A stretch of DNA of 64,000 nt from Alphaproteobacteria bacterium (GTDB taxonomy: Bacteria > Pseudomonadota > Alphaproteobacteria > DSM-16000 > Inquilinaceae). The number at the start of each line of letters is the position of its first letter. Within the stretch, counting starts at the first letter, position 1. The stretch covers positions 124,001 through 188,000 of the forward strand of contig JANQIX010000049.1 of NCBI GenBank assembly GCA_028281925.1. The letters are read 5' to 3'. Of the stretch, positions 1 to 64,000 are shown piece by piece. The translations under genes were made by a program, and so were the position numbers. A model generated the notes under the pieces. It ran no database searches and was not told where the DNA came from. It was given only the letters and a program-made list of their open reading frames with translations.

Positions 1-1366
1 AGAGATGGGCCGCCTTGATCTGGTTGCCGCGCGTGGCGGAGAGGCTGAGCGAAATCAGGGGCCGTTCGACTTCCTGCAGCACGCGATCGTAAAGGCCGGA
101 CGCGGGCAACCCTTCCTGGTGTGCTGCGAAATAGTCCCTGAGATGGCGTTCGACCGCGGCGCCTAAGCCTTCGTTGCGTGGCTCATCGGTCGACGGCTGT
201 GCCGGCGCAGCGCCCGACAGCTCTGTGCGGATGACGTCTGCACCGATGACTTCCTGGGAATAGAGGGCCGCCAGACGCCGGACCAGGTTCTCCAGTTCCC
301 GGACATTGCCCGGCCAGCGATGTGCCTTCAGCCGCTCCATGGCATCGGCGTCGACGATCTTCGGCGGCAGACCTTCCTTCGCGGCCTCAGCGAAGAAATG
401 GGTCGCCAGCGCCGGGATGTCTTCGGTGCGTTCTCTGAGCGGCGGCAGACGGATCGGTACCACGTTGATCCGGTAAAAGAGGTCTTCACGGAACAGCCCC
501 TGGCGGATCAAAGCGGTCAGGTCGCGATGCGTCGCCGCCACGATACGCACATCGGCGCGAATCGGCGTACGGCCGCCGACCGTCGTGAACTCACCTTCCT
601 GCAGGACGCGCAGCAGCCGGGTCTGGGCTTCCATCGGCATGTCGCCGATCTCGTCCAGGAACAGCGTGCCGCCCTGTGCCTGCTCGAACCGTCCGGTCGC
701 CCGGGTGAGCGCGCCCGTAAACGCGCCCTTCTCGTGACCGAACAGCTCGGACTCGATCAGCTCCCGCGGGATCGCAGCCATGTTGATGGCAACGAAAGGG
801 CCGGCGCTGCGCCGGCCGTAATCGTGCATGGCGCGGGCCACAAGCTCTTTTCCGGTCCCGCTCTCGCCGGAGATCATGACCGTGAGATCGGTGCGCATCA
901 GCCGCGCCATGATGCGGTAGATTTCCTGCATGGCCGGAGACCGGCCGATCAGCGGCAGAGCCTCTTCGGCCTCCTCGGCGTCCTGCTGCGGTGGCGGGGT
1001 CGGCGTGGCCAGGGCCCGCCGGACGACATTGACCAGCTCACCCAGATCGAACGGCTTGGGCAGGTATTCGAAGGCCCCTCGCTCTGCCGCCTTTACCGCG
1101 GTCAGAAGCGTGTTCTGGGCGCTCATCACGATGATCCGCAGTTCAGGCCTGACCCTGCGGATGCGCGGGACCAGTTCCAGGCCGTTTTCGTCCGGCATCA
1201 CGACATCGGTGATGACCAGATCGCCTTCTCCGCTTTCGACCCAGCGCCAGAGCGTTGCCGCGTTCGCGGTGGTCCGCACCTCGTAACCGCGGCGGGCGAG
1301 CGCCTGTGTCAGCACCATCCGGATCGATCGGTCGTCGTCCGCGACCAGGATCACGCCCCCCGCCAT
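1..1366 (-). CDS. ntrC: Nitrogen regulation response regulator NtrC, 3' end cut by window edge
   Basis: This is a sigma-54-dependent activator of nitrogen assimilation genes, phosphorylated by NtrB. About 455 codons are present. A receiver domain comes first, with an acidic pocket at D10-D12 and phospho-acceptor D54 (checked at the codon). The AAA+ domain follows, with Walker A GESGTGKE near residue 163, the sigma-54-contacting GAFTGA loop near residue 212 and a Walker B FLDEIGD. The reading frame runs off position 1 inside the C-terminal Fis-type helix-turn-helix (..[12 protein letters not shown]), so only roughly the last 25 residues of a ~480-residue family are missing. The ATG overlaps the ntrB stop by one base (TGATG), showing translational coupling. 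Identification is firm. Confidence 0.96.
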
Positions 1367-2511
1367 CACGCCTCCTTGTTGGCTAGCGGATCCAACCCGC
1401 TGGACCGCGGCAGCGAAACCTTGAAAACGGTTCGCCGCGGCCGGCTCTCGAAATCGATGATGCCGCCGTGATCGCCGACGATCTTGGCCACCAGCGCGAG
1501 ACCAAGCCCCGTCCCGTTCTTGCGCGTGGTCACGAAGGGATCGAACAGGTGATCGTTCAGGTCTTCCGGCACGCCGTCGCCGTTGTCCCGAACGGTGACG
1601 AGAAGCGGTAGCTGAAGACGATGGTGCTGCCCGGGAAGAGAGATGCTCACGCCACGTTGATAGGACGTGGACAGAATGATCTCTCCGCCCTCCTCCGGCA
1701 CCGCCTCTGCCGCGTTCTTCACGAGATTGAGGAACACCTGGATCAGCTGGTCGCGATGGCCGTGCGCCGGTGGCAGCGAGGGGTCGTAGCGCTCGATGAA
1801 TCTGACATGGCTGGCAAAGCCCGACTGTGCCAGGCGCCGGACATGCTCCAGCACCGAATGGATGTTGACCGGGCCATGGTCCACCGGCCTGGCGCTGGAG
1901 AAGGCCTCCATCCGGTCAACCAGGGCGACGATGCGGTCGGCCTCGTCACAGATCAGCCGTGTCAGCGCCCGGTCTTCGTCTTCGGCATTCTGTTCCAAGA
2001 GCTGGGCGGCACCGCGAATACCGGACAGCGGGTTCTTCACCTCATGCGCCAGCATAGCCCCCATCGCGGTAACCGACCGGGCAGCGTTGCGATGGCTCAG
2101 CTGGTTGTCGATCCGCCGTGCGATGGAGGTCGGCTGCAGCGTGATCACCACCGTGTTGGGCGGGTCGGTGATCGGCGCCATGGTCACGGTCACAACCGTG
2201 TTGTCGATCCTTGGCGTCTCCAGCGACACGCCGTAGTCCGACAGGCTGCAAGTGCGGGCCAGGACCTGGTCGATCATCGGAAAGATCGGGCTGTGCGGGG
2301 GCACAAGCTCCGACAAAGGCAGGCCGACCATGGCCCCTTCGCTGGCGTCGAAGAACTGCTGTGCCTCAAAATTCACAAAGCGGACCACATGCTCGCCGTC
2401 GACCACAAGGATCGGATGCGGCAGAGCATTCAAGATATATGCCGGCTCCACCATCGATCGGCGGGGCAGGCTTCGCACCAGCGGGGCCGACTGCCTGGGC
2501 ATGGGCCTCAC
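1366..2511 (-). CDS. ntrB: Nitrogen regulation sensor histidine kinase NtrB
   Basis: Cytoplasmic two-component kinase/phosphatase that sets NtrC phosphorylation in response to PII-signalled nitrogen status. The 381-residue protein has no membrane segment. An N-terminal PAS-like domain (about 22-130) is followed by the dimerisation/H-box with phospho-acceptor H156 in LAHEVKNP, the N-box with N266 in NLVKN, and the G boxes DNGDGVPE and [11 protein letters not shown]. The order and length fit NtrB. The start ATG overlaps the stop of dusB by 4 bases (ATGA) and the stop overlaps the ntrC start, so dusB-ntrB-ntrC is one transcription unit, as is common in alphaproteobacteria. Confidence 0.96.
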
Positions 2512-3491
2512 GCCGCCTGGCTGGCGGGCGCGCCGGCGAAGGCAGCCGCAAGAAGGCGGCGGACGCGCCCCGGCTCAGTCTCGCCGAAGATCGCCTGTCG
2601 TACGGCGGCCGCCCCCGGCAGTCCCTGCACGTACCATCCGAGATGCTTGCGGGCGATGCGAACGCCGGAGAAGGTGCCGTAGTGGCTTAGCATCGCGTCA
2701 TAGTGCTCCAGAGCAATCGACAGCCGCACGTCCGCCGGCGGTTCAGGTTGCCAGGCGCCGGTCCGCAGGTAATGCCGGACTTGGCCGATCGCCCAGGGCC
2801 GCCCCCGGGCGGCACGGCCCACCATGACGGCATCGGCACCCGAAGCCTTCAGGCTGCGGCGGATGTCGGCCGGCCCTGCGATATCGCCGTTGACGACCAC
2901 GGGAACGCCAACGGACTGCTTCACATGGTTGACGTACCCCCAATCAGGGGCTCCGCCGAAGAACTGGCAGCGTGTTCGGGCATGAACGGTGATCATGCGG
3001 GCGCCCGCGGCCTCCACCAACTTTGCCAGGCGCGGCGCGTTGCGATCGCCATCGTCCCAGCCCAGACGCATCTTGACGGTCACCGGCACCGATACGGCCG
3101 CGGCCACCGCCTCCACGATGCTCACCGCCAGTTCCTCGTCGCGCATCAACGCAGAGCCGGCCGCCTTGCCGACCACCTTCTTTGCAGGACAGCCGAAGTT
3201 GATATCCACGACATCGGCACCGCAATCGACGGCCAGTCGGGCCGCTTGCGCCATGATCGCGGGCTCGGTGCCGGCAAGCTGGACGATGTGGGGGCCGTCG
3301 CCATGGGCACGTTCGATCCGCCGCTGTCGTTCCGGGGCCGCCAGCAGTTCGCGGCTTGCCACCATCTCGCTGACCACCAGAGCGCCGCCAAGCGATCGCA
3401 CGAGATTGCGGAACGGGAGATCGGAGATCCCCGACATGGGCGCCAGCAGGACGGGACAGTCGGTGAGGTGCTGGCCGATGGTCGCGCGCAT
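2508..3491 (-). CDS. dusB: tRNA-dihydrouridine synthase B (NifR3 family)
   Basis: Flavin-dependent reductase that converts uridine to dihydrouridine in the tRNA D-loop. The protein is a TIM barrel of about 327 residues beginning with the family signature [15 protein letters not shown]. The catalytic cysteine lies in the motif [12 protein letters not shown] (Cys101 from the chosen start), with the FMN-binding MKMRLG-type lysine strand and [12 protein letters not shown] near the C-terminus. An ATG at 3491 is preferred over the GTG at 3494; neither has a clear Shine-Dalgarno sequence, because a palindrome cluster sits directly upstream. It is the first gene of the dusB-ntrBC operon, formerly called nifR3 in this context. 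Confidence 0.96.
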
Positions 3492-3494
3492 CAC

Positions 3495-3535
3495 ATTTCG
3501 CCTAAACTTTAGGCAGCAAAACTTGCTGCCGAAAT
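3495..3535 (-). promoter_or_regulatory. Overlapping palindromes in the dusB leader
   Basis: Three exact inverted repeats are packed into 41 bases. GCCTAAA-C-TTTAGGC lies at 3500-3514, GGCAGCAA-AAC-TTGCTGCC at 3512-3530, and an outer ATTTCG/CGAAAT pair at 3495-3500 and 3530-3535. The first two share the bases 3512-3514, so their hairpins cannot both form fully. The cluster abuts the dusB start codon and lies just downstream of a candidate promoter, so it could be a regulatory leader or a protein operator. The repeats are seen directly; the role is inferred. Confidence 0.5.
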
Positions 3536-3542
3536 TTTGGGC

Positions 3543-3570
3543 ACCGTATCAGGATTTCGCTAGCGGGCAA
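3543..3570 (-). promoter_or_regulatory. Candidate promoter of dusB-ntrB-ntrC
   Basis: On the minus strand TTGCCC (3565-3570) is separated by 16 bases from TACGGT (3543-3548). Transcription would begin near 3536, exactly at the edge of the palindrome cluster, giving a leader of about 45 bases. The match is moderate and rests on sequence alone. Confidence 0.35.
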
Positions 3571-3695
3571 GCGACATTCCGCAGATGCGTAATCCCGTCG
3601 CGCCGCCGCCGGCTAAGGCGTGTCAGGGACGTGGTGCAGCGAGGATCGTTTGGGTAGGGTGCTGCGCCCGTGCCCAACGCACCCGTGGAGTCCCG

Positions 3696-4871
3696 ATGAG
3701 TCGGTGTTATGCGCTGATCGTTGCAGCAGGCAGCGGCGAGCGTTTTGGCGGATCAACGCCGAAGCAGTTCAGAGACTTGGCCGGCGTTCCCGTGCTACGC
3801 CGCTCCGTCCTCGCCTTTCTCGACCATCCGGCGATCGCTGGCATCCAGGTGGTGATCAACCCGGCCCACCGGGCGCACTATGATGCAGCCGTGGGCGACC
3901 TTCCCGTCGCAACTCCGGCCGATGGCGGGGCAACGAGACAGGAAACCACCGTGAACGGCTTGATCGCCATGGGGGCGCGGGATCCGGACCATGTGCTGAT
4001 CCACGATGGCGTTCGCCCGCTGATCGACGCCGACACGATCCAAAGGGTGGTCGATGCCCTTGACGAGCACCAGGCCGTCATCGCCGCCGTGCCGGTGACG
4101 GATACCTTGAAACGGGCCCAAGACGGCAGAGTGTCGGGCACGGTCGACCGCTCCGGCCTCTGGCGCGCGCAGACGCCGCAGGGCTTCCGGTACCGCGACA
4201 TCGCCACCGCCCATCGGCTGCCGGGGGCCTCTGGGCTCACCGACGATGCGGCCGTTGCCGAGCATGCGGGAATGGTCGTGGCGGTGGTCGACGGTCATGT
4301 CGACAATCTGAAGATCACGACCGAGGCTGACCTTGCGCGAGCCGAGCGGCTCTTGTCCGGACGCTCGCGCACGACATCGACCGCCACCGGGACCGTGGAT
4401 TTGCGCGTTGGCAACGGCTTCGACGTGCACCGCTTCGGCCCCGGGGATCGGGTGACGCTTTGCGGCGTTGGCGTGCCGCATGACCGCGCACTGCTTGGGC
4501 ATTCCGACGCCGATGTCGGACTGCATGCCCTCACGGACGCCATCCTGGGTGCACTCGGCGAGGGCGATATCGGATTTCACTTCCCGCCGAGCGACCCGCA
4601 GTGGCGTGGCGCCGACAGCACGGTGTTTCTGCGCCATGCGGTCGACCTAGTGACCGGCAGAGGCGGAACCCTGCGGCACGTCGATGTGACCCTGATCTGC
4701 GAGCGGCCCAAGATCGGGCCGCACCGCGACGCCATGCGAAACCGTCTGGCGGAGCTGCTTCGCCTCCCCCTCGACCGCGTCAGCGTAAAAGCGACAACCA
4801 CGGAAAGGCTGGGCTTTACCGGCCGGGGTGAAGGCATCGCCGCACAGGCGACGGCGACGGTCGGGCTGTGA
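3696..4871 (+). CDS. ispDF: Bifunctional IspD/IspF: MEP cytidylyltransferase and MEcPP synthase
   Basis: Carries out two steps of the MEP isoprenoid pathway: CTP-dependent activation of methylerythritol phosphate and cyclisation to MEcPP. The 391-residue protein has an N-terminal IspD half with the CTP loop [14 protein letters not shown] (residues 11-25) and a C-terminal IspF half from about residue 235, with metal ligands in [11 protein letters not shown] and [11 protein letters not shown] and the downstream [15 protein letters not shown]. The frame is open upstream to 3585, but the ATG at 3696 with GGAG just upstream starts exactly at the conserved IspD N-terminus. The fusion is usual in alphaproteobacteria. 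The stop overlaps pgpA. Confidence 0.97.
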
Positions 4872-5371
4872 GGCCGATGTGGCGACGGGTGGTCAGGCCC
4901 ATGCCGTGGGGATGTGCTTTCTGGCATCCCTACGCACTGGTCGCCACCTGGGGCGGCGTCGGGCTGCTCCGCCCGGCGCCCGGCACTTGGGGGTCCTTGG
5001 CGGCGCTTGCCCTGGCGGTGCCGCTGGTCTGGATCGGCGGCCCGTGGTTGCTGGCTGTGGCCCTGGTCGGCGTGACGGCCGTGGGCATTCAGGCGGCCGA
5101 CTGGATCGGCCGCAGCGGTGAGCACGATTCGCCAACGATCGTCGTCGACGAAGTTGCGGGCCAATGGCTGACGCTGCTGCCGGTCTGCCTCGATCTCAGC
5201 TACTATCTGCCTGCTTTCATTCTGTTTCGGATAGCCGACATCGCCAAGCCCTGGCCGGCAAGCTGGATCGATCGTCACCTGCAATCGGGCCTGGGCGTCA
5301 TGCTCGACGACATCGCCGCGGCGCTCTACGCGGGCGCCGCGGCGCTGGCACTGAAGCTCTTGATCGGCTGA
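4868..5371 (+). CDS. pgpA: Phosphatidylglycerophosphatase A
   Basis: Inner-membrane phosphatase that makes phosphatidylglycerol from phosphatidylglycerophosphate. The 167-residue protein has the PgpA signatures GTWGS (after the first helix) and DEVAGQW, and a conserved [17 protein letters not shown] segment, with about four hydrophobic helices. A GTG start overlaps the ispDF stop by 4 bases (GTGA); the ATG three codons later at 4877 is an alternative. It is coupled to ispDF and followed after 4 bases by the CinA-type gene, an arrangement seen in other alphaproteobacteria. Confidence 0.93.
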
Positions 5372-5375
5372 CGGA

Positions 5376-5879
5376 ATGTTTCCCCCATCTCTGATCGATC
5401 CGACGGCCGCGCTGCTCGATGCTTGCCGGGCCCGAGGTCTTCGGCTGGTGTTCGCGGAAAGCTGCACAGGCGGCCTCGTCGCCGGATGCCTCACGGCCGT
5501 TGCGGGGTCGTCGGACGTGGTCGATCGGGGCTTCGTCACCTATTCCAACGAAGCCAAGACGGAGATGCTGGGCGTACCGGCCGAGCTGATCGTACGGCAC
5601 GGCGCGGTCAGCGCCGAAGTAGCCGCCGCCATGGCGGGTGGCGCGCAAGCTCGCTCAGCGGCGCACATCGCACTTTCCGTGACCGGCGTGGCCGGCCCCG
5701 GGGGCGGGACGGCGGCAAAGCCTGTCGGGCTGGTCTTCATCGGTCTCGCCGGAGGTTCGATGGACCAGCCGGTGGCACACAGGCATCAGTTCGCTGGGGA
5801 CCGCGATGCGGTGCGGCTCGCGACGGTGCAAAGCGCCATCACCCACCTGCTCGATCTCGTTGGCCGGGACGGCCGTTGA
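5376..5879 (+). CDS. pncC: CinA C-terminal family nicotinamide-nucleotide amidase
   Basis: Stand-alone CinA C-terminal domain of 167 residues. Members deamidate nicotinamide mononucleotide to nicotinate mononucleotide in NAD salvage (known for the family, not shown here). The active-site motif AESCTGG lies near residues 27-33 and the second signature GVAGPGGGTAAKPVG near 109-123. No N-terminal molybdopterin-binding-like domain is present, so this is the short PncC form rather than full CinA. It follows pgpA by 4 bases and overlaps the next gene by 4. Confidence 0.9.
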   Translation: MFPPSLIDPTAALLDACRARGLRLVFAESCTGGLVAGCLTAVAGSSDVVDRGFVTYSNEAKTEMLGVPAELIVRHGAVSAEVAAAMAGGAQARSAAHIALSVTGVAGPGGGTAAKPVGLVFIGLAGGSMDQPVAHRHQFAGDRDAVRLATVQSAITHLLDLVGRDGR

Positions 5880-6685
5880 GCGCGGCCTTCGATCGCTTCA
5901 TCGGCGTCGATTTCAGCGGTGCGCCCGATGCCGGCCGGCGCATATGGATAGCGGTCGGTCATGCCGACAATGGCCGGCTGACCATCACCGACATTCTGCC
6001 GGCGGCGGATCTGCCCGGTAGTGGCGTCGACCGAGCCGACGCACTTGCCGCACTGCGGCGTTTCGCGTCGGCCCAGAGCGGCGCGATCATCGGTCTGGAC
6101 TTCCCTTTCTCGCTGCCGGCAGACCTGCTGGATGGAGACAACTGGCCCTCATTTGCCGAGACGTTCCGACGTCGCTGGCCCGATCCGGACGCCTTTCGAG
6201 AGGGATGCAGGGCGCGAACGGGCAACCGTGAACTCAAACGGCTGTGCGATCGGGAGGCCCGGACGCCGTTTGCCGCGTACAACTTGCGCCTCTACCGACA
6301 GACCTATTACGGCATCGCAGATCTGCTGGCACCGCTGGCGCGCGACGGCGGCGTCTGCATCGTGCCCCTGGTCTGCCCACCGCAGGCTGCGGTGACCCTG
6401 GTGGAAGCGTGTCCCGCATCGCTGCTTAAACGGCTCGAAACCTATCCGTCCTACAAGGGGCGATCGTCCGGCCATGCCGCTTCGCGGGTCCGGATTGTTG
6501 AGAAGTTGGCGGAGCAAAGCGTTGTCCTTCGGCGAGAAATCGCCGATACGGCCATCGCCCAATCGGGTGGGGATGCCCTGGATGCAATCGTGGCTACCCT
6601 TTGCGCCTGGCGGGCCTCAACGGATCCGGTGTTCCCAAAGCCACACGACCGGCGGGAGGTCGTGGAAGGTCGCGTATACTTCTGA
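5876..6685 (+). CDS. DUF429 family protein
   Basis: A 269-residue protein beginning FIGVDFSGAPDAGRR, with IIGLDFPFSLP and a conserved ACPASLLKRLETYPSYKGR segment followed by GGDALDAIVATLCAWR, which match the DUF429 pattern of predicted nuclease-fold proteins. The biochemical role is unknown. The start is a TTG whose first bases overlap the preceding stop (TTGA); the frame is open far upstream, but that part is the shadow of the CinA-type gene. The tight overlap suggests it ends the ispDF-pgpA-pncC unit. Confidence 0.75.
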   Translation: MSAAFDRFIGVDFSGAPDAGRRIWIAVGHADNGRLTITDILPAADLPGSGVDRADALAALRRFASAQSGAIIGLDFPFSLPADLLDGDNWPSFAETFRRRWPDPDAFREGCRARTGNRELKRLCDREARTPFAAYNLRLYRQTYYGIADLLAPLARDGGVCIVPLVCPPQAAVTLVEACPASLLKRLETYPSYKGRSSGHAASRVRIVEKLAEQSVVLRREIADTAIAQSGGDALDAIVATLCAWRASTDPVFPKPHDRREVVEGRVYF

Positions 6686-6711
6686 GCGAAGATTAGACTC
6701 TCAACACACAG

Positions 6712-6741
6712 TTGCGGCGCACGACTCGGAACGCGTATCTG
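6712..6741 (+). promoter_or_regulatory. Possible promoter of the exported hydrolase gene
   Basis: TTGCGG at 6712-6717 and TATCTG at 6736-6741 are separated by 18 bases in the 119-base gap before the hydrolase. This would give a leader of roughly 55 bases. It is a weak match, reported because the gene otherwise stands alone. Confidence 0.25.
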
Positions 6742-6804
6742 GGTGACAACAAGTGTCAGGATTCACAGGCGCATGATCGAGACTGAACGTCACACCGGCG
6801 GTCC

Positions 6805-8292
6805 ATGCTGAAGCTTCGCCCGTTCGCCGGCGCCGCAGTTGCCGTCGGTCTCTGCATTGCGGGCGCTACGACCGGTGCGGTCGAGGCCCCGATGTTCGAA
6901 GCGGCGTCCTGCGGCTTCTGGGTACCGGCCCATGAACGTGCGACCTGTGGCTATGTCACGGTCCCGGAGCGTCATGACCAACCGGCATCCAGACAAATCA
7001 AACTGTTCACTGCCGTTCTGCACGCTATAGATGAAGATCCGCAGTCCGATCCTGTGATCTATCTGACCGGCGGTCCGGGCGAAACGGCCTTCGCGGAAGA
7101 CAGCGCCGCGGACTGGTGGTGGTTCAGCGAACCGTATAGGCAACAGCGCGACTTTATCGTGTTCGACCAGCGCGGCGTGGGCGGGTCGCTACCATCCCTC
7201 AACTGTCCGGAACTCGAGGCCGTCGCCCTTCAGGTTGCGCGCGTGCCCGTCGGTCTGGCACAGCTGCGCGCCGCGGAGATTGAGGCCACGATCGCATGCC
7301 GTAACCGGCTGCGGACTGCCGGCGTCGACTTGGCCGCCTATACGACGTCGCAGTCCGCCTCCGATGTCGTTGCCTTGGCAGGGATCATGGGGGCCGAGCG
7401 CTTCAACCTCATGGCCATCTCCTACGGCACGCGCGTGGCCCTCACGGTGATGCGCAGGCATGCGCAATCCGTCCGCCTGGCCGTTCTGGACAGCCCCTAC
7501 CCGCCGGGTGTGTTCGACCTTGTGGAACGCCCCAGGCTGACCGCCCGCGTCTTCCGGCAGTTGTTTCAGGATTGCGGGGACGATCTGCTGTGTGCCGCGG
7601 CATTTCCGGATCTCGAGCGCGGATTTCTGCGCACCGTCGCCGCGTTGGAGGCTGACCCGATCAGCCCGGCGGCGCCGGTCGAACCCGCCCCCATGACCAT
7701 GATCGATGGCCGGCGACTGGTGGACGGTTTTGCCGCCGCATTCCTCGATCTCAACGACATCCGTACCCTGCCGGCCATGTTTGCCGCCGCTGGTGAGGGC
7801 TCGCTGTCGCCACTGAGGCGGTGGAGTGCCGCCCCGACCTTCGGATCGGAAGCGCTTTCCGAGGGCATGCGCCTGTCTGTGGAGTGCCGGGAAAACGTGC
7901 CTTTCAGCGACCTTGTGGTGCTCGCCAAACGCCAGAGGGACTATGCGCCCTACGGCGGATCGGCCGGAACGGAGCCCGAATGGACGCTCTGCGATCACTG
8001 GAACGTCGATGCGGAGGACCCCTCATTTCACGAGCCGGTCATGGCTGGGGTACCCACGCTGTTGATTACCGGCACCTACGATCCGATCACGCCGCCGGAA
8101 TGGGCCTATCGCCAGGCTGATGCCATGCGCAATGCGGCCGTGCTGGAGGTCGTCCATGCCTCGCATGGCGTCATCGCCGATGTCCCGTGCGTTGAAGTGG
8201 CGGTGGCCGCTTTCCTGGAAGAGCCGGGCCGAGACGTCGGCATTTTCTGCCCGCGACGCCTTGCCCGCCCGCAATTCTATACGCAGCCGTAG
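6805..8292 (+). CDS. Exported alpha/beta hydrolase with C-terminal TAP-like domain
   Basis: A probable secreted or periplasmic peptidase/esterase related to tripeptidyl aminopeptidases and proline iminopeptidases. The 495-residue protein has a signal peptide (LRPFAGAAVAVGLCIAGATTGAVEA, ending near residue 28 when counted from the start methionine). The oxyanion motif YLTGGPGE is followed by the strand IVFDQRGVGGS. The nucleophile is Ser206 in AISYGT, where the first glycine of the usual box is Ala. The acid is Asp426 in TGTYDPITPP and the base His454 in ASHG, both in the TAP-like C-terminal part. Many cysteines suit an exported protein. Substrate is unknown. It converges on the coq10-like gene with a 16-base gap and no obvious terminator. 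Confidence 0.85.
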   Translation: MLKLRPFAGAAVAVGLCIAGATTGAVEAPMFEAASCGFWVPAHERATCGYVTVPERHDQPASRQIKLFTAVLHAIDEDPQSDPVIYLTGGPGETAFAEDSAADWWWFSEPYRQQRDFIVFDQRGVGGSLPSLNCPELEAVALQVARVPVGLAQLRAAEIEATIACRNRLRTAGVDLAAYTTSQSASDVVALAGIMGAERFNLMAISYGTRVALTVMRRHAQSVRLAVLDSPYPPGVFDLVERPRLTARVFRQLFQDCGDDLLCAAAFPDLERGFLRTVAALEADPISPAAPVEPAPMTMIDGRRLVDGFAAAFLDLNDIRTLPAMFAAAGEGSLSPLRRWSAAPTFGSEALSEGMRLSVECRENVPFSDLVVLAKRQRDYAPYGGSAGTEPEWTLCDHWNVDAEDPSFHEPVMAGVPTLLITGTYDPITPPEWAYRQADAMRNAAVLEVVHASHGVIADVPCVEVAVAAFLEEPGRDVGIFCPRRLARPQFYTQP

Positions 8293-8308
8293 CGGCTTTC
8301 GGCTGGCT

Positions 8309-8812
8309 CTATTGACCCTGCGCAGCCGAAGGACGGGTGGTTGCGGTTGCCTGCTGCAGGATCGGTGCCGTCGCCGACGGTCCGCTGCCATAAAGGGCGT
8401 CGGCGCGCGCCTCGAAGGCAGCGGCCATGCGTTTGAAGGCCTCGTTGAACAGGGCGCCGATCAGCTTCTGCAGCATCTTAGAATGAAACTCGAAGTCGAC
8501 GTAAAAGTCGATCAGGCAGCCATCGGGATGCGGCAGGAAACGCCAATGGTTGTTCAAGTACCGCATTGGGCCGCGGACATATTCCACGTCGATGCAATCG
8601 GGCCGATGCAAGGTGACGCTGCTGGTGAACTTCTCCCGCACCATCTTGAAGCCGATGACCAGATCCGCGACCACGACATCGCCTTTGCGGCTGCGGATCC
8701 GCGCGGCTCGGCACCAGGGCAGGAACTCCGGATACCGTTCGATGCCGGCCACCAGGTCGAACATCTGCTCCGGTGTGTAGGGAACGATCCTTTTTTCGCA
8801 ATGCGTCGGCAT
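8309..8812 (-). CDS. Coenzyme Q-binding protein COQ10 homologue (START/RatA family)
   Basis: A 167-residue single-domain START-fold protein, with the family opening R-I-V-P-Y-T-P-E-Q-MFDLV and the conserved YPEFLPWC near residues 27-34, then YLNNHWRF and DFYVDFEFHS. In mitochondria the homologue Coq10 chaperones ubiquinone; in some gammaproteobacteria the relative RatA was described as a toxin. The alphaproteobacterial neighbourhood next to lipA favours the quinone role, but this is inference. The C-terminal 25 residues are low-complexity Ala/Thr-rich. It follows lipA after 67 bases. Confidence 0.82.
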   Translation of the reverse strand: MPTHCEKRIVPYTPEQMFDLVAGIERYPEFLPWCRAARIRSRKGDVVVADLVIGFKMVREKFTSSVTLHRPDCIDVEYVRGPMRYLNNHWRFLPHPDGCLIDFYVDFEFHSKMLQKLIGALFNEAFKRMAAAFEARADALYGSGPSATAPILQQATATTRPSAAQGQ

Positions 8813-8879
8813 GAATCTCCAAATGGCGCTTCGATGACGGGATGTCCAGCGAGAGGACGACGCAGGACGACAATACGGC

Positions 8880-9920
8880 TCAGTGGGACGCCTCTTGAGC
8901 CCCCGCGAGGTCTACGAGATTGATCGTTTCACCCGCCCTCGCCCTCAGACTCTCCTCGCGGGCTGCCTTCAGCCGGTCGAAATCATCGCCCGCCAGATAG
9001 GAAGACCGGGTCAGCGGCGACGCCGACACCATCAGGAAGCCCTTGCCCCGCGCGACTTTCTCGTAGCTGTGGAACTCTTCCGGCGGCACGAACCGATCGA
9101 CGGCAGCGTGCTTCGGCGTCGGCTGCAGGTACTGGCCGATGGTCAGGAAGTCGACATCCGCGGACCGCTGATCGTCCATCACTTGGAAGACTTCTTCCTT
9201 GGTCTCCCCCAGCCCGACCATCAGTCCCGATTTGGTGAAGATACCCGGGTCCAGGTCCTTGACCCGCGCCAGAAGCTGCAGCGAGGTGAAGTACCGAGCG
9301 CCAGACCTGATCGTCGGATAGAGGCGCGGCACCGTCTCCAGATTGTGATTGAACACGTCGGGGCGCGCCTCGACCACGATTTCCACCGCGCCCGGCTTGC
9401 CCTTGAAGTCCGGTGTCAGGATCTCGATGGTCGTCTCCGGCGCGGTCCGCCGCACAGCTGCGATGGTCGCGGCGAAATGGGCGGCGCCGCCGTCGGGCAG
9501 ATCGTCCCGGTCCACCGAGGTGATGACCAGATGGCGCAGCTTCAGCTGGCCGCAGGCCTCCGCGACATTCTCCGGCTCATGCGGATCGACCAGGTCCGGC
9601 CGTCCCGTCGCAACATTGCAGAAAGCACAGGCGCGCGTGCAGACGCTGCCCAGGATCATCACCGTGGCGTGCCCGTGGCTCCAGCATTCGCCGATGTTCG
9701 GGCACGCCGCCTCTTCGCACACGGTGTTCAGGTTCAGCCGCCGCATCAGCAGCCGCAGGTCATTGTATTCCCGCGAAACTGGCGCTTTGACCCTTATCCA
9801 GGCTGGCTTGCGGCGCACGACCGGGTTGTCCGGCTTGTGCTGCTTTTCGGGGTGACGCACCTGATCCTTGGACACCGGCATGGGACTTACATCTCCGCGC
9901 GGTCCGGGCAGTTCCGACAC
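8880..9920 (-). CDS. lipA: Lipoyl synthase
   Basis: Radical SAM enzyme that inserts two sulphurs into octanoyl groups on lipoyl domains, here presumably those of PdhB and PdhC encoded just upstream. The 346-residue protein has the auxiliary cluster cysteines C68, C73 and C79 ([12 protein letters not shown]), the radical-SAM cysteines C94, C98 and C101 (CTRACAFC), and the C-terminal RSSY that ligates the auxiliary cluster. An ATG 13 codons inside (MPVSKDQ) is an alternative start. It lies 23 bases after lpdA, so the lipoylating enzyme is co-transcribed with its targets. Confidence 0.97.
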
Positions 9921-9943
9921 CTCGCGCTATGGGCACCTGATTA

Positions 9944-11338
9944 TCAGAAGTGGATGGCGCGTCCGTAGGCGTCAAGGACGCTCTCGTGCATCATTTCCGA
10001 CAGCGTGGGATGCGGGAAGATGGTGTGCATCAGCTCCGCCTCCGTCGTCTCCAGCGACCGGGCGATGCCGTAGCCCTGGATCAGCTCCGTTACCTCCGCC
10101 CCGATCATATGGGCGCCCAGGAGTTCGCCCGTCTTGGCGTCGAACACCGTCTTGACCATGCCGTCCGGCTCGCCGAGCGCTATGGCCTTGCCGTTGCCGA
10201 TATTGGGGAATTTGCCGACCCGCACCTCGTGCCCCAGCTCCTTCGCCCTGGCTTCGGTCAAGCCGACGCTCGCGACCTGGGGCATGCAATAGGTGCACCC
10301 GGGGACGTTGCTCGTATCCAGCGGATGGACGTCGGGCAGGCCCGCGAGCCGCTCCACGCAGATGACGCCTTCGTGGCTTGCCTTGTGCGCCAGCCAGGGC
10401 GGGCCGACCACGTCGCCGATGGCATAGACGCCGGACTCCGCCGTCGCCAGCCATTCGTTGACCACGATATGCCCCCGGTCGACCTGAACCTTGGTCGTCT
10501 CGAGGCCGATATCTTCAGTATTGCCGACGATGCCGATTGCCAGAATGACCCGGTCGACCGTCAGCTCCGTCTTCTTGCCGTCGGCCCCTGCGATCGTCGC
10601 CTTCACGTTGGTGGCTGAGGTCTGCAGCCCTTCCACCTTCGCGCCGGTATGGATCTTCATGCCCTGCTTTTCGAAGGCCTTGCGGGCAAAGGCTGAGATG
10701 TCTTCATCCTCCACGGGAAGCACGCGGTCGAGGATCTCCACGACCGTCACCTCGGCCCCCATGTTGCGGTAGAAGCTGGCGAATTCGATGCCGATGGCGC
10801 CGGATCCGACGACCAGCAGCGACTTCGGCATGGCCTCGGGAACCATGGCTTCCTTGTAGGTCCAGATCAGCTTCCCATCCGGTTCCAGCCCAGGCAGAGA
10901 CCGCGCCCGCGCCCCGGTGGCGATGATGATGTGCTTGGCCGACAGCGTCTGACCGCCCGGCGACACGTCGACCCGTCCAGCGCCATTGAGGCGTCCATGG
11001 CCGTCGATCACCGTGACCTTGTTCTTCTTCAACAGGTGCTTCACGCCGGCGGAAAGCTGGCCGGCCACGGCACGCGACCGCTTTATGACCTTGCCGAAAT
11101 CGAAGCTGATGTCCTTGGCGGAAAAGCCGAACTGATCGAGGTTGTGAAGCAGGTGGCTGATTTCCGAAGACCGCAGCAGCGCCTTGGTCGGGATACAGCC
11201 CCAGTTGAGACAGATCCCGCCCAGATGCTCGCGTTCGACCACGGCGGTTTTCATGCCGAGCTGGGCAGCGCGGATGGCGGCCACATAGCCGCCCGGTCCG
11301 GAGCCCACGACGATCAGGTCGAAGCTGGTCTCGGCCAT
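9944..11338 (-). CDS. lpdA: Dihydrolipoyl dehydrogenase (E3)
   Basis: Flavoprotein that reoxidises dihydrolipoyl groups of the 2-oxoacid dehydrogenase complexes, reducing NAD+. The 464-residue protein has the FAD-binding GSGPGGYVAAI, the redox disulphide C43/C48 in GICLNWGCIPTK, the NAD-binding VVGSGAIGIEFASF and the C-terminal HPTLSE with the active-site base. The ATG at 11338 with AAGGAA 7 bases upstream is preferred over the GTG one codon before. It is the last of the pdhA-pdhB-pdhC-lpdA series and is followed by lipA. Confidence 0.97.
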   Translation of the reverse strand: MAETSFDLIVVGSGPGGYVAAIRAAQLGMKTAVVEREHLGGICLNWGCIPTKALLRSSEISHLLHNLDQFGFSAKDISFDFGKVIKRSRAVAGQLSAGVKHLLKKNKVTVIDGHGRLNGAGRVDVSPGGQTLSAKHIIIATGARARSLPGLEPDGKLIWTYKEAMVPEAMPKSLLVVGSGAIGIEFASFYRNMGAEVTVVEILDRVLPVEDEDISAFARKAFEKQGMKIHTGAKVEGLQTSATNVKATIAGADGKKTELTVDRVILAIGIVGNTEDIGLETTKVQVDRGHIVVNEWLATAESGVYAIGDVVGPPWLAHKASHEGVICVERLAGLPDVHPLDTSNVPGCTYCMPQVASVGLTEARAKELGHEVRVGKFPNIGNGKAIALGEPDGMVKTVFDAKTGELLGAHMIGAEVTELIQGYGIARSLETTEAELMHTIFPHPTLSEMMHESVLDAYGRAIHF

Positions 11339-11367
11339 CACAAGGTTCCTTGACTGTTGGACTGGAT

Positions 11368-11384
11368 GCCGGCCGGTGGCCGGC
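11368..11384 (-). terminator. Hairpin directly after the pdhC stop codon
   Basis: GCCGGCC-GGT-GGCCGGC forms a perfect 7-bp stem with a 3-base loop, starting at the base after the pdhC TAG. There is no U-run, so it is more likely an mRNA-stabilising or attenuating hairpin between pdhC and lpdA than a full terminator. Confidence 0.4.
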
Positions 11385-12707
11385 CTAGAGCATCATCGTC
11401 AGCGGATCTTCGACGATGCGCTTGAACGCCTTCAGGAACTGGGCCCCGACGGCACCGTCGACCGAGCGATGGTCGACGGCCAGCGTGCAGCTCATCACCG
11501 TCGCGACGCCAAGCGCACCATCCTTGACGATAGGCCGCTGTTCGCCCGCGCCAACCGCCAGGATGCAGCTCTGGGGCGGATTGATGATGGCGCCGAAATG
11601 CTGGACGCCGAACATGCCGAGGTTGGAAATGGTGAAGCCGCCGCCCTGGTATTCCTCCGGCTTCAACTCCCCTTGGCGCGCCCGCGCTGCAAGGTCCTTC
11701 ATCTCAGTCGCGATCGTTGCCAGCCCCTTGGTATCGGCATCCCGGATGATCGGCGTGATCAGCCCACCGTCGGTGGCAACGGCAACCGACACATCGACCC
11801 GGTCATAGAGCAGAATCGCATCGTCGGTCCATGACGAGTTACACTCAGGCACCTTACGAAGAGTGCGCGCTACAGCTTTGATAATCCAGTCATTCACCGA
11901 GACGCTGATGTCACCGGCGCGCTGGTTCAGGTCCTTGCGAAGCTGCAGCAGCCGGTCGATCTCGCACTCCACCGTCAGATAGAAATGCGGCACCGTCTGC
12001 TTCGATTCCGCCAGCCGCCGCGCCACGGTCTTGCGGGCCGTGCTGTTCTTGACGGCCTGATAAGACATGCCCAGCGCATCGGCATAGGCCCGCGCATCCA
12101 TGCCGGCCGCCGGCGCCGGCCTGGGCGCCGCAGCCGCTGGGGCTTCCGCTTTCACCGGTGCCGGGGCTGCTGCTGCGGGCGCCGCTTTGCCGGTGCCGGC
12201 TGCGATGGCCGCCTCAATGTCAGCCTTAACGATCCGGCCATGCGGCCCTGAGCCTTGGATCAGGGAGAGATCCAGCCCCTTCTCTTTGGCCAAGCGCCGC
12301 GCAAGCGGGCTTGCGAAGACCCGGCCCGCCGCTGGCGCTGCGGACGGCTGGGCGGTCGGCGCTGCCTGAGGCGCGGAGGTCGGTGTCGGCGCCTCGGCGG
12401 CCGCCGCCGGGGCCGGTGCCGGAGCAGCGCCAGGGGCGTATCCATCCAGCAGCGTGGCGTCCTCACCGTCGCCGAGCATCACCGCAATCGGCGTGTTCAC
12501 GGCGACACCTTCCGTTCCGGCCGGCACCAGGATCTTGCCTAGGATGCCTTCGTCCACCGCCTCGACTTCCATCGTCGCCTTGTCGGTCTCGATCTCGGCG
12601 ATGACGTCGCCTGAGGTCACCTCATCGCCTTCGGCCTTCAGCCAGTTGGCGAGCGTGCCCTCCGTCATCGTCGGTGACAGGGCCGGCATCAGAACTTCGA
12701 TCGGCAT
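11385..12707 (-). CDS. pdhC: Pyruvate dehydrogenase E2, dihydrolipoamide acetyltransferase
   Basis: Core of the pyruvate dehydrogenase complex; transfers the acetyl group from lipoyl-lysine to CoA. The 440-residue protein has one lipoyl domain (1-80, lipoyl Lys43 in ETDKATME), an Ala/Pro-rich hinge, a peripheral subunit-binding domain ([13 protein letters not shown], near 130-165), a second Ala/Pro linker and the catalytic domain ending with HRSVDG, whose His and Asp are catalytic. The size and single lipoyl domain are typical of alphaproteobacteria. It lies between pdhB and lpdA, flanked by hairpins on both sides. Confidence 0.96.
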
Positions 12708-12763
12708 TGGCTCATTCCCCGAAAGACACGGCCTGACGCCCCGTTTGCGGCGCCGCCGATTGC

Positions 12764-12788
12764 CCGGACCTACGCCCGGGAGGTCCGG
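12764..12788 (-). terminator. Hairpin between pdhB and pdhC
   Basis: CCGGACCT (12764-12771) and AGGTCCGG (12781-12788) are a perfect 8-bp inverted repeat with a 9-base loop, starting 3 bases after the pdhB stop. No U-run follows. It may tune expression of pdhC relative to pdhB or protect the upstream message. Confidence 0.4.
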
Positions 12789-12791
12789 TGG

Positions 12792-14189
12792 TCAGGTGCG
12801 GTAGCAGGCAGCCTTGGCGGCATCGACGATGTTCTGCGCCTGTGGCAGGGCAAGCTGTTCCAGGTTCGCGGCATAAGGCATGGGCACGTCGGCGGCGCAG
12901 ACCCGCATTACCGGCGCATCCAGGTGGTCAAAGGCGTGCTCCATCATCAATGCCGCCAACTCACTGCCGATGCCCGCGAAGGCCCATCCCTCTTCCGCGC
13001 TGACCAGCCGGTTGGTCTTCTGAACCGACGCGACGACCGTTTCCACATCCAGCGGCCTGACCGACCGCAGGTCGATGACCTCGGCCTCGATGCCCTCCGC
13101 CGCAAGCGTCTCCGCAGCGTCCAACGCCTTGCCGACCATGATCGAAAGCGCCGTTATCGTCACGTCGCTGCCCGGCCGTACGATTTTTGCCCGGCCGACC
13201 GGCACGATGAATTCCGGATCTTCAGGGACGTCGAAACTGTGGCCGTAGAGAATCTCGTTCTCCAGGAAGATCACCGGGTTGGGATCACGAATGGCGGACT
13301 TCATCAAGCCCTTCGCGTCGGCCGCCGACCAGGGGGCGACAACCTTCAGCCCGGGAATGTGCCCGTACCAGCTCGCATAGTCCTGGCTGTGCTGTGCTGC
13401 CACCCGCGAGGCGGCGCCATTGGGGCCACGGAAGACGATGGGGCAGCCCATCTGTCCGCCCGACATGTAGAGCGTCTTGGCGGCACTGTTGATGAGATGG
13501 TCGATCGCCTGCATGGCGAAGTTGAACGTCATGAATTCCACGATCGGGCGCAGCCCGCCGAAGGCCGCCCCGACGCCAAGGCCGGCAAACCCATGCTCGG
13601 TGATCGGCGTATCGATCACGCGCTGCGGTCCGAATTCATCGAGCAGACCTTGGCTGACCTTATAGGCGCCCTGGTACTCCGCCACCTCCTCACCCATGAG
13701 GAAGACGGTCGGATCGCGGCGCATCTCTTCCGCCATCGCGTCGCGCAGGGCTTCGCGCACCGTCACACGCTGGGTGCGCTCGAAGAACTTGTCCTCTTCA
13801 GCCGTCGAAGGGGCGGACACTGCGGGCGGGGGGGCGGACGCCACTGGAGGTGCCTTCGCCTGCTGAGCCGCGGGTTGCGGCGCGGCCGGCGCCGCACCAT
13901 TGCCGGATCCGGCGGCCGGGGCGGCATCCAGAGCGCTGGCATCTTCGCCATCTGCCAGCAGCATGGCGATCGCCGTGTTGACCGCCACAGCCTCGGTCCC
14001 CTCGGCGACAAGGATCCGCCCGAGGATACCCTCGTCGACGGCCTCCACCTCCATCGTCGCCTTGTCGGTCTCGATCTCGGCGATCACATCGCCGGACGAC
14101 ACGCTGTCGCCTTCCTGCTTAAGCCACTTGGCCAGCGTCCCCTCCGTCATGGTGGGGGAAAGTGCGGGCATGAGGATTTCAATCGGCAT
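12792..14189 (-). CDS. pdhB: Pyruvate dehydrogenase E1 beta subunit with N-terminal lipoyl domain
   Basis: Beta subunit of the thiamine-diphosphate E1 component. The 465-residue protein is longer than a plain E1-beta (~330) because residues 1-80 form a lipoyl domain with Lys43 in ETDKATME, followed by an Ala/Pro linker to about residue 130. The E1-beta body then shows [31 protein letters not shown] and [18 protein letters not shown]. The lipoyl part is almost a copy of that in pdhC. Such lipoylated E1-beta is known in alphaproteobacteria. An AGGGAAG Shine-Dalgarno sequence supports the ATG. It sits 72 bases after pdhA. Confidence 0.96.
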
Positions 14190-14261
14190 TGGTGTCTTCC
14201 CTAGGCCCCGGCTGATCCGCTTCGTGTTGCCGTCAACATGCGCCTGCCGGCCGCCATGGCG

Positions 14262-15278
14262 CTACGCATCGACAAGAACGTCGGTCCAAAGCTCCGAAAC
14301 GTCCGGCTCAGGACTCTGCTGGGCGAACTCCGCGGCATCGTTCACGATGCTGCGGATATCCCGGTCGACGTCCTTCAGATCGTCCTCCGTCGTCATCCCG
14401 CCTTCCAGCAGTATGGCCTTCAGGCCTTCGATCGGGTCCTGCGTCTGGCGCACGCCGGACACTTCCTCTTTGGTCCGGTACTTCGCCGGGTCCGACATGG
14501 AATGGCCGCGATATCGGTAGGTCATCATCTCCAGGATGGACGGGCCTTCGCCGGCGCGCGCGCGCGCGATCGCCGCTTCGCCGGCCTGGCGCACCTCCTG
14601 CACCTTCATGCCGTCGACCTTGGTGCCCGGAATACCGTAGGCGGTGCCGCGCTCATGCAAGTCGGGATTGGCAGAGGCGCGTTCGACGGATGTGCCCATG
14701 CCGTACTTGTTGTTCTCGATCACATAGACCACCGGCAGATCCCACAGAGCCGCCATGTTGAAGCTCTCGTAGACCTGGCCCTGGTTGACCGCGCCGTCCC
14801 CCATATAGCAGATGCAGACGCCGCCATCCTTGCTGTACTTGTGGGCGAAGGCGAGCCCCGAGCCGAGCGGCACCTGCGCGCCGACGATGCCGTGGCCGCC
14901 GAAGAATTTCTTCTCGCGGCTGAACATGTGCATCGAGCCGCCCTTGCCCTTGGAATAGCCGCCCCGCCGGCCCGTCAGCTCCGCCATCACGCCGCGCGCT
15001 TCCATGCCGCAAGCGAGCATATGGCCGTGGTCCCGATAGCCCGTAATCACTGTATCGCCGGGCTGCTGGGCCGCCTGCATGCCGACCACCACGGCCTCCT
15101 GCCCGATATAGAGATGGCAGAAGCCGCCGATCAGACCCATTCCATAAAGCTGGCCAGCCTTTTCTTCGAACCGGCGGATCAACAGCATGCTGCGATAGTA
15201 TTCGAGCAGCTGTTCCTTCGACGCCTCGGGCTGTTCGGCGACAGTTTCCTTGTCGCCGCGGCTCTTCGCTCTCGCCAC
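14262..15278 (-). CDS. pdhA: Pyruvate dehydrogenase E1 alpha subunit
   Basis: Thiamine-diphosphate-binding subunit that decarboxylates pyruvate. The 338-residue protein has the TPP motif starting GDGAVNQG and ending ENNKYGMG, the GHGIVGAQVPLGSGLA segment and the phosphorylation-loop-like YRYRGHSMSDPAKYRT. The GTG start has GGAGG 6 bases upstream. It is the first pdh gene; a 160-base gap separates it from the ftsB-like gene and probably holds the pdh promoter, although I could not pick a convincing pair of boxes (TTGCAA at 15406-15411 is the best -35 candidate). Confidence 0.96.
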   Translation of the reverse strand: MARAKSRGDKETVAEQPEASKEQLLEYYRSMLLIRRFEEKAGQLYGMGLIGGFCHLYIGQEAVVVGMQAAQQPGDTVITGYRDHGHMLACGMEARGVMAELTGRRGGYSKGKGGSMHMFSREKKFFGGHGIVGAQVPLGSGLAFAHKYSKDGGVCICYMGDGAVNQGQVYESFNMAALWDLPVVYVIENNKYGMGTSVERASANPDLHERGTAYGIPGTKVDGMKVQEVRQAGEAAIARARAGEGPSILEMMTYRYRGHSMSDPAKYRTKEEVSGVRQTQDPIEGLKAILLEGGMTTEDDLKDVDRDIRSIVNDAAEFAQQSPEPDVSELWTDVLVDA

Positions 15279-15438
15279 GGTGTCCTCCCCGCCGGTATCG
15301 AACTATCAGCCAGCCTGTCCGTCCGCCAATCCATCAGGATGGGGTTTGAAGGGCGGTGCGGCCGGCGCAACGAATTTAGTTACAGCTAACGCGCCGTGCG
15401 GGCCATTGCAAGGTACGCCGAAGCGAAATCCTTCGACG

Positions 15439-15756
15439 TCAATCTTCAGCGAAGGGAATGACCAGATCGTTGGGATGCGCCAGGTTCAGCATCACCCGAG
15501 AGCGTTCGTCCAACAGATCAAGATCAAGCTGGCGCGGGTTCAGTCGGTCCGCCTGGGCCTCAAGCCGCTCACGCTCGACACGCAAAGCCGCAAGCGCGCT
15601 CCGCCCCTCTTCCACCTCGCCCAAAAGCCGATCGCGCGCGATCAGTCCGTGGTTGCCCTGGACCATATGGAAGATGAAGTATCCAATCAGAAAAATAGCG
15701 AGTGCCGGGCCGAAGAAGGTCCGGAATCGCCGTCTCATGAAGTGGTTCATTCGCAT
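15439..15756 (-). CDS. ftsB: Septum formation initiator family protein (FtsB/DivIC-like)
   Basis: Small bitopic cell-division protein, expected in the FtsB-FtsL-FtsQ complex. From the chosen ATG it has about 105 residues: a basic N-terminus (RRRFRTFF), one membrane span (GPALAIFLIGYFIFHMV), then a periplasmic coiled coil (about residues 40-85) ending in a short Asn/Asp-rich tail. The frame is open to 15867, but the extra N-terminal part is Gly/Pro-rich and overlaps the eno terminator hairpin, so it is discarded. ATG codons at 15756 and 15750 are both possible. The position after eno and before pdhA is typical. Confidence 0.82.
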   Translation of the reverse strand: MRMNHFMRRRFRTFFGPALAIFLIGYFIFHMVQGNHGLIARDRLLGEVEEGRSALAALRVERERLEAQADRLNPRQLDLDLLDERSRVMLNLAHPNDLVIPFAED

Positions 15757-15826
15757 GGACCGGACTGAATCACGCCCGGCCGGCCCGGTCAATTGCTTTC
15801 CGCGGCCTGGACTCTTTGCAGCAAGA

Positions 15827-15857
15827 CTGCCGCCGGGCCCATCCGGCCCGGCGGCAG
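15827..15857 (-). terminator. Strong hairpin after eno
   Basis: CTGCCGCCGGGCC and GGCCCGGCGGCAG form a perfect 13-bp stem with a 5-base loop, 10 bases after the eno stop. The downstream tract on the minus strand is TCTTGCTGC, only modestly U-rich, so termination may be partial. Confidence 0.6.
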
Positions 15858-15867
15858 CCCCATGCAA

Positions 15868-17157
<1,290 letters not shown>

Positions 17158-17341
17158 CTAGGATGCGGATGTCTCGTCTGTTTGGCTTTGGACACTTCGA
17201 CGGCAGGGGACGGCGAAGCGTCGCGGACTATAGACGAGCGTGCGCACGTTCGGCTACCGGCAAGCGGCCACCATCGCGCTATCCACGGTTGCCGCACCGG
17301 CCCCGGCCCTGAGTGCCGGCTGGGCCGGCGATCCGGATCCC

Positions 17342-18187
17342 CTAATCCTCGTGAGTTTGGCTCTTCGCGAGCCGATCGAACGCGACCAGCGTCTCCAGCA
17401 GTGCCGGCATTCGGCTGAGCGGAACCATGTTCGGTCCATCGCTCGGGGCCGCATCGGGATCCTGGTGGGTTTCGATGAAGACGCCGGCCACGCCGACCGC
17501 CACAGCAGCACGCGCCAGCACAGGCACGAACTCGCGCTGCCCGCCGGAGGCCTGACCCAGCCCCCCCGGTTGCTGTACGGAATGGGTCGCGTCGAAGACG
17601 ACGGGAAAGCCGGTCGCGCTCAGAACCGGCAGGGAGCGCATGTCGCTGACCAGCGTATTGTAGCCGAAACTGGTGCCGCGTTCGGTCAGAACGACCTTGC
17701 CGTTGCCGGTCGAGGCCACCTTAGCCGCCACATTGGCCATGTCCCAAGGTGCGAGGAACTGGCCTTTCTTGACATTGACGGTGCGGCCCGTGTTCCCCGC
17801 GGCGAGCAGCAGGTCTGTCTGCCGGCAGAGGAATGCTGGGATCTGCAGCACATCGACGGCCTCGGCCACCGGCGCGCATTGCTGCTCGGTATGGATGTCG
17901 GTCAGCACGGGGCACCCATAGGTCTCCCGAACTTCGGCCAGGATCGGCAGGGCTTGGTCCAGGCCGATCCCGCGGGCGCTCTGCAGCGCTGTGCGATTGG
18001 CCTTGTCGAACGACGTCTTGTAGATCAGGCCCAGATCCAGCCGACGGCAGAGGGCGCTCAGCGCATCCGCCATCTCCAGGGCATGCTGGCGGCTCTCCAA
18101 CGCACAGGGGCCGGCGATCAGGACAAACGGCCGGTCATTGGCCAGCGTGACCGGCCCCACATCGACCGAACGCATTTCGGCTTGCAT
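17342..18187 (-). CDS. kdsA: 3-deoxy-8-phosphooctulonate synthase
   Basis: Condenses arabinose 5-phosphate with phosphoenolpyruvate to Kdo-8-phosphate for the lipopolysaccharide core. The protein has about 281 residues with [40 protein letters not shown] and [12 protein letters not shown]. The frame also offers a TTG at 18205, right after the pyrG stop, but an ATG at 18187 preceded by GGAAG with 6-base spacing is preferred. It lies directly downstream of pyrG, and eno, which makes its phosphoenolpyruvate substrate, is next. Confidence 0.95.
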
Positions 18188-18205
18188 CTGCAGCTTCCGT
18201 TCCAA

Positions 18206-19897
<1,692 letters not shown>

Positions 19898-19932
19898 TCA
19901 ACAACATTCGACGAGCCAAGAGTCCAATAATA

Positions 19933-20253
19933 TCAATCTGTATCCGGAACAACCGGAGATTCGGCTTCAGGCTGCTCTTCCACCTGCTCAGCCTGTTCGG
20001 GCACGATTTCGGAGGGTCCGCTGCGCTGGCTTGCGAGAATCGCCAGCGTCAGGCTGGTGGCGATGAAGCAGGCAGCGAGGATGGCCGTAGCCCGTGTCAG
20101 GATGTTGGCCGTCCCCCGGACCGACATGAACTGGCCCATTCCGCCGGAGCCGCCGCCCAGTCCCAGGCCGCCGCCCTCGCTGCGCTGAATCAGGATGATC
20201 CCGATCATCGCCAGGGCGATCAACAGGTGGACCACCAGTATGATTGTCTCCAC
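19933..20253 (-). CDS. secG: Protein-export membrane protein SecG
   Basis: Small accessory subunit of the SecYEG translocon. The 106-residue protein has two membrane spans (IILVVHLLIALAMIGIILI and ILTRATAILAACFIATSLTLAIL) separated by the family's Gly/Ser-rich loop GLGLGGGSGGMGQFMS, and an acidic Glu/Pro-rich tail of about 25 residues. The order tpiA-secG-pyrG is common in proteobacteria. Confidence 0.93.
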   Translation of the reverse strand: METIILVVHLLIALAMIGIILIQRSEGGGLGLGGGSGGMGQFMSVRGTANILTRATAILAACFIATSLTLAILASQRSGPSEIVPEQAEQVEEQPEAESPVVPDTD

Positions 20254-20357
20254 GACACACTCTCCCGGTCGGCACGGGCAGGTGGCCGCGACGCCGTTGC
20301 GACGCGGCTACCAGCACACCGGCTCCGAATTGGTTAGGCCGACCGCAATCACTCCTA

Positions 20358-21107
20358 TCAGGAACAGGCTTTGGCGATCGCCCAGAAATCATCCGCCTTA
20401 AGGCTGGCCCCACCTACCAGAGCGCCATCGACATTGGCAACCGACATAAGCTCTTCGGCATTGGAGGCCTTCACCGATCCGCCATAGAGGATCTGGACGT
20501 CGTCAGCATCCGCCAGCATGCGAGACAGTTCCGCACGCACATGGGCATGCACTTCGGCCACGTCATCCGCCGTCGGCGTCCGGCCGGTCCCGATGGCCCA
20601 CACCGGCTCATAGGCGATTACCGTATTCTCCGCCGACGACCCCTCGGGCACCGATCCGGCGATCTGGCGCGAGCAGACGGCAAGCGCCTGGCCCGCATCC
20701 CGCTCTGCCTCCGTCTCGCCGATGCAGATGATTGCCGTCATGCCGGCCTCGTGCACGGCCTTCGCCTTCTCCGAGACCAGGAGATCGATTTCACCGTGAT
20801 ACTGCCGGCGCTCGCTGTGCCCGACGATCACATGACTGCAGCCAAGATCGCCAAGCATGGGGGCGGCGACGTCGCCGGTGAAGGCACCCTTACGCTCGCG
20901 ATGGCAGTCCTGCCCGCCCAAGAGCACGCCGCTGCCGGCGATCGCCGCGCCCACGGCATCGATGATCTGCGCCGGCGGGCATACAAGCATATCGAACACG
21001 GGATCGGCCTCGCCGGAATAGCGTACGCCCAGATCCCGCGCCAGTGCGACACCGTCCGCCTTCAGACAGTTCATCTTCCAGTTACCGGCGATCAACTTTC
21101 GTGGCAT
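20358..21107 (-). CDS. tpiA: Triose-phosphate isomerase
   Basis: Interconverts dihydroxyacetone phosphate and glyceraldehyde 3-phosphate. The 249-residue protein begins RKLIAGNWKMN, which carries the active-site Asn and Lys, has the catalytic His in VGHSERRQYHGE and the catalytic Glu in AYEPVWAIGTG, and ends with the phosphate loop YGGSVKASNA and ALVGGASLKADDF. It heads the tpiA-secG-pyrG-kdsA-eno run and is divergent from the PpiD-like gene. Confidence 0.97.
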   Translation of the reverse strand: MPRKLIAGNWKMNCLKADGVALARDLGVRYSGEADPVFDMLVCPPAQIIDAVGAAIAGSGVLLGGQDCHRERKGAFTGDVAAPMLGDLGCSHVIVGHSERRQYHGEIDLLVSEKAKAVHEAGMTAIICIGETEAERDAGQALAVCSRQIAGSVPEGSSAENTVIAYEPVWAIGTGRTPTADDVAEVHAHVRAELSRMLADADDVQILYGGSVKASNAEELMSVANVDGALVGGASLKADDFWAIAKACS

Positions 21108-21211
21108 CGTTGTATTTCTCCCCGACCACGCACTGCCATCGTCCGATCTTCATAACAGAGCGATGGCGGTGCGACCAGCCGGCAGTGGCCCTGTCCTGCT
21201 CGGGGCCGTAC

Positions 21212-21240
21212 TTGTGGTCGGCGGGCGGCGTTTCTATCAT
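21212..21240 (+). promoter_or_regulatory. Promoter of the ppiD-trpE unit
   Basis: TTGTGG at 21212-21217 and TATCAT at 21235-21240 are separated by 17 bases, a good sigma-70-type match, 51 bases before the PpiD-like start. As trpE starts 8 bases after that gene ends, the same promoter probably serves trpE. Confidence 0.55.
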
Positions 21241-21290
21241 CCGCCCTCGTTCCAGCGCCGGAAACGGACGATAGAGGCAGCACCAGATCC

Positions 21291-23222
21291 ATGCTTCAGG
21301 CCATTCGCGGCAGGGCCGCATCCTGGGTCGTTAAGATCCTGTTCTTCTTCCTGATCCTCAGCTTCGCCGTCTGGGGCATCGGCGACATCTTCCGCGATGC
21401 CGGCCCCGACAGCACGGTAGCCGAGGTGGGTGAGATCGAGATCGACGCCCGCAGTTTTGATCGCAGCGTCCGCCAACAGGTCGACCGGTTCCGTGGTCTC
21501 TACGGGCCAGATTTCGACCTGCGCATTGCTCTGGAGCTGGGATTGCACCGCGAGGTGCTGAATCAGCTGATCCGCGATGCCCTGTTCGCCCAGGCCAGCG
21601 GTCGTCTTGGCCTGCAGCCCAGCGCCGACCTGATCGCCGAAGGGATCAGGCGGGACACGCTGTTCGCCGAACCCGGAACGGGCCAGTTCGACCGCATGCG
21701 CTTCGAACAGTTCCTGTTCTCCGTGGGGATGACGGAGACCGACTACGTGGCCGCGCGAGCGCAAGAGCTGACCCGCGGCCAGCTGGCCGCGGTGGTCGCC
21801 GTGGGTGCAGCACCGCCGCAGGCCCTGACCGATGCGCTCTACCGCTATCGGTACGAGACCCGCACCGCCGACGTCCTGATCCTGCGCAATGACGACATCA
21901 CCGATGTGCCGGAGCCCACGGAAGACGAGCTTGCCGCCTTTCACGACGAGAATGCGGCCCGCTTTACCGCGCCCGAATACCGTGAACTGACGCTGGTGAC
22001 CCTCACGCCGGATGACCTGGCAGAAGAGATCAGCATTTCCGAGGCTGAGCTGCTCGACGAATACGATGCGCGCATCGGATTCTACGAACAGCCGGAAAAG
22101 CGGACGTTCAACCAGATCATCATCGAGGACGCAGAGATCGCGCAGGCCGTCGCGTCGGCTGCGCGCGAGACGGATGGGGGGTTGGCGCCTGCCGCCTCCG
22201 CGGCCGGCATCGAGGATGACGTCCTGCCGCTGGAGGATACCGAGCAGGATGACATGCCGGTGGCCGAATTGGCCGATGCCGGCTTCGCCTTGCCGCTGGG
22301 GGGCATCAGCGATCCGGTGCAAACGCCCTTCGGCTGGCACATTCTTGAGCTGATGCGCATCGAGGAAGCCGGTGTGGTTCCCTTTGAGGATGTGCGGGAC
22401 GACATCGAGCAGGCATTGCAGTATGACCGGGCTATCGACGGCCTGTTCGAAATGGGCAACACCTTCGATGACGCTCTCGCCGGCGGCGCCACTCTGGAAG
22501 AAGCCGCCGACCTGGTCGGCCTCGAGACCCAGGCGGTGCCGGCGGTCAGCCGCTCCGGCGCTGCTATGGATGACGGTACCCTGCCCGAACTGGATATCCT
22601 GAACGAGGTCCTTGAGGAGGCCTTCGCCCTCGACCCCGCCGACGATGACCCCACAAGCCGTCTGATCGAAACCGATGACGGCGGCTATTTCATCGTCCGC
22701 GTAGATGGAGTGATCGAGCCGGCCCTGAGACCGCTTGAGACGGTCCGCGACGACGTCGCGGAAGCCTGGGCGGAGAACCAACGGGAGGTCGCGACGTTGG
22801 CGCTGGCGGAGAGTGCCGCGGAACGGCTAGACGCAGGAGAAGCAATCGCGGACGTCGCCGAAGCGATCGGCGCCGAGGTCGACGAGACGCCGGAGCTGCT
22901 GCGCGACGGAAGCGACCGCGGCGACCTGCCGTCCACGGTGGTCGCCGGTCTGTTCCAAGAGGACGAAGGCGGCGTGGTCGTTGCTGCCACGGCAGACGGT
23001 CAGGTCGTGGCCCGCCTTGCGTCCATCACTGGCGCGAACGCAGGCAGCGATGCGCAGCGGCAGGAGTCGCTGGCTGAGGAGGCCGCAGAACAGATGGCCG
23101 GGGACCTGATCCTGCAATTCACCGAAGCCCTGCACGGCACTTTCGACGTGGAGATCCACGAACAGGCCATCGAGCGTCTCTATGCACCGGGCGGCGACCA
23201 ACCCTACTCACCGGGAATGTGA
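21291..23222 (+). CDS. ppiD: PpiD-like SurA N-domain/peptidylprolyl isomerase
   Basis: Membrane-anchored periplasmic chaperone expected to help exported proteins fold near the Sec translocon. The 643-residue protein has a single N-terminal anchor (WVVKILFFFLILSFAVWGIGDIF), a SurA-like helical domain with a VLNQLIRDALFAQ segment, and parvulin-type rotamase elements in the middle (GGISDPVQTPFGWHILEL). The protein is markedly acidic. In Rhodospirillales-type genomes this gene commonly precedes trpE. Activity as an isomerase is not guaranteed, since many PpiD proteins are inactive. Confidence 0.88.
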   Translation: MLQAIRGRAASWVVKILFFFLILSFAVWGIGDIFRDAGPDSTVAEVGEIEIDARSFDRSVRQQVDRFRGLYGPDFDLRIALELGLHREVLNQLIRDALFAQASGRLGLQPSADLIAEGIRRDTLFAEPGTGQFDRMRFEQFLFSVGMTETDYVAARAQELTRGQLAAVVAVGAAPPQALTDALYRYRYETRTADVLILRNDDITDVPEPTEDELAAFHDENAARFTAPEYRELTLVTLTPDDLAEEISISEAELLDEYDARIGFYEQPEKRTFNQIIIEDAEIAQAVASAARETDGGLAPAASAAGIEDDVLPLEDTEQDDMPVAELADAGFALPLGGISDPVQTPFGWHILELMRIEEAGVVPFEDVRDDIEQALQYDRAIDGLFEMGNTFDDALAGGATLEEAADLVGLETQAVPAVSRSGAAMDDGTLPELDILNEVLEEAFALDPADDDPTSRLIETDDGGYFIVRVDGVIEPALRPLETVRDDVAEAWAENQREVATLALAESAAERLDAGEAIADVAEAIGAEVDETPELLRDGSDRGDLPSTVVAGLFQEDEGGVVVAATADGQVVARLASITGANAGSDAQRQESLAEEAAEQMAGDLILQFTEALHGTFDVEIHEQAIERLYAPGGDQPYSPGM

Positions 23223-23229
23223 CCCCCAG

Positions 23230-24738
23230 ATGAAGACCACACCGGACTTTGAGGGCTTTGCCCAAACCTATCGCTCGGGCCGGCCACAGGTCGTCGCCAC
23301 GACGCTGGTCGCCGATCTGGAAACGCCGGTATCGGCGATGCTCAAGCTTGCCGACGGGCGGCCGAACAGTTTGTTGTTCGAGTCCGTCCAGGGCGGTACC
23401 GCCCGCGGGCGGTATTCGTTCATCGGCCTTAAGCCCGACCTCATCTGGCGGTGCAAGCGCCAGGCCGCCGAGATCAACCGCCGAGCGCGTGCGGATGGGG
23501 ACGCCTTCGAGCCTCAGCCGGGCCATCCCCTCACCCATCTGCGAGCCCTGATCGAGGAAAGCCGGATCGATCTGCCAGCAGGCATGCCGCCGATGGCAGC
23601 AGGTCTGTTCGGCTATCTCGGCTATGACATGGTCCGGTCGATGGAGCGCATTCCCGACGACAACCCCGACACGCTGGGGGTGCCGGATGCCGTGCTTATC
23701 CGGCCCACTGTCGTCGCCATCTTCGACGATATCGAGGACACCGTTACGATCGTGACGCCCGTCCGCCCGCGCGAGGGCGTCGACGCGGAGGCGGCGTTCG
23801 AGCAGGCGGGCGAGCGGCTGGCCGACATTGTGGCCGATTTCGAGCGCAACCATCCCTATCGGCGTGACCGCTCCAGTGTGCTTGCCCAGGTGCCTGAGCC
23901 TGCGTCGAACATGACGCAGTCTGATTTCCACGCCATGGTGGAACAGGCCAAGGAGTACATCCGCGCCGGTGACATCTTCCAGGTCGTGCCCTCGCAGCGC
24001 TTCTCCGTTCCCTTCAGATTGCCACCGTTCAGCCTCTATCGGGCGCTCAGGCGTCTCAATCCCTCCCCATTTCTTTTCTATCTGGACCTGGGGGGGTTCT
24101 CGATCGTGGGCTCAAGTCCGGAAATACTGGTTCGACTGCGGGATGATCAGGTGACGATCCGCCCGCTTGCCGGAACACGCAAACGCGGCGCCACCCGCGC
24201 TGAAGACGAAGAGCTGGCGGCGGACCTGCTGGCCGATCCGAAGGAACTGGCGGAACACCTGATGCTGCTGGACCTGGGCCGCAACGATGTAGGTCGCGTG
24301 TCGGAAATCGGGTCCGTCAAAGTCACTGAGGACTTCCAGATCGAGTACTACAGCCATGTCATGCACATCGTCTCCAACGTCATCGGCCGGATCAGCGACG
24401 GTAAGGACGCGCTGGATGCGCTGATCGGAGGCTTTCCGGCCGGAACGGTCAGCGGTGCGCCGAAGGTTCGGGCGATGGAGATCATCGATGAATTGGAGGT
24501 GTCGCGGCGCGGTGTCTACGCGGGCGCTGTCGGCTATTTCGGCGCCGGCGGAGATATGGACACCTGCATCGCGCTCAGGACCGGCGTAGTGAAGGACGGT
24601 ACGCTGTTTGTCCAGGCGGGCGGGGGCATCGTCGCCGACAGTGACCCCGAGGCGGAATACCAGGAGTCCTGCAATAAGGCCCGAGCCCTGTTCCGCGCGG
24701 CGGAGGAAGCTGTCCGGTTTGCGAGTCTAAGTGGCTAG
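23230..24738 (+). CDS. trpE: Anthranilate synthase component I
   Basis: Converts chorismate with ammonia from TrpG to anthranilate, the first step to tryptophan. From the ATG at 23230 the protein has 502 residues. It shows the feedback-site-type LLFESVQGG, the chorismate-binding signature with QVVPSQRFSVPF, GSSPEILVRL, RPLAGTRKRGAT, LDLGRNDVGRV and the end motif GGIVADSDPEAEYQES. An upstream extension to 23182 overlaps the ppiD end and is rejected. No leader peptide with tandem Trp codons fits in the 7-base gap, so classical attenuation in front of trpE is not seen. Confidence 0.96.
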   Translation: MKTTPDFEGFAQTYRSGRPQVVATTLVADLETPVSAMLKLADGRPNSLLFESVQGGTARGRYSFIGLKPDLIWRCKRQAAEINRRARADGDAFEPQPGHPLTHLRALIEESRIDLPAGMPPMAAGLFGYLGYDMVRSMERIPDDNPDTLGVPDAVLIRPTVVAIFDDIEDTVTIVTPVRPREGVDAEAAFEQAGERLADIVADFERNHPYRRDRSSVLAQVPEPASNMTQSDFHAMVEQAKEYIRAGDIFQVVPSQRFSVPFRLPPFSLYRALRRLNPSPFLFYLDLGGFSIVGSSPEILVRLRDDQVTIRPLAGTRKRGATRAEDEELAADLLADPKELAEHLMLLDLGRNDVGRVSEIGSVKVTEDFQIEYYSHVMHIVSNVIGRISDGKDALDALIGGFPAGTVSGAPKVRAMEIIDELEVSRRGVYAGAVGYFGAGGDMDTCIALRTGVVKDGTLFVQAGGGIVADSDPEAEYQESCNKARALFRAAEEAVRFASLSG

Positions 24739-24771
24739 GTCGGGGCGCTGCATTGCCATGGGATCGCATCC

Positions 24772-26778
24772 TTGAATCGCCGCCGAACTGTAACGCCGCC
24801 GGGCAAGCCTCGTCCTGCTGTCTTCCTGTCCGTCGCGGCGGCTGCGCTGTTCCTGGCCATCGCCAGCGTTCTCGATCTCACGGCCGGTCCTCCCTCACAC
24901 TCCGTGGACGTTGCCTGGCAGGCGCCTGCCGCCGTCGCCGACGATGCACCGGCCGTCGCAGAGCCGGAGCAGGATGACGCTGGCGGATCCATGGCCCCGC
25001 CTAGCCCACAGGCAGCGGCCCAGCCTGCCGCAGGCACCGTGGAGTTGGGCCGAGACGCGCAAGGTGCCCATACCTCGACCTTGCGCCGCGATGAGGCCGC
25101 GTTGCCCGGTGAACCGAGTGCGGACGCTCTGCCCGCCCCCGATGACGCAGCGCCCGATGTCGAAACCGTGGCGCGCTATCCGGCGATGGAGGTCCCTGAC
25201 CGGGTCGATCCCGGAGTTCCCTTTCCGCTGCTGGTCTGGTTGAGCGAGGCGTCCGTCAACAGCGATGTGGTGGTGCAGCCGGGCCCCGAGGTTGAGTTGT
25301 CGGAAGACGGCGCCATTCGGGTTTCGCTTCCGGTGGTCGAGGGCGAGGACACCTGGGACCTGCAGGTCGTGCTCACGGCCCATGGCTTCGACATCATCTC
25401 ACCGGCGACCTGGTCGGCCGACATCGTGCTGCCCCGCAGCGGTGACTCCACCCCGGCACTATTCACGCTTATCGCCCGCGAAGGCGCCCATGGCGACGGC
25501 GAAGCCCGCATCACAGCGACGCTGTGGCATGCAGGCAGCTACCTTGCCAGCCTGACGCGATCCATCACGATCAACGGCCCGAATGACGACAAACCGGCCC
25601 GCCATGTTGCCGCATCGGCCGAACGGCGACCGGTCGCGGCCGCCGGCCGGCCGGAGCCGGATCTGGTCGTTCGCATCGACTACGATGATGCCGAGGCGAT
25701 GGGGCCCGGGCAGATCATCATCGCGTCACCGCACCTGGCCCATCGCGTTCTGGTGGGAGAGATTGATACGCCGCCGTCGGCTGTGGCCTGGATGCAGAGC
25801 CAGATCAGCGAAATAGTCTCGGCTCGGCGGGGGCGTGACCGCGGTATCGAGCGCACGGGTGTCGATGAGAGCCGGGACCCATCGAGCGAAATGACAAGCC
25901 TGCTGCTCGAAGGCTTCGGCCGCGAGGTCTACCTGCGCTATGCGCCGGAGCTGTTCCGCGAGGTGCTCTGGAATCTGCTCGACGACCCGGATGTCGACGT
26001 CAACACGATCCAGATCTATTCCAATCATCCGGCTATCCCGTGGGAGCTGATGCGCCCCATTCGCGAGGACGGCAGCGGCGATATCGGCTATCTCGGCTCG
26101 CGGTTCATGGTTGCCCGCTGGCATGTGGGCGACGGGCGGAACCTGCTGGACCGCCCGAAGGCGGAGCTGGAGCTGGAGCAGGTGGTGGCCATTGCCCCGG
26201 ACTATCCGGGGGCCGACGCCTTGCCGCATCAGACGGTCGAGCTGTCGACTATTTCGCAGGTGCCCGGCTTCCGAAGGGTTCCTGCCCGACTCGATGCCGT
26301 CCACGCGCTGATGCGTACGCCCCCTTCGGGCATCATTCACTTTGCCGGTCACGGCGTGGTCGAGGGCGAAGCGGCGGGTCGCCGGTTCTCCATTCAGCTG
26401 GAGGATGAAAGGCTGCACGTGCTGGCTTGGCGGGCCATGGCGACGGGCAGCCCACAGCTCGGCGCTTTCTACTTCTTCAACGCCTGCGACATCGGCCAGG
26501 CGGAGCAGATCGGCAACGCGGTCGACGGCTGGGGGCCTGCCGTGCTGGATGCGGGCGCTGGCGGCTTCATCGGCGGGCTATGGCCGGTCTTCGACGATGC
26601 CGCCGCCGACTTCGCGGCCCGGTTCTATACAGAGCTCTCCCGCGACCTGAGCGGCGAAGGCGCGCAGGTGGCCGACGTGCTGCGCCGGGTCCGCCAAGCC
26701 TTTCTGGAAACCGGCGATCCGACCTATCTCAGCTATGTCTATTATGGCGACGTCAATCTACGGCTGACCTCGCCGTAG
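24772..26778 (+). CDS. Membrane-anchored CHAT-domain (caspase-like) protein
   Basis: A 668-residue protein with no obvious partner. A basic N-terminus (NRRRTVTPPGKPRP) is followed by one membrane span (about 16-37), an Ala/Pro/Asp-rich linker to about 130, a beta-rich Ig-like region (about 133-265), a second linker, and a C-terminal CHAT domain (about 375-668). The CHAT part has IPWELMRPI, the catalytic-type His527 in HFAGHG and Cys572 in FFNACDIG, and ends with AAADFAARFY. By the positive-inside rule the CHAT domain would face the periplasm. The only in-frame start near the N-terminus is TTG at 24772. It lies between trpE and trpG. CHAT proteins act as proteases or scaffolds elsewhere; the substrate here is unknown. 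Confidence 0.78.
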   Translation: MNRRRTVTPPGKPRPAVFLSVAAAALFLAIASVLDLTAGPPSHSVDVAWQAPAAVADDAPAVAEPEQDDAGGSMAPPSPQAAAQPAAGTVELGRDAQGAHTSTLRRDEAALPGEPSADALPAPDDAAPDVETVARYPAMEVPDRVDPGVPFPLLVWLSEASVNSDVVVQPGPEVELSEDGAIRVSLPVVEGEDTWDLQVVLTAHGFDIISPATWSADIVLPRSGDSTPALFTLIAREGAHGDGEARITATLWHAGSYLASLTRSITINGPNDDKPARHVAASAERRPVAAAGRPEPDLVVRIDYDDAEAMGPGQIIIASPHLAHRVLVGEIDTPPSAVAWMQSQISEIVSARRGRDRGIERTGVDESRDPSSEMTSLLLEGFGREVYLRYAPELFREVLWNLLDDPDVDVNTIQIYSNHPAIPWELMRPIREDGSGDIGYLGSRFMVARWHVGDGRNLLDRPKAELELEQVVAIAPDYPGADALPHQTVELSTISQVPGFRRVPARLDAVHALMRTPPSGIIHFAGHGVVEGEAAGRRFSIQLEDERLHVLAWRAMATGSPQLGAFYFFNACDIGQAEQIGNAVDGWGPAVLDAGAGGFIGGLWPVFDDAAADFAARFYTELSRDLSGEGAQVADVLRRVRQAFLETGDPTYLSYVYYGDVNLRLTSP

Positions 26779-26782
26779 TCGC

Positions 26783-27886
26783 TTAGGCAGGGGACGGCGA
26801 TAGGCCGACAGCCACCGGTGCATCACCCTGCGCTTCCGGCGCCTGCCACGCGGCTCCGACGATGGCGCTGACCGGCACCGCAAGGAAGCCGCGCTCCACC
26901 AGCCGCGGTAGCCATTCTGCCAACGCGTCCAAGGTGGCGTCGTTGGGGTGGCCGATGGCGATCACCGCCCCCCGCCGTTCAGCCAGTTGTTCGGTCACCG
27001 AGAGGGCACGCCGCACCGCGTCCGGTGCCGGGTCATGGTCCAAGAACACGTCGTTTCTGGCGAAGGGAAGACCGAGCTCGGCTGCCAACTCCGGTGCGAC
27101 ACTCTGCACCGTCGTGCGACTGTCCAGGAACAGCAGGCCCCGATCCGTCAGCGTCTGCAGGACGGGCGTCATTACCGAGCGCGTGCCGGTGAACAGGCTG
27201 CCCATGTGGTTGTTGACCCCGACATATTCGTCGAACCGGCCGAGGGCCCATTGCAGGCGACGATCGATCTCATCGGGTGGCAGGTCGACCAAGAGCGCAT
27301 TCGGCCCCGGATCATGGGCCGCGCTGATCGGCTGCATCGGAATATGCAGCAAGAGTTCGTGGCCTGCCGCCCTCGCCTCGACGGTCAGCGGATCCAACAT
27401 CTCAGAATAGGGCAGGAACGACAGCGTCACCGGTGGCGGCAGGGCGATGGCTTTGCGCGTCAATGTCGGGTTCAGTCCCAGGTCGTCGATGACGATCGCG
27501 ATCATCGGTCGGCCCGCCGGATCCGCCGTCTCGACTGCAAAGCGCTGCCATGCAGGACGATCGTAGTCGTCGGCCTGCCACTCCGGCGGCTCAACCGGCT
27601 CAACCACCGTGTGTCGTGTGACAGTCGCCGGTTGCGGCGCGGGTCCGGGCGCAGCCGGCGACCCGATGGGCGGTCTCGCCGGAAGGTCGGCGCTAACCGT
27701 CACGCGGGCCGGTTCGTGGCCCGTGAACACGGCAACGACCCGGTCGATGCCCGCCTCCCCCACCAACAGGCCGGCGGCAAAGAACACGCCCGCCGTCATC
27801 AGCCAGATGGCCACGACCAGCAGGCGGCCGAAGAGCCCGCCTCCGGGCGGCCGGCCTGCGGTCTGGCGAAATCGCTCCCGCGTCAT
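26783..27886 (-). CDS. Divergent polysaccharide deacetylase family protein (YibQ-like)
   Basis: A predicted periplasmic, membrane-anchored member of the divergent polysaccharide deacetylase family. From the ATG at 27886 (AAGG upstream) it has 367 residues; a TTG at 27904 is an alternative. After a basic N-terminus comes one membrane span (LLVVAIWLMTAGVFFAAGLL), a Pro-rich linker, then the NodB-like barrel with IAIVIDDLGLN, VTLSFLPYS, HELLLHIPMQP, VGVNNHMGS, FLDSRTT and IGHPNDATL. The family's biological role is poorly known; some homologues sit beside envelope proteases. It converges on the CHAT gene with only 4 bases between the stops. Confidence 0.88.
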   Translation of the reverse strand: MTRERFRQTAGRPPGGGLFGRLLVVAIWLMTAGVFFAAGLLVGEAGIDRVVAVFTGHEPARVTVSADLPARPPIGSPAAPGPAPQPATVTRHTVVEPVEPPEWQADDYDRPAWQRFAVETADPAGRPMIAIVIDDLGLNPTLTRKAIALPPPVTLSFLPYSEMLDPLTVEARAAGHELLLHIPMQPISAAHDPGPNALLVDLPPDEIDRRLQWALGRFDEYVGVNNHMGSLFTGTRSVMTPVLQTLTDRGLLFLDSRTTVQSVAPELAAELGLPFARNDVFLDHDPAPDAVRRALSVTEQLAERRGAVIAIGHPNDATLDALAEWLPRLVERGFLAVPVSAIVGAAWQAPEAQGDAPVAVGLSPSPA

Positions 27887-28112
27887 GGTGGATCGCCTTG
27901 ACAAGGTCGCAAGCCTATCCTTCCGTTGGATGCCTGGCGCGGATGGTCTGGAAAGCTCGCCGCGTTCGCAAGCATTGAATAGTTAACAAACGCCGCACCA
28001 TCCCGCACCCAGACCACATTGACGACAGGCGCGGATTGCTGGCAATCGTTCGACAGCGGCGGTAGCCTCGACCCGCCACCACCCTGTCACAACCGGGCCG
28101 TTAGGTCGCAAC

Positions 28113-28700
28113 ATGCTTGTCGTCATCGACAACTACGATAGTTTCACTTACAACCTCGTCCACTTCCTGGGGGAATTGGGCGCAGCGACGGTTGTTCATC
28201 GCAACGATGCGCTGTCGGTCGATGACGTATTGGCGCTGCAGCCGGACGGCATTGTTCTCTCGCCCGGCCCCGGGGACCCCGACAGCGCCGGCATCTGCCT
28301 GGACCTGATATCAGCGGCCATAGGCCGCGTGCCGCTGCTTGGCGTGTGCCTGGGTCATCAGGCGATCGGCCAGGTCTTCGGCGGCCGAGTCGTCCGCGCC
28401 ACGGAACTGATGCACGGCAAGCTGAGCGACATTCATCATCAGGACCAGAGCGTGTTGGCCGGGCTACCAAGCCCGTTTCGCGCCACCCGGTACCATTCGC
28501 TGGTGGTGGACAAGGAAACGTTGCCGGCGGAGCTGGAGGTAACGGCGGAGGTGGGCAACGGCCTGATCATGGGCCTGCAGCACCGGACGCTGCCGATCCA
28601 TGGCGTCCAGTTCCATCCGGAGAGCATCGCGACCGAGCATGGACACCGCCTTCTTGGCAACTTCCTGGCCATCGTGAACCGGCGGAACGCGGCCGCATGA
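28113..28700 (+). CDS. trpG: Anthranilate synthase component II (glutamine amidotransferase)
   Basis: Supplies ammonia to TrpE. The 195-residue class I amidotransferase starts [14 protein letters not shown], has [10 protein letters not shown], the nucleophile Cys79 in [15 protein letters not shown] and the His/Glu pair in [13 protein letters not shown]. In some bacteria the same subunit serves folate synthesis. It is the first gene of trpG-trpD-trpC-moaC-moeA, with a 226-base upstream gap to the opposite-strand deacetylase that should contain its promoter. TTGACG at 28019-28024 is a possible -35, without a clear -10. Confidence 0.96.
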
Positions 28701-29749
28701 CGGCGCTCGATCGCCTGAAACCCTTCCTCGCCCGCGTGGCGACGGGGGCCAGCTTGAGCGTCGGTGAGGCATCGGACGCCTTCGATATCATCATGTCCGG
28801 CGAGGCGACGCCGTCACAGATCGGCGGCTTCCTGATGGCGCTCAGGGTGCGTGGCGAGACCGTTGAAGAGATCACGGGCGCCACCATGGCGATGCGCAGC
28901 AAGGCGCTGATGGTGGAGGCCCCTGAGGGGGCCGTCGACTGCTGTGGGACGGGCGGAGATGCCAAGGGCAGCCACAACGTCTCCACGGCGGTCGCCTTCG
29001 TGCTCGCGGGCGCCGGTGTCCCGGTGGCCAAGCACGGCAACCGCGCACTGTCGAGCCGAGCCGGAGCGGCCGATACGTTGGCGGCGCTGGGCGTGCTGAT
29101 CGATTGCGACATGGCGCTGGTGCGCCGGGCGCTGTGGGAGGCCCAAGTCGGCTTCCTGATGGCGCCGCGCCACCACAGCGCCATGCGCCATGTCGGCCCG
29201 ACCCGGGTCGAGTTGGGGACGCGGACGATCTTCAACCTCTTGGGGCCCCTGTCGAACCCGGCCGGTGTGCGCCGCCAGCTGGTCGGCGTCTTCTCCGCCG
29301 ACTGGCTGTCGCCCATGGCCGAGGTGCTCGGCCGCCTGGGCACGGAGCGAGCCTGGATCGTGCACGGCAGCGACGGTTTGGACGAACTGACGACAACGGG
29401 CCCGACCGAGGTCGCGGAGCTCGACGATGGCCGGGTGACGCGCTTCCAGGTCACGCCGGAAGACGCCGGCCTGCCCCGCACCGACCCGGACTCGCTGCGC
29501 GGCGGGGAAGCGGCTGACAACGCAGCAGCGTTGCGCGGCGTGTTGGCCGGCGAACCGGGTCCCTATCGGGACATCGTGCTGTTGAATGCGGCCGCCAGCT
29601 TCATCGTTGCAGGTCGGGCCGACGACCTGCAGGCAGGCGTCCGCCTGGCGGCCGAGACGATCGAGACGGGCCAGGCGCGCACAGCGCTCGACCGGCTTGT
29701 GGAGATCACGAACAGCGAGCCGCCGCCGCAAGAGGGCGGTGATGTCTGA
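28697..29749 (+). CDS. trpD: Anthranilate phosphoribosyltransferase
   Basis: Joins phosphoribosyl pyrophosphate to anthranilate. The 350-residue protein has the PRPP-binding [48 protein letters not shown] and [14 protein letters not shown]. The ATG overlaps the trpG stop by 4 bases (ATGA). The open frame extends upstream within trpG, but that part is a shadow. Its own stop overlaps trpC by 8 bases. Confidence 0.97.
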
Positions 29750-30554
29750 CATCCTCGCCCGCATCGTTGCCGACAAGCGCGCCGAAATCGAATGCCGCAA
29801 GTCCGATCGGCCGCTATCCGCGCTGGAGGCCCAGGCCGCGGCGGCGGCGGCCCCGCGGGGCTTTCATGCCGCGCTGGCTGAGGCGAAGTCGGCCGGCCGC
29901 TTTGGGCTGATCGCGGAGATCAAGAAGGCATCGCCCTCAAAAGGTCTGATCCGGGCCGACTTCGATCCGCCATCCCTGGCGCGCGCCTATGCCGACGGCG
30001 GTGCTGCCTGCCTGTCCGTGTTGACCGACGAACCCTATTTCCAGGGGCACGACGACTATTTGGGGGCCGCGCGGTCAGCTGTTTCGCTGCCCGCGCTACG
30101 GAAGGACTTCATGGTCGACCCCTATCAGGTGGTTGAAGCCCGGGCCATCGGTGCCGACTGCATCCTGATCATCTTGGCGGCCGTCGGCGACACGCTGGCG
30201 GCGGAACTGGAAGATGCCGCTAGCCGGCTCGGCATGGATGTGCTGGCGGAGGTGCATGACGATGCGGAACTGGATCGCGCGCTGGCCCTGATGACGCCGC
30301 TGATCGGCATCAACAATCGCAATCTCAAGACGCTGGCGGTCGATCTCGCGACCACGGAGCGGCTGGCACCGCGCGTTCCGCCCGGCCGATTGGTGGTGGC
30401 GGAAAGTGGGCTCTACGCATCGTCGGACCTGGAAAGAATGGCCGCTGTCGGGGCGACGACCTTCCTCGTCGGCGAGAGCCTCATGCGCCAGGCTGACGTG
30501 ACGGCGGCCACCCGCACCCTTTTGTCCACCGCACCAGCGGGGGCGACGGCATGA
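29742..30554 (+). CDS. trpC: Indole-3-glycerol-phosphate synthase
   Basis: TIM-barrel enzyme closing the indole ring in tryptophan synthesis. The 270-residue protein has [62 protein letters not shown] and [15 protein letters not shown] lies 5 bases before the ATG, which overlaps the end of trpD. No trpF fusion is present and no trpF, trpB or trpA follows, so the pathway continues elsewhere. Confidence 0.97.
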
Positions 30555-31033
30555 CGGGTCCCCTCACCCATATGGACGCCGAAGGGCGTGCCCGAATGGT
30601 CGACGTCTCCGACAAGTCGGAGACGGAGCGACGCGCCGTGGCCGTCTGCAGTGTGCTGATGCAGCCGGAGACCCTGCAGCTGGTCCGCACCGGCGGTGCG
30701 GCCAAGGGCGATGTTCTGGGGGTCGCGCGCCTTGCCGGCATCATGGCGGCCAAGCGCACGGCGGACCTGATCCCTCTATGCCATCCGCTGGCCCTGACCT
30801 CGGTGACCGTGGACCTTGAGTGCGACGAGGCGCGGTCTGCCGTGGACATCGAAGCCACTGCGAAGATCACGGCGCGCACGGGCGTGGAGATGGAAGCTCT
30901 GACCGCGGCGTCCTGCGCTGCACTCACAGTCTACGACATGCTGAAGGCCGTGGACCGCGGCATGCGCATCACCGATCTGCGTGTCATCCACAAATCGGGC
31001 GGCAAGTCGGGAACGTACGAGGCGCCGCCATGA
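30551..31033 (+). CDS. moaC: Cyclic pyranopterin monophosphate synthase
   Basis: Second step of molybdenum cofactor synthesis. The 160-residue protein shows FAMILY hallmarks such as [45 protein letters not shown] and the C-terminal [11 protein letters not shown] followed by KSGGKSG. The ATG overlaps the trpC stop (ATGA). The trpGDC-moaC-moeA linkage is found in many alphaproteobacteria. Confidence 0.97.
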
Positions 31034-32244
31034 TCAGCGTCGCTGAGGCGGCGAGCCGTATCGTCGAAGGTCTTGAGCCGTTGCCGGCCGAGATCGTGGG
31101 CTTGGCAGACGCATGCGGCCGGGTGCTGGCCGAAGACGTTGCCGCGCGCCGCACCCAACCCTGGGCCGACGTATCGGCGATGGACGGGTATGCCGTACGC
31201 GCGGCCGACGTCGCGTCGCCGCCGGTCCGGCTGCGTCAGATCGGCCATGTGCCGGCGGGCACCCGCCACGCCGGCGAAGTGGGCGCCGGTGAATGCGTGC
31301 GCATCTTCACCGGCGCACCGCTGCCACCGGGCGCAGACGCGATCGTCATCCAAGAGAATACCGAGGTCGACGGCGCCGAAGTTATCGTCCAAGAGGGCGC
31401 CGAGGCCGGCCGCTTCGTGCGACCGGCCGGTCTGGACTTTCGCGAGGGCGAGGTTCTGCTGAAGGCCGGGCGCGTCCTTTCTGCACGGGACGTCGGTTTG
31501 GCTGCGGCCATGAATGTGCCGTGGCTTGCGGTCCGGCAACGACCACGCGTCGCGATTCTCGCCACCGGCGACGAGATCGTGCGGCCGGGCGAGCCGGTGG
31601 GCGAGAACCAGATCGTCAGCGCCAATTCCCTTGGTCTGGCGGCTCTGGTGCGGTCCTGCGGCGGCGTTGCCATCGATCTGGGAATCGCAGGGGACGATAC
31701 GGCAGCGCTGCGCCAGCGCGCGTCCGCGGCTTCGGGTGCCAATCTGCTGGTGACCACCGGTGGCGCCTCAGTGGGAGAGCATGATCTCCTGCGTTCCGCC
31801 CTCGGCGAAAGCGGCCTTGTGCTCGACTTCTGGCGGATCGCCATGCGGCCCGGCAAACCACTGATGTTCGGGCGTTTCCGAGACATTCCGATGATCGGCA
31901 TGCCAGGCAATCCGGTGTCGGCAATGGTCTGCGGGCTTCTGTTCCTGCGGCCGGCCATGCGGCGGCTTGCCGGACTGGCGCCCGACGACGGCAGCGGCTT
32001 CACCGCCGCGCTTGGCCGCGATCTCGGCGCGAACGACAGGCGCGAAGACTACCTGAGAAGCAGGCTTGAAAGGGGTGCCGACGGGAGCTGGATCGCCACC
32101 CCTTTCGAGCGACAGGACAGCGCGATGATCTCCATCATGGCCGCCGCCGACTGCCTGGTTATCCGCCCGCCGATGGCGCCGCCGGCAAGGCGCGGCGACC
32201 ATGTCGACGTTCTGGGGTTCCCTGGAAGTTCGGCTGTCATATAG
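31030..32244 (+). CDS. moeA: Molybdopterin molybdenumtransferase
   Basis: Inserts molybdate into adenylylated molybdopterin. From the ATG at 31030 the protein has 404 residues, with [13 protein letters not shown] near the N-terminus, [18 protein letters not shown], the MoeA/MogA-type fold motif [12 protein letters not shown] and the [11 protein letters not shown] loop. It overlaps the moaC stop by 4 bases; the open frame upstream of that is a shadow. It ends the trp/moa unit, and no terminator-like hairpin is visible behind it. Confidence 0.96.
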
Positions 32245-32283
32245 TCGGCGGCGATCTCCGAGGCACAGTTTGGGGGGATTGGC

Positions 32284-32298
32284 GAACTTATCCTGAAC
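32284..32298 (+). promoter_or_regulatory. LexA operator (SOS box) upstream of lexA
   Basis: GAAC-N7-GAAC, the reverse complement of the direct repeat GTTC-N7-GTTC known as the alphaproteobacterial LexA site, lies 6 bases upstream of a -35-like TTGACG. Its place in front of lexA is what autoregulation predicts. A weaker GTTC-N7-ATTC at 32321-32335 overlaps the candidate -10. Confidence 0.75.
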
Positions 32299-32304
32299 AT
32301 CTGC

Positions 32305-32333
32305 TTGACGTTTTTCTTTTGTTCCGCAATGAT
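32305..32333 (+). promoter_or_regulatory. Promoter of lexA
   Basis: TTGACG (32305-32310), 17-base spacer, AATGAT (32328-32333). The pair is flanked and overlapped by SOS-box elements, so LexA binding should block it. The leader would be about 75 bases. Confidence 0.5.
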
Positions 32334-32416
32334 TCCAGTAACGACGCAGCAAGTCGTAAGGCAGAAGAGATCGGCGTGACCGGGAATTCGGGCGTCGGAG
32401 AGTCGAGGGGGTCGTG

Positions 32417-33154
32417 ATGCTGACGCGCAAACAACAAGAACTCTTGCTGTTCATTCATCAGAGGCTTTCTGACGGGGGGGTTTCCCCGTCATTCGACGAG
32501 ATGAAGGAAGCGCTGAAGCTCCGATCCAAATCCGGCATTCATCGCCTGATCACGGCGCTGGAGGAGCGGGGGTTCATCCGCCGCCTGCCCCATCGCGCTC
32601 GGGCGCTTGAGGTGCTGCGGCTGCCAGAGGGCCTGAAGGCCGACCCTGACGACGCAGCCCCTGCTGCCGCGTCGGTGCCTGAGGCGGCGGCACTTCCCTT
32701 CCGACCCAACGTCATCCGCGGCGGGTTCGCCGGCAGCCTTTCCGGCACGGCCAGTCGCGGCGAGGGCGAGGTGGTGCAGCTTCCCCTCTACGGCAGAATC
32801 GCTGCCGGTACTCCGATCGAGGCCCTGCGCGACAGCACAACCCTCGCCGATGTCCCCGCAAGCTTGCTCGGCAACGGCGACCACTACGCGCTTGAGGTTT
32901 CCGGCGACAGCATGGTGGAAGCCGGCATCTTCGATGGCGACGTGGCGGTCGTGCAACGGTGCGATACGGCAGAGAATGGAACGATCGTCGTCGCTCTGGT
33001 CGACAGCAGCGAGGCGACGCTCAAGCGACTGCGCAAACGCGGCAACACGCTAGCATTGGAGCCGGCAAATCCGGCTTATGAGACGCGCATTTTCGGACGT
33101 GATCAGGTCAAGGTGCAGGGGCGCCTGGTGGCACTGATCCGCCGATACGACTGA
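32417..33154 (+). CDS. lexA: LexA repressor
   Basis: SOS-response repressor that cleaves itself when RecA is activated. From the ATG at 32417, with AGGGGG just upstream, it has 245 residues; a GTG one codon earlier is possible. The winged-helix domain ([36 protein letters not shown]) is followed by a long linker and the S24 peptidase domain. The scissile Ala130-Gly131 is in RIAAGTP, the nucleophile Ser165 in [13 protein letters not shown] and Lys203 in ATLKRL. The long linker is normal for alphaproteobacterial LexA. Confidence 0.97.
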
Positions 33155-33183
33155 GCGGACGACGCTCGCCGGAATACTTCCTC

Positions 33184-35289
33184 CTATCGTTCAGGCATCC
33201 ACGGCCGCCCGCCAGGATCGGGCGTGGCTTGGCGGATGGTCACATCTCCGTCCTTGATGAAGATGGCGTGGGCGCCGTGTCGCGCCAGGTCGTCGACATC
33301 AATGACTGTGGTCGCGCCGCACCGGCCGGTGATCCAGAACGGCGCCGCCAGGATGTCGGCCATCCGGCAATCGTCGGCCAGTGCATTGCGGTCCAGTGCC
33401 AGGGCGACCACCTGTGCCCCCTGCCGGTAGATACACCCCAGCGTGTCGCAGTTCAGGCGCCCGTTGTCCGTGGCGCCCATTTCGGGCCAGACGGGCCGGT
33501 CCTGCTGTCCGTTCCGCGCCAGCCAGCGTTCGGCTACGAAGCGCGCCCGCCGGCGACTGGAGAGCGTCAGCTGGCCGTCTTCCAGCCGCACCGCCATGAG
33601 CCTGCCGTCTTCGCTGATCAGCACGTCCGGCCGCGGCGCCAGCGCGATTCCGCTGAAACCGATGGCAATGGCCACGAGGCCGAACCAGCGCCACGGACGC
33701 TCCCACAGGCAGAGCCAGAGGCCACCCAGGGCGGCTGCGGCTATCCCCCAGGTGGGCATGGCCGGCACGGGTATGGTTGCGCCGGTCCAGCCGGCGATCG
33801 CATGCGCCAGATCCAGCAGCCCGTCGATGCCCCAGGCCATCGCCGCCAGCGACCACGACTCCAGCCCCAACGGCATCAACAGGAAGCTCAACACCCCCCA
33901 TGGCATGATCCAGAACGCCGTCAGCGGCACGGCCACGAGATTGGCCACGAGGCCATAGGTCGCGAATTTGTGGAAGTGGTAGATGGCAAACGGCGCGGTC
34001 GCGAGATTGGCGATCAGCGTGGTGAACGCTACGCCGCCGAGATAGAGCAGGATGGTCGTGTACCAAGCCCGATGCCGGCGCATGCGGCTGAGGGACCGTC
34101 CGACGGCCTCATAGGCCGCCACCAGGGCGACGACGGCTGCGAAGGACATCTGAAAGCTGGGTCCGGTAACGCTCTGCGGCGAGATAAGCAGCACTGCGGC
34201 GGCTGCGCAGGCGACAAGCCGCATCGACAGCGGCGATCGATCGAACAGCACGGCCAAGAGGACGAGACCGGTCATGATGAATGCCCGCTGGGTGGGAACC
34301 GGGCTGCCGACCAGCACCGTATAGCCGAAGGCGGCCAGCAGAGCCGCGGCTGCCGACCACTTCTTGATCGGGTATCGCAGCGCCACCCAGGGGATCGCGG
34401 CGAAGCCAGCCCTGACCGCGACGAAGACGATGCCGGCCACCAGCCCCACATGCAGACCCGATATCGCCAACAGATGGGCTAGGCCCGCATCCCGCAACGC
34501 CTCATAGGCGGCGTCCGGAACGGCCTCACGTTCACCGGTCAACAGGGCGGTCGCGATGGCACCGACGGTCGGATCCTGAACAGCATCACCGATGGTCGCA
34601 CTGATGCCCCGTCGCAGGGCCGGCAGCCAAACGTCGCCCCTGTCCGCTGGCTGCGACAGCTGGCGAGTATGCCCCACGGCGTATCCGATGCCGCCGATGC
34701 CCTGGAAGTAGAGATGCCGACGGAAGTCGAATGCGCCAGGAACGACCGGCCCACTCGGCGGGTTCACGACGGCTCTCACGCCGAGCATTGCCCCCAGCGT
34801 CGGTTCGGGATCATTCGCGAGCAGCCGGATACGGATCCGGTCCGGCAATGCAACGGTATCGGCTTCACCCTCGGGTGAGGCCAGAACGACGCGAAAGGCG
34901 CCGCCTTCCACGCGCTCGACCCCGACCACCCTACCCTGCACCCAGGCGGGGCCCACCTGTTCGCCGAGAGGGATCGTGGACACCGACTGGGTGTGCGCCT
35001 GTGCCGCCACGAATCCAAGCGCGGCCGAAGTCCATATAAGCGCCGCAACGAAGCTGCCGGCTCTGTGGTAGGCAACCACCGCCCAAGCCGCACCGAGCGC
35101 CAGCGTAAAGAAGCCGATCTCGGCCATCGGCTCTTGCGGAAGGCCGAAATAGAGCGCCACGCCGCTTCCGATGACCACCGGCAGCCACAGAGCCCACCGT
35201 CGCCTCTCGGCAGCCAGGGGCGCCACCAGAGACATGGCGGCGAGCCGCATAACGCCGCGTGGCCGCGCCGGTGGACCATCGCTGTTCAT
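33184..35289 (-). CDS. comEC: ComEC/Rec2 family competence membrane protein
   Basis: Polytopic inner-membrane protein; in transformable bacteria ComEC is the DNA uptake channel. The 701-residue protein has N-terminal spans, a DUF4131-type soluble segment (about 100-220), then the competence domain with HLLAISGLHVGLVAG and GSPVPTQRAFIMTG and many spans. The C-terminal ~150 residues form a short soluble domain, but no HxHxDH metallo-beta-lactamase signature is visible, which is usual in alphaproteobacteria. Whether this organism is competent cannot be judged. It is divergent from gltX. Confidence 0.9.
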   Translation of the reverse strand: MNSDGPPARPRGVMRLAAMSLVAPLAAERRRWALWLPVVIGSGVALYFGLPQEPMAEIGFFTLALGAAWAVVAYHRAGSFVAALIWTSAALGFVAAQAHTQSVSTIPLGEQVGPAWVQGRVVGVERVEGGAFRVVLASPEGEADTVALPDRIRIRLLANDPEPTLGAMLGVRAVVNPPSGPVVPGAFDFRRHLYFQGIGGIGYAVGHTRQLSQPADRGDVWLPALRRGISATIGDAVQDPTVGAIATALLTGEREAVPDAAYEALRDAGLAHLLAISGLHVGLVAGIVFVAVRAGFAAIPWVALRYPIKKWSAAAALLAAFGYTVLVGSPVPTQRAFIMTGLVLLAVLFDRSPLSMRLVACAAAAVLLISPQSVTGPSFQMSFAAVVALVAAYEAVGRSLSRMRRHRAWYTTILLYLGGVAFTTLIANLATAPFAIYHFHKFATYGLVANLVAVPLTAFWIMPWGVLSFLLMPLGLESWSLAAMAWGIDGLLDLAHAIAGWTGATIPVPAMPTWGIAAAALGGLWLCLWERPWRWFGLVAIAIGFSGIALAPRPDVLISEDGRLMAVRLEDGQLTLSSRRRARFVAERWLARNGQQDRPVWPEMGATDNGRLNCDTLGCIYRQGAQVVALALDRNALADDCRMADILAAPFWITGRCGATTVIDVDDLARHGAHAIFIKDGDVTIRQATPDPGGRPWMPER

Positions 35290-35378
35290 GATCGGCGGCC
35301 AGGTACCGAGGAAGATCGCAGTGTGCTATGCACGCGTCAGCCACCCCTGAGACTGCTCCAGCGAATTGGCATCGTCGC

Positions 35379-36812
35379 ATGTCGGTTGTCACGCGTTTTG
35401 CTCCCTCGCCTACCGGTTTCCTCCATATCGGAGGGGCCCGAACCGCCCTGTTCAACTGGCTCTATGCCCGCCACCATGGCGGTCAGTTCGTGCTGCGTAT
35501 CGAAGACACCGATCGCGCACGGCACTCCCAATCCGCCGTCGATGCGATCACCGACGGGTTGCGATGGCTGGGGCTGGATTGGGATGGCGAAGCGACGTCG
35601 CAGTTCGCCAGGCGGGACGCCCATGTGGCGGCCGCCGAGCGCCTGTTGGCGTCCGGGGACGCCTATCCCTGCTACTGCTCACAGGATGAACTCGCCAAGA
35701 TGCGGGAGGAGGCACGCGCTGCCGGCCGGCCCATGCGCTATGACGGGCGCTGTCGGGACCGCGACCCGTCGACGGTCCCCGCCGGGGTACCCCCGGTGAC
35801 CCGACTGAAGGCGCCCCAGTCCGGGGAAACTGTGATCGACGACGCGGTTCAGGGCCGTGTCGTGGTCCGCAACGATCAGCTCGACGACATGGTCCTGCTG
35901 CGGGCGGACCGGACGCCTACATATATGCTGGCGGTTGTCGTGGACGATATCGACATGGGCATCACCCACGTCATCCGCGGCGACGACCACCTGACCAATG
36001 CCTTCCGTCAGACGCAGCTGTTCCGCGCCTTGGGGGCGCCACCACCGGTGTTTGCCCATGTGCCGCTGATCCACGGGCCGGACGGCGCCAAGTTGTCCAA
36101 GCGCCACGGCGCCCTGGGCGTTGAGGCCTATCGCGACATGGGCTATCTGCCCGAGACGCTTCGCAACTACCTGCTCCGGCTCGGCTGGGCCCACGGCGAT
36201 GACGAAATCATCTCGACGGACCAAGCCGTCGCCTGGTTCGATCTCGATGGCGTCGGCAAGGCCCCTGCCCGGCTGGATCCCGCGAAGCTGGACAATCTGA
36301 ACGGACACTATATGCGAGCGGCCGACGACGTAGCGCTGGTCGAGGCCATCGTCCCGCAGCTGAATTCGGCTCTCGGACGGACACTCGGCCTGGCAGACAT
36401 CGACCGTCTGACTCGCGGCATGGATGGACTGAAGCAGCGCGCAAAGACACTTTCAGAACTCTCTGATAATGCACAATTTTATGTGTCATCTCTTCCATTG
36501 ACCATGGACCCTAAGGCGCAGTCGCTGCTGACGGACGAGGCGCTCAGCACGCTGTCACGCCTCGCGGCCAGGTTTTCGACCCTGCCCGAATGGTCCATTG
36601 CTGCTTTGGAGGATGCGGCTCGAGCGGTGGCGGAAGACCTGGGCCTCAAACTCGGCAAGGTCGCCCAGCCCTTGCGGGCCGCTCTCACGGGAGCGACCGT
36701 CTCACCCGGAATCTTCGAAGTCGCTGCAGTGCTGGGCCGGGATGAGACGCTGGGCCGGTTGGCCGATGCCGGAGTGGCCATTGATGACGCCCTGACCGGC
36801 ACGCTTGATTGA
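35379..36812 (+). CDS. gltX: Glutamate--tRNA ligase
   Basis: Class I aminoacyl-tRNA synthetase charging tRNA-Glu. From the ATG at 35379 it has 477 residues, with [13 protein letters not shown] carrying the HIGH motif (His16) and KLSKR at 238-242 as the KMSKS motif. An upstream ATG at 35328 would add 17 unconserved residues. Alphaproteobacteria often have two GltX paralogues, one of which mischarges tRNA-Gln for the GatCAB route; which this is cannot be told here. It precedes gltA by 86 bases. Confidence 0.95.
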
Positions 36813-36898
36813 TATTGTTCAGGCCAAATTCTATGTTGTCAGCAAGATAAGGAAGCTCACAAACGCGCACGCACGGACGCTAAGAGGACGCAATCGAT

Positions 36899-38230
36899 AT
36901 GGCCGAGACACAACAGCTCGCTAAGGATACGTCGGCGAACAACACCGTCACGCTGATCGACAACGCCACAGGCAAGCAGGTCACCCTGCCGGTGCTGGAC
37001 GGCACCGAGGGGCCTCGTGTCATCGACATCCGAAAGCTCTATCAGGAAACCGGGATGTTCACCTTCGATCCCGGGTTCACATCGACAGGATCATGTGAGA
37101 GCGGGCTTACGTTCATCGACGGTGATGTTGGCACGTTGATGCATTGCGGGTACTCGATCGACGAACTCGCTGAAAAGAGTGATTTTCTGGAGGTCTGTTA
37201 TCTGCTGCTGAACGGCGAACTGCCGAATAAAGCACAGATGGAGGAGTTCGAGTACGCCATCACGCGCCACTCCATGATCCATGAACAGCTGCACAGCTTC
37301 TATCATGGGTTCCGGCGCGATGCCCATCCGATGGCCATCATGGTGGGCGTGGTTGGCGCACTCTCGGCCTTCTATCACGACAGCACGGACATTCGCGACG
37401 AGCACCAGAGGATGATCGCCAGCCGCCGGTTGATCGCCAAGATGCCGACAATCGCCGCTTGGGCATATAAGTACTCCATCGGCCAGCCGATGATTTACCC
37501 AAGGAACGATCTGAACTATGCAGAGAACTTCCTGCATATGATTCAGGCAACGCCCTGCGAGAACTATGAAGTCAATCCCATCCTCGCCAGGGCGATGGAC
37601 CGTATTTTCATTCTGCATGCCGATCACGAGCAGAATGCATCAACCTCGACAGTACGTCTTGCGGGATCTTCTCAGGCAAATCCGTTCGCCTGCATCGCTG
37701 CCGGCATCGCCTGTCTCTGGGGCCCGGCGCATGGCGGCGCCAACGAGGCGGTCCTCAAGATGCTGGACGAGATCGGCTCGAAGGATCGTGTCGGCGGCTA
37801 CATCAAGCGTGCCAAGGACAAGGACGATCCGTTCCGCCTGATGGGCTTCGGGCATCGCGTCTACAAGAACTATGATCCTCGGGCCAAAGTGATGCGCGAA
37901 ACGTGTCACGAGGTTCTCGATTTCCTTGGCATCAAGGACGAGCCGTACCTGGATCTGGCGATGGATCTCGAGCGGATCGCGACGGAGGATGAGTACTTCG
38001 TTGAGAAGAAGCTGTATCCCAACGTCGACTTCTATTCCGGGATCATCCTGCGGGCCATGGGCTTCCCGACCACGATGTTCACGGTCATCTTTGCATTGGC
38101 GCGGACAGTGGGCTGGATCGCGCAATGGAAAGAGATGATCGAGGATCCGGTGCAGAAGATCGGCCGTCCGCGCCAGCTCTATAACGGCTATTCGCATCGG
38201 CCTTACGTGCCCTTGGACCAGCGTGGTTAA
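36899..38230 (+). CDS. gltA: Citrate synthase (type II)
   Basis: First enzyme of the citric acid cycle, condensing acetyl-CoA with oxaloacetate. The 443-residue length and the N-terminal beta domain ([34 protein letters not shown]) mark the hexameric, NADH-sensitive type II found in Gram-negative bacteria. Active-site regions are [35 protein letters not shown] and [21 protein letters not shown] lies about 11 bases before the ATG. The leader shows TTGATT-N18-TTCTAT (36805-36834) as a weak possible promoter. Confidence 0.97.
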
Positions 38231-38438
38231 CGCCCGAAGACGCCCGCTGCGGCGGCCCATGCGGCCGCCGTGGTCGACCGCAACGCCGGCTGCCGTTGTC
38301 GCAGGCGGCGTGGCCCTGAGGCTGCGGCGACGGCCGGCCAACGAGAACCGGCCGCCTCTGGGCTATCGGTTTCGGCAGGGCTTGACGGTTGGACTCATTG
38401 TCCTGCTGGTCACCGGCATTGCTGTCCTGTCCGGCTGA
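38223..38438 (+). CDS. Possible small membrane protein overlapping the gltA end
   Basis: A 71-codon frame with a GTG start overlapping the gltA stop by 8 bases. The product would have a very Arg/Pro-rich N-terminal half and a single C-terminal membrane span ([18 protein letters not shown]), typical of a small tail-anchored protein. The GC-rich hairpin GGCGGCC-N5-GGCCGCC at 38251-38269 lies inside it and could instead be a gltA terminator without a U-run. No family is recognised and it may not be a gene. Confidence 0.35.
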
Positions 38439-38465
38439 ACCAGGGGCGCGACGCGTTCGGGAACG

Positions 38466-39650
38466 TCAGCGGGCCGCCTGAACGGCCGGGCCGTTCGTAC
38501 GGCCTAACAGAGACAATGCCGTTTGTGCCGCGCGTTCGCTGGGCGGGACGCCCCCCTGCCCCAATGCGGCCGAGACGGTGCCGAGTGCCGAAAGCTGCGC
38601 CTCCCGGGCTTCGGCATCGGTCAACAGTCGCCAGACGGCGGCCTCGATAGCGTCAGGCGTGCAGTGCTGCTGAAGCAGCTCCGGAACAGCGCCCTGGTCG
38701 AGGATGAGATTGACCAGATTGGCGTATTTGACCGTTATCAGGGGCCGTGCCAGCCACGCCGTCAATCCATTGACCTTGTAGGTGATGACGGCAGGCACGC
38801 CGGCCAGGCCGAGTTCCAGCGCGACCGTTCCGGAGGCTGCGAGTGCTGCCCGGCTGGCGGCGAAAGCGTCGTACTTTTCACGGTCGCTAAGCGTGACGAC
38901 CGGCCGTCCCGGCCAGCTGGCAACGACCTCGCGCACCGCGCCTTCGACCGTGCTTACCGTGGGAACGGCGAGGCGCAGAGCCGGCTCGGCAGCGCACAGC
39001 CTGCGCACCACCACGTCGAAGATCGGCAACAGACGCGACGTCTCGCTGCGCCGGCTGCCCGGCAGAATGGTCAGCAGCGGGGCGCCCGGCGCAATGTCAT
39101 GGGTCTGCCGATAACGCGCGCCGTCCCCCTTATCGGCGCCCTTTTCGATGATCGGATGGCCGACGAAGGTCGTCTCCAGGCCATACCGCGAAAAGAAGTC
39201 GGGCTCGAACGGCAGCTGCGCCATGACATGGTCGACAAGGCGGGCGAGCCTGCGCGCACGCCCCGGCCGCCAAGCCCACACCTTCGGCGCCACGAACTGA
39301 ACGATCGGGCAGTTCCGCTTGCCCTTCAGGCGCGTGGCGATACGCGAGCTGAAGGCCCAACTGTCGATCGTGATGATCAGATCCGGGTCCGCCGCCAGCG
39401 CAGCGTCAGCCGTCTGCCTGACCCGCCGCAAGAGCTGCCGGGCACGTGGCAGAAGCTCCGCCATGCCCATGACGGCGAGCTCGCCGACGGGAAAGAGGCT
39501 GTCTAGCCCTTCAGCGGTCATGCGGTCGCCGCCGATACCGGCGAACCGGATGCGCCCCGCCGTCTGCCGCTTCATGGCCTCCATGAGACCGGCCCCCATC
39601 AGGTCGCCCGAGGGCTCGGTCGCCGTCAGAAACACCAACGGCCCGCTCAC
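38466..39650 (-). CDS. lpxB: Lipid-A-disaccharide synthase
   Basis: Glycosyltransferase (GT19) that joins UDP-diacylglucosamine and lipid X. The 394-residue protein has LTATEPSGDLMGAGLMEA near the N-terminus, FAGIGGDRMTAEGL, VQFVAPKVWAWRPGRARRL and LTILPGSRRSE. The GTG start overlaps the lpxI stop by 4 bases. It is the last gene of the bamA-lpxD-fabZ-lpxA-lpxI-lpxB run and converges with the small ORF after gltA. Confidence 0.96.
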   Translation of the reverse strand: MSGPLVFLTATEPSGDLMGAGLMEAMKRQTAGRIRFAGIGGDRMTAEGLDSLFPVGELAVMGMAELLPRARQLLRRVRQTADAALAADPDLIITIDSWAFSSRIATRLKGKRNCPIVQFVAPKVWAWRPGRARRLARLVDHVMAQLPFEPDFFSRYGLETTFVGHPIIEKGADKGDGARYRQTHDIAPGAPLLTILPGSRRSETSRLLPIFDVVVRRLCAAEPALRLAVPTVSTVEGAVREVVASWPGRPVVTLSDREKYDAFAASRAALAASGTVALELGLAGVPAVITYKVNGLTAWLARPLITVKYANLVNLILDQGAVPELLQQHCTPDAIEAAVWRLLTDAEAREAQLSALGTVSAALGQGGVPPSERAAQTALSLLGRTNGPAVQAAR

Positions 39651-40471
39651 GGGTCCCCCTCGATGCCGGTGAGGAACACTCCGAACCGGTCCGCCGATGC
39701 CACGGTCGCCGGCCGGTCGATGATCAGGGTCGCTCCGGCGGCAACGGCGATTCCCGACAGACCAGCGGCCGCTGCCGCCTCCACAGTCCCGACGCCGATC
39801 GTGGGCAGGTCCAGCCGCCGATCCTGTTGCGGCTTCGGGACCTTCACCAGCACGCCACCGCGGCCCTTGCGGGCGAGCGGCTTAGTTCGCGCGATCATGG
39901 CGTCGGTGCCCTCCGCGGCCTCCACGGCCAGTACCAGGCCCTGCTGCACCACGGCACCCTGGCCGACATCGAGCCGGCCGATCTCCGTTGCAATCCGCCA
40001 GGCGCGATCGATGTCGAGTTGCTCTTTGGCATCGGGCCGACGCCGGGTCATCGGCCCTGGCGTCGCCAGCAGGTCCGGCGCCACCTCATGGGCGCCAACC
40101 AGCCTGAATCCCTCGCCTTCCAGGCCGCCGGCAATGACGTCCAGAAGCCCGGCATCGCCAAGACGGTCGAACCCGGCACGGGCCAGGAAGGCCGCGCCGC
40201 GGGCATCCGGCATCAGTTCGCGCCATGAAGGCCGCCTTATGCCACCGGCAAAGCACAGCTCTTCCACACCGGCCTCGCGCAGGCGCTTGAGCGCGGTACC
40301 AATGGCGCCAAGCCGCACCCAGGTATGCTCCTCGGCTTCGGACACGCAATCAGGATCGGTCTGATTGTGAAAGGCAAGAACGAAGACATCGCGGCCCGCC
40401 GCCCGGCATGACGCGATCAGGCACCGGGGCAGCGCCCCGCCCCCGGCCAGAACCCCAAGCTTAGGCTGCAT
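39647..40471 (-). CDS. lpxI: LpxI-type UDP-2,3-diacylglucosamine pyrophosphatase
   Basis: Hydrolyses UDP-2,3-diacylglucosamine to lipid X, replacing LpxH in many alphaproteobacteria. The 274-residue protein begins LGVLAGGGALPR, has ELCFAGGIRRPSW, and in the C-terminal half GQGAVVQQGLVLAVEAAEGTD-type residues, RTKPLARKGRGG, VLVKVPKPQQDRRLDLPTIG and AGATLIIDRP. These fit the former DUF1009 family. It overlaps lpxA by 11 bases and lpxB by 4, so it is translationally linked to its pathway neighbours. Confidence 0.93.
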   Translation of the reverse strand: MQPKLGVLAGGGALPRCLIASCRAAGRDVFVLAFHNQTDPDCVSEAEEHTWVRLGAIGTALKRLREAGVEELCFAGGIRRPSWRELMPDARGAAFLARAGFDRLGDAGLLDVIAGGLEGEGFRLVGAHEVAPDLLATPGPMTRRRPDAKEQLDIDRAWRIATEIGRLDVGQGAVVQQGLVLAVEAAEGTDAMIARTKPLARKGRGGVLVKVPKPQQDRRLDLPTIGVGTVEAAAAAGLSGIAVAAGATLIIDRPATVASADRFGVFLTGIEGDP

Positions 40472-41264
40472 CCGGCAGCTTCGGCTTCAGAATCTTCAGA
40501 TCGCTGTCATGCTGAAGAAACTTCAGCAACTCTCGCACCGTCGACAATGAGCCGAAGCGACGCTCCACCTCGGCAAGTCGATGGGACCACTCGCCAGCAT
40601 CATCGAACAGCACGCGATAGGCGCTTCTGAGCGCATTGATCTCGTCCCGGTCGAACCCGTAACGCCTCAGTCCCACCAGATTGAGACCCGCGAGATAGCC
40701 ACGGTCGCCCGTCACGAGGCCATACGGAATGACATCCTGATCGACTCCGGTCATGCCGCCGATCATGGCGTGATGCCCAATGCGGACGAACTGACGGACC
40801 GCGCAATAGCCGCCGAGCCGCGCGTGGTCGCCGACGACCACATGCCCTGCCACAGCGGCGTTGTTGGCCAGAATGACGTCGTTGCCGACATCGCAATCGT
40901 GAGCGACATGCGCGCCGGCCATAAAGAAGCCGCCATCGCCGATGCGGGTCACCATGCCGCCGCCCTCGGTTCCGGGGTTCATGGTGACATGCTCGCGGAT
41001 GGTGACGTTGCGGCCGATCATCAGCCGCGAGTCCTCTCCCTTGTATTTCAGATCCTGCGGTCTGTGCCCGATGGACGAGAAGGGATAGATGACAGAGTCC
41101 GCACCAACGACGGTCGTTCCCTCTATGACCACATGACTGATCAACCGGACACGATCACCGAGTTCAACCCGCGGGCCGACAACGCAGAATGGGCCGATGA
41201 CAACGTCTTCGCCGAGGCGCGCAGCAGGATCGACGACGGCATTCGGATGGATGGTCGAAGCCAT
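40461..41264 (-). CDS. lpxA: UDP-N-acetylglucosamine acyltransferase
   Basis: First committed step of lipid A synthesis, adding a hydroxyacyl chain to UDP-GlcNAc. From the ATG at 41264 the protein has 267 residues. The left-handed beta-helix hexapeptide repeats begin IHPNAVVDPAARLGEDVVIG; the catalytic His lies in AGAHVAHDCDVG, and a helical C-terminal domain closes the protein. The frame is open to 41306, but the ATG overlapping the fabZ stop by one base (TGATG) starts at the conserved position. Confidence 0.96.
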   Translation of the reverse strand: MASTIHPNAVVDPAARLGEDVVIGPFCVVGPRVELGDRVRLISHVVIEGTTVVGADSVIYPFSSIGHRPQDLKYKGEDSRLMIGRNVTIREHVTMNPGTEGGGMVTRIGDGGFFMAGAHVAHDCDVGNDVILANNAAVAGHVVVGDHARLGGYCAVRQFVRIGHHAMIGGMTGVDQDVIPYGLVTGDRGYLAGLNLVGLRRYGFDRDEINALRSAYRVLFDDAGEWSHRLAEVERRFGSLSTVRELLKFLQHDSDLKILKPKLPDAA

Positions 41265-41731
41265 CAATAGTCCCGAATCATCGCGGAATAGGTCGCTTCG
41301 GCGCAAAGACGGCCGTCGACCTTGGCCTGACCGGCAAACTTCCAGACCGTCTTGCGGTGGTGCAGCCTGTTCACCTCGATCCGCAACTGATCGCCCGGGA
41401 CGACGGGCCGACGAAACCGCGCATTGTCCAGGGACATGAAATAGACGAGCTTGTCTTTGGCATCGACGCCGAGCGACTGAACGACAAGCACGGCCGCAGT
41501 CTGGGCCATGGCCTCGATGATCATCACGCCTGGCATCACGGGCTGGCGGGGAAAATGGCCCTGAAAAAACGGCTCGTTGATCGATACGTTCTTGATACCC
41601 GTGGCGCTGATCCCCGGCACAACATCCACCAGGCGATCGATCATCAGCATCGGATAGCGATGCGGAATCCTCTCCATAATCTGCAAGATGTTGATCTCTT
41701 GCAGAGCGTCGCTGGTCGCAGCAGCGTCCAT
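41264..41731 (-). CDS. fabZ: 3-hydroxyacyl-ACP dehydratase FabZ
   Basis: Hot-dog-fold dehydratase of fatty acid synthesis that competes with LpxA for hydroxyacyl-ACP. From the ATG at 41731 it has 155 residues, with IPHRYPMLMIDRL, the catalytic His59 in FFQGHFP and Glu73 in MIIEAMAQT. The longer open frame up to 41824 overlaps lpxD and is not used. It is coupled to lpxA and follows lpxD by 8 bases. Confidence 0.96.
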   Translation of the reverse strand: MDAAATSDALQEINILQIMERIPHRYPMLMIDRLVDVVPGISATGIKNVSINEPFFQGHFPRQPVMPGVMIIEAMAQTAAVLVVQSLGVDAKDKLVYFMSLDNARFRRPVVPGDQLRIEVNRLHHRKTVWKFAGQAKVDGRLCAEATYSAMIRDY

Positions 41732-41739
41732 CTCAGCGT

Positions 41740-42759
41740 TCAACCTTTCTCGTCCAGCAGCTTCATCAACCGAGTATAGTGGCGCCAGAACTTGCGGATC
41801 GGCATGGCGGGCGTCCCGCCCCATTCCTCCCCGGGCGGTATATCCCGCATGACCCCGCTGGAAGCCGCCAATTTGGCACCGGCACCGATCTTCAGGTGGC
41901 CGGCAAGCCCGGTTTGCGCCGCCAGAACCACAAACTCCCCAAGCTTGGTGCTACCTGCAATACCCGATTGAGCGACAATCACCGATCCGGCACCGACTTC
42001 AACGTTGTGCCCGATCTGTACCAGATTATCAATCATGGCCCCGCGGCAGATCACCGTGTCCTGGGTGGCACCACGGTCGATCGTGACATTGGCACCGATC
42101 TCCACATCGTCTTCGATGATCACGCGGCCCGTCTGGGGAATACGGACATGGCCACCGGGCCCCATGGCGAAGCCGAACCCATCCTGACCGATGCGAGCGC
42201 CGGGATAGATGGCGACACGCTGGCCGACCAGACAGTGGCTGAGCGATGCGCAAGCCCCGACGGAAGATCCGGCCCCCAACACCACTCCGGGTCCGATGAC
42301 CGCATTGGCGTCGATCCGGCAGTCGGCGCCGATCTCCGCGCGCGCACCGACGATCACACCGGGTCCGATCTCGACCGTGCGATCGACGATGGCGGACGGA
42401 TCGACAAGCGCCGTCGGCGCCACTCCGGGAGTGTTCCCCAGACGGGGGTAGAATGCCTGCGCGACCAATGCGTACCCGCGATACGGCGCCTCGCATGCCA
42501 GGGCTACGGTGGCTTGCGGCACGCGCTCGACAAAGGCCGGATGGACCAGGCACGCTCCGGCGCGGGTCTCAGCAAGCGCCGGCAAATATTTCTTGTTCTC
42601 CAGGAAGCTGATCTGATTGGGGTCGGCCGTCTCCAACGGAGCGACATCGATGATCGTCCGGTCTGGATCGGCCCCGTCGGCGAGGCTGGCACCGGCGATT
42701 TCCGCCAGTCGCCCTAGCGTCATGGGATCAGCTACTTTGAAGAATCTCGGATCCGCCAT
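41740..42759 (-). CDS. lpxD: UDP-3-O-acylglucosamine N-acyltransferase
   Basis: Third acylation step of lipid A synthesis. The 339-residue protein has an N-terminal uridine-binding domain ([21 protein letters not shown]) and a hexapeptide-repeat left-handed beta-helix, including [17 protein letters not shown] with the catalytic His and [20 protein letters not shown] helical tail ends the protein. It stands between the skp-like gene and fabZ, the usual order. Confidence 0.96.
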
Positions 42760-42797
42760 ACTACCCCGCCACGCCGCAGTTCATGCGGCTGTCCAAT

Positions 42798-43370
42798 CTA
42801 CTCCGTCGGCACTGTGACGTCGACGGATGGCAGCCTCTCGTCCAGGCGACGCAAGGCTTCCGCACTGATATCGAGCGCGCTGTCCACCCAGACGATCTGG
42901 CTCTTGCCCAGGACCATGTTCGCGCCGCGCTCACGCATGATCTCGGCGATGATCTCCAGCAGCACCGCCTGAACCTGCTCCATCGCCCGCGACTGCGCGC
43001 CCTCCAGCGCGATGCGGCGGTTTCCCGCCTCGCGTTGAGCTTCGGCAACGCGCTGCTCGAATTCCGCGCGCCGTTGTGCCATCTCCTCAGGTCCAAGTGT
43101 CGCCCGATCCTCCGCAAGGTCCTGGTTTATCTGCCTCAGCTCCTGCTCAAGCGCGACGAACTCCTCCTGATATGCGGCGCGCACGCTTTCCAGGGCCGCC
43201 TGCACTGAGCGAGTCGCCACTGCATCCTGCAGCACTTGGCGATAGTCGACGACCAGGATGACGGGTTGTGGAATGGTCGTGACCGGATCCTGGGTCTGAG
43301 CTCCGGCGCGGCTCGGGGTCCAAACGGCCCAGCAGAGAAGCAGAACGAAGATCGCAGCGCCGAGCTGCAT
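42798..43370 (-). CDS. skp: OmpH/Skp family periplasmic chaperone
   Basis: A periplasmic chaperone expected to carry unfolded outer-membrane proteins to BamA, encoded just upstream. The 190-residue protein has a signal peptide (about 1-24, ending RAGA), the family's VVDYRQVLQDAVATRS strand, and two long helical arms (about 60-150) rich in Glu, Gln and Ala. The C-terminal beta strand MVLGKSQIVWVDSALDIS is also typical. Only 4 bases separate it from bamA. Confidence 0.88.
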   Translation of the reverse strand: MQLGAAIFVLLLCWAVWTPSRAGAQTQDPVTTIPQPVILVVDYRQVLQDAVATRSVQAALESVRAAYQEEFVALEQELRQINQDLAEDRATLGPEEMAQRRAEFEQRVAEAQREAGNRRIALEGAQSRAMEQVQAVLLEIIAEIMRERGANMVLGKSQIVWVDSALDISAEALRRLDERLPSVDVTVPTE

Positions 43371-43374
43371 TGCC

Positions 43375-45708
43375 TCAGAATCTCGTGCCGAAGCTGAAGC
43401 GGAACGTTTCCGTCTCGTCGAAGTCCTCTTTCAGCACCGGAAAGCCGAAATCGAGCCGCACAGGACCGAAGGGCGACTCCCATGACACGCCGGCACCGAC
43501 GGAGACGCGCAGCGAGTTCGATTCGAAGATCTGGTCCGCCGGACTGCCGCCAGCGACCGACTCCTCGTCCACATCCGTCAGCACGCCGAAATCGGAGAAG
43601 CCGCGTCCGGTGATGCCGAACTCCTCCGGAAGACCCAGCGGAAACTCCACCTCGACGGTCCCGACGGCAAACGTGTTGCCGCCGAGCGCGTCACTGTTCC
43701 CGTCCCTTGGGCCGATGCCCGCGGTTTCAAATCCGCGCAGATTGTCCCCACCGACAAAGAAACGGTCGTTGATGCCGACATCTTCACCGATGCCGAAGAT
43801 GTGTCCGGCCTCGGCCCCCAAGGAGAGGACGACTTCGTCCAGAAGGGGAAAGTAGATGGAACCGCCAAGAGTCGTGGACAGGTAAGTGACGTCACCCCCG
43901 ATCCCGGCGAACTCGTTGCCGAAGGTCAGGATGTAACCGTCGGTCGGTTGAATACGACTGTCGAGCTGATCGTACGTGATTGTGTGGCCGACAAGCGACC
44001 GCACCGTCACCCCTTCCTGGTCGCGGATGAAGCGCGATGCGAACGGCGATACGTTCTCGACCTCACGGCGCTCCAGGAGATAGCGAACCGTCTGACGCAG
44101 TCGGTCTGCCAGCGGATATCCGGCACGCAACGCGAACCCTAGCGACGTCTCGTCGAACGAGCTTTCGTCTTGATTGTCATTGGTGACGCGAAACACATCG
44201 AACCCGCCCGAAAGATCCCGCTCGAACAGATACGGTTCTGTGAAGCTGAGATTGATCTGGCTGGACGATCCGCTAAGGGTGCCGGAGATGACCAGTTCCT
44301 GCCCCTGCCCGAGAAGGTTCCGCTCACGCAAGCTGATGTCGCCGATTGGACCGTCGTTGGTTGAGAAGCCGGCACCGATGGACAGTTCGCCGGTCGAGCG
44401 TTCGGACACCTCGACCTCGATGACGGTGCGATCGGGCGCCGAACCCGGGACCGCATTGACTTCCACATCGCCAAAGAAGCCGAGATTGCGGATACGCGCC
44501 TCCGACCGGCGCAGCCGCGAACTGTTGAACGGATCGCCTTCAACCAGCTCGATCTCGCGGCGAATGACCCTGTCCACCGTGCGGACGTTACCGATGATAT
44601 CGATCCGCTCAACGAAGACGCGCGGACCCTCGTTAACCTCGTAGGTGACGTTGACCGTCAGTTCGTCCCGGTCGCGCGTCACTTGAGGGCGCACATCCAC
44701 GAACGCATACTGAAGATCGCCGACGGCATTCGTCAGAAGCGTGATCGACTCGTCGACTTCATCAGCATTGTACCAGTCACCTTCTTCAGTCGTGACCTCC
44801 GACCGCAGGTCCTCGACATCCAGATTTGGCAGGGTCGTCACGATTTCGACAGTGCCGAACCGATAGCGATCCCCTTCATCGAGCGTGAAGGTGATGAAGA
44901 ATTCCTCGCGATTGGGCGTCAGCTCGGCAACCGTGGAGATCACTCGGAAATCCGCATACCCTTCTCGATAGTAGAAGCGGCGCAGCAGCTCTCTGTCGAA
45001 ATCCAATCGATCCGGATCGTAGTTGTCGTCGCTGGTGAGGAAGTCGAAGAACCCGGTCTCTGCCGTCAGAACCTCGTCACGCAGCTCACTGTCACTGTAA
45101 GCTTCGTTGCCGATGAAGCTGATTCGGCGGATTCCCGTCAGTGGTCCCTCGTCGATCTCAAAGACAAGATCGACCCGGTTCTGCTCAAGTTGGATGACCT
45201 TGGGCTCAACGCTGGCCGCGAACCGGCCGCTGCGCCGGTACACCTCAAGAATTCGCGCGACGTCGTTCTGAACCCGCGTGCGCGTGTAGACCACTCGAGG
45301 CCGGGACTGCACCTCGGCCTCCAGGGTCTCGTCCTCGATACGACGATTTCCCTCAAAGGCGATCCGATTGATGATCGGATTCTCGATGACCGAGACGACA
45401 AGAATTGTCCCTTCCCGGCTCAGAACCACATCCGCAAAGAGACCCGTACGAAAGAGGCTCTTCAGCGATTCGTCGATTTCCTCGGGATCAAACGGGTCGC
45501 CCGCCCGCACCGTCATGTAGGAATAGATGGTCGCCGGCTCGATCCGCTCAGCCCCCTCAACTCGGATCTCTCCAATGACATCATCGGGTGATTCCTGAGC
45601 GGCGACCCGCGCGCCGACCAGAATGGCAACCAACGCGACGGCGCATGCCACATGCCGCACAAGGCCGGCCCCTGTTCGGCGGCGCCACCAACGTTCCCAA
45701 TTGCGCAC
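43375..45708 (-). CDS. bamA: Outer membrane protein assembly factor BamA
   Basis: Central outer-membrane component that inserts beta-barrel proteins. The 777-residue protein has a signal peptide (about 1-37, ending near VAAQ), five POTRA repeats to about residue 430 (for example IGEIRVEGAERIEPATIYSY and INRIAFEGNRRIEDETL) and a 16-strand barrel. Barrel signatures include FVGGDNLRGFETAGIGPRD and the C-terminal F-S-F-G-T-R-F signal ending in Phe. It lies between rseP and the skp-like gene. Confidence 0.97.
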   Translation of the reverse strand: MRNWERWWRRRTGAGLVRHVACAVALVAILVGARVAAQESPDDVIGEIRVEGAERIEPATIYSYMTVRAGDPFDPEEIDESLKSLFRTGLFADVVLSREGTILVVSVIENPIINRIAFEGNRRIEDETLEAEVQSRPRVVYTRTRVQNDVARILEVYRRSGRFAASVEPKVIQLEQNRVDLVFEIDEGPLTGIRRISFIGNEAYSDSELRDEVLTAETGFFDFLTSDDNYDPDRLDFDRELLRRFYYREGYADFRVISTVAELTPNREEFFITFTLDEGDRYRFGTVEIVTTLPNLDVEDLRSEVTTEEGDWYNADEVDESITLLTNAVGDLQYAFVDVRPQVTRDRDELTVNVTYEVNEGPRVFVERIDIIGNVRTVDRVIRREIELVEGDPFNSSRLRRSEARIRNLGFFGDVEVNAVPGSAPDRTVIEVEVSERSTGELSIGAGFSTNDGPIGDISLRERNLLGQGQELVISGTLSGSSSQINLSFTEPYLFERDLSGGFDVFRVTNDNQDESSFDETSLGFALRAGYPLADRLRQTVRYLLERREVENVSPFASRFIRDQEGVTVRSLVGHTITYDQLDSRIQPTDGYILTFGNEFAGIGGDVTYLSTTLGGSIYFPLLDEVVLSLGAEAGHIFGIGEDVGINDRFFVGGDNLRGFETAGIGPRDGNSDALGGNTFAVGTVEVEFPLGLPEEFGITGRGFSDFGVLTDVDEESVAGGSPADQIFESNSLRVSVGAGVSWESPFGPVRLDFGFPVLKEDFDETETFRFSFGTRF

Positions 45709-45737
45709 GGCTGGCCTCCAGAGCGATCCGTCGAAGG

Positions 45738-46862
45738 TCAGGAAGTGATCTGCCTGATGAAGTCAACGACCCCAACAACATGCACGAGGTCGTTCCAGGT
45801 GGCAAAGATCATCAGTGTTAGTACCAAAGCCAAGCCGATACGGAAACCGTATTCCTGTGCTTTCGGACCAAGGGGACGCCCACGAATTGCTTCGGCAGCG
45901 TAGTACAGGAGATGCCCACCATCGAGCATAGGAATGGGGAATAAATTGATGAGACCCAGATTGATCGACAGGACGGCCATGAACCAGACGAATGCGACGA
46001 CGCCGATCTGCGCCACATCGCCGGAGATCTGAGCGATCCTGAGCGGCCCGCCCAATTCTTCCGTTCCCCGCGTGCCAACGATGATCTGGCCGACCACCGT
46101 CACGGTCTGCACGATCAGGGCAACCGTTTCCTTCCCGCCCAGGACGATCGCCTCGCCGAAACCATAGGGGCCGGTTTCCACTGTGATGCCAAGACGGTAG
46201 ATCTCGCGGGGGGTGCCATCCGACGCCGTCTCGACAATCAACTGAGGCGCCATCGGCACCGTCAGCGACTGGCCGTCACGGTCGATTTGCAGCGTCAGTT
46301 CCCGTCCCTCGCTGGCCCGAACGGCGATGGCGAGATCGGCAAACCGGTGGATAGCCTGCCCGTCAATGCGTTCAACCCGGTCTCCGGCCTGAAGGCCGGC
46401 GTCTTCCGCAACGCTCTCGGCAACGACGTCGCCGACGACCGCCGGGGGAAAGGGATGGCCGTCGAATGCAAACAGCCCCGCCAGGACGACGGCCGCGAAG
46501 AGGAAGTTGGCCAGCGGGCCCGCGGCCACGATCAAGGCCCGGGCGCCGAGCGGCTTGTGATGGAATGAGACGGCTCTGTCGGCCTCCGTCAGGCCTGACA
46601 TCGCCTCTTCATCATCCGGGCGGGACGCGGCATCGACATCACCGAAGAACTTCACATAGCCGCCAAGGGGGACAGCGCTGACCTTCCAGCGGGTTCCCCG
46701 TCGATCGGTGCGGCCGAACAACTCCGGCCCGAAGCCGATGGAGAACACTTCCACGCGTACGCCGCACCGCCTGGCGACCCAGAAGTGCCCCCATTCATGC
46801 ACGAACACCAGGACGCTCAAGACAATGAGGAACGGAATGGCGTAGTCGAAAATGAGGTCCAT
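45738..46862 (-). CDS. rseP: Site-2 protease RseP
   Basis: Intramembrane zinc metalloprotease that cleaves anti-sigma factors and leftover signal peptides. The 374-residue protein has HEWGH in the first span (His22, Glu23, His26), a single recognisable PDZ domain (about 125-200, with AEDAGLQAGDRVERIDGQ), and the second catalytic motif NLFPIPMLDGG near the third span. Single-PDZ forms are common in alphaproteobacteria. It precedes bamA by 29 bases. Confidence 0.95.
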   Translation of the reverse strand: MDLIFDYAIPFLIVLSVLVFVHEWGHFWVARRCGVRVEVFSIGFGPELFGRTDRRGTRWKVSAVPLGGYVKFFGDVDAASRPDDEEAMSGLTEADRAVSFHHKPLGARALIVAAGPLANFLFAAVVLAGLFAFDGHPFPPAVVGDVVAESVAEDAGLQAGDRVERIDGQAIHRFADLAIAVRASEGRELTLQIDRDGQSLTVPMAPQLIVETASDGTPREIYRLGITVETGPYGFGEAIVLGGKETVALIVQTVTVVGQIIVGTRGTEELGGPLRIAQISGDVAQIGVVAFVWFMAVLSINLGLINLFPIPMLDGGHLLYYAAEAIRGRPLGPKAQEYGFRIGLALVLTLMIFATWNDLVHVVGVVDFIRQITS

Positions 46863-46904
46863 AGGTCGGGGAATCCAATCGCTCGGGCCCGCGTGGCCTG
46901 TCGT

Positions 46905-48095
46905 CTACAGGGAGCCTACCACTGCGCGCGCCGTATGTCTGGCCAACTCATCAATAGCATACACATCCGCCAGACTGTTCATCGCATGCTGCGGCGTACG
47001 CTCCAGTGTCTCGCCGACCACGCGCTCGATATCCAGAAAGCCGATCCCATCGGCCAGGAAACTGTGCACCGCAATCTCATTGGCGGCGTTCAGAACATTT
47101 GGGGCGCCGCCCCCTTGGCGCAAGGCTTCACGGGCAAGACGCAGTGCGGGAAACCGCTTCTCGTCCGGCGGCTCGAAGTCCAGCCGGCCCACTTCCGCCA
47201 GATTCAGCCTCTGCGCCGGGGTCGCCATCCGTTGCGGCCAGGCAAGGGCGTAAGCAATCGGCGTACGCATATCCGGCGTTCCCAATTGCGCCAGAACCGA
47301 GCCGTCGGCGTACTCCACCATGCTGTGCACAACGGATTGCGGGTGGACCAGAACATCGACCTTGGTCTCCGGCATGCCGAAAAGGAATGCCGCCTCGATG
47401 ATCTCAAGGCCCTTGTTCATCATGGTTGCGCTGTCGACGGAGATCTTGGCGCCCATATCCCAGGTCGGATGGGCGACCGCCTGAGCCGGGGTCGCCTGGG
47501 CCATCGCCTCCCTCTGCCAAGTCCGGAACGGCCCGCCCGAGGCCGTCAGGATCAGCCTGTCGATCTGATCGCGTCCGGCCAGGTCGATCACCTGGAAGAT
47601 CGCATTGTGCTCGCTATCGACCGGAACCAGCGTAGCGCCATGGCGACTTACCAGATCCAGCATCAGCGAACCGGCACAGACCAGGCATTCCTTGTTGGCG
47701 AATGCTACGGTCGCGCCGCGCCGCGCGGCGGCGAGAATTGGCGGCAGGCCAACGGCGCCGACGATGGCTGCCATGACCCATTGGGCCGGGCGCTCAGCCG
47801 CCGCGACGAGCGCCTCGGTTCCGGCCGCCACCTCAATACCGGTGCCCGAAAGCGCTGCCTTCAGAGCTGCATAGGCATTCGGGTCCGCGACCACGGCCAC
47901 CGCCGGCCGGAGCCGCCGCGCCTGCGACGCCAGCATATCGACGTTGCGATTGGCCGTCAGGGCCTCGACAACGAATCGATCCGGGTTCCGTTCGATCAGA
48001 TCGATGGTCTGGCATCCGACGGAACCGGTGGAGCCAAGGATCGTAATCGTCCTTGGCTGCTGCTCCGGCAATTCCGATATGGCCGTCACCACCAT
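46905..48095 (-). CDS. dxr: 1-deoxy-D-xylulose 5-phosphate reductoisomerase
   Basis: Makes methylerythritol phosphate, the substrate of the IspDF enzyme encoded at the other end of the window. The 396-residue protein has the NADPH-binding ITILGSTGSVGCQTIDLI, the metal-binding PVDSEHNAIFQ and LTASGGPFRTW loops and MGAKISVDSATMMNKGLE. It starts with ATG 10 bases inside the cdsA end. Another isoprenoid gene, uppS, is two genes upstream. Confidence 0.96.
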   Translation of the reverse strand: MVVTAISELPEQQPRTITILGSTGSVGCQTIDLIERNPDRFVVEALTANRNVDMLASQARRLRPAVAVVADPNAYAALKAALSGTGIEVAAGTEALVAAAERPAQWVMAAIVGAVGLPPILAAARRGATVAFANKECLVCAGSLMLDLVSRHGATLVPVDSEHNAIFQVIDLAGRDQIDRLILTASGGPFRTWQREAMAQATPAQAVAHPTWDMGAKISVDSATMMNKGLEIIEAAFLFGMPETKVDVLVHPQSVVHSMVEYADGSVLAQLGTPDMRTPIAYALAWPQRMATPAQRLNLAEVGRLDFEPPDEKRFPALRLAREALRQGGGAPNVLNAANEIAVHSFLADGIGFLDIERVVGETLERTPQHAMNSLADVYAIDELARHTARAVVGSL

Positions 48096-48898
48096 CCAAT
48101 CGTCTCCCCAATCAGTACCTGAAAGAGCGCCAGGAACGGCGCTGCGGCCAGAAGTCCGTCGATCCGGTCGAGCACGCCGCCGTGGCCCGGGATCAGTTGG
48201 CCGCTGTTCTTTACCCCATAGCGGCGTTTCATACCCGATTCAAATAGATCACCCAACTGTGCAACCAACGACACCGCGACAGCCATCACAAGGCCGAGGA
48301 TCGGCCTGGACGCCGCAAACAGCAGCCCGACTGCGCCAGCAAAGCAGACCGCCCAGACGACGCCACCGGCAACCCCGGCCCAGGTCTTGTTCGGGCTGAC
48401 GGCGGGTGCCAGCTTCGGACCGCCGATGATCCGACCGGCCGCGTACCCCCCAACATCGGTAGCCCAGACGGCAAAGAACAACCAGCAGACCAATCCCAGA
48501 CCCGTGTCCGGATGCCCCCGCAGCCAGATGAGAGCGATGATGGCGCCCCCGATATAGGGATAGGCAAAGGCGGTCGCCCCGGCGCGCCGCCCCCTCAGTC
48601 GCATCAAAACGATGGCAAGGACCAGACCGGCAGCAGCCACGCCGGCCGCACCCGCGCCCGGACCGGCCGCGATCGTCGTCACTCCGGCCAGCACCGGGCC
48701 TGCGCAGCCGGCGACGTCGCCAGCCAACCCCAACTCTGGCGCGACCATCCGCCCCCATTCCACGGCCGCCGCAATACCGACGACCATGATTAGAACGGCA
48801 AACGTAATGCCGCCCGCATAGGTCGCGGCAAGGGCCAGCGGCCCGAGAGCCAGCGCGGACAGTATCCTGAGACGCAGCTCGCCGGGACGCCTATTCAC
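48086..48898 (-). CDS. cdsA: Phosphatidate cytidylyltransferase
   Basis: Polytopic inner-membrane enzyme making CDP-diacylglycerol. From a GTG at 48898 the protein has 270 residues with about eight spans and the C-terminal family signature SPNKTWAGVAGGVVWA followed by GDLFESGMKRRYGVKNSG and PGHGGVLDRIDGLL. The frame is open to 49012, but the GTG overlapping the uppS stop by 8 bases gives a normal-length protein starting NRRPGELRLRILSAL. The order uppS-cdsA-dxr-rseP is conserved. Confidence 0.95.
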   Translation of the reverse strand: MNRRPGELRLRILSALALGPLALAATYAGGITFAVLIMVVGIAAAVEWGRMVAPELGLAGDVAGCAGPVLAGVTTIAAGPGAGAAGVAAAGLVLAIVLMRLRGRRAGATAFAYPYIGGAIIALIWLRGHPDTGLGLVCWLFFAVWATDVGGYAAGRIIGGPKLAPAVSPNKTWAGVAGGVVWAVCFAGAVGLLFAASRPILGLVMAVAVSLVAQLGDLFESGMKRRYGVKNSGQLIPGHGGVLDRIDGLLAAAPFLALFQVLIGETIGWW

Positions 48899-49628
48899 CG
48901 CTGATCGTGGCGCCAAACCGTCGCTCTCGCCGCTGAAACTCTTGGATTGCCCATTCCAGATCGGCCTTCGAGAAATCCGGCCACAGGGTGTCAACGAAGA
49001 CAAGCTCAGCATAGGCCGCCTGCCAGAGCAGGAAGTTGCTGATGCGCTTTTCTCCGCTGGTTCTAATAATCAAATCGGGGTCAGGCAGATCGGTCGTGAA
49101 CAGTCGCCGTGCTAGCTCGGCTTCGTCGATGTCCTGAGGGGCGAGCGTGCCGGCCGCCACCTCCTCCGCCAGCCCGCGGGCAGCGGCGGCGATCTCTTGC
49201 CGGCCGCCATAGCTCAGCGCAACCGTCAGGTTCAGCGCTCGGTTTTCGCGCGTCAGCCTTTCGGCATGGTTGATGAGATCGACGATATCGGTGGCAAGCC
49301 GCCGACGATCGCCGATCACCCGCAGCCTTACGCCGTTCGCGTGAAGTTCGGCCACCTGGCTGCGCAGGTAGAAGCGCAACAGGCCCATCAGTTCAGAGAT
49401 TTCGTGGGCCGGTCGTGTCCAGTTCTCAGATGAGAAGCCGAACAGCGTCAGATAGCCGACACCGATTTCGACGGCTGCCTCAACCGTCCGCCGCACCGCG
49501 TCGGCGCCTCTACGGTGGCCGAAAGTCCGAGGCCTCTGGCGCGCGACCGCCCAACGCCCATTGCCGTCCATGATGATGGCCACATGGGCGGGCAGCGAAG
49601 GCGCATCGTTGGGGGCGGGCGACGGCAT
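48891..49628 (-). CDS. uppS: Undecaprenyl diphosphate synthase
   Basis: Cis-prenyltransferase that makes the C55 lipid carrier for peptidoglycan and LPS. The 245-residue protein has HVAIIMDGNGRWAVAR with the catalytic Asp, GHRRGADAVRRTVEAA, LTLFGFSSENWTRP, and the C-terminal DLIIRTSGEKRISNFLLWQ and FVDTLWPDF motifs. It sits between frr and cdsA. Confidence 0.97.
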   Translation of the reverse strand: MPSPAPNDAPSLPAHVAIIMDGNGRWAVARQRPRTFGHRRGADAVRRTVEAAVEIGVGYLTLFGFSSENWTRPAHEISELMGLLRFYLRSQVAELHANGVRLRVIGDRRRLATDIVDLINHAERLTRENRALNLTVALSYGGRQEIAAAARGLAEEVAAGTLAPQDIDEAELARRLFTTDLPDPDLIIRTSGEKRISNFLLWQAAYAELVFVDTLWPDFSKADLEWAIQEFQRRERRFGATISGE

Positions 49629-49650
49629 CGGCGATGTTCGATCGCAGGCA

Positions 49651-50208
49651 CTACACCTGCATGATCTCCTTGTCTTTCTGGGCCAGCAGTTCGTCGACCT
49701 GCTTCACATGATCGTCGGTCATGCGCTGGATCTCGTCGCCCAGGTGCTTGTGCTCGTCCTGCGAGATCTCGTGATCGCGTTCCTGGCGCTTCAGATGATC
49801 CATCCCGTCCCTGCGGACGTTACGGATGGCCACCCGCGCCTGTTCTGCATACTTGCCGGCGACCTTGGTCAGTTCGCGGCGCCGCTCTTCGCTGAGCTCG
49901 GGGATCGGAACCCGCACCAGCGAACCGTCGGCCTGCGGATTGAGACCAAGTCCGGAATCGCGGATCGCCTTCTCGACCGCCTTGACCATGCCGCGATCCC
50001 ATACCTGGACCGTCAGCAATCGCGGCTCAGGAACACCGATCGTGCCGACCTGATTGATCGGCATGGCCGCGCCATAAGCCTCAACAGTCAACGGCTCAAG
50101 CAGGCTTGTGGACGCCCTGCCGGTGCGCAGGCCCGAGAATTCGCGCCGCAGCGCCTCAAGCGCTCCGTCCATGCGCCGGGAATACTCCTTGAGGTCGACT
50201 TCCGCCAT
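49651..50208 (-). CDS. frr: Ribosome recycling factor
   Basis: Splits post-termination ribosomes together with EF-G. The 185-residue protein starts with the helical motif [18 protein letters not shown] and has [37 protein letters not shown] and a long Lys/Asp/Glu helix at the C-terminus. It follows pyrH by 4 bases in the standard rpsB-tsf-pyrH-frr order. Confidence 0.97.
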
Positions 50209-50212
50209 GGGA

Positions 50213-50938
50213 TCATTCCTCCTCCGTTATTGTTGTAAAACGCCCACGGCCGACGACGACATCGGCAAAAGCCCCAGGCTCCTGAACGGAGAACACCACG
50301 ATCGGAATCCGGTTCTCGCGGGCAAGGGAGATGGCAGAATGATCCATCACCCGCAGATCCTTGGACAAGACGTCCATATAGCTCAGCGTCTCGAACCGCC
50401 TGGCCTCCGGCACGGCCCGCGGATCGGCATCATAGACACCATCGACCTGCGTGCCCTTCAAGAGAGCATCGCAGTCCATCTCCGATGCCCGCAGGGCCGC
50501 AGCCGTATCGGTGGTGAAGAAGGGGTTGCCCGTTCCCGCGGCGAAGATGACGACCCGGCCCTTCTCCATATGGCGCACGCCGCGCCGGCGGATATAGGGC
50601 TCACAAACCGTCTGCATCGGGATCGCAGACAAGACGCGCGTCTGCACGCCCTCCCGTTCACAGGCATTCTGCAGCGCCAGCGCGTTTATCACCGTGGCCA
50701 GCATGCCCATGTAGTCCGCGCTTGCCCGCTCCATACCGCGGGCAGCGCCCGAGACGCCGCGGAAGATGTTGCCGCCGCCGACAACGACCGCCACCTGAAC
50801 ACCCAGACTGTGGACCTGGCGGATCTCCGCTGAGATGCGATCAACGGTCTCTGCCGCGATGCCATATCCGCGATCGCCCATGAGGGCTTCGCCCGACAGC
50901 TTCAAGAGCACCCGGCGAAAGCGCACGTCCCCATGCAT
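50213..50938 (-). CDS. pyrH: Uridylate kinase
   Basis: Phosphorylates UMP to UDP; bacterial UMP kinases belong to the amino-acid-kinase fold. The 241-residue protein has [13 protein letters not shown], the [13 protein letters not shown] glycine loop, [20 protein letters not shown] and the DGVYDADPR metal/phosphate region. It lies between tsf and frr. Confidence 0.97.
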
Positions 50939-51003
50939 TGGCTGATAGCCCCCGACTGTCCTTGACTCCGCGAAGCAACGATTGGGCAGGCACCGGAGGC
51001 GGC

Positions 51004-51930
51004 TTACCCCTCCAGCGTTGCGGCAACCTCCGCAGCCAGATCGCTCTGCTTCTTCTCAATGCCTTCGCCGAGCCGATAGCTGACGAAGCCGGACAACGTC
51101 ACCGGTGCACCCAGATCTTTAGCCGCCTTTTCAACGACCTGGCGCACGCGGCTCTCACCGTCTATCACATAGACCTGCTCCAGCAGCACCACATCTTCGT
51201 AGTACTTACGCAGGCGGCCTTCCACCATCTTGCCGATGATCTGCTCCGGCTTGCCGCTGGCGCGAGCCTGATCTTCCAGCACCGCCCGCTCCCGCTCGAT
51301 CGCGGTGGGGTCGACATCGGCGACATCCAGGGCCTCTGGACGGGCGGCGGCCACATGCATCGCGATCTGCTTGCCGAGGGCAGACAAAGTCTCTTTATCA
51401 CCCGGCGATTCCAGGGCAACCAGCACGCCGATCTTTCCCATGCCGGGGGCTGCGGCATTGTGCACATAGCTTGCGATCACGCCGTCGCCCACCGCCAGAT
51501 GGGCGACGCGCCGCAGACTGATGTTCTCACCGATCGTCGACACCAGGTGCGTGACCTCGTCCGCAACGCTGTGGCCGGCACTGGGCAGCGACGCCGCTTT
51601 CAAGTTTTCAACATCGCCGTCAGCTGTAGCGGCCAGATCGGCGACTGCCGCGACAAAGGACTGGAACTGGTCGTTGCGGGCGACGAAATCAGTCTCGGCA
51701 TTGACCTCGACGACCGCCCCGCGCCCGTTCTGCACAGCCACTGCAACAAGCCCTTCAGCGGCCACACGGCCTGCCTTCTTTGCCGCCGCCGCCAGCCCCT
51801 TCTTGCGCAGCCAGTCGACGGCAGCTTCCATGTCGCCGGCCGTCTCGTTCAGCGCCTTCTTGCAGTCCATCATGCCGGCGCCGGTCTTGTCCCGGAGCTC
51901 TTTGACCAGTCCCGCAGTGACCTCGACCAT
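51004..51930 (-). CDS. tsf: Elongation factor Ts
   Basis: Nucleotide exchange factor for EF-Tu. From the ATG at 51930 it has 308 residues and starts [19 protein letters not shown], followed by [20 protein letters not shown] and the core motif [14 protein letters not shown]. Open frame up to 52002 is unconserved and overlaps the inter-gene hairpins. It follows rpsB by 108 bases. Confidence 0.97.
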
Positions 51931-51999
51931 CGTCGTCACCCCATTGATGTGTCGGCCTCGGTGCCGACCCTTCGTTTCTCTGCTGAGGTCCATACCCAG

Positions 52000-52031
52000 C
52001 ACCGCCCGCCGGCCGCAGCCGGGCGGCGGTG
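52000..52031 (-). terminator. Imperfect hairpin between rpsB and tsf
   Basis: A 14-base arm at 52000-52013 pairs with 52018-52031 (outer CACCGCC/GGCGGTG perfect, two mismatches inside), starting 7 bases after the rpsB stop. A second small stem GTCGGC-N6-GCCGAC lies at 51951-51968. Neither has a U-run. They could act as an attenuator that sets the rpsB:tsf ratio, as known in other proteobacteria. Confidence 0.4.
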
Positions 52032-52038
52032 GAACCGG

Positions 52039-52860
52039 TCAGGCCTCCGCGGCTGCGTTCTCGCTCTCCGCCGGGGTGGCATCTTCCGCCGCCGGCTCCG
52101 CCTCCCCTTCGGAGGGCATGTCCTCGTCCGGAGGCGCTTCCATGGCGCCAAGATCCTGACCGGAGGCCACCATCTCCGCCTCCAGCCCCGACAGCACGGC
52201 CGACGACAAGAGCTCGCAATAGAGATCGATGGCACGCAACGCATCGTCGTTGCCGGGAATCGGATGGGTGATCCCCGCCGGGTCGGAGTTGCTGTCGATC
52301 ACGGCGATCACAGGAATGCCCAACTTGGTGGCCTCCTGGACGGCGATATCTTCCTTGTTCGTGTCGATGATGAACAAGAGATCGGGCAGCCCGCCCATAT
52401 CGCGGATCCCGCCAAGCGCCCGCTCCAGCTTGTCGCGTTCGCGGGTGAGCTGCAGCAGCTCTTTCTTCGTGCGTCCCGTATCCGACTGGGACAGCTGCTC
52501 GTCCAGATCCTTCAGGCGCCGGATGGAGATCGAGATAGTCTTCCAGTTCGTCAGCATGCCGCCAAGCCAGCGGTGGTTGACGAAGTGCTGACCGCAGCGG
52601 CGGGCGGCATCCGCGATCCGCTCTTGCGCCTGGCGCTTGGTGCCGACGAACAGTACGCGGCCGCCATTGGCGGTCACATCGCGGGCGGCTTCCAGCGCAC
52701 GGTAGAGCAGCGGGACCGTCTGCTCCAGATCGATGATGTGGACGCCGTTGCGGATGCCAAAGATGAACTGTGCCATCTTCGGGTTCCAGCGGCGGGTGTG
52801 GTGGCCAAAATGCACGCCAGCTTCCAGGAGCTGGCGCATGGTGAAGCTTGGCATCGGCAT
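52039..52860 (-). CDS. rpsB: 30S ribosomal protein S2
   Basis: Small-subunit protein needed for S1 binding. The 273-residue protein begins with [20 protein letters not shown], followed by [20 protein letters not shown], and has [28 protein letters not shown] and the signature [19 protein letters not shown]. The last 40 residues are an acidic Glu/Ala extension usual in alphaproteobacteria. ATGs at 52860 and 52854 are both possible. It has a long leader of about 150 bases behind a good promoter. Confidence 0.97.
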
Positions 52861-53011
52861 GCGTGTCTGTGTCCTTCTTCCGGTTCGTCCTCCGCGGGCC
52901 TGGTCCGTTCGGGCTCATGCTTGTGCAAAAAAGCCACGCCGGACACCGGAAGCAACCGGCCGAGGTCATCGGCGACGGTCAGCCCGCGTGTGGGATCGTG
53001 GAAACTGCGGG

Positions 53012-53040
53012 TTGATAGCCTGACGCCTGCTGCATTGCAA
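53012..53040 (-). promoter_or_regulatory. Promoter of the rpsB operon
   Basis: On the minus strand TTGCAA (53035-53040) and TATCAA (53012-53017) are separated by 17 bases. Transcription would start near 53005, giving a leader of about 145 bases before rpsB, long enough for an S2-responsive structure. dnaE ends only 30 bases upstream. Confidence 0.55.
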
Positions 53041-53069
53041 GCGCCGGGCGCGATCGTCGGGCCTTAGGG

Positions 53070-56000
53070 CTACAACTCCACCACTTCGAGCACGCCCGTA
53101 ATGGCCTTGATCGCCGCCCTGCCGCGCGGCCCTACGGCATAGCGTTGCGGCAGCCGGATCTGAACCTCCCGCTCCCAATCCGTGCGCACGCGAACGCTCA
53201 CATCGGCCCGTCCGGGCCCTTCGCGATCCAAGAGCGCCCGCAGGTTGGGCACGGCGGCCTCGGTTTCGACGAAGATCTCGTAGGCGGCACTGGTGTCGCC
53301 GACGGCCCGGTCCAGCGGTTCCACACCTGTCACCGTGAACCGGTGGCTTCCATCCTCCTGCCCTTGCACCTCGGTCGTCACCAAAACGGCACTTCCCGTC
53401 TCCAGCTGCGGCCTTGCGATCGCCAGAACCTCAGAAAACAGGGTCACGTCGAAGCTCGCCGTCGCGTCGGACAAGGTGACGAAGGCGTAGCGCTTATCCG
53501 ATTTGCTGATCCGCTCCCGCTTGGCCATTACGATGCCGGCCATGCGCAAGGTTTCCGTAGTGCCGGGGCGAACCCTGCGGGTCGCCTCGACATGGGTCAC
53601 GACGCTGAGACGGCGCACCGGATAGCCGTCGATGGGGTGGGCGGAGAAGTAGAAACCGATCGCGTCGTGCTCATGGGCCAGCCGGTCGAGCGGCTCCCAG
53701 TCCGGCGTGTCGGGCAGCGTCGGATGCTCCGGCCCGCTGTCGGCGCCGCCGCCGAACAGATTGACCTGACGGCTCTCACGCTCCTCCTTCGCCGCGTGAG
53801 AGAACCGCACGACCCGGTCCACGGCTTCGAAGATCTGGCGCCGGTTCGGATGCAGCGTATCGAATGCACCGGCCCGGATCAGGCTTTCCAGATGACGCTT
53901 GTTGACGTGGACGGACTCAAGCCTCTGCGCGAGATCGAAGATGCCGGCATAGGCACCGCCGGCGCTCCGCTCTTCAGCCAGAGCCCGCATGGCGTCCGTC
54001 CCGACCCCCTTCAGGGCCCCCAGTGCGTACCGGATCGCACGCTGCCCGCTGTCCGTGATCTCGATGGAAAACTCCGCGGCCGACCGGTTGACGTCAGGCG
54101 GCAGCAGCGGGATCTCCAGCCGCCGCAGCTCTTGGCGATAAACGCCCAGCTTGTCGGTGTTGCCCATATCCAGGTTCATGGAGGCGGCGAAGAAGGCAAC
54201 CGGATGGTTGGCCTTCAGATAGGCCGTCTGATAGGCCACGACGGCATAGGCCGCCGCGTGCGCCTTGTTGAAGCCGTACCCGGCGAATTTCGCCACCTGC
54301 TCGAAGATGGAAGCGGCGCGCTCACCATCGACGCCGCGCGCAACGGCCCCTTCGATGAAGACCTGCTTCTGCGCAGCCATTTCGGCCGGGATCTTCTTGC
54401 CCATGGCGCGGCGCAACAGATCGGCGCCGCCAAGTGAATAGCCCGCCAGCACCTGGGCCACCTGCATCACCTGTTCCTGATAGATCATGATGCCGAAGGT
54501 CTCTTTCAGGATCGGCTCAAGATCCTCGTGCAGGTAATCGACCGGCTGTTCGCCGTTCTTCACCTTGATGAAGGTCGGGATGTTGTCCATCGGCCCCGGG
54601 CGGTAGAGCGCCACCAGCGCGATGATCTCCTCGAACCGCGTGGGTTTGAGGCGGCGCAGGATGTCCCGCATGCCCGTGCTTTCCAGCTGGAACACGCCCG
54701 TCGTCTCGCCGCGCCCCAGCATCGCGAAGGTCGGCTCATCTCCCAGCGGCAGCCGGTCCAGATCGGGTACTGGCCCCCCTTCGCTTTCGCTGATCATGGC
54801 GACAGCTCGGTCCAGCACCGTCAGCGTCTTCAGCCCGAGGAAGTCGAACTTCACCAGGCCGGCCAGCTCGACATACTTCATGTTGAACTGGGTGACCGGC
54901 ATGGATGACCGCGGGTCGCGGTAGAGCGGCACCAGCTCTTCCAGCGGCCGGTCGCCAATCACGACGCCGGCGGCATGGGTCGATGCGTGACGGTACAGGC
55001 CCTCCAGCTTCAGTGCGGTGTCGATCAGATAGGCAACGGTCTCATCAGTCTCGCGCTGCTCGCGAAGTTGCTCGATGGACTTCACTGCCTCAGCCAGGGT
55101 CGTGGGGTTGGCCGGGTTGTTGGGGACAAGTTTGCAGATGCGGTCGACCTGCCCATAGGGCATCTGCAGCACGCGGCCCACGTCGCGCAGCACGGCACGG
55201 GCCTGCAGCTTACCAAAGGTGATGATCTGCGCGACGCGGTCCTGGCCGTAGCGGTCCTGGACGTAGCGGATCACCTCGTCCCGCCGATCCTGGCAGAAGT
55301 CGATGTCGAAGTCCGGCATCGACACGCGCTCGGGATTGAGAAAGCGTTCGAAAAGAAGGCCGAGCCGGAGCGGGTCCAGGTCGGTGATCGTGAGCGACCA
55401 GGCGACCACGGACGCGGCACCCGAGCCCCGCCCCGGCCCGACCGGAATCCCTTTTGCCTTCGCCCACTGGATGAAATCGGCAACGATCAGGAAATAGCCC
55501 GAATAGCCCATGCGCGCGATCACGCCGAGCTCGAAGTCCAGCCGCTCCCGATAGGGGCGCGCTACCTCTTCCCGCTCAGCATCATCCATGCCCTCATGCC
55601 AGACGCGGGTCGCAAGCCTTGTTTCGAGCCCCTTCGCCGCCTCCGCGCGCAGCAGCGCAGCCTCGTCCGTGTCATGCGCATCGGCGACATGGGGCAGGAT
55701 GGGCTTGCACTTTTCCGGCATGAAGGCGCAGCGGCGCGCGATGACCACAGTGTTGTCCAGGGCCTCGGGCAGATCGTCGAACAGGCTGCGCATGGCACTG
55801 GCCGGCTTGAACCAGTGTTCCTGCGTGACGCGGCGCCGATCGGTCTCGCTGCGATAGCTGCTGTCGGCGATGCACAGCAGCGCATCATGCGCCTCGTACA
55901 TCGCGCGTTCGCTGAAATAGACGTCGTTGGTGGCCACCAGCGGCAGGTCGTGCCGGTACGCCAGCTCAATCAGCTCGGCTTCTATGGCGTCTTCCGCCGG

Positions 56001-56561
56001 ATCGCCGTGGCGCATCAGCTCAACATAGAGGCGGCCCGGAAATGCCTCCGCCAGACGGGCCAGCGCCTCTTCCGCCTCAGGTGTCTGCCCATCGGCCAGC
56101 GCGCGGCCGACCGGTCCCTTGGGTCCGCCCGTCAGGGCGATCAGACCGTCGCTGAACTGCGCCAGCTGGTCCCAGCCGGCCTGGGGTTGCTCGTCCGCCG
56201 CGCTGTCAAGGAATGCGTGGCTGACCAGCGCCATCAGGTTGCGATAGCCGGTTTCGTTCTGCACCAGCAGAACGATCTGATCGGCCGCCTGAAGGCGCGG
56301 GCTGCCATTGCCGTTTCCGTTGTCGTTGGCCCGCAGCTGTCGTCTGAGCGCCAGTTGCGTCCCGATCACCGGCTGGACACCGGCGGCGGACGCCTTCATC
56401 GCGAACTCCAACGCACCAAAGAGATTGGCGGTATCAGTCACGGCGACGGCCGGCATGGCGCCTTCGACGCACCGGCGCACGAGCTCGTCCAGTGTGATGG
56501 CGCCCTCTGCCAGCGAGTACGCGGAATGAACGCGAAGGTGGACGAAATCTGCGTGCTGCAT
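53070..56561 (-). CDS. dnaE: DNA polymerase III subunit alpha
   Basis: Main replicative polymerase. From the ATG at 56561 it has 1163 residues. The N-terminal PHP domain starts FVHLRVHSAYSLAEGAI; the palm carries the catalytic acids Asp417 and Asp419 in PDFDIDF, preceded by PVGPGRGSGAASVVAWSL. The helix-hairpin-helix/OB-fold part includes KSDKRYAFVTLSDATASFDV. The open frame extends to 56936 on the complement of the esterase gene, but that extension is unconserved. It is the DnaE1 replicative type; the error-prone DnaE2 is not in this window. Confidence 0.97.
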   Translation of the reverse strand: MQHADFVHLRVHSAYSLAEGAITLDELVRRCVEGAMPAVAVTDTANLFGALEFAMKASAAGVQPVIGTQLALRRQLRANDNGNGNGSPRLQAADQIVLLVQNETGYRNLMALVSHAFLDSAADEQPQAGWDQLAQFSDGLIALTGGPKGPVGRALADGQTPEAEEALARLAEAFPGRLYVELMRHGDPAEDAIEAELIELAYRHDLPLVATNDVYFSERAMYEAHDALLCIADSSYRSETDRRRVTQEHWFKPASAMRSLFDDLPEALDNTVVIARRCAFMPEKCKPILPHVADAHDTDEAALLRAEAAKGLETRLATRVWHEGMDDAEREEVARPYRERLDFELGVIARMGYSGYFLIVADFIQWAKAKGIPVGPGRGSGAASVVAWSLTITDLDPLRLGLLFERFLNPERVSMPDFDIDFCQDRRDEVIRYVQDRYGQDRVAQIITFGKLQARAVLRDVGRVLQMPYGQVDRICKLVPNNPANPTTLAEAVKSIEQLREQRETDETVAYLIDTALKLEGLYRHASTHAAGVVIGDRPLEELVPLYRDPRSSMPVTQFNMKYVELAGLVKFDFLGLKTLTVLDRAVAMISESEGGPVPDLDRLPLGDEPTFAMLGRGETTGVFQLESTGMRDILRRLKPTRFEEIIALVALYRPGPMDNIPTFIKVKNGEQPVDYLHEDLEPILKETFGIMIYQEQVMQVAQVLAGYSLGGADLLRRAMGKKIPAEMAAQKQVFIEGAVARGVDGERAASIFEQVAKFAGYGFNKAHAAAYAVVAYQTAYLKANHPVAFFAASMNLDMGNTDKLGVYRQELRRLEIPLLPPDVNRSAAEFSIEITDSGQRAIRYALGALKGVGTDAMRALAEERSAGGAYAGIFDLAQRLESVHVNKRHLESLIRAGAFDTLHPNRRQIFEAVDRVVRFSHAAKEERESRQVNLFGGGADSGPEHPTLPDTPDWEPLDRLAHEHDAIGFYFSAHPIDGYPVRRLSVVTHVEATRRVRPGTTETLRMAGIVMAKRERISKSDKRYAFVTLSDATASFDVTLFSEVLAIARPQLETGSAVLVTTEVQGQEDGSHRFTVTGVEPLDRAVGDTSAAYEIFVETEAAVPNLRALLDREGPGRADVSVRVRTDWEREVQIRLPQRYAVGPRGRAAIKAITGVLEVVEL

Positions 56562-56620
56562 TACTATAAGTTCCAAGCCTTGCGAACAGTGTGTGGTTGA
56601 GTCGGCGGCAACGTCATCCT

Positions 56621-56635
56621 GAACGTTGGCGGAAC
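56621..56635. promoter_or_regulatory. Candidate LexA site between dnaE and the esterase gene
   Basis: GAAC-GTTGGCG-GAAC is an exact match to the alphaproteobacterial SOS box in either reading (GTTC-N7-GTTC on the minus strand). It is 60 bases upstream of dnaE and 46 bases upstream of the esterase ATG. About two such 8-base matches are expected by chance in 64 kb, so it is only suggestive. Confidence 0.35.
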
Positions 56636-56681
56636 ATTCGGCCGTGTGCGCAGCAAGAACGGCCTTGGAGCCCAGAACGCG

Positions 56682-57848
56682 ATGATCGCCATGATGAGCC
56701 GCGGTTTCTCTGCCGCCCTTGTGACGGCCGTGTTTGCCCATACCGCGACGGCGCAGACGCCGACCGTCCCGCTTGGTGACTATCGCGCCGATCCGGCCAC
56801 GGTCACCGTGTCGGGCATTTCCTCGGGCGGGTACATGGCCAACCAGTTCCATGTCGCCTTCTCCGACCTGGTCGTCGGCTCCGGCGTCGTCGCCGGAGGG
56901 CCATACCGGTGCGCAGCCCATGGGCCCAGCTCGCAAGGGGAGTGCAACGCCGTGACACGGTGCATGCAGTTCCAGGATCGGGTCCCCCTGGCCTTCTGCC
57001 CGTCATTGCCACGCCATCCGTTCTTCTTCGGCACCATCGACTTCACCGGCCCGCCGGACATTGCACCGCTGGTGCAGGACACACGCGATCTGGCCGCGCG
57101 CGACGCCGTTGCGGACCCGGAAAACCTGTGCGGCGACCGCATGCTTCTGCTCTACGGCCAGTTCGACGACCTAGTGCCCGAGAGCATTGTGCGCAGTCTG
57201 GACGACTATCTCGAGGCCGTTCTGGACTGCGGGGCGGATCGCCCGCCCGCCATGGTCGAGCTTCGCGAGCTGCCCGGGGCCGCGCATACCATGCCGATCG
57301 ACGACCGTCCGGATGTGGAGTGGTCCTGTTCGGAGTCCGAGCCGCCCTACCTTGGGGAGTGCGGTTACTCCGCCGCGGCACAGATCCTGGACTTCCTCTA
57401 CGACGCACCGTTCAGTGCAGCAGAGGCAGCTACCGTCGGCGCCAGCGGGCTCTTGCGTTTCGCCCAATCCGACGCCGTTGATCAGCCCGCATTGGCCGCT
57501 CTCGCCGAGTACGGCTTCCTTTATGTGCCCGGTGCATGCGCTGGAGACGCGTCATGCCGCCTGCACGTGGTGTTTCATGGCTGCCGTCAATCAGCGCGGT
57601 CAGCGGAGATGGGAGAGACCTTCGTCCGCAACGCCGGCTACAACGACTGGGCAGAGGCAAATCAGACCATCATTCTCTATCCCCAGGTCTACCATCCCGA
57701 CGGCAGCTTCGATCACTGGGTGCTATCGAACCCCAGGGGCTGCTGGGACTGGTGGGGATACACCGACGCCGACTACGCCACGCGCAGCGGCGCGCAGATG
57801 GACGCGGTGAAGGCGATGATCGACATCCTGACGGACGGGCAACCCTGA
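56682..57848 (+). CDS. Exported PHB-depolymerase-like esterase, type II catalytic order
   Basis: Probable periplasmic or secreted polyhydroxyalkanoate depolymerase or related esterase. From the ATG at 56682 it has 388 residues with a signal peptide (1-24, ending TATA). The lipase box GISSG has Ser47 and lies before the oxyanion-type motif VVFHGCRQ, which matches the type II order of PHB depolymerases. A candidate His is in NPRGCWDWWGY's neighbourhood or in LPGAAHTMP. There is no C-terminal linker or substrate-binding domain. Many Cys residues support export. Starts at 56646 (GTG) and 56694 are alternatives. The true substrate is unproven. Confidence 0.78.
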   Translation: MIAMMSRGFSAALVTAVFAHTATAQTPTVPLGDYRADPATVTVSGISSGGYMANQFHVAFSDLVVGSGVVAGGPYRCAAHGPSSQGECNAVTRCMQFQDRVPLAFCPSLPRHPFFFGTIDFTGPPDIAPLVQDTRDLAARDAVADPENLCGDRMLLLYGQFDDLVPESIVRSLDDYLEAVLDCGADRPPAMVELRELPGAAHTMPIDDRPDVEWSCSESEPPYLGECGYSAAAQILDFLYDAPFSAAEAATVGASGLLRFAQSDAVDQPALAALAEYGFLYVPGACAGDASCRLHVVFHGCRQSARSAEMGETFVRNAGYNDWAEANQTIILYPQVYHPDGSFDHWVLSNPRGCWDWWGYTDADYATRSGAQMDAVKAMIDILTDGQP

Positions 57849-57894
57849 AGGACAGCATTGCCGCCGGCTGGCCAACGGCCGTACTCAAGTCGGT

Positions 57895-58200
57895 ATGGAA
57901 GCGCGCCACTTCTTTCTTCTGATTTCAGCCATCGCCCTGTCCGCGGCCGTGTTCTCGCCGATCAGGCTGCCGGTGTTCCTTTTGCTGCCGGCGATCCTGC
58001 CGGAGATCTTCTGGCAGAGTCTGAGCATCCGGATCTTCGTCAACACATTGGTGATTGCCGTTGCCATCGTCGCGCTGAGCGGTGTGCCCGCCGCTCTCTT
58101 CGAGCGCCTTTGCCGCCGCCCTCAGGGCGACGATGTCACGATGGTGGTCTGGGCCAGCACCGCCGCCCTCTTGGCGCTGTCAACCTGGCAGGTCGGCTGA
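57895..58200 (+). CDS. Small membrane protein of unknown function
   Basis: A 101-residue protein with three hydrophobic stretches (FFLLISAIALSAAVF, IFVNTLVIAVAIVALSG and VVWASTAALLALSTW) and a short basic loop RLCRRPQGD between the last two. No family is recognised. It follows the esterase by 46 bases on the same strand and converges on the methyltransferase gene with an 8-base gap. Codon use is like its neighbours, so it is likely real. Confidence 0.6.
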   Translation: MEARHFFLLISAIALSAAVFSPIRLPVFLLLPAILPEIFWQSLSIRIFVNTLVIAVAIVALSGVPAALFERLCRRPQGDDVTMVVWASTAALLALSTWQVG

Positions 58201-58208
58201 CCGGCCTC

Positions 58209-58751
58209 TCAAACCAATACCGGCATTCGACGATGGTCGACGGCGCAAATCCGCTGGATCACCGCGGGATGCGGCCGGTGGACCAACCCATGTTCATAGG
58301 CGACGACCTGCAGTTTGCCTTTGACGACTTCAAGCAGTTCTCCGGGCCTCAGCAGAAAGTCGGGGTTTCGCGGCCGGCCGAGAGACTCGTTGCCCTCGGC
58401 AAAGGTCTCACAGATCAGTACGCCCGCGGCCGAGAGCGACGACAGGAGATCCGGGAACAGCGGCCGGTGGAGATAGTTTGTCACAACGATGCCGCCGAAC
58501 TGGGATTTGGCGAACGGCCAGGGAGATCCGTCTTCCAGGTCATGGGTCAGGACCTCCGAACCCGGTCGATTAGCGAGATCGAGAAGGCCAGAGCAGTCGC
58601 GGTCGACCGCCACGACCGGATGACCACGGTCGAGGAAATGGCGCGCATGGCGGCCATGCCCGGCGGCGAGGTCCAGCACCTGGCCGCCGGCCAGGATCAA
58701 TGGGCTGAACCGCACCACCCAAGCCGATGGCCCCTTCGTGTCCTCGCTCAC
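58209..58751 (-). CDS. Class I SAM-dependent methyltransferase
   Basis: A 180-residue Rossmann-type methyltransferase with SAM motif I in VLDLAAGHGRHARHFLDRGH and the acidic motif II strand VVAVDRD, then VVTNYLHRPLFPDL and LICETFAEGNE. These resemble TehB-like small methyltransferases. Substrate unknown. The GTG start overlaps the stop of the YggT-like gene by 4 bases, so the two are made together. Confidence 0.8.
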   Translation of the reverse strand: MSEDTKGPSAWVVRFSPLILAGGQVLDLAAGHGRHARHFLDRGHPVVAVDRDCSGLLDLANRPGSEVLTHDLEDGSPWPFAKSQFGGIVVTNYLHRPLFPDLLSSLSAAGVLICETFAEGNESLGRPRNPDFLLRPGELLEVVKGKLQVVAYEHGLVHRPHPAVIQRICAVDHRRMPVLV

Positions 58752-59071
58752 GGCACACCCGGATGCTGTACGTCGACCGCTGGCTCCATGCCCGTGCTGC
58801 GCAGGGCGATCCAGAACGCAAGGCGGATCAGCGTCAGCCAGAACGCGGCCAAGAGCGGAAGAAACGTTGCGTGGACGAAACTCGGCGTGATCGGCCGAAC
58901 TGCCGCCAGCACCGGGTTGGTCACCCGCACGAAGAACCGCCAGATGTAGTTGGACCAGTCAGCCGGCACGAAGAGGGAAAAGCCGAAGCGAGCGATCATC
59001 GTGTAGGCCAGCGCCGCCGCCAGGTAGTTGGGTACGTGGTAGTACCAATATGACCAAAACGGATTTTCCAC
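58748..59071 (-). CDS. YggT-like small membrane protein
   Basis: A 107-residue membrane protein with an N-terminal aromatic-rich segment (FWSYWYYHVPNYL) and two or three spans. The segment VTNPVLAAVRPITPSFV resembles the conserved proline-rich loop of YggT family proteins, whose function is poorly defined. The GTG start has a G-rich upstream stretch. It is coupled to the methyltransferase and follows the symporter gene by 45 bases. Confidence 0.55.
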   Translation of the reverse strand: MENPFWSYWYYHVPNYLAAALAYTMIARFGFSLFVPADWSNYIWRFFVRVTNPVLAAVRPITPSFVHATFLPLLAAFWLTLIRLAFWIALRSTGMEPAVDVQHPGVP

Positions 59072-59116
59072 GCTGCCCCCAAGCTGCCGGCATCGGCGCC
59101 CCGCCGCTCGCCGGCC

Positions 59117-60997
59117 TCAGGCCAGCGTCTCGCCACGGGGCACGCGGATGGCATCGACGAAATCCTGCATCTCTTTCGACGGCGCCGGTGTCACCAGACT
59201 GACCAGCCAGGTGACCACGAAAGCGACCGGGATCCCGAACAGGCCGGCTGAGATGTTGCGCACGCCGAACCAGCCGACATTGTTGGCGACGACCTCCGGC
59301 CCGTCGATCGTGGTCATGCCCAGAGTCTCGACCCCGTATTCCGGGAAATAGCGGCTGACGATCAGGTAGACCAGACACACACCGGTGCCGGCGATCATAC
59401 CCATGACCGCGCCGGCCGATGTCGTGCGCTTCCACCAGACGCCCATGATCAGGGCGGGGAACAGGCCGGACGCCGCGATGCTGAAGGCCCACGCAACCAT
59501 CGACAGGATGCCCGCCGGTTGCGTGCCGGCCGCGATCGCCGCCAGGATCGCAACGACGATCAACAACGCGCGGGCCACGATCAGTCGGCGCTGGGTGCTC
59601 GCCTTCGGGTCGATCATCCGATAGTAGATGTCGTGGCTGAGCGCATTGGCGATGGCCAGCAACAGCCCGTCCGCCGTCGACAGCGCGGCCGCCAGCCCCC
59701 CTGCTGCCACCAGCCCGGCGATGACATAGGGCAGCCCGGCGATTTCCGGCGTGGCAATCACGACCACGTCGTCGTCGATTGCGAAGTCGGCGAAGCGGAT
59801 GATGTCGCCAACGCCGGCGGCCTGACAGGCCTCGAACAGTTCCTGCGGTGTGGCCGGGTGAACACCGCAGACATGCACCAGGTTCAGCTTGCCGTAGACG
59901 AAGACCCATTCGGGCAGATGTTCGGCCGCATCCAGGGTCGAGATGTCGGTGCCGAGCACGTTGGAGTAGATCTCAAGCTTTGCGAAGGCGGCATAGGCCG
60001 GCGCGGTGAAATAGAGGATGAAGACGAAGAGCAGCGTCCAGGCTACGGATTTGCGGGCCTCGCGCACGCTCGGCGTCGTGAAATAGCGCATCAGCACATG
60101 CGGCAGCGAAGCCGTGCCGATCATCAGGCACGCTGCCAGCGCGAAAAAGTTCAACGGATCGTAGTGAACAAAGGGCTGCGTGTGGGACCGCGCCCCTTCC
60201 AGATAGCCGCCCGGGACCGCATGGGCCATCTCCAGTGCCGTGATGTCCTGCAGCACCTCGCCGTACATCAACTGCGGCACGGGGATGCCCGTGCGCTGGG
60301 CCGACAAGAGCACCACCGGTATGAGATAGGCGATGATCAGCACGATGTACTGCGCCACCTGGGTCCAGGTGACCGCGCGCATGCCGCCCAGCATGGAACA
60401 CAGCAGTATGCCGATCAGCCCGACGAACACGGCCACCTCGAACGGAATGCCGAGGAAGCGAGAGGCGATCACGCCGGTGCCCGTCACCTGGGCGACGATA
60501 TAGGTGAACGACGCGCAGAACAGGATGAAGATGCCGATGGTGCGGGCGAACCCTCCCCCGTACCGGGCGCCGAGGAAATCCGGAACGGTATAGGCGCCGA
60601 ACTTGCGCAAGTAGGGCGCGATCAGGACCGCCACCAGCACGTACCCGCCGGTCCAGCCCAGCACGAAGGCTAGTCCGTCATAGCCCAGCGCATAGAGCGT
60701 GCCGGCCATGCCGATGAACGACGCCGCCGAGATCCAGTCGGCGGCCGTTGCCATGCCGTTGAAGAAGGCGGGGATGCGCCGGCCGGCAACGTAGTACTCC
60801 GACACCATCATGGTGCGGCTGAGGATGCCGATGCCCGCGTAGACTGCGATCGTGAAGAACACGAACAGGTAGCCGATCACGGTATCGGGGACACCAACCT
60901 GCTCCAGGATCGCCAGGAACATGACGAAAATGGCGAACCCGACCGTATAGACCCCGTAGATGCGGCTCAGATTGCTTGTAAGATCTCGACCGGCCAT
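59117..60997 (-). CDS. Sodium:solute symporter (VC_2705/ActP-like)
   Basis: Inner-membrane cation-coupled carrier, probably for a small organic acid such as acetate. From the ATG at 60997 the protein has 626 residues and about 13-14 spans. It shows GRRIPAFFNGMATAADWISA, the family segments GFARTIGIFILFCASF and LAAALSTADGLLLAIANALS and a soluble loop of about 60 residues between spans (around LVHVCGVHPATPQELF). A start at 61042 would overlap the DUF4212 gene by 32 bases and is less likely. The DUF4212 partner directly upstream is the usual companion of this subfamily. Confidence 0.88.
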   Translation of the reverse strand: MAGRDLTSNLSRIYGVYTVGFAIFVMFLAILEQVGVPDTVIGYLFVFFTIAVYAGIGILSRTMMVSEYYVAGRRIPAFFNGMATAADWISAASFIGMAGTLYALGYDGLAFVLGWTGGYVLVAVLIAPYLRKFGAYTVPDFLGARYGGGFARTIGIFILFCASFTYIVAQVTGTGVIASRFLGIPFEVAVFVGLIGILLCSMLGGMRAVTWTQVAQYIVLIIAYLIPVVLLSAQRTGIPVPQLMYGEVLQDITALEMAHAVPGGYLEGARSHTQPFVHYDPLNFFALAACLMIGTASLPHVLMRYFTTPSVREARKSVAWTLLFVFILYFTAPAYAAFAKLEIYSNVLGTDISTLDAAEHLPEWVFVYGKLNLVHVCGVHPATPQELFEACQAAGVGDIIRFADFAIDDDVVVIATPEIAGLPYVIAGLVAAGGLAAALSTADGLLLAIANALSHDIYYRMIDPKASTQRRLIVARALLIVVAILAAIAAGTQPAGILSMVAWAFSIAASGLFPALIMGVWWKRTTSAGAVMGMIAGTGVCLVYLIVSRYFPEYGVETLGMTTIDGPEVVANNVGWFGVRNISAGLFGIPVAFVVTWLVSLVTPAPSKEMQDFVDAIRVPRGETLA

Positions 60998-61010
60998 GCG
61001 GCGTTCCAGC

Positions 61011-61286
61011 TCACTCTTCTTCGGCCACTCCGCAATCCTCATCGATCCGGTTCTGCCGATGCGCGAACCAGAAGATCAGGATCAGGAAGATGATCAGAGA
61101 GCCTTGTGCGGCGGCGAAGAAGCCGAGGGGAAATCCAAGGAAGACCATCTCGTTGAGAGGCTCCACGAAAACGTGGATGCCCAGTCCACCAAGAAGCCAG
61201 AGTGTAAGGGTCGTCAGCATCAAACGCCGCGACAATCCCCAATGCCTTGCCGCCGTTTCAGGCGTGATCGGCTGAGAGCCGTCCAT
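61011..61286 (-). CDS. DUF4212 symporter partner subunit
   Basis: A 91-residue membrane protein with two spans (LMLTTLTLWLLGGLGIHVFV and FFAAAQGSLIIFLILIFWFA) and the typical loop with FLGFPLGFF, ending with a charged tail. Such small proteins are regularly encoded immediately upstream of VC_2705-type sodium:solute symporters and are thought to be a second subunit. From the ATG at 61286; the long open frame upstream to 61796 is unconserved. 13 bases separate it from the symporter. Confidence 0.85.
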   Translation of the reverse strand: MDGSQPITPETAARHWGLSRRLMLTTLTLWLLGGLGIHVFVEPLNEMVFLGFPLGFFAAAQGSLIIFLILIFWFAHRQNRIDEDCGVAEEE

Positions 61287-61611
61287 TGGTGTCTGTCCCC
61301 CCTCAGGCCGCGAACGGATGTTCGAATTAGCCCGTATCCTGTATCGCAGTTGCGCTGGGACATTTCCATGCCGAGGCGATGGCAAAAGGCAAAAATTGAC
61401 GATATCGCGCCCTCGAAGGCGGCGTACCGCCCCCGCCGACTGCATGGCGCCCTGGCGGAAGCGCAATCCCTGACCACGTGCCTTCGGCCCATATGCGATG
61501 GCAGGCAAGAACGACCAGGCCGGTCTGTCGGCAGGTCGATGACGATCGCCGACGATGTTCCGGCAGGCAGGCCGATGTTGCACGCCAACAGCGGTGACAA
61601 GGGGAACGGTC
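61287..61611. other. 325-base intergenic region without a recognisable gene
   Basis: This gap lies between the leftward DUF4212-symporter unit and a rightward small gene. Several open frames cross it, but none has a plausible protein. TTGACG at 61396-61401 has no matching -10. Divergent promoters are expected here, but I could not place them with confidence. Confidence 0.6.
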
Positions 61612-61875
61612 ATGAGATTCGTCATCTTCCAATGCCAGCGCGATCGGGACATGTTCGTCGTCACGGACGACGAACATGCCGTCAAGCTGCCGAAGGAGCT
61701 TTCCCATCTCCACGGCCGGCTTGAGCGGGTCGGCGCCTTCCCTGAAATGGGTGAGGACAGGGTCGCGTTTGACGAGACGCTGGCGAAGAACAGCATCGCG
61801 CACCAGGGTTATTACCTGTTCGAGGCGAAGAGCTTCGACGCTGTCGCGGAGCCGCCGGAAACCATGCCCGGCTAG
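61612..61875 (+). CDS. Hypothetical protein, 87 residues
   Basis: A small soluble acidic protein (FVIFQCQRDRDMFVVTDDEH at its start, then KLPKELSHLHGRLERVGAFP and NSIAHQGYYLFEAKSFDAV). AAGGGG 8 bases before the ATG is a good ribosome-binding site and makes this start preferable to the upstream ATG at 61555. No family is recognised. A GC-rich hairpin 60 bases downstream may end the transcript. Confidence 0.6.
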   Translation: MRFVIFQCQRDRDMFVVTDDEHAVKLPKELSHLHGRLERVGAFPEMGEDRVAFDETLAKNSIAHQGYYLFEAKSFDAVAEPPETMPG

Positions 61876-61934
61876 GACGCCGCGCCGCCGACTGCCGGGT
61901 CCCCGAAGAGGCTCCCGGCCACGGAGCCGCATAG

Positions 61935-61960
61935 GGCGCGCCGTCGCGATGCGGCGCGCC
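61935..61960 (+). terminator. Terminator-like hairpin after the 87-residue ORF
   Basis: GGCGCGCCG (61935-61943) pairs with CGGCGCGCC (61952-61960) around an 8-base loop and is followed by TCGCTTGGTTT, a modest U-rich tract. It is a reasonable rho-independent terminator. Confidence 0.5.
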
Positions 61961-62025
61961 TCGCTTGGTTTGAGACGCGATCGGGTCTAACATCTGTGTG
62001 ATTGAGAGCCATAATTACGTTTAAA

Positions 62026-62059
62026 AGCCGTGATAAGACCCATCTTATCGCGGTCGGCT
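62026..62059. promoter_or_regulatory. Two-part palindrome upstream of the 160-residue ORF
   Basis: GATAAGA-CCCA-TCTTATC (62032-62049) is a perfect 7-bp inverted repeat, enclosed by AGCCG (62026-62030) and CGGCT (62055-62059). It lies in AT-richer DNA about 120 bases before the gene. It could be a regulator binding site or a leader hairpin. Nothing in the window tells which. Confidence 0.4.
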
Positions 62060-62175
62060 GTTCCAACCTGCCCGGGGGAAACGCGGTTGTCCCACTGCGG
62101 ATGACCCACAGATTTGCAGACGAAGGCGGGAAGACGAGCTGCCGATCAATGGAATTGACGGGGGTCGAGGGTGCA

Positions 62176-62658
62176 ATGGGGTTCTTCGACGTCTTTTTCC
62201 GCCCCGATCTCGAGGAGCAATCCGAGAAGTCGGAGATCATCGACGCAGCGAACCTGCTGCAGATCGGGGAATTCCAGCTTCTGCAGCTGGCCTATAAGCA
62301 ATGGTACGGCGAAGAGCTGCCGGCTGAGAGCGTCGACACGCTCTTCTCGGCCTACATGTTGCGACAGCACGTGCCGGTCTGGGCCCGGCATTATGCGCGC
62401 AGCATTCTGCAGCAACACAGCTATGGCCGCATCGACATCAACGACGCGGGCTACCACCGCTACGACCGGGATTATGTGACCCACGTCCCCCAGGGGGTTC
62501 GGCGGTTTTGTCTCGCATCGCTCTGGTGTGGCCTCGTCATCTTCGGCGGGGTGGCGCTGGCGGCCCTGGTCAGCCAGGATGGGGTCAGCCTGCTGCCCCC
62601 GTATTTCGATCGCTCCGAGGTGGCTCCGCCGACTGGCGTACATCCCGACGCCGATTAG
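62176..62658 (+). CDS. Hypothetical protein with one C-terminal membrane span
   Basis: A 160-residue protein. The N-terminal two thirds look helical and soluble (FFDVFFRPDLEEQSEKSE, LLQIGEFQLLQLAYKQWYG, LFSAYMLRQHVPVWARHYAR), followed by FCLASLWCGLVIFGGVALAALV as a single span and a short tail. GAGGG 4 bases before the ATG at 62176 supports this start; in-frame starts at 62149 and 62002 would add unconvincing residues. No family is recognised. Confidence 0.65.
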   Translation: MGFFDVFFRPDLEEQSEKSEIIDAANLLQIGEFQLLQLAYKQWYGEELPAESVDTLFSAYMLRQHVPVWARHYARSILQQHSYGRIDINDAGYHRYDRDYVTHVPQGVRRFCLASLWCGLVIFGGVALAALVSQDGVSLLPPYFDRSEVAPPTGVHPDAD

Positions 62659-62711
62659 CCAGTCGTCCGCCGAGAGGTTAAGCTGCTTTCGCAAGGGTGC
62701 TGAGCCGCCCC

Positions 62712-62740
62712 CTATGGTGGGGTCAGCGGCACAACCATAG
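62712..62740 (+). promoter_or_regulatory. Spaced inverted repeat before the 66-residue membrane gene
   Basis: CTATGGT (62712-62718) and ACCATAG (62734-62740) are exact inverted repeats with 15 bases between. The right arm overlaps a -10-like TAGAAT (62738-62743). This is the layout of an operator over a promoter, but the -35 is poor. Confidence 0.4.
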
Positions 62741-62758
62741 AATTAGAGGCGAGTACGG

Positions 62759-62959
62759 ATGTTCGGCATTCCGGAGGCGTGGGAGACACCCATCAATGTC
62801 GTCTTCCTGATCGTCATGGTGATCATCGCATGGTCGGGCATTCGATACCGGGATGCCGAAGGCAACACGGACATTGTCCGCCTTCTGTTCGGCTCGATTG
62901 CGGCGACCTATTTCTTCCTGGTGCTGCTGACCGATATCCTGGGGATTGCACTGTTCTGA
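62759..62959 (+). CDS. Small two-span membrane protein
   Basis: A 66-residue protein with two spans (PINVVFLIVMVIIAWSGI and LLFGSIAATYFFLVLLTDILG) separated by a charged loop RYRDAEGNTD. GAGGCGAG just before the ATG is an acceptable ribosome-binding site. No family is recognised. It is convergent with the TPR gene. Confidence 0.6.
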   Translation: MFGIPEAWETPINVVFLIVMVIIAWSGIRYRDAEGNTDIVRLLFGSIAATYFFLVLLTDILGIALF

Positions 62960-62989
62960 GCGCCATGGCCCGCAAGACGTCCCCGAGCC

Positions 62990-63595
62990 TCAGGGCTTGT
63001 GCATGCGCTGCTGTTCGTCGATCTCCGGCATGGTGAAGACCCTCTCCTCCTCCGGCAGCTCGAACTGGCTGACCAGGTGGCGGATCCGATTCTCGACGCT
63101 GGACGGTTCGGGGTTGTGGATGATGCGGTGCATGATGCCCGGCCCTTCCACCGACTCGCGATCGACCTGGACGGAACTGACATAGCTCTCCAGCGCCAGT
63201 TGGTGACGGCCTGTGCGGTCATAGAGGATGCCGAGATTGGCATAGGCTGCGGCCAGCGCGCCGCGGCCTGTGGTGTCGTCCTCCACCAGCGTCTCTTCCA
63301 GGAAATCGATCAGGTACTGGAACTCGGCCTCCGCCTCGTCGTAGCGCTCCATCTGAAGATATGCGATGGCCCTGCCCATAAGCGCGCCGCGGTGGTCCGG
63401 CTGCGCGACCAAGGCTGCGTCGAAATCTTCGATGGCTTGATCCCATTCGCCGGAAGACAGATGGATGTCGCCCTTGCGCACCTCATAGTCGCCGGGCGGC
63501 GTGTCGAAATAGTCCACGCCGATGGTCAGGATGCCCACGCCCAGCATCACGAGAAGCATGAGACCGAGAGTTCGTCCGCTTACGGGTAGCTGCAT
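62990..63595 (-). CDS. Membrane-anchored TPR protein
   Basis: A 201-residue protein with an N-terminal span (LGLMLLVMLGVGILTIGVDYF) and then three or so tetratricopeptide units (YEVRKGDIHLSSGEWDQAIE, ALMGRAIAYLQMERYDEAEA, AAYANLGILYDRTGRHQLAL), probably periplasmic. The tail is rich in Glu and ends in EQQRMHKP. It follows the 80-residue membrane gene by 3 bases. It most likely serves as an assembly scaffold, but the partner is unknown. Confidence 0.78.
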   Translation of the reverse strand: MQLPVSGRTLGLMLLVMLGVGILTIGVDYFDTPPGDYEVRKGDIHLSSGEWDQAIEDFDAALVAQPDHRGALMGRAIAYLQMERYDEAEAEFQYLIDFLEETLVEDDTTGRGALAAAYANLGILYDRTGRHQLALESYVSSVQVDRESVEGPGIMHRIIHNPEPSSVENRIRHLVSQFELPEEERVFTMPEIDEQQRMHKP

Positions 63596-63598
63596 CGA

Positions 63599-63841
63599 TC
63601 AAACCTTGAACAGGGTCCAGGTATAGAGAAGCGCGATGATGTAGCACGCGAGCGCCGCGGTGATGCCAGCCCGCTTTCTCAACCGCTGCCGCTCTTCCTC
63701 GCCGATATCGGGTTTGCCCAGCTTCCGCGCCGCCCGGTTGACGCTCATCATCCAGATCAGCCGCCGCGCCGGGAAGAACAGCGCTACGGCCAAGGCGGCC
63801 GCCCATAGCCACATGTAGTCTTCTGAAAGGATTGATTCCAT
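63599..63841 (-). CDS. Small two-span membrane protein, partner of the TPR gene
   Basis: An 80-residue protein with two spans (MWLWAAALAVALFFPARRL and AALACYIIALLYTWTLF) joined by a basic cytoplasmic-type loop (NRAARKLGKPDIGEEERQRL). Together with the TPR gene 3 bases downstream it looks like a two-gene unit. Its family is not recognised. Confidence 0.65.
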   Translation of the reverse strand: MESILSEDYMWLWAAALAVALFFPARRLIWMMSVNRAARKLGKPDIGEEERQRLRKRAGITAALACYIIALLYTWTLFKV

Positions 63842-63920
63842 CGCCGGCCCGTTCTCGGCATCACTCGTCCCACGGGATCACGGGCGAATTCCTGACGCCG
63901 CGTCCGGGGGAAAACAGAGA

Positions 63921-63943
63921 GGGAGGGGCCATCGGCCCCTCCC
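63921..63943 (-). terminator. Rho-independent terminator of the gene at the right edge
   Basis: GGGAGGGGCC-ATC-GGCCCCTCCC is a perfect 10-bp stem with a 3-base loop. On the minus strand it is followed by TCTCTGTTTTCC, a U-rich tract. It terminates the gene whose stop codon is at 63973-63975. Confidence 0.8.
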
Positions 63944-63972
63944 CGCAAAAGTACACGCGATCCGGTTGGCGG

Positions 63973-64000
63973 TTAGTCGCCGCCCGCCGGCCGGCGGCCG
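63973..64000 (-). CDS. 3' end of an unidentified gene cut by the window edge
   Basis: A TAA on the minus strand at 63975-63973 closes a frame that reads GRRPAGGD and then leaves the window. The terminator just downstream supports a real gene ending here. Too little is visible to name the product. Confidence 0.45.

Follow-up and report, generated by a model that had tools for sequence, protein, structure and literature searches.

A predicted membrane-anchored, exported CHAT-domain protease encoded beside trpE in an alphaproteobacterial genome

We analyzed a 64,000-nt stretch of an alphaproteobacterial contig (the whole of it is referred to as the window) with regard to one gene on the forward strand, which encodes a CHAT-domain protein of 668 aa and lies between trpE and a polysaccharide deacetylase gene. 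The features of this locus and of the encoded protein are as follows:

23182..24738, + strand: trpE (Pfam), 33 bp upstream of the CHAT gene on the same strand; not counted in the function
24772..26778, + strand: gene of the exported Ig/MG-CHAT protein, 668 aa, TTG start
24817..24873, + strand: hydrophobic span, residues 16-34, a predicted signal anchor (or an uncleaved or cleavable signal peptide), KD 2.57, following a basic N-terminus
24874..25164, + strand: Pro/Ala-rich linker, residues 35-131, poorly conserved (dN/dS 0.35 for residues 1-131)
25165..25578, + strand: predicted beta-sandwich, residues 132-269, Ig/macroglobulin-like (AlphaFold, Foldseek, dN/dS 0.07)
25663..26016, + strand: N-terminal half of the separase/CHAT unit in the model, about residues 298-415, without catalytic residues
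26179..26775, + strand: C-terminal catalytic half, about residues 470-668 (PF12770, 9.7e-19; VIA Z 22-23)
26350..26352, + strand: predicted catalytic His527 (HFAGHG), invariant in the alignment
26485..26487, + strand: predicted catalytic Cys572 (NACDIG), invariant in the alignment and, by cysteine count, the sole cysteine of the protein
26783..27904, - strand: divergent polysaccharide deacetylase (PF04748, 2.7e-77), convergent with the CHAT gene, with trpG beyond

The sequence-only reading of this locus had proposed that a lineage-specific insertion of the CHAT gene splits a trpE-trpG linkage. The gene is indeed lineage-specific, but it was the deacetylase that split the pair first. In two genomes without a CHAT gene (G004 and G008) we observed trpE, the convergent deacetylase, trpG, trpD, trpC, moaC and moeA in this order, and in six others (G003, G006, G012, G013, G014 and G015) trpE adjoins trpG and no deacetylase is present. 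From the gene order in G004 and G008 it follows that the deacetylase preceded the CHAT gene, and that the latter either entered or has persisted in the window's genus alone. The deacetylase is an unlikely partner because it already separates the two trp genes in relatives that have no CHAT gene, and its adjacency says little. A function linked to trpE was likewise rejected, since relatives keep the trp genes without the CHAT gene. Directly next to the window gene, where trpE and the deacetylase lie, we found no ECF sigma factor gene, no CHASE2 gene (the CHASE2 genes of this genome are on other contigs) and nothing of toxin, phage or mobile-element type; no Cas7-11 (gRAMP) gene is present among the flanks trpE, deacetylase and trpG. 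PADLOC (library of 2023, with newer systems outside its range) gave no match for the protein. The gene is solitary, and no conserved partner is seen.

The TTG start is preceded by no clear Shine-Dalgarno sequence, which could mean that the N-terminus was mis-called and that the protein is cytoplasmic. We consider this very improbable: the only close orthologue found, in a sister genome of the same genus (92% identical, same neighbours), begins at the same codon with GTG, and an N-terminal export signal occurs in nearly all full-length homologues. For the comparison of the window and sister genes (Nei-Gojobori) we obtained a dN/dS of 0.10 overall, with 0.35 for residues 1-131, 0.07 for residues 132-280, 0.025 for residues 281-420 and 0.033 for residues 421-668. 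The folded part is therefore under strong purifying selection, and because its GC3 equals that of the neighbours including trpE, the gene looks ameliorated rather than freshly acquired.

Next, we considered the domain layout. Pfam CHAT (PF12770) matches residues 422-647 with 68.3 bits (cut-off 24), while Peptidase_C25 passes marginally (23.9 against a cut-off of 23). No NCBIfam match was found, Pfam detected no TPR (the beta-sandwich occupies the N-terminal side instead), and none of the solved chains was matched at the level of sequence, including in a family-alignment profile search of PDB sequences. The AlphaFold model (20 sequences, pLDDT 79, pTM 0.80) contains a separase-like double caspase fold. 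VIA-align gave Z values of 22-23 for separase, 20-22.7 for Csx29/Craspase, 19.0 for gingipain R, 17.1 for SAVED-CHAT and 16 for DdvA; model residues 156-537 are the stretch that matches separase, Csx29 and gingipain. When the beta-sandwich (residues 132-269) was modelled alone, pLDDT was 92.5, and its best Foldseek matches were MG domains of CD109 and complement C3 together with related sandwiches, at a moderate TMq of 0.51-0.59 and E about 1e-4. The protein ends with the CHAT unit, so that no IgSF domain follows the catalytic unit and the sandwich is N-terminal. Pfam, hydropathy, AlphaFold and the alignment thus confirm the combination of a signal-anchor span, a beta-rich Ig-like region and a CHAT domain with His527 and Cys572 that had been proposed from the letters.

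In a survey of homologues, both His527 and Cys572 were invariant in all ten aligned relatives, at about 30% identity. Homologues of the Mesorhizobium type carry an extra C14 domain, in which His is kept in most copies and Asn, Asp or Pro replaces Cys, and this domain reads as a putative pseudo-caspase. The CHAT dyad is invariant while the extra caspase domain has lost its Cys, which argues that the dyad is selectively kept. Pseudo-caspases are widespread in Rhizobiales (PMC6426788). That the Mesorhizobium homologues contain one could suggest that the window protein, too, uses its CHAT fold for binding or as a scaffold and not for proteolysis. We regard this as decidedly improbable, as no alignable relative departs from His or Cys at these positions, and the retention of a single cysteine by an exported protein points to a functional thiol. 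In the Mesorhizobium homologues L008-L017 the putative pseudo-caspase and the intact CHAT domain are joined in one exported chain. One Mesorhizobium copy (L020) is frameshifted near 11290-11302, just before the catalytic Cys, which is either true or a sequencing error.

Regarding the location of the protein, residues 16-34 form its only hydrophobic span, and the N-terminal side of this span is rich in R/K (MNRRRTVTPPGKPRP). By the positive-inside rule this basic tail would place the CHAT domain outside the cytoplasm, where it is almost certainly held. The sequence-only reading had predicted the same from the basic N-terminus, and the export signals of the relatives as well as the lone catalytic Cys speak in its favour. 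Such signals, judged like that of the window protein by a hydropathy rule, are present in nearly all full-length relatives across three different N-terminal architectures; the signal of L022 is below the strict cut-off, yet visible in the sequence. The catalytic Cys is likewise the sole cysteine in L007, L016, L018 and L019. Among the ORFs listed for the window, the envelope-type PpiD and the deacetylase contain none and most others several. Of the four most similar CHATs on plasmids, the three from Agrobacterium, Rhizobium and Bradyrhizobium lack signal peptides and contain 4-6 cysteines. A signal peptide is present in the Hymenobacter plasmid relative L077, whose His and Cys are retained within altered motifs. 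Since further cysteines are found in the paralogue L081 and in several exported TPR-CHATs, cysteine depletion supports export but is not diagnostic. Taken together, the sequence comparisons give good support to a prediction of an extracytoplasmic, membrane-anchored and probably active cysteine protease.

A six-frame search of genome contigs yielded 19 loci of this family. They occur in the sister genome, in Mesorhizobium and further Rhizobiaceae/Hyphomicrobiales (identity of about 36% across roughly 535 aa), in Acidobacteriaceae (27-30%) and as fragments in MAGs; phage records contained no match to the window protein. The record of L007 (JANQQD010000398.1) is titled Anaerolineae, yet it belongs to the same genus as the window genome, the kin of which look alphaproteobacterial, so the title is probably wrong. 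Three front architectures were observed: a signal peptide with a Peptidase_C14 caspase domain in Mesorhizobium (L008, L010), a signal peptide with Sel1 repeats in Acidobacteriaceae (L021, L022), and a plain signal anchor in the window protein and L018. In the tree, where several rows have long branches, the nine exported rows form one clade (support 92/96), separate from plasmid CHATs that lack signal peptides. Among the rhizobial copies the neighbouring genes differ. In L021 and L022 the CHAT gene is followed by a gene for a CHASE2 membrane protein and then by one for a small secreted Ig/carboxypeptidase-regulatory-like protein, and the MAG to which the pieces L024 and L025 belong probably shows the same order. 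The window's own genome encodes two further CHAT proteins (L001/L081 and L002/L082) of the TPR type, the former with an apparent signal peptide; neither is close to the window protein. The plasmid CHATs L078, L079 and L080 (Agrobacterium, Rhizobium, Bradyrhizobium) belong to islands that also carry genes for TIR, metallophosphoesterase, S8 peptidase and caspase proteins.

The gene is far from ubiquitous: in whole-genome samples of the window's class a family match was found in 1 of 385 genomes (the window's own), and 3 of 297 Mesorhizobium-family genomes matched, two with full-length copies and one with the CHAT part only. This patchy distribution, together with the island genes beside the non-exported plasmid CHATs, would be consistent with an extracytoplasmic effector in conflict or defence, derived from the island CHAT systems, exported and directed against phage or competitor proteins at the envelope. 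However, PADLOC (library of 2023) gave no match, the gene stands solitary beside trpE without toxin, phage or mobile genes next to it, and its GC3 equals that of its neighbours, and we therefore judge such a role to be improbable.

CHAT proteases had been presented in the sequence-only reading as known from cytoplasmic systems. For the window's class this is not mainly the case. We found a CHAT gene at E 1e-12 in 31 of 142 genomes. Of the 20 CHATs fetched (L115-L134), which were high-scoring and taken one per genome so that the sample favours TPR-CHATs, 18 passed a signal-peptide/lipobox rule, compared to 21 of 87 control ORFs; one more (L130) failed the rule but has a signal peptide by eye. 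The sampled proteins are mostly exported TPR-CHATs, many of them with lipoboxes. Judged by these predicted signals, outside the cytoplasm is the usual site of CHAT domains in this class, which makes the window gene a rare branch with a different build within a widespread, little-studied group. In 8 of the 14 genomes having both genes, ShlB lies within 10 kb of a CHAT gene (0.18 expected, P about 8e-13), and CHASE2 is close to CHAT in 8 genomes (0.38 expected, P about 8e-10), both values assuming random gene placement and using coordinates entered by hand. The positions are:

ShlB near CHAT genes: G020:C1, G023:C88, G025:C1, G050:C57, G057:C10, G127:C284, G136:C1, G143:C9
CHASE2 beside exported CHAT genes: loci L135-L143 in genomes G019, G020, G023, G071, G075, G143, G017 and G056

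All six CHASE2 proteins scanned near exported CHATs combine CHASE2 with a class III cyclase. Several CHAT-ShlB clusters also hold a gene for a TPS-domain exoprotein, and these exoproteins are possible substrates of the clustered CHATs. The earlier statement that no sensor gene is adjacent is thus true at the window but not for its relatives, as CHASE2 lies beside the Acidobacteriaceae copies, and CHASE2-cyclases and TPS translocators lie beside exported TPR-CHATs. These associations suggest a type of signal and substrate, although none of the genes in question stands beside the window copy. The window genome (G000) itself has nine strong TPS-domain matches in large open frames (1299-3945 aa) and two weak fragments, on contigs C107, C58, C48, C54, C42, C81, C50 and C114, and one ShlB match.

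A literature search, in which few subscription journals were covered, found nothing on exported CHATs as a class or on CHAT-CHASE2. It is conceivable, if rather doubtful, that exported CHATs constitute a broad, undescribed set of envelope-surveillance proteases, whose typical partners would be CHASE2 receptors and whose targets would be two-partner-secreted exoproteins or further proteins of the envelope, with the Ig/MG-CHAT family of the window as a divergent stand-alone branch that has its own recognition domain. CHAT proteases have been discussed almost only as cytoplasmic effectors. The sequence evidence suggests that most CHATs in one large bacterial class work outside the cytoplasm, near genes for receptor cyclases and for the secretion of exoproteins. 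It also points to a distinct branch, its active site intact, that is kept as a single gene under strong purifying selection. Exported CHATs may thus be a concrete place to seek caspase-like proteolysis in the bacterial envelope.

For the window protein we favour, as a reasonably probable reading, an inner-membrane-anchored, periplasm-facing CHAT cysteine endopeptidase of the separase/caspase type that is triggered by a signal and acts on envelope or surface proteins. About 15 basic residues would stay in the cytoplasm, residues 16-34 would span or cross the membrane, and the flexible linker would extend into the periplasm, where the beta-sandwich (residues 132-269) could serve as a recognition or regulatory domain. 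A signal reaching the two-lobed CHAT unit would then cause His527 and Cys572 to cleave one or a few proteins, probably of the envelope or the cell surface. The evidence for export, for the fold and for conservation of the dyad comes from sequence comparison and the model; from the solved relatives separase, Csx29 (PMC10028731) and gingipain we infer proteolysis, specificity, signal and substrate.

Compared with known systems, separase (C50) resembles the window protein in having a pseudo and an active caspase-like lobe (Z 22-23), but it is a cytosolic/nuclear eukaryotic enzyme acting on cohesin and shows no detectable sequence match. The dyad of Csx29 is H615/C658 (PMC10028731). This TPR-CHAT protein of Craspase (type III-E CRISPR) shares the two-lobed CHAT unit and the His-Cys dyad (Z up to 22.7), whereas it is cytoplasmic and RNA-guided with a TPR N-terminus, in place of which the window protein has a beta-sandwich and an export signal. 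The gingipains RgpB and Kgp (C25) are extracellular bacterial proteases related in fold (Z about 18-19, with Pfam C25 marginal), but their beta-sandwich follows the catalytic unit and that of the window protein precedes it. DdvA of M. xanthus, a structural match to the window model with Z 16, is reportedly a periplasmic TPR-CHAT and transmembrane anti-sigma factor, with its anti-sigma domain in the cytoplasm and an active site that is incomplete. This match, together with the sensing modules of the relatives (CHASE2 receptors beside the Acidobacteriaceae copies, CHASE2-cyclases beside exported TPR-CHATs), raises the alternative of a DdvA-like self-cleaving sensor, in which the periplasmic CHAT domain would cut itself or a twin on ligand binding and release or processing would be the output. 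We consider this fairly unlikely, because the window protein has only about 15 residues before the span, in contrast to the cytoplasmic anti-sigma domain of DdvA, and thus no cytoplasmic output domain, and because no sigma factor or CHASE2 gene is adjacent to it. In bacteria, metacaspase homologues outside the cell have also been predicted, and surface or fratricidal roles have been raised for them (PMC3501461). The exported TPR-CHATs of loci with CHASE2-cyclase and TPS genes share export signals with the window protein but, unlike it, have TPR repeats, are in many cases lipoprotein-like and possess conserved CHASE2-cyclase or ShlB neighbours. A periplasmic caspase-like enzyme, earlier expected to be new, is hence preceded by the exported CHATs of the class, by the extracellular gingipains and reportedly by DdvA; what the window protein adds is a rare and differently built branch.
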